Assembly: GCA_027382625.1 (NCBI GenBank)
Contig: JAJKFJ010005513.1
Span: 1 to 19,047, forward strand
Source: Tetmemena sp. SeJ-2015
Taxonomy: Eukaryota > Ciliophora > Spirotrichea > Sporadotrichida > Oxytrichidae
Reading direction: 5' to 3'
Length of the DNA: 19,047 bases
In this document: positions 1 through 19,047 of the stretch, in pieces
Layout: the number at the start of each line of letters is the position of its first letter
Position numbering within the stretch: position 1 is the first letter of the stretch
Program-made: the position numbers and the translations under genes
The notes under the pieces: generated by a model
Database searches by the model: none
What the model saw: the letters and a program-made list of their open reading frames with translations, nothing else
What the model was told of the DNA's origin: nothing

Positions 1-46
1 ATTTAATATGAAGTACAGTTACTTTTTACTGTTTTAATCCTTTCAG
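1..46 (+). other. 3' end of a spliceosomal intron
   Basis: AT-rich stretch ending in a branch-like TTTTAAT, a pyrimidine run and CAG, directly before an open frame. It resembles the 3' ends of the other introns here. Its 5' splice site lies outside the window, so an IES end cannot be excluded. Confidence 0.5.
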
Positions 47-2064
47 GACCAAAGCTGTCAAGGATCTCTCAAAGCCTAATCAGTAGCTATTTCTGGACAT
101 GTCTGAAGAGATGAGGCTTCAAAGAGTAAAGCTAGATGAATGTGAAGACCTGGTTAAAAAGAAAATTCCTGAGCACTAGAAGGCTCGGAGAGCTCTCCTA
201 GCTAGAGCGAAGATGCAGGTTTCAAGAACGTGTAACAAAGCAGAGTTGCTGAAGAATGAGATTGAGGTAGCTAAGGATACACAGAGGAAGCAGAGAAATA
301 TCCTCCACCATCACTACTTCTTGATTGAGTTCGCTCGAGAGGTTAGGAATTAGATTGAGAGCCCTCACTTCATTAATTATTTTTCATCTTCTCCTCCTTA
401 ATTAGAGAGGGATTATCTTAGAGCGTGCTTTATTTATTGAAACTTCACCTAGAACCTTTGCAACTTGTTCATCAAGGTCAAATGGCCTCAGTGCGAGGAC
501 TTATTGAGTGTTTTGTGTGATAGAGCAGTGTTCCAGGCTGACTATGGTAAATAGAAGGAGTCTTTACTGGAATGGGAGAATAATGCGATTGAGGAATAAG
601 AGAAGGAATAAGAAGAGGAGGGGAATCAAGATCAGAAACTGGCTTTAATAAGGAGTATCAATCCTATCACAAAGTAAACCTTATTATATCAGAGAATTTC
701 CACTAAGCTAAATTATCCTCTCATTAAGAGCTTATTTTGATTTAAATGCTGCTGCTAATGAGTATGTTGCTACTTGATAATTTCATAATAGCTTTGTTGT
801 CATGATGTATTCATTTGAGTTTATCAATCCTACTTACTATTTATTCTTTGCAGATTATATAACTTTAATTGTGTTAAACTTAGTGTCTCTAGAACAGATA
901 AAGATCGGTTTAAATGAGGTGAGCGCCTTGTTTCAGAAAGTGGAAGATGATAATTTGAAAAACTTCTAACTGCTCGTCTCCCTCACAGAAAAGAAGCTTT
1001 GATAAACACAACCCCAAGCACATTTATTTGATGTAAGCTTTTAAGACTGAAGGGAGTCCCTCCCAACAAGGAAGAAGTAATCGAGGAGGCTTTGAAGCAT
1101 AAGAAGAACACAGTCTAAAGAGTGAAGAGGTCCCTCTTAAGTAAACCTAGGTCAGCCTAACAAACTAGCACCTCTGCCCTAGATAACTAGTTTGCTAGCA
1201 TCCATCCCTTAGCTTTACTTTAAATGACATTTTTAGCATTAATTCCTCTCATACTTAATATTTGTTCATTAATTATTGAGTTTAGACATCAGTATATGGA
1301 ATTTATTGCTTAGCGGATATGTTGGACGGTCTGTCTTTAGAAAACATGAATGAGGAGCAGCTTTTCAGCAAGCGAAGACGGAACTACTCCAAAGATGAAC
1401 TCGCTGCCATGAGAAGCCCCTTTGGATAAAGAGTTAGCTTCTACAATGAAAATTAAAATGCTTTAATGGTTTCTGGTGAACTTAATTTTAGAAAACGTGG
1501 ACTAGAACAGACAGAAGAAGTATAGAGGAGACCCAGAGTTTACCTTCCAAAGACCTCGAGGTATGACTGGGTATGGCCCAAGCTAAGAGCAGCAGAATAG
1601 ACAAAATAGCAGGAACTTTGACTATGATAGATAGGGGACTTCGGGTGGGGGAAGAAGCTTTGGGCATCAGACGGCTAGGTATGAAGACGAAGTCTAGTAT
1701 GGGTATGACACACAGCAAAGCTACAGACAATCCCACAGAGTGAGAGGAGGCAGGGATCAACCCTCTCCGTTGGATAGAAGCCACAGTGGAAACAGGACTG
1801 TGGCAGTTGGTTTTATAGGGAGGAGAGATTCTCAGCTCTACGATCGATCTGGCACAAGATAGGAGGGCTACTATAGAGAGCCCACTTACAGGGATTAGAG
1901 ATAGACCACACAGAGAGACTTAAAAACTCAATCACTGTTTATTTTCCTCCCTTTTTTACTTATCAAGGAGTCAGAATCGTACTAGATATGAAAGACCCAC
2001 CTCACCTAACTTGACTTCCCCCTACAGTAGGGAACCTTCAAGAATCATGAGGAATTAACTTTGA
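47..2064 (+). CDS. Unrecognised protein, 3' part, basic helical region plus Arg/Tyr/Gln-rich tail (six IESs)
   Basis: The frame opens at 48 and, after six pointer-flanked deletions, runs for 523 codons to TGA at 2062-2064. The first 200 residues are charged and helical (many Lys, Glu, Arg). The middle carries an acidic EEQEKEQEEE stretch. Around 1330-1420 the protein reads ENMNEEQLFSKRRRNYSKDEL. YSKDELA has the YxxxxL spacing of eIF4E-binding motifs, but the last position is Ala instead of a bulky hydrophobic residue. The tail (1500-2060) is rich in R, Y, Q, G and S with RGG-like pieces such as RVRGGRD, suggesting RNA binding. The N-terminus is outside the window. A translation factor or mRNA-binding protein is possible but not established. 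Reading the first IES as coding would give a weak DDT-domain-like match that needs TGA=Trp, which I reject. Confidence 0.6.
367..447. other. IES, 75 bp, pointer ACTTCA
   Basis: ACTTCA at 367-372 and 442-447. Deleting one copy and the intervening DNA removes an in-frame TGA at 438-440 and keeps the frame (3n). Confidence 0.6.
731..882. other. IES, 148 bp, pointer CTTA
   Basis: CTTA at 731-734 and 879-882. The interior is AT-rich with several TGAs. Deletion joins two frames as KSLVSLEQIK. The short pointer makes the exact edges less sure than the presence of the element. Confidence 0.6.
994..1041. other. IES, 41 bp, pointer AAGCTTT
   Basis: The 7-bp repeat AAGCTTT occurs at 994-1000 and 1035-1041. 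Deletion removes the TGA at 1000-1002 and restores the frame as EKKLLRLKGV. Confidence 0.85.
1208..1314. other. IES, 101 bp, pointer CTTAGC
   Basis: CTTAGC at 1208-1213 and 1309-1314. The AT-rich insert shifts the frame. Deletion gives IHPLADMLDGLS. Confidence 0.85.
1448..1495. other. IES, 43 bp, pointer GAAAA
   Basis: GAAAA at 1448-1452 and 1491-1495. Deletion gives FYNENVDQNRQKK in frame. A 16-nt GT-AG intron at the 3' end would also fix the frame, but would leave AT-rich sequence as coding. Confidence 0.75.
1918..1962. other. IES, 40 bp, pointer ACTTA
   Basis: ACTTA at 1918-1922 and 1958-1962 flank a T-rich insert. Deletion gives TQRDLSRSQNRTRY. Confidence 0.8.
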
Positions 2065-2223
2065 CTGAGAGAGAAAACATTATAAGCTTATTTCATGAAT
2101 TGATGAATGACTATTTGATTGTATTAACTTAGATCTTTATATCTCTCCTTGTAGTCACTTATCGGTGAGATTAATCTCTGAGTTATAATAAATTTAGGTT
2201 TTTTCCTCATTATAATATTTGCA

Positions 2224-2555
2224 ATGGCTTAGAATCTGGACGTGCTGAACAATCACGTAGATCAGCAGCTCTCTCAACTGGAGACCTTCAAGCAGAACAG
2301 TCAGCGCCTGCAACTAGAGACCTTCAAGGTTCAAAGCTACCTGGCCATGTTCAACAACTGCGCAGACAGATGCCTCCTTCAGTACAAGGAGAGCGGCATC
2401 AAGACCCCCAAGGGAGGAGAGGTGCCCCAGGATGTGCAGTGCTTCACTAACTGCATCGAGAAGTCCCACACCGTCTCCAAGCTCGCCTTCCAATCTAAAA
2501 ATTGCTGTTAATCCTTGCTATAAATTATTATAACAACTTTAAAAAAAGTTAATGA
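2224..2555 (+). CDS. Small TIM (Tim8/9/10/13-type) mitochondrial chaperone (one IES)
   Basis: Small TIM proteins form hexameric chaperones in the mitochondrial intermembrane space and escort hydrophobic proteins to the inner or outer membrane. The 96-residue product starts M-A-Q, where Q is TAG, giving direct evidence of recoding. It shows the twin CX3C signature: CADRC near residue 46 and CFTNC near residue 73. The 22 residues between the pairs are longer than the usual 11-16. A helix with a repeated QLETFK precedes the first pair. The tail ends NCCQ and then TGA. That stop codon is assembled only when the 41-bp IES at 2507-2553 is removed. Which of the Tim8/9/10/13 subfamilies it belongs to is not clear from the sequence. 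It is convergent with the kinase gene. Confidence 0.88.
2275..2328 (+). repeat. Imperfect 18-bp direct repeat with 36-bp period in the TIM gene
   Basis: 2275-2292 and 2311-2328 match at 17 of 18 bases and both encode QLETFK. The period is 12 codons, so it looks like an in-frame tandem duplication. It is GC-rich and unlike the IESs. Confidence 0.75.
2507..2553. other. IES, 41 bp, pointer GTTAAT, completes a stop codon
   Basis: GTTAAT at 2507-2512 and 2548-2553. Without deletion the protein would run on through AT-rich DNA to a TGA at 2596. With deletion TGT-TAA is followed at once by TGA. Confidence 0.85.
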
Positions 2556-2813
2556 TGAGAGCTGGAGAGAAATAAACGAGGAGCGCTTTAGCAAATGACC
2601 ATTCTCAGACATTATCAAGATAGCGAAGAGAAAGTCATGTCGCAGAGTAAAAAGTGTGCCTCATTATCTATTTAAACTTTATTTGTAAAGCATATTATAA
2701 AATTGTCTATTTCTCATACATACTTAAACAACAACATCATCTAATCATCAAACCATAATAATTTCATCTCTTAGGAGGAGTATATCGTTTACTCTTTCAA
2801 TTTTTGTCTCTCA

Positions 2814-8045
<5,232 letters not shown>

Positions 8046-8243
8046 TTTTATAATTTCAAGCGAAGTCAACTGACTCTCTGCAAAAACTCAAATCGATTAA
8101 TAGTTTAACTAACTCTTTACCTTGCTCTCTTTCATTATATGTTCATGGCTGCATGCAAGTAGATTTTTTTTGAATGATCTGTGAGAGGTATATTGAGATC
8201 TTATGAAAGGAAATAAAGGATGTTTATGATCTTAAATGAGCAG

Positions 8244-11200
8244 TCACTGCTTAATGAAACTAGAGGGAGCTTGTGTAGTGTTCATCTTAAGCCTAATCTT
8301 CTCCTCCTTAGTAACATTAGGGAAACTCTTTATTCTCTCTACTGGAGTGGCTGATCCTTTAGGGATTGAAAGTTCCTCTACCTCCCAAATTTCCTCTGAG
8401 TATTCAAGGATTGTGCGATCTGAAGAGAACCTGCCAGAGCGAGCCACACAGTTTATGGAACGAGCAGTCCACTCTGAAGGCTCCAAGAAAGTCTAAGCTT
8501 ATCCTAAAGTGAATTTAAATTTAGAAGATAACTTACTGCTTGCGCTTGAGCTCTACATTCCCTAACCGAATTCAGCGGCTGAGTGGTGGGGCTTGCCCAA
8601 GATGTTCTTCACACTTAGATGTCCACTGCTTGAGTGAATCAATGTACAATAAATTCCGAATTGACATAGGTTATATAATCAACCCTGAGGCAAACTAATT
8701 CATTCGAACTGATCTCTCATGATTAATATCTTATAAGTTTACCATTTTGATTGTTCTTGGAGATTCCATTCTTAACATTGAAGTAAATCTTGTGAGCCTC
8801 GTCATTCGCCTGACAGTAGGAAAGCCAATCGAGTGCGATACCTTGAGTATCCTCAAAGTTTTCAATTGGTCTTATGACTCTCTCGCATACATACTGGAAC
8901 TCAGGGGCTTCTTTTTAGCTGAGGATGAAGTCAAATACTCTCCGCAGGTTAATGTCTATGTGGGAGGTACCAGAGGGTATGCGTTTCAGCTACAGTTAAT
9001 AATTAAGATAGTGTCATCGAGTATGAAGATGTGAAGTAATGAAGATTTTTAACTTACGAACTTCTGATAAGCATAGAGCTTGAACTTGTCAGAGCCAAAT
9101 ATGAAAATGCTTTGCTGACCAACTTCCCCCTCTATCTCCAGATTTGCTCCATCACGGCTGCCTACTATCAATCCTCCGTTCATAATGAATTTCATATTAG
9201 ACGTTCCACTGGGCTATAGCAAGATAATTAATGGGAGAGAACCTTACTTCAGTTCCAGGAGTGGGTATCTGTTGGCTGAGGTCACAAGCAGACACAAACA
9301 TTTCGCATGTTGATACTCCATAGTTTGGCTCGAAAATGATCTCACATTAAAATTATGCAAAACTTATTCATCTTACTGGTCTACTAAAAATATTATGATC
9401 TTCATGTAGGGATCAGCTTAAGGGTCGTTGTTAACAATCTCCATGACCTTGAAGATAAATTGAATAATGGCCTTGCCGTCCTTAGAGTGAGGAGGCGACC
9501 TGCCAGAGAAAATGAAAAGCGTTTTGCCAAGGCAAGAGCGTGGATTCTCCTTTACTTTTTAATACCTCATCAATATGTAGAACAAGAAGAGCACTTGTTT
9601 ATTATAAAGTTGTAGAACAAAAAATTAAAATGGTGACAAGTCAAAAATATTGATTTACTTGTCTCTTAGTAATTCCAATTGTTTTTGCCATAACATTGAT
9701 CATTAATTCCTCAGTTCCAGCTAGATAAGGCTCCACAAATTTACCCAAAATCTGTCTATCCTTAGGCCTCTTAAGAAAGTATTAAATGAGTCTCTTCTTG
9801 TTCTCTCAATATTCAAAATGAAATTAATACAATAAAAACACTATGAGTTCTCTTTCTTGATGTTTTAAAAATCTCTAATGAAGATTGAATCTTCCTTCCA
9901 ACCGTTAAGCTAACTAATAAGTGCCAGATTAATGAGCCACTCTTCATCTCCTCCTAATCGCTCAGTGATGAGTTTAGCAAGATTTGGATTTGCACACTAG
10001 ATCCAGCGCCTCTAGCTGACACCATTTGTAATTGAAATTATGCGCTAGGGGAACATTTGATCGAAGTCTCTGAAAATCAAAGTCTTCAAAAGTTAGGTAT
10101 GCTCCCAAGACACACCATTCACTTTGTGAGAAGCGAGGAAGCAAATAGTTGCCATAGAATATTATATCAAATTAATCGATAAATTCCCATCTTGATGTTT
10201 GCTTTGTTATCTCCAGAATACTAGAAGATGCTCATTCGCTAAAGTCTAGCCTGATCATCAGGGTACTCTCGCTTTATCCTTTCTAGGAAGAAGAAGTTGA
10301 GTTCATTTATGATCTCCAAATGGCGCGGAAGCAACTTATGAACGATGTGGACTGGCCACTTCTCCTTGAATTCAACAGTGGTTGAGTGCGATGTATAAGA
10401 GAAGGTGTTGCATACAGTTAGCCAAGCTTGGTGCATGCTCAAATCCTCCTCATCTATAAGTACTCTCAGTAGTTCTATAATAGCAATTGCAGGGTGTGCA
10501 TCATTAAGCTGAATAGCTATCTTCTTAGGAAATATCTCGAAGTTGTTCTTGTGAGTTTTCTTAAAGCGTCTTATGATGTCTTTAATGGTAGCAGCGCAGA
10601 AGAAGTATTGCTGCTTAATCAAAGCCTCTTGCATATCATCAGTCATAGTCTTGTCGTCTGATTTGTGATAGAGGACACTTGTGATTCTCTCTGCTCTTTG
10701 CCTAGTTGAGACCAGATTGATGTAGTCATCATCGCTCTAGCAGTGATAGGCCTTGTTAGATTCCTCGAAAGAGGGTTAAGCACTCCACAGTCTCAGATTG
10801 TTAGTGTTGAAAGTGTTGTAGCCAGGTACTGGGGTGTCGTAGGCCATGGCTTTCACTATCTCTCCCTTAATCCACTGTGACTTCACAATCTTAAGGCCTG
10901 GTGAGGAAGGGTGCTCCACTTCCACCTTCTTAACTTCTCCATAGAACTGCACTGGGTAAACCACGTCGTATCTCTGAATTTCCCAGGGCACCTTCTTTGA
11001 GTAGCCAAAGTTAGGCAGCTCTATCTATTTCCCAAACTTCTCAATCAAAATAACATGATCTCTAATGATCACTATCATATACTACTCAATTATGTGCTGC
11101 TTGAAATTTCCATAGTGATATCTTATTCCATATCCCCAAGCAGGTAACTCTAGTGTTGACATCGAATCTAGGAAAGAGGCAGCTAATCTACCGAGGCCTC

Positions 11201-12411
11201 CAGTTCCAATTCCAATATCACATTCATATTCGTAGAGGTCCTCTAGTTTGTAGCCCAAGTCCATCAAAGAATCCCTGTACTGATCTACTAAGTTCAAGTT
11301 GAATATTCAGAATAAGAATGATAAACTCTTAATTAAACAGTTGACGAGAATGTTTTGCATCATCCTGCCTTAGAGATACTCTGCAGAGAGATAGTAGACT
11401 CTCTTAGGATCGTGGTCCTAAAAGTAATTTTGAGCCTTAAAGTATATTCTCTTACTGTGTAGTGCTAGTTTGTATCATTGAAGCACTCGATGAGTCTATC
11501 TCTGAGTGAGCTAGCAACTGCTTGCGAAAGGTGGCTCTTGTCGAAATTGAATCTACTCTTGACCACAGTATACTCAATGTGATTCACAATCTGCTTTTGA
11601 ATGAACCAACGCTCATGCCCCAAGTAGCTGCTCATCAATGCCCATAGCTTAGTATTGAACTGCTCATTTTCAAAAAGCTTATATAACACTTTAATAATCT
11701 ATTGATGATTATTTTCATGCCCAGTTTTGTATCTGAATTCAGGCTAAGGATAAAAGATAAAGACAAAAAGTGCAAAGTTTACTCTGTATAGTTAATTTTC
11801 GGATTTCCCAGGAGTTTCTTCGTTTCCATTCTAGCCAGTTTCTCTGCTTCTATCGTTTGATCTCTGACTGACCACTGACATCCTCCTCCCTCTATCAATT
11901 CCACAATCATTCAACATTGATAATTGTTTTGACTTTGAATATCAAAAGCCTTGAGATTGTCGAATGAGTCTTTCTGAGTGAGCTTTAGGTTCTGTCTCCT
12001 TGAAAGATTCTCATTATAGGAATGCGTTTTATGAAGCAAAGAGTGGTTATTTTGCTCGTCCCCACTCTCCTCCTTATCATGTTCCTTTGAGCATTCTACT
12101 ACTGCGCTGACATTCTGCTAACTCACTGCAGGATGAGGCAAATCTATATAGCTCGATATTTAATGGAAGTAGGATATTTACTCTTCTAGGGCTCAACAGA
12201 TAAAGGGTGCGCATCTGAACTCTTAAAAGTATGCTCTATAAAGATGTCTTAAATAATGTTTCTCATCTTTGGAAAATCTCAAATCATAATGATATTTTGA
12301 TTTATCAAAAACCTTTTTTGAAGGAAAAGGAAAGTGTTGAAATGTAAAGCCTTATAGATTGTATATCTTACTCTTTAGAAGTTGTTGCTCCTTTTTATTG
12401 GTATCTTCCAT
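8244..12411 (-). CDS. Glycogen/starch phosphorylase, divergent (11 IESs, 4 introns)
   Basis: The family releases glucose-1-phosphate from alpha-1,4-glucan with PLP. The conceptual product is about 1161 residues; the family is usually about 840-900. Residues 1-200 are an extension of low complexity that includes RRMSVV, an RRxS phosphosite-like motif. Conserved blocks follow in order: [94 protein letters not shown], the PLP-lysine block [13 protein letters not shown] (near residue 905), and [18 protein letters not shown]. Oddities: the usual RIHEYKRQ is TIGITKRQ, the ENYRVSLAEK block is altered, and about 55 Ser/Gly-rich residues are inserted before EPSEW. Start ATG at 12411, stop TGA at 8244-8246. 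It may be a specialised or weakly active paralog. Confidence 0.93.
8504..8536 (-). other. Intron, 33 nt
   Basis: GTAAGT...CACTTTAG. Splicing joins SSSASR to [11 protein letters not shown] in frame. No compatible direct repeat. Confidence 0.75.
8637..8682. other. IES, 40 bp, pointer TTGATT (coding strand)
   Basis: Copies at 8637-8642 and 8677-8682. Deletion gives [15 protein letters not shown] and shifts out of a frame that ends in TGA. Confidence 0.8.
8709..8742 (-). other. Intron, 34 nt
   Basis: GTAAAC...ATTAATCATGAGAGATCAG removes an in-frame TGA and joins KNNQN to VRMNQFAS. No repeat gives the right frame. Confidence 0.65.
8990..9057 (-). other. Intron, 68 nt
   Basis: GTAAGT...TTATTAACTGTAG after LYAYQKF. 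Splicing resumes at [17 protein letters not shown]. Several TGAs lie in the other frames. Confidence 0.75.
9214..9247 (-). other. Intron, 34 nt, in the PLP-site region
   Basis: GTAAGG...ATTAATTATCTTGCTATAG between PGTE and PSGTSNMKF, exactly within the conserved GTEASGTGNMKF block. No pointer-like repeat, so this is a clear spliceosomal intron. Confidence 0.9.
9336..9401. other. IES, 59 bp, pointer AGATCAT (coding strand)
   Basis: The 7-bp copies lie at 9336-9342 and 9395-9401. Deletion restores [13 protein letters not shown], matching the phosphorylase VIFLENYRVS region. Confidence 0.9.
9593..9662. other. IES, 64 bp, pointer ACAAGT (coding strand)
   Basis: Copies at 9593-9598 and 9657-9662. 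Deletion removes a TGA right after TKRQ and gives [15 protein letters not shown]. Confidence 0.87.
9800..9853. other. IES, 47 bp, pointer AGAGAAC (coding strand)
   Basis: The 7-bp copies lie at 9800-9806 and 9847-9853. Deletion restores NIKKENKKRLIQYFLK. Confidence 0.9.
10152..10190. other. IES, 35 bp, pointer ATGG (coding strand)
   Basis: Copies at 10152-10155 and 10187-10190. Deletion removes a TGA and gives [19 protein letters not shown], the conserved NMAHLCIVGSHAVNGV block. Confidence 0.88.
11040..11090. other. IES, 45 bp, pointer ATTGAG (coding strand)
   Basis: Copies at 11040-11045 and 11085-11090. The insert is 3n with no TGA, but adds 15 residues that homologs lack. Deletion gives FKQHIIEKFGKQIELP. 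Confidence 0.82.
11297..11344. other. IES, 42 bp, pointer TCAACT (coding strand)
   Basis: Copies at 11297-11302 and 11339-11344. The insert has an in-frame TGA and no possible GT-AG solution. Deletion gives [17 protein letters not shown], matching the family exactly in length. Confidence 0.95.
11424..11461. other. IES, 35 bp, pointer TAC (coding strand)
   Basis: Copies at 11424-11426 and 11459-11461. Deletion gives [19 protein letters not shown], close to the family TQQHYYEKDPKR. An internal 20-nt GT-AG intron also keeps frame but adds four residues. Confidence 0.72.
11738..11800. other. Possible IES, 60 bp, pointer GAA (coding strand)
   Basis: AT-rich stretch in the N-terminal extension, flanked by GAA. 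It is 3n and free of TGA, so only its composition and hydrophobic translation suggest removal. Confidence 0.42.
11893..11945. other. IES, 47 bp, pointer TTGATA (coding strand)
   Basis: Copies at 11893-11898 and 11940-11945. Deletion removes a TGA and gives [15 protein letters not shown]. Confidence 0.85.
12180..12224. other. IES, 39 bp, pointer AAGAGT (coding strand)
   Basis: Copies at 12180-12185 and 12219-12224. It is 3n with an in-frame TGA. Deletion gives AYFQEQISYFHQIS. Confidence 0.78.
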
Positions 12412-12739
12412 TATAGATGATGATGGATGATGGATTAAGTAATTATTTATTCCTAATTAATTTTGGAAAATTATACGGGAATGATCTTCTTTTTATTTAC
12501 TTTGAGTGATTCCTCATTTCACTTCACGAGAGTGATATTTAGAACAAAGTAGAACTAACTAGTTTATCAAATCCAAAATGTCAAGCTATAAAATCAAAAA
12601 GTGTCACTTGAAAGGTTCAAATTGCTTTTAAAAGGCGAGGATAACTTCAAATCAGCAGCTATTTGTTAAGACACTATCTCTCTTATAAGTAAATATATAT
12701 TAAAATGTTGGCAGAGTAGTAATTTGAAAGCTCAAAAGC
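12412..12739. other. Intergenic spacer, 328 bp
   Basis: Lies between the start of the phosphorylase gene and the stop of the next minus-strand gene, so it should hold the phosphorylase 5' region. It is AT-rich with a short GATGATGG-type repeat at 12417-12433. I see no gene, telomeric repeat or RNA gene. Confidence 0.7.
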
Positions 12740-14367
12740 TCATCTGATAATGAGGACTTAGCAGTTCGAAAAGTCAATAGTTGCAGTTGCTTAGAGCTTC
12801 TCATAGACTAAAAAGAGGTTCTTAAAGTTCATAGTCATCAAAGTCATCTCATCTTCCACTCTCTGGCGGTCTCCTTTCTCACTCCTTTTCTTGTACTTGC
12901 GCTTCAAATCATCCAAACAGTTTTATTGTGAAGGCAAATCTAGGAAACACCTTAATAACATAACTTCTGATAGATGATTGATTGATTGTAATTAAAAATC
13001 AGAGTGTCTCTTTGACGCCTCTTCCTGGAGCATCTTGATGAAAGAGAACTTGAAAGAGTAGTCAGGAGGGCTGAACGGGTTGCTGCTCCTCTGAATTTCC
13101 CTTAAACATGTAGCAGCATAGACATTTAATAAATTACTTACTCCCTCACCATGTGCTTGTACTGTTGAGGCTTCCTCATCAGAATGGAGTGGATCTTGTA
13201 GACTAGCTCGTTCCTTAGACTCAAGTAGAGAGTATCTTGTTGCTCGCGCATCTCCTTGAACATACGGTAGAGTTTGTCAGTTCGCTGCACGACCAGTCTT
13301 GTCAGCAGCACCTCCAAATCTCCAAAGCTTTGAACAAGTCCCTTCTCGATACTCACTTCTATCTATGACTAATCACAAGAGCATATATGCAGATTATAAA
13401 GATCTCTTTGAAGCCAATATCCTCCTCAACCATTTCTCGAACGTGCTTTCTGTCTGAAGGAATCAACTTCGTGTACTGCTAGTCAGTCAGCTTCTCAAAC
13501 TTCTTGGGAAGAGTCAGAACTTGGACACCAGGTAGTTAGGTTTTGATCTTCTAAACAAGCTCAAGAAGTTGTCTCTTCAAAAGCTTGTCAACTTTGTAGT
13601 CAGGTCTAGGCTTGAACTCTGGCTACTCAAAGTTTGTGGAAGGAGAGGAACAGTTTTCAAACTAAGACTGAGAGCAAGTTACTGGATCAGGAAGTGAGGG
13701 AACCTAGCCGTTTAGACTAGTCTTAGTAAGATGCTGGCGCAATTCGTGGGCATCAATAGTCAAGTTTGAAATTGCTTGCTAGATCGAGCACTGGTTTGTA
13801 TCCTGTAAGCTTGGGCCCTCAAAGTTTGTTCCATGCTAAAGGTCATTGATCTGCTAAAAAAAGAAGGATGCCAAAAATTATTTAATGCTACCCAAGTTTC
13901 ACCTCTACAGCTGACTCTCGAGACTCAACCTCAAACTTAGGTTGAGCTTCAAGAGTCGTCAGTTCTTCCATAGGTAGATCACCACTATCGTGTTGATCTT
14001 AAATTGTCACCTATTGTAGAGCCTCAACTCTCGCATAGATTTGATGTTCGTTGCTGATTGCCTCATATTCCAGAGTATTCATAAGCTGTTGATTGGTCAA
14101 AGCAGTCATAGCTTAAAGAGCGTGAGAGGTTGTAGCAGCAAACTCAATTGAGCTTTACCTCGCATCGCTCTCTCTAGTATCTCTCATAGCATCTTGTGAA
14201 AGGTCTTAGGATTGGATAAATTTAACATTTTTAAAATACCTAGGTATATTTTGGAGATGCTTACAAGTATCCTCTACATCAACCTCAAGCAGATTTTGGC
14301 TGGCTTATTAGCCACTCAAATGTCCGGTGGGCTGAAAGTTCTCATTCTAAGTATTCTCAAAGTTCAT
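12740..14367 (-). CDS. Unrecognised Q-rich protein, about 498 residues (1-2 IESs, 1-2 introns)
   Basis: ATG at 14367 and TGA at 12740-12742, with no in-frame TGA after removal of an intron and one or two IESs. Residues 1-300 are Gln/Asn/Thr-rich and probably disordered (for example NLLEVDVEDTCKHLQN). The next part looks folded and helical: QLPGVQVLTLPKKFEKL, then SDRKHVREMVEEDIGF and VLLTRLVVQRTDKLYRMFKEM. Near the end comes a basic DDLKRKYKKRSEKGD segment. I recognise no family. An AT-rich in-frame stretch at about 12935-13005 may be an additional undetected IES. The gene sits between the phosphorylase and the gene ending at 14544, all on the same strand. Confidence 0.75.
13098..13146. other. 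IES of 44 bp with pointer AGGGA, or a 41-nt intron (13101-13141)
   Basis: AGGGA (coding strand) at 13098-13102 and 13142-13146, but GTAAGT...TTTAAG also fits splice rules. Both keep the frame and differ by one Glu. Either is possible. Confidence 0.6.
13361..13405. other. IES, 41 bp, pointer AGAT (coding strand)
   Basis: Copies at 13361-13364 and 13402-13405. Deletion removes a TGA and gives DIGFKEIEVSIEKGL. Confidence 0.77.
13854..13902 (-). other. Intron, 49 nt
   Basis: GTGAAA...TTTTTTTAG. Splicing joins ESAVE to QINDLQHG and avoids a TGA. The long T run before AG is typical of an acceptor. Confidence 0.75.
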
Positions 14368-14543
14368 CGCAAAGGAAACTCAAAAGTATAAAGGTCAAAG
14401 TTAGTAGTTGTGTAAGTAAAGTGATTTTATTATAATTGCTTTCATTCAAAGTTACTATTTAAAGAATGAGCTCAATTCAAATCAAATTAAGTCAACATCT
14501 ATTTTGGCGATAACAAATATTGATAATCAAGTCATCTATGAAA

Positions 14544-16203
14544 TCAGTCTCTCATGTGCTGGAACCAAATTGAGTCTCTATAATGAAGAGTCTTCACCAT
14601 CTCTCGCTCCTTCTCAAGTAAAAAGTCTATGTCGAACTATTTGAAGTCTATAAACTCAGATTCCATCACAAAATAATTTCTGTTAAGTGATACACCATTT
14701 TTCCACAAGAGCCTTCTCGATGAGTTTTTGATGAGCTGACATGAAGGCATCCCTATCTCGGGAGGGGAGTCTCTCCACATCTTCAAGTATAGATCTCACT
14801 CCCTGCTCAAGCAAGCATCTTTTCATCTTGACCATGGTGTGAGAGAGGAAAGTCAAAGCAGTGTGCATCCTTTTGTAGAGAACTTGATAGAAGCAGTTAA
14901 TCAAAGATATGAAGTGCTCAAGTGAGGGCAGCTCGTAGAAAGCCGATACAGGTGCCCTAGACACAACTTTCACACCATCCATGGCTAGGTAGTTTTTCTA
15001 AGTCTGCTATTACTCATACTTCACATAAGAGAACTCTTCGATGTACTCGTGCAGCTGAGTGAGAGGAGTGATGGCTGCTTCTGGCAGGAGATCTAGGTAC
15101 TCTGATAGGGACTCTATGCAGGAGTTGAAGGCAGTCTTGAAGTCTTGACATAGGTCATCGATGAGCGTGTTCAAGCAGTCAGCCTCAAAGTACTAGTCAG
15201 AGATCTTTGAGATCTTCAAAACACACTCGCGAAGAGAAGACCTGCTCAACTGTGTAAAGTCAAAGACCACTAAACCACATTTAATAGACAAGAAAATGGA
15301 CAACTTGAAAATACTTTTACTCTCTCAGTAGCTTGCTCTGCAGTATCTTGATTCAGAACGAAGAAAGCGATCTGTTGCTCTTTGCTCATCCTTTGGAAGC
15401 ACCCTTCAAGAGTCTCGAGGTATCTCAATCTGACTTTGGCTTTCAATCTATCCAAAGCTCTCTTCTTTTCGAGGTTGCATGACTACAGAAACTGGAGGGA
15501 AAGCTACACTATGGTATCCACATAGGACTCAAAGTCAGCCACTCGATCGAAGTTGAATCTAGATAGCTGGTCTTCAAAAGCTCGCAGGAGTTCTTCAATC
15601 AGGGGCACTTTCAAAAAACAAGTAGGGAAAGAGCTACAAAAGAATGAAATAGGGAAAGGGAATATTAATGAGTTATAATAAGCTAGAGTCACTGCTGCTT
15701 TCTTTTTCAGACCCTCCAGAGGTGAGTCTGGCAAGATTATTATCATGGAAGAGAGAGAAGTAAGTCTCCTTGAAGATTCTGTTGAGCTCAATCAGCAGGT
15801 TTTATTCAGTCTTGCCTATGCACAACCCAAATAGTTATAAAGAATTATAGCCATAAAGAAAAATCACAGTTTCAAATAAGTTCTGCGGTCCAAAGTATCT
15901 CTCAAGAACTTCTGGAGGGATCTCAGATGGATCAAAGTCTCTTTCGTCAAGAGTCTCATCTTAATCCCCTTTCTGAAGTCGATTTATTTGCGCAAATTAG
16001 TTTGTGGAAGTATCAATCATCTCAGTGTCATCATAGGATTAGTTCAGCGCTTGCTTAAAAGAAGCTTGAGCAGTAGTACTCGCTCTCATAAGAGGGTGTG
16101 TGCTTTTGGTCTAGGTGGCAGGAGCTGCATTTCTTGACAGAGAGGTGTCTATCATCTCAAAGTCTTCATCATCATCAGCATACTTCTGGTTGAATCGTGG
16201 CAT
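14544..16203 (-). CDS. Helical protein of unknown family, 482 residues (four IESs)
   Basis: ATG at 16203, TGA at 14544-14546. The acidic N-terminus contains EMIDTS twice (DDDEDFEMIDTS and DDTEMIDTS). FEMI after an acidic run fits the loose LIR (Atg8-binding) pattern. From about residue 90 the protein is predicted almost fully helical, for example LIEELLRAFEDQLSRFNF, KKRALDRLKAKVRLRYL and SILEDVERLPSRDRDAF. Such all-helical architecture recalls vesicle-tethering subunits (exocyst/GARP), but I see no diagnostic motif, so no name is given. It is cut by four IESs and no clear intron. It lies downstream of the gene starting at 17845 on the same strand, with a 204-bp spacer. Confidence 0.75.
14685..14709. 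other. Possible IES, 22 bp, pointer CTT (coding strand)
   Basis: A frame change is needed near the C-terminus. CTT copies at 14685-14687 and 14707-14709 give IEKALNRNYFVMESE. The short pointer makes the edges uncertain. Confidence 0.5.
15269..15321. other. IES, 50 bp, pointer AGT (coding strand)
   Basis: Copies at 15269-15271 and 15319-15321. Deletion gives QATERVVFDFTQLS. A GT-AG intron at the same place does not give the right frame. Confidence 0.62.
15608..15705. other. IES, 94 bp, pointer AAAG (coding strand)
   Basis: Copies at 15608-15611 and 15702-15705. Deletion avoids a TGA and gives GGSEKVPLIEELLRAF. Confidence 0.62.
15828..15878. other. IES, 45 bp, pointer TATTTG (coding strand)
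   Basis: Copies at 15828-15833 and 15873-15878. 3n and without TGA. Supported by the 6-bp repeat, the AT-rich content and the hydrophobic off-character translation. Confidence 0.7.
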
Positions 16204-16407
16204 CTAAAACTCAAAGTGAAAGAATCAATTAATTTAAAGTCCAAATTATAGTTTGCCTTTTCTAATTAACTCATTAAATATTTGATATCAATGTTTAAAC
16301 ATGCAAAATATCATCCTTAATTAGATAATTTAAATAAATTAAGACCTCTACTATTCTTACTGGAAGAATAGATTTCTCTCATCTCTTGACAGTAGAACTT
16401 CTCCTCT
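16204..16407. other. Intergenic spacer, 204 bp
   Basis: AT-rich DNA between two minus-strand genes. No further feature seen. Confidence 0.6.
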
Positions 16408-17845
16408 TCAGAGATTATTCTATTCGAATTTGGTGAAGTCGATGTATTTCTTTCCAGCCTCAACTCTGTGGAAGAAGCAGTTGCCCTGCATCATGAAATC
16501 TATGTCAGTGAGTTTGTATTTCTCATGGCCCAGGTAGTTATCTTCCTTCCTCCTCTCTCCGATATCTCTTTCGAATCTGAGCCAGTGCGCTTCATATTAA
16601 TTCTTCAAGTTCTTTTCATAATCCTCCAGTGACTCTACTCCCTCTACCTGAGGGAGCTTTGGCTTTTACTAGCCCCTGATGTTTAAGGCCTCTATGTCAT
16701 TAAATCTACCCTTGGCTCTCAAAGCATCTCTAAGTTTATTGATATAGCAAACGGGTCGGTCGAAAGCGTCTAGTACCACAAATTTTTTCTTAGTCCAGTA
16801 GCCCACATCGAAACGCAAGATCATTTGCTTGGAAATCTTTAAATTTGCTTGTCGACGCTCCTAGTCAAATAACTTCACTTCCCTTACTCCTCTGACTCTA
16901 CTCGCTGCTATGGAATTACTCGTGATCAAAGAGGGAATCTTCTTGTTTTCCTCATAAAGACAATCGCAAAATGAGGCATGAATGAATAATGAACTAATCA
17001 TCTTGAATATCATAGACTACTATTTGCTTAGGCATGTGTTGGGAGAGCCCTCTGAAATCTGTAAAGCCAATTATCAAGAACGAAGTCTTCTCATCCTTGT
17101 GAGAGTGCTCTATATTTTTGAACTTGCCTGAGTGGTAATTACTCTGCTTCTCTTTCCCAATAGTAAGAAACTTCAAGGAGGGGTCATTCATGATCTTGTT
17201 CCTCAGATTATTGACTTTATTTCTTAAGTCTGCTGTCATGTGCTGTTCAAACAAGCTCTTGGATAAGGGTAGTGCAGGGTCTGCAAGTGCATCTACTAGT
17301 TTATCATAGAAGGTGGCGAAGAAGTCTTGTTCTTGCTTGAGCGATACTTCTCTAAGTCTTGTATTGAACATGAGATGACTGCCATAGGGTGAGTACAGCT
17401 TGAGTTTGTAGTTTACATTATGGATAAAGAAGGAGTTGGACTCAGGTGGGGCTGCCTAGAAGTAGTGGAATTTCCCATCGAATGACAGCAGATCATCTGG
17501 CTTTGAAGACCGAAGGTGGATCCTTTGATTATAGCCCATCTGCTTATCTTCCATCACAGATGCTGCTACCTCTGCCTTACTATTCCTTTCAAACAATAGA
17601 ATAATAAAATTACTAAATTTGTTATTATAAAGTTCATCTGACTTTGGGAGAGTTATTTGCTTTTTGTTTTAGAGAGGACTTGTAACTTGGAACTGAGAGA
17701 GTCTCTCGTGGATAAAGGGCTGGAATTAAGAATTTTGAACTCCCTTCCTGCCAAAGAGCCCAAAAAATGAACGCTTGGGAATGTCCTTGTTCTGAAGAAG
17801 AACCCCACTGGCTTAAACTTTTAATTAGTTGCAAATTTACTTCAT
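16408..17845 (-). CDS. Unrecognised protein, 448 residues, possibly mitochondrial (two IESs)
   Basis: ATG at 17845 and TGA at 16408-16410. The upstream frame is open only through TAA/TAG=Gln codons. The N-terminus (about 40 residues) is basic, poor in acidic residues and ends KRSFFGLFGRKG, resembling a mitochondrial presequence. The body is soluble and mixed, with charged C-terminal stretches (GERRKEDNYLGHEKYKLTDIDF). A shorter start at 17554 exists, but the open frame, removal of an AT-rich 45-bp IES and the basic leader favour 17845. I know no family for it. Its divergent neighbour, 131 bp away, encodes a tiny hydrophobic protein that could also be mitochondrial; this is inference only. Confidence 0.72.
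16952..17001. other. IES, 46 bp, pointer ATGA (coding strand)
   Basis: Copies at 16952-16955 and 16998-17001. Deletion avoids a TGA and gives VYDIQDEENKKIPSL. Confidence 0.77.
17588..17636. other. IES, 45 bp, pointer TGAA (coding strand)
   Basis: Copies at 17588-17591 and 17633-17636. The insert is nearly pure AT, 3n and TGA-free. Deletion gives LPKSDERNSKAEV. Confidence 0.68.
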
Positions 17846-17976
17846 TACACACGAACAAGTGAATTTATATAATTGTATTCGAATTATTATTGCCACTAAA
17901 AATATAGTAAAACTGTTATCATAAACTGAGATAGTTGGAAAATAAGAGTGGATCAATAATAATTGAGAATAAAAAC
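17846..17976. promoter_or_regulatory. Divergent intergenic region, 131 bp
   Basis: Separates the divergent genes starting at 17845 (-) and 17977 (+). Very AT-rich. Promoter function is inferred only from position; no specific motif is recognised. Confidence 0.35.
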
Positions 17977-18153
17977 ATGGTTTTGTAGCAAGTATTTTGG
18001 CTGGGAGTGGGCGCAGGACTTACATCGGTGCCTATATATTCTAGTATGCACCAGTGGTTCAAGAGAGAGCAGGATTAAATCCAAAAGGAGTTCAAGCAGC
18101 AGAGGCAGCTAGTCTTCCTCATCAAGTCAAAGCAATTCTTTTAGAACCCTTGA
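17977..18153 (+). CDS. Small protein, 58 residues, one hydrophobic segment
   Basis: ATG at 17977, TGA at 18151-18153, uninterrupted, with two TAG codons and one TAA read as Gln. Residues 6-26 (VFWLGVGAGLTSVPIY) could span a membrane once. The rest is basic and Gln-rich (KREQDQIQKEFKQQRQ) and probably helical. The size and layout resemble small accessory subunits of respiratory complexes, but there is no identifiable motif. Coding is supported by the recoded frame, a plausible start preceded by AAAAAC and clean ends. Confidence 0.55.
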
Positions 18154-18573
18154 TACACAAACTTAGAGACGCACATATTTATAAGAGTTTGATAAATTCT
18201 TAACCATATCGGCATGGGAATATTTTTTAGACCTTAATTCTTTTATAATTTGTGAACTCTCTCTTCAATATTATAATAATCATCTTTTATAATTAAATTG
18301 AGTCAGTCATCATCCAGTCACAATTTAATTTATCTTAAGAATCGTAATTTAAGATAGTCATCTCCTCTTAACTTGTTACTTATTCGTAATAATGCATAAT
18401 ATTATATCGGGCGGGTGAGTGACTCTTACAGTAATTGTATTATAATTGGATGGAGTTGGTATTAAAGGAGGGCAAATCTTTGTAGATTTAAATTATTTAT
18501 ATAATCAAACAGCAAGATTTCTTCTGCACAAGAAACTAAAAACCATTAACTTGAAAGAGAGAGAGATAGTATA
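18154..18573. other. Intergenic spacer, 420 bp, with an 8-bp inverted repeat
   Basis: AT-rich DNA upstream of the aminotransferase. TATCTTAA at 18331-18338 and TTAAGATA at 18349-18356 form a perfect inverted repeat around a 10-nt loop. A purine run (GAAAGAGAGAGAGA) at 18553-18566 lies just before the start codon. No gene seen. Confidence 0.6.
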
Positions 18574-19047
18574 ATGTAAAACCTTGCAAGAACATTCCCT
18601 AAGAAAGCCAGAGATCAACTCCATATATGGGCTGAATTCACCCAGCTATCTCAGAAGTACGGCTCAGTCAACTTTAATGCAAAAAAATATTAACGCACAT
18701 ACACAATTTAGAGTTGTATATAACTTGTGCCATGGCACACCTGGATTGGATGCACCGCAGTTCCTAGTTGAGAATTTGTACAAAGCCAGCAGAGAGGGTT
18801 TCAATCAGTATACATTGTTCCAGGGACATCCACTTCTAAGGGAGAAGCTATCAGAGTTCTTCTCACCCACCTTCAAACTGGGCCTCAACGGAAGAGCGAT
18901 AGATGCTAATAGAGAAATCTTAGTGACCAACGGAGCAAGCGAAGCCATTTTCTGTGCAGTTCATAATTTGGTTGAATAGGGAGATGAGGTTATCAGCAAG
19001 TATTCAATAATCAATTAGATAAATTATCATGTTCGAGCCCTACTATA
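18574..19047 (+). CDS. PLP aminotransferase, kynurenine/cysteine-conjugate type, 5' part (two IESs)
   Basis: Class I/II (fold type I) aminotransferases use PLP; this branch acts on kynurenine, glutamine or cysteine conjugates. The start M-Q-N-L at 18574 (second codon TAA) leads to WAEFTQLSQKYGSVNLCHGT, matching the family WVEFTKLA...VVNLGQGFPD. Further matches are GFNQYTLFQGHPLLREKL (family NQYTRGFGHPSL), ANREILVTNGASEAIF (PLP-phosphate loop region) and GDEVIMFEPYY. The frame works only after two precise IES deletions at 18670 and 18990. The PLP lysine lies beyond the window, so activity cannot be judged. Confidence 0.88.
18670..18726. other. IES, 52 bp, pointer AACTT
   Basis: Copies at 18670-18674 and 18722-18726. 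Deletion joins KYGSVNLCHGTPGLD, exactly at the conserved VVNLGQG motif. Confidence 0.95.
18990..19029. other. IES, 34 bp, pointer TTATCA
   Basis: Copies at 18990-18995 and 19024-19029. Deletion gives EQGDEVIMFEPYY, matching the family GDEVIIFEPFYD. Confidence 0.95.

Follow-up and report, generated by a model that had tools for sequence, protein, structure and literature searches.

A probable spirotrich germline contig carrying 36 predicted internal eliminated sequences bounded by short direct repeats

Why are the genes on this 19-kb contig interrupted by short AT-rich segments, and would those segments be removed from the DNA or from the RNA? The window, that is, the whole stretch of DNA that was analysed (19,047 nucleotides), contained 36 such segments bounded by direct repeats (pointers), of which 35 lay inside genes and one was intergenic. 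Related ciliates make such DNA cuts while building their working nucleus. Very probably, the window comes from the micronucleus (germline) of a spirotrich ciliate, and we predict that the 36 segments are internal eliminated sequences (IESs) for which one repeat copy is kept, making the locus a new example of already known biology. Nine gene models were recognized, and scans of the window for Rfam, tRNA, and tandem repeat features returned no matches.

48..2064, plus strand, partial gene
2224..2555, plus strand, small gene with two Cys-X3-Cys motifs, no Pfam match; product presumably resembling small Tim proteins
2814..7406, minus strand, Ser/Thr kinase with KA1 domain at the C-terminal end
8244..12411, minus strand, glycogen phosphorylase
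12740..14367, minus strand, gene, no Pfam match
14544..16203, minus strand, gene, no Pfam match
16408..17845, minus strand, gene, no Pfam match
17977..18153, plus strand, segment-free gene of 58 residues, no Pfam match
18574..19047, plus strand, class I/II aminotransferase, truncated by the contig end

The segments had a median length of 45 bp (20–148 bp) and were 75.9% AT, with direct repeats of 3–8 bp (median 5), and they occurred at 1.9 per kb of the window, or about 2.5 per kb of coding sequence. An earlier note on this DNA had described genes broken by AT-rich, repeat-flanked segments, a description that held, while its count of 39 (22–148 bp, median 43, given without a list) was revised to the 36 listed here; part of the 39 may be GT-AG introns of the present list.

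367..441, plus strand, pointer segment, ACTTCA, 75 bp
731..878, plus strand, pointer segment, CTTA, 148 bp; boundaries set by frame in the window and contig C1636, with C2968 still broken
994..1034, plus strand, pointer segment, AAGCTTT, 41 bp
1208..1308, plus strand, pointer segment, CTTAGC, 101 bp
1448..1490, plus strand, pointer segment, GAAAA, 43 bp
1918..1957, plus strand, pointer segment, ACTTA, 40 bp
2078..2207, no strand, intergenic pointer segment, CATTATAA, 130 bp
2507..2547, plus strand, pointer segment, GTTAAT, 41 bp; deletion puts TGA in frame
3085..3125, minus strand, pointer segment, ACCA, 41 bp
3518..3537, minus strand, pointer segment, AAATA, 20 bp
3828..3899, minus strand, pointer segment, AGTTAT, 72 bp
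4402..4451, minus strand, pointer segment, CTGTC, 50 bp
4718..4763, minus strand, pointer segment, TATTCA, 46 bp
5008..5040, minus strand, pointer segment, GTAT, 33 bp
5144..5175, minus strand, pointer segment, AGGTT, 32 bp
5332..5354, minus strand, weak pointer segment, TAA, 23 bp
5976..6028, minus strand, weak pointer segment, AAA, 53 bp
8637..8676, minus strand, pointer segment, AATCAA, 40 bp
8720..8747, minus strand, pointer segment, TGATT, 28 bp
9336..9394, minus strand, pointer segment in the phosphorylase, ATGATCT, 59 bp
9593..9656, minus strand, pointer segment, ACTTGT, 64 bp; shortened to CTTGT in the third haplotype
9800..9846, minus strand, pointer segment, GTTCTCT, 47 bp
10152..10186, minus strand, pointer segment, CCAT, 35 bp
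11040..11084, minus strand, pointer segment, CTCAAT, 45 bp, in frame; detected via homology
11297..11338, minus strand, pointer segment, AGTTGA, 42 bp
11666..11710, minus strand, pointer segment, ATTTTCA, 45 bp
11893..11939, minus strand, pointer segment, TATCAA, 47 bp
12936..12995, minus strand, pointer segment, AAATC, 60 bp
13361..13401, minus strand, pointer segment, ATCT, 41 bp
14212..14250, minus strand, pointer segment, TTGGA, 39 bp
14667..14703, minus strand, pointer segment, CACAA, 37 bp
15632..15680, minus strand, pointer segment, AGCTA, 49 bp
15828..15872, minus strand, pointer segment, CAAATA, 45 bp
17588..17632, minus strand, pointer segment, TTCA, 45 bp; shortened to TCA in the third haplotype
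18670..18721, plus strand, pointer segment in the aminotransferase, AACTT, 52 bp
18990..19023, plus strand, pointer segment in the aminotransferase, TTATCA, 34 bp

The boundaries of these 36 were chosen with repeats and reading frame in view, and two pointers, those of the segments at 5332 and 5976, were only 3 bp long. Boundaries at 732-840 (TTATT) were dropped in favor of 731-878 (CTTA), because a 1-bp indel at 862-864 in both other haplotypes of the locus would otherwise fall into an exon; the corresponding partial gene of C1636 was open with 731-878 removed and had 10 internal stops under 732-840. A candidate segment in the kinase, 3076-3116, had no repeat and was discarded.

A separate set of 14 GT-AG introns, which we predict to be removed from RNA, was found apart from the pointer segments.

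5798..5816, minus strand, doubtful GT-AG intron, 19 bp
6963..6997, minus strand, GT-AG intron within the kinase HRD motif
7288..7319, minus strand, GT-AG intron in the kinase
7794..7925, minus strand, GT-AG intron upstream of the kinase model, outside all gene models
8990..9057, minus strand, GT-AG intron
9214..9247, minus strand, GT-AG intron
11418..11455, minus strand, GT-AG intron
11744..11782, minus strand, GT-AG intron, in frame
12144..12181, minus strand, GT-AG intron
12248..12371, minus strand, GT-AG intron
13101..13141, minus strand, GT-AG intron
13854..13902, minus strand, GT-AG intron
15250..15320, minus strand, GT-AG intron
16951..17020, minus strand, GT-AG intron

These introns are similarly short and AT-rich, and some of the GT-AG candidates also sit within short repeats, as might be expected if all segments were spliceosomal introns and the repeats were echoes of splice sites. 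However, GT-AG could be read in none of the 36 pointer segments in any register, and we rejected the introns-only reading, to which we assign hardly any probability at all.

Deletion covered 35 segments and 13 introns, since the gene models include neither the intergenic segment 2078-2207 nor the intron 7794-7925; it left all nine models free of internal stops under translation table 6, with conserved domains intact. TAA and TAG were read as Gln and TGA as the stop, which eight of the nine models reached. The six models that ran from ATG to TGA were all divisible by three, while the partial gene at 48-2064 and the kinase, the start of which is tentative, were translated in the frame that stays open; the structure of the stretch 7407-8046 is likewise tentative. 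Prior to deletion, internal stops numbered 25 in the kinase and 23 in the phosphorylase, and the genes at 2224-2555 and 17977-18153 already had none. The restoration of frames by deletion and splicing that the earlier note had reported was thus reproduced.

Repeats of 3-5 bp commonly arise by chance in AT-rich DNA, so that the segments could be mere chance repeats, errors of assembly, or decayed coding sequence on a contig rich in pseudogenes. Since the boundaries of the final 36 had been set with repeats and frame in view, chance was assessed on a separate, blind list of 36 other segments, compiled with no knowledge of repeats and including introns. Frame-compatible repeats of at least 5 bp bounded 18 of these 36, against 8.4% in a swapped-ends null (p=6e-8). 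A wider window (±16 bp) gave a weaker excess, with repeats of at least 6 bp in 12/36 versus 13.4%, or in 7/29 versus 13.1% when haplotype data were left out, one repeat of 19 being a product of overlapping windows. Direct repeats at both segment ends hence exceeded chance, and this contradicts the degradation-or-chance explanation.

The haplotypes bear on the same explanation. A search of the assembly with the whole window, in two pieces, recovered only three copies of the locus, all germline-like, besides kinase-like matches and one other partial match; it yielded no somatic copy of the window genes, and no contig shorter than 10 kb was present among the assembly contigs for which a size was given. 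The repeats were conserved across haplotypes, differing in 10 of 675 cells (1.5%, both copies counted) versus 275 of 2863 (9.6%) for the interiors (p=7e-16); among interior bases adjoining the repeats, 56 of 641 differed (35 segments), and 14 of 62 repeat pairs in the other haplotypes were non-identical. Of the third haplotype's models, the five that carry segments and reach a stop were all open, two of them requiring cuts at the shortened repeats CTTGT and TCA, where cutting restored the frame. The copy on C2968, with 13 frame-breaking coding indels and internal stops in five of nine models, is what decay would produce, and removal with one repeat copy retained, which restored the genes in the window and in the third haplotype, was not borne out there. 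Yet none of the segments was entirely absent from either of the other haplotypes, and conserved repeats, restored frames, and intact domains make degradation or chance scarcely credible as a general account.

Elsewhere in the assembly, one pair of contigs provided an exact presence/absence case: C2595 and C4099, 98.5–98.7% identical, differed at the site solely by TCTTATT plus 24 bp, with one TCTTATT remaining. C1815 carried a 6.5-kb element, C4A4-bearing at one end, inside a CATAA-flanked segment that measured 37 bp in C298; the element had a 3-bp duplication, and its opposite end was no inverted copy. All 150 scored matches to DDE_3 transposases, among 921 candidates, were above the cut-off, although DDE_3 is a broad family that was also present in 3 of 14 control genomes. 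Furthermore, at least 14 of the 5,213 contigs carried the exact 20-bp C4A4 repeat CCCCAAAACCCCAAAACCCC (nine at the start, five at the end), and the sequence next to the telomere repeat on C770 lies in the interior of C1991. These cases indicate that C4A4 telomeres are added at fragmentation sites.

Could the DNA be the germline of a ciliate other than a spirotrich, for example one with TA-bounded segments? The best 120 listed protein matches to the phosphorylase were 41–48% identical and included Protocruzia and Euplotes, so that the species placement is not firm. TA was, however, absent from 22 of 36 pointers, at odds with the TA in every pointer of Paramecium or Euplotes IESs, and the 20-bp C4A4 ends are of the form taken by roughly half of the Strombidium cf. 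sulcatum telomeres (excerpts of PMC10901763), rendering a non-spirotrich source very unlikely. ANT occurred in 16 of 36 pointers (17 before the boundary shift), not clearly above random words (12.6±2.7). The ciliate germline reading of the earlier note, here in its spirotrich form, is supported by the repeat-bounded AT-rich segments without GT-AG, by stable repeats around drifting interiors, by TGA as the only stop, and by the C4A4 ends; the many DDE_3 transposases are likewise in keeping with it, their restriction to the germline being putative.

The telomere-capped contigs also supplied evidence of the opposite kind. C4966, which is capped and matched only itself in the assembly, encodes a TMEM231 gene with two pointer segments, and across nine capped contigs repeats of at least 5 bp bounded 10 of 25 blind segments (null 8.6%, p=0.002). 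Models made without haplotype data (41 pointer picks on the nine capped contigs, 61 at 15 other loci) did not discriminate well enough for a comparison of the two groups, and the blind segments took their place. Of the five capped contigs searched, four matched other contigs from base 19-21 onward, with matching spans differing by 0–23 bases in length apart from one 6.5-kb element. Pointer segments in capped contigs cut against a simple germline reading. They would be expected if the capped contigs were ordinary somatic chromosomes and the segments stayed in somatic DNA, with their removal left to a repeat-using, non-GT-AG route acting on RNA. We know of no such route in ciliates. Moreover, capped ends are rare (the 14 confirmed), so the assembly is mostly not somatic; none of the 14 has the exact repeat at both ends, and one segment contains the 6.5-kb element. 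We consider removal from RNA very improbable.

Because capped contigs carry in-gene pointer segments, it is possible, though doubtful, that fragmented chromosomes receive their somatic 20-bp telomeres while the IESs are still in place, or that certain segments stay in the DNA for good. Partially processed precursors during development are described in PMC2394655, while long capped molecules bearing IESs had no case in the excerpts of PMC2394655, PMC7599177, and PMC6937825, and may still be in print. For germline DNA with IESs, the reading we favor, the segments would be cut from the DNA while the macronucleus forms, each excision leaving one copy of the direct repeat. By analogy with Oxytricha, in which a Tc1/mariner-type transposase is reviewed as the IES cutter (PMC7599177, in part), the cuts might be made by an enzyme of this type.

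The locus would add a spirotrich germline, with a phosphorylase that has no match above 48% identity among the best 120 listed from the protein collection searched. Since the assembly includes three haplotypes and one or more exact presence/absence pairs, it becomes possible to trace within a single genome how eliminated sequences arise and disappear, and the capped contigs offer a way to ask whether telomeres are added before or after excision. For genome scans there is a warning, in that gene finders that model introns alone would get contigs of this kind wrong.

Telomere-bearing elements (TBEs), like other Tc1/mariner transposons, are found in spirotrich germlines. The C1815 element resembles TBEs in its C4A4-bearing end and 3-bp duplication, and DDE_3 genes are many in the assembly; unlike in TBEs, its other end is not an inverted copy, and because of this the element, compared by its ends alone, was not classified as a TBE. 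Scrambled genes of the Oxytricha type, with MDSs out of order or inverted, were not seen in the window, where each of the nine models could be read without reordering and from a single strand. For spirotrichs, introns coinciding with pointers and a model of intron-IES conversion have been described (PMC9797194, PMC1805493, both in part); as in those cases, introns and pointer segments here share genes, size, and AT content, but GT-AG separates the two sets. According to excerpts of PMC10901763, non-scrambled IESs of Oxytricha, Halteria, and Strombidium are, as here, short segments with diverse, mostly AT-rich pointers below 10 bp, C4A4 telomeres are common to all three and to this assembly, and Tc1/mariner-family elements are present in the Halteria germline assembly and, in fragmentary form, in that of Strombidium. 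By the same source, the median segment of 45 bp here compares with 73 bp in Oxytricha, 104 bp in Halteria, and 180 bp in Strombidium cf. sulcatum, and the approximately 2.5 segments per kb of coding sequence with a median MDS density per kb of 4.2–4.3 for Oxytricha and Halteria and of 1.45 for Strombidium.

The genes of the window are broken by two classes of segment. Coding and non-coding stretches were split by a Viterbi model whose input was codon usage and haplotype differences, with no splice-site or repeat information, and exact boundaries came from a second model permitting GT-AG or direct repeats, followed by manual refinement. This gave 36 pointer segments, that is, AT-rich stretches bounded by a direct repeat; they measure 20-148 bp with a median of 45, are 75.9% AT and number ~2.5 per coding kb. 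It also gave 14 GT-AG introns, with a median length of 40 bp and an AT content of 71.3%, as compared with ~56.5% in coding sequence. Of the 36 pointer segments, none had GT-AG ends in any equivalent register. Weak cases were two pointers of only 3 bp and one intron of only 19 bp. Two of the features lie outside the gene models:

2078-2207, pointer segment, the only one of the 36 between genes
7794-7925, GT-AG intron outside the nine gene models

Removal left all nine models without an internal stop, and the six with both an ATG start and a TGA stop all had lengths divisible by three, bearing out the claim in the earlier note of AT-rich, direct-repeat-flanked segments within genes. The joined proteins matched Pfam families for the kinase (protein kinase PF00069, 4.4e-82; KA1, 9.1e-10), the phosphorylase (3.7e-206) and the aminotransferase (1.4e-9), while five of the nine proteins scanned, a set that left out the partial gene at 48-2064, had no Pfam match. 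Phosphorylase residues 186-921 and 1074-1110 of 1152 aligned with yeast glycogen phosphorylase, and a surplus stretch in this alignment indicated an in-frame segment between CTCAAT repeats; an in-frame GT-AG intron was spotted on inspecting the same protein. Upstream of the kinase, Gln-rich coding blocks occupy 7407-8046, their sole link to it being a doubtful 210-bp intron (7396-7605).

Because the boundary model itself rewards repeats, chance was assessed on blind segments, drawn without repeat or splice-site information. These also number 36, but differ from the 36 pointer segments and include introns; the null took left and right ends from different segments. Within ±6 bp, frame-compatible repeats of at least 5 bp occurred in 18 of 36 blind segments versus 8.4% under the null (p=6e-8). 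Other windows gave p=0.00085 (±4 bp) and p=0.00019 (±12 bp); at ±16 bp the excess was weak, and leaving out the haplotype data weakened it further.

The window is the entire contig C371 of an assembly of 146 Mb in 5,213 contigs, and searches of this assembly returned two further haplotypes: C2968, 96% identical and in two pieces, and C1354 + C1636, 92-94% identical (its last piece reaching 97%) and covering 7999-19047 and 1-2325. These searches returned no segment-free copy, and no whole segment was absent from a covering haplotype among all listed indels of at least 8 bp. When repeats picked in one haplotype were compared in the others, both repeat copies differed in 10/675 cells (1.5%), versus 275/2863 (9.6%) for interiors and 46/1486 (3.1%) for 12-bp flanks; interior bases adjoining the repeats differed in 56/641, and 48 of 62 repeat pairs were identical in the other haplotype.

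In the third haplotype, C1354 + C1636, removal of mapped segments left open the partial gene (on C1636), 12740-14367 and 14544-16203; the phosphorylase and 16408-17845 opened once the cuts were placed at CTTGT and TCA, the shorter shared repeats. The aminotransferase, cut off by the contig end, was open, and 17977-18153 carries no segment. On C2968, the models at 2224-2555, 16408-17845 and 17977-18153 and the cut-off aminotransferase were open, and the other five held 6-27 internal stops. Coding indels relative to the window were not multiples of three in 13 of 14 cases on C2968, two of four on C1354 (both at pointer edges) and none of two on C1636; those on C2968 look like sequence errors or decay. 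Separately, 93 bp of coding sequence at 16051-16143 correspond to an in-frame gap in C1354 with no clear repeat at its flanks, and at 17926-17937, between two genes, both other haplotypes carry ~55 bp extra.

Elsewhere in the assembly, the related-kinase haplotypes C2595 and C4099 share 98.5-98.7% identity; the longer one has precisely 31 bp extra, made up of one TCTTATT copy and 24 bp, and the shorter retains one TCTTATT (site ~1830 in pieces L003 and L004 extracted from these contigs). A 37-bp segment with CATAA repeats lies within an alpha/beta hydrolase-like gene on C298; on C1815, 95-97% identical to it, the CATAA-flanked segment holds 6.5 kb extra (C1815:29965-36471), an element one end of which bears C4A4, with TTA duplicated. 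A gene can tolerate such a load if the segment is removed in full. About 120 bp of this element's C4A4-bearing end are also the start of contigs C982, C1161 and C3843. The assembly contains 921 candidates for DDE_3, and all 150 scored were above the cut-off; this is a broad family, and 3 of the 14 control genomes gave matches as well.

Exact CCCCAAAACCCCAAAACCCC stood at the start of nine contigs and its reverse complement at the last base of five, a lower bound of 14 that counts only the exact 20-bp repeat. Five of these capped contigs were searched in the assembly: four matched other contigs from base 19-21 on, and for C4966 no second copy was found there. On C770 the telomere stands where the sequence of C1991 runs on. 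Such matches from just inside the telomere, together with C770 versus C1991, suggest that chromosome ends in this organism are likely made de novo. Within its first gene, TMEM231, the capped C4966 still carries two pointer segments (region 1-3000; positions 445 and 715):

C4966 TMEM231 pointer segment, repeat ACTTCAA, 41 bp
C4966 TMEM231 pointer segment, repeat CAAATTTA, 40 bp

After their removal the protein matched PF10149 (4.1e-43). Repeats of at least 5 bp were found in 10 of 25 blind segments from nine capped contigs versus 8.6% (p=0.002) and in 13 of 42 from 13 other loci versus 8.3% (p=0.023); at ±8 bp the figures were 12/25 versus 15.1% (p=0.012) and 16/42 versus 13.6% (p=1.1e-5). The capped contigs may be precursors capped ahead of excision; alternatively, the assembler may have joined somatic telomere reads to germline reads, or somatic chromosomes may retain segments. 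All contigs with stated lengths exceed 10 kb, so ordinary nanochromosomes are probably absent from the assembly. The segments retained in these capped contigs are a part that deserves closer attention.

The reading of the window as germline DNA with IESs, put forward in the earlier note, gains support from the repeats at blind segments, the conservation of pointer repeats relative to interiors, the restored frames, the genetic code and the telomeres; on this sequence evidence, the pointer segments are well supported as predicted IESs of a ciliate germline. Code and telomeres are consistent with Spirotrichea. Identity among the best 120 protein matches listed for the phosphorylase was at most 48%, and the species is therefore not close to those in the protein collection searched. 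No scrambling was seen in the window's gene models. PMC10901763 gives median eliminated sequences of 73 bp in Oxytricha, 104 bp in Halteria and 180 bp in Strombidium cf. sulcatum, with diverse pointers mostly <10 bp in all three. The window is a further example of this already known biology. Compared with these three ciliates, its segments are shorter and their density is intermediate.
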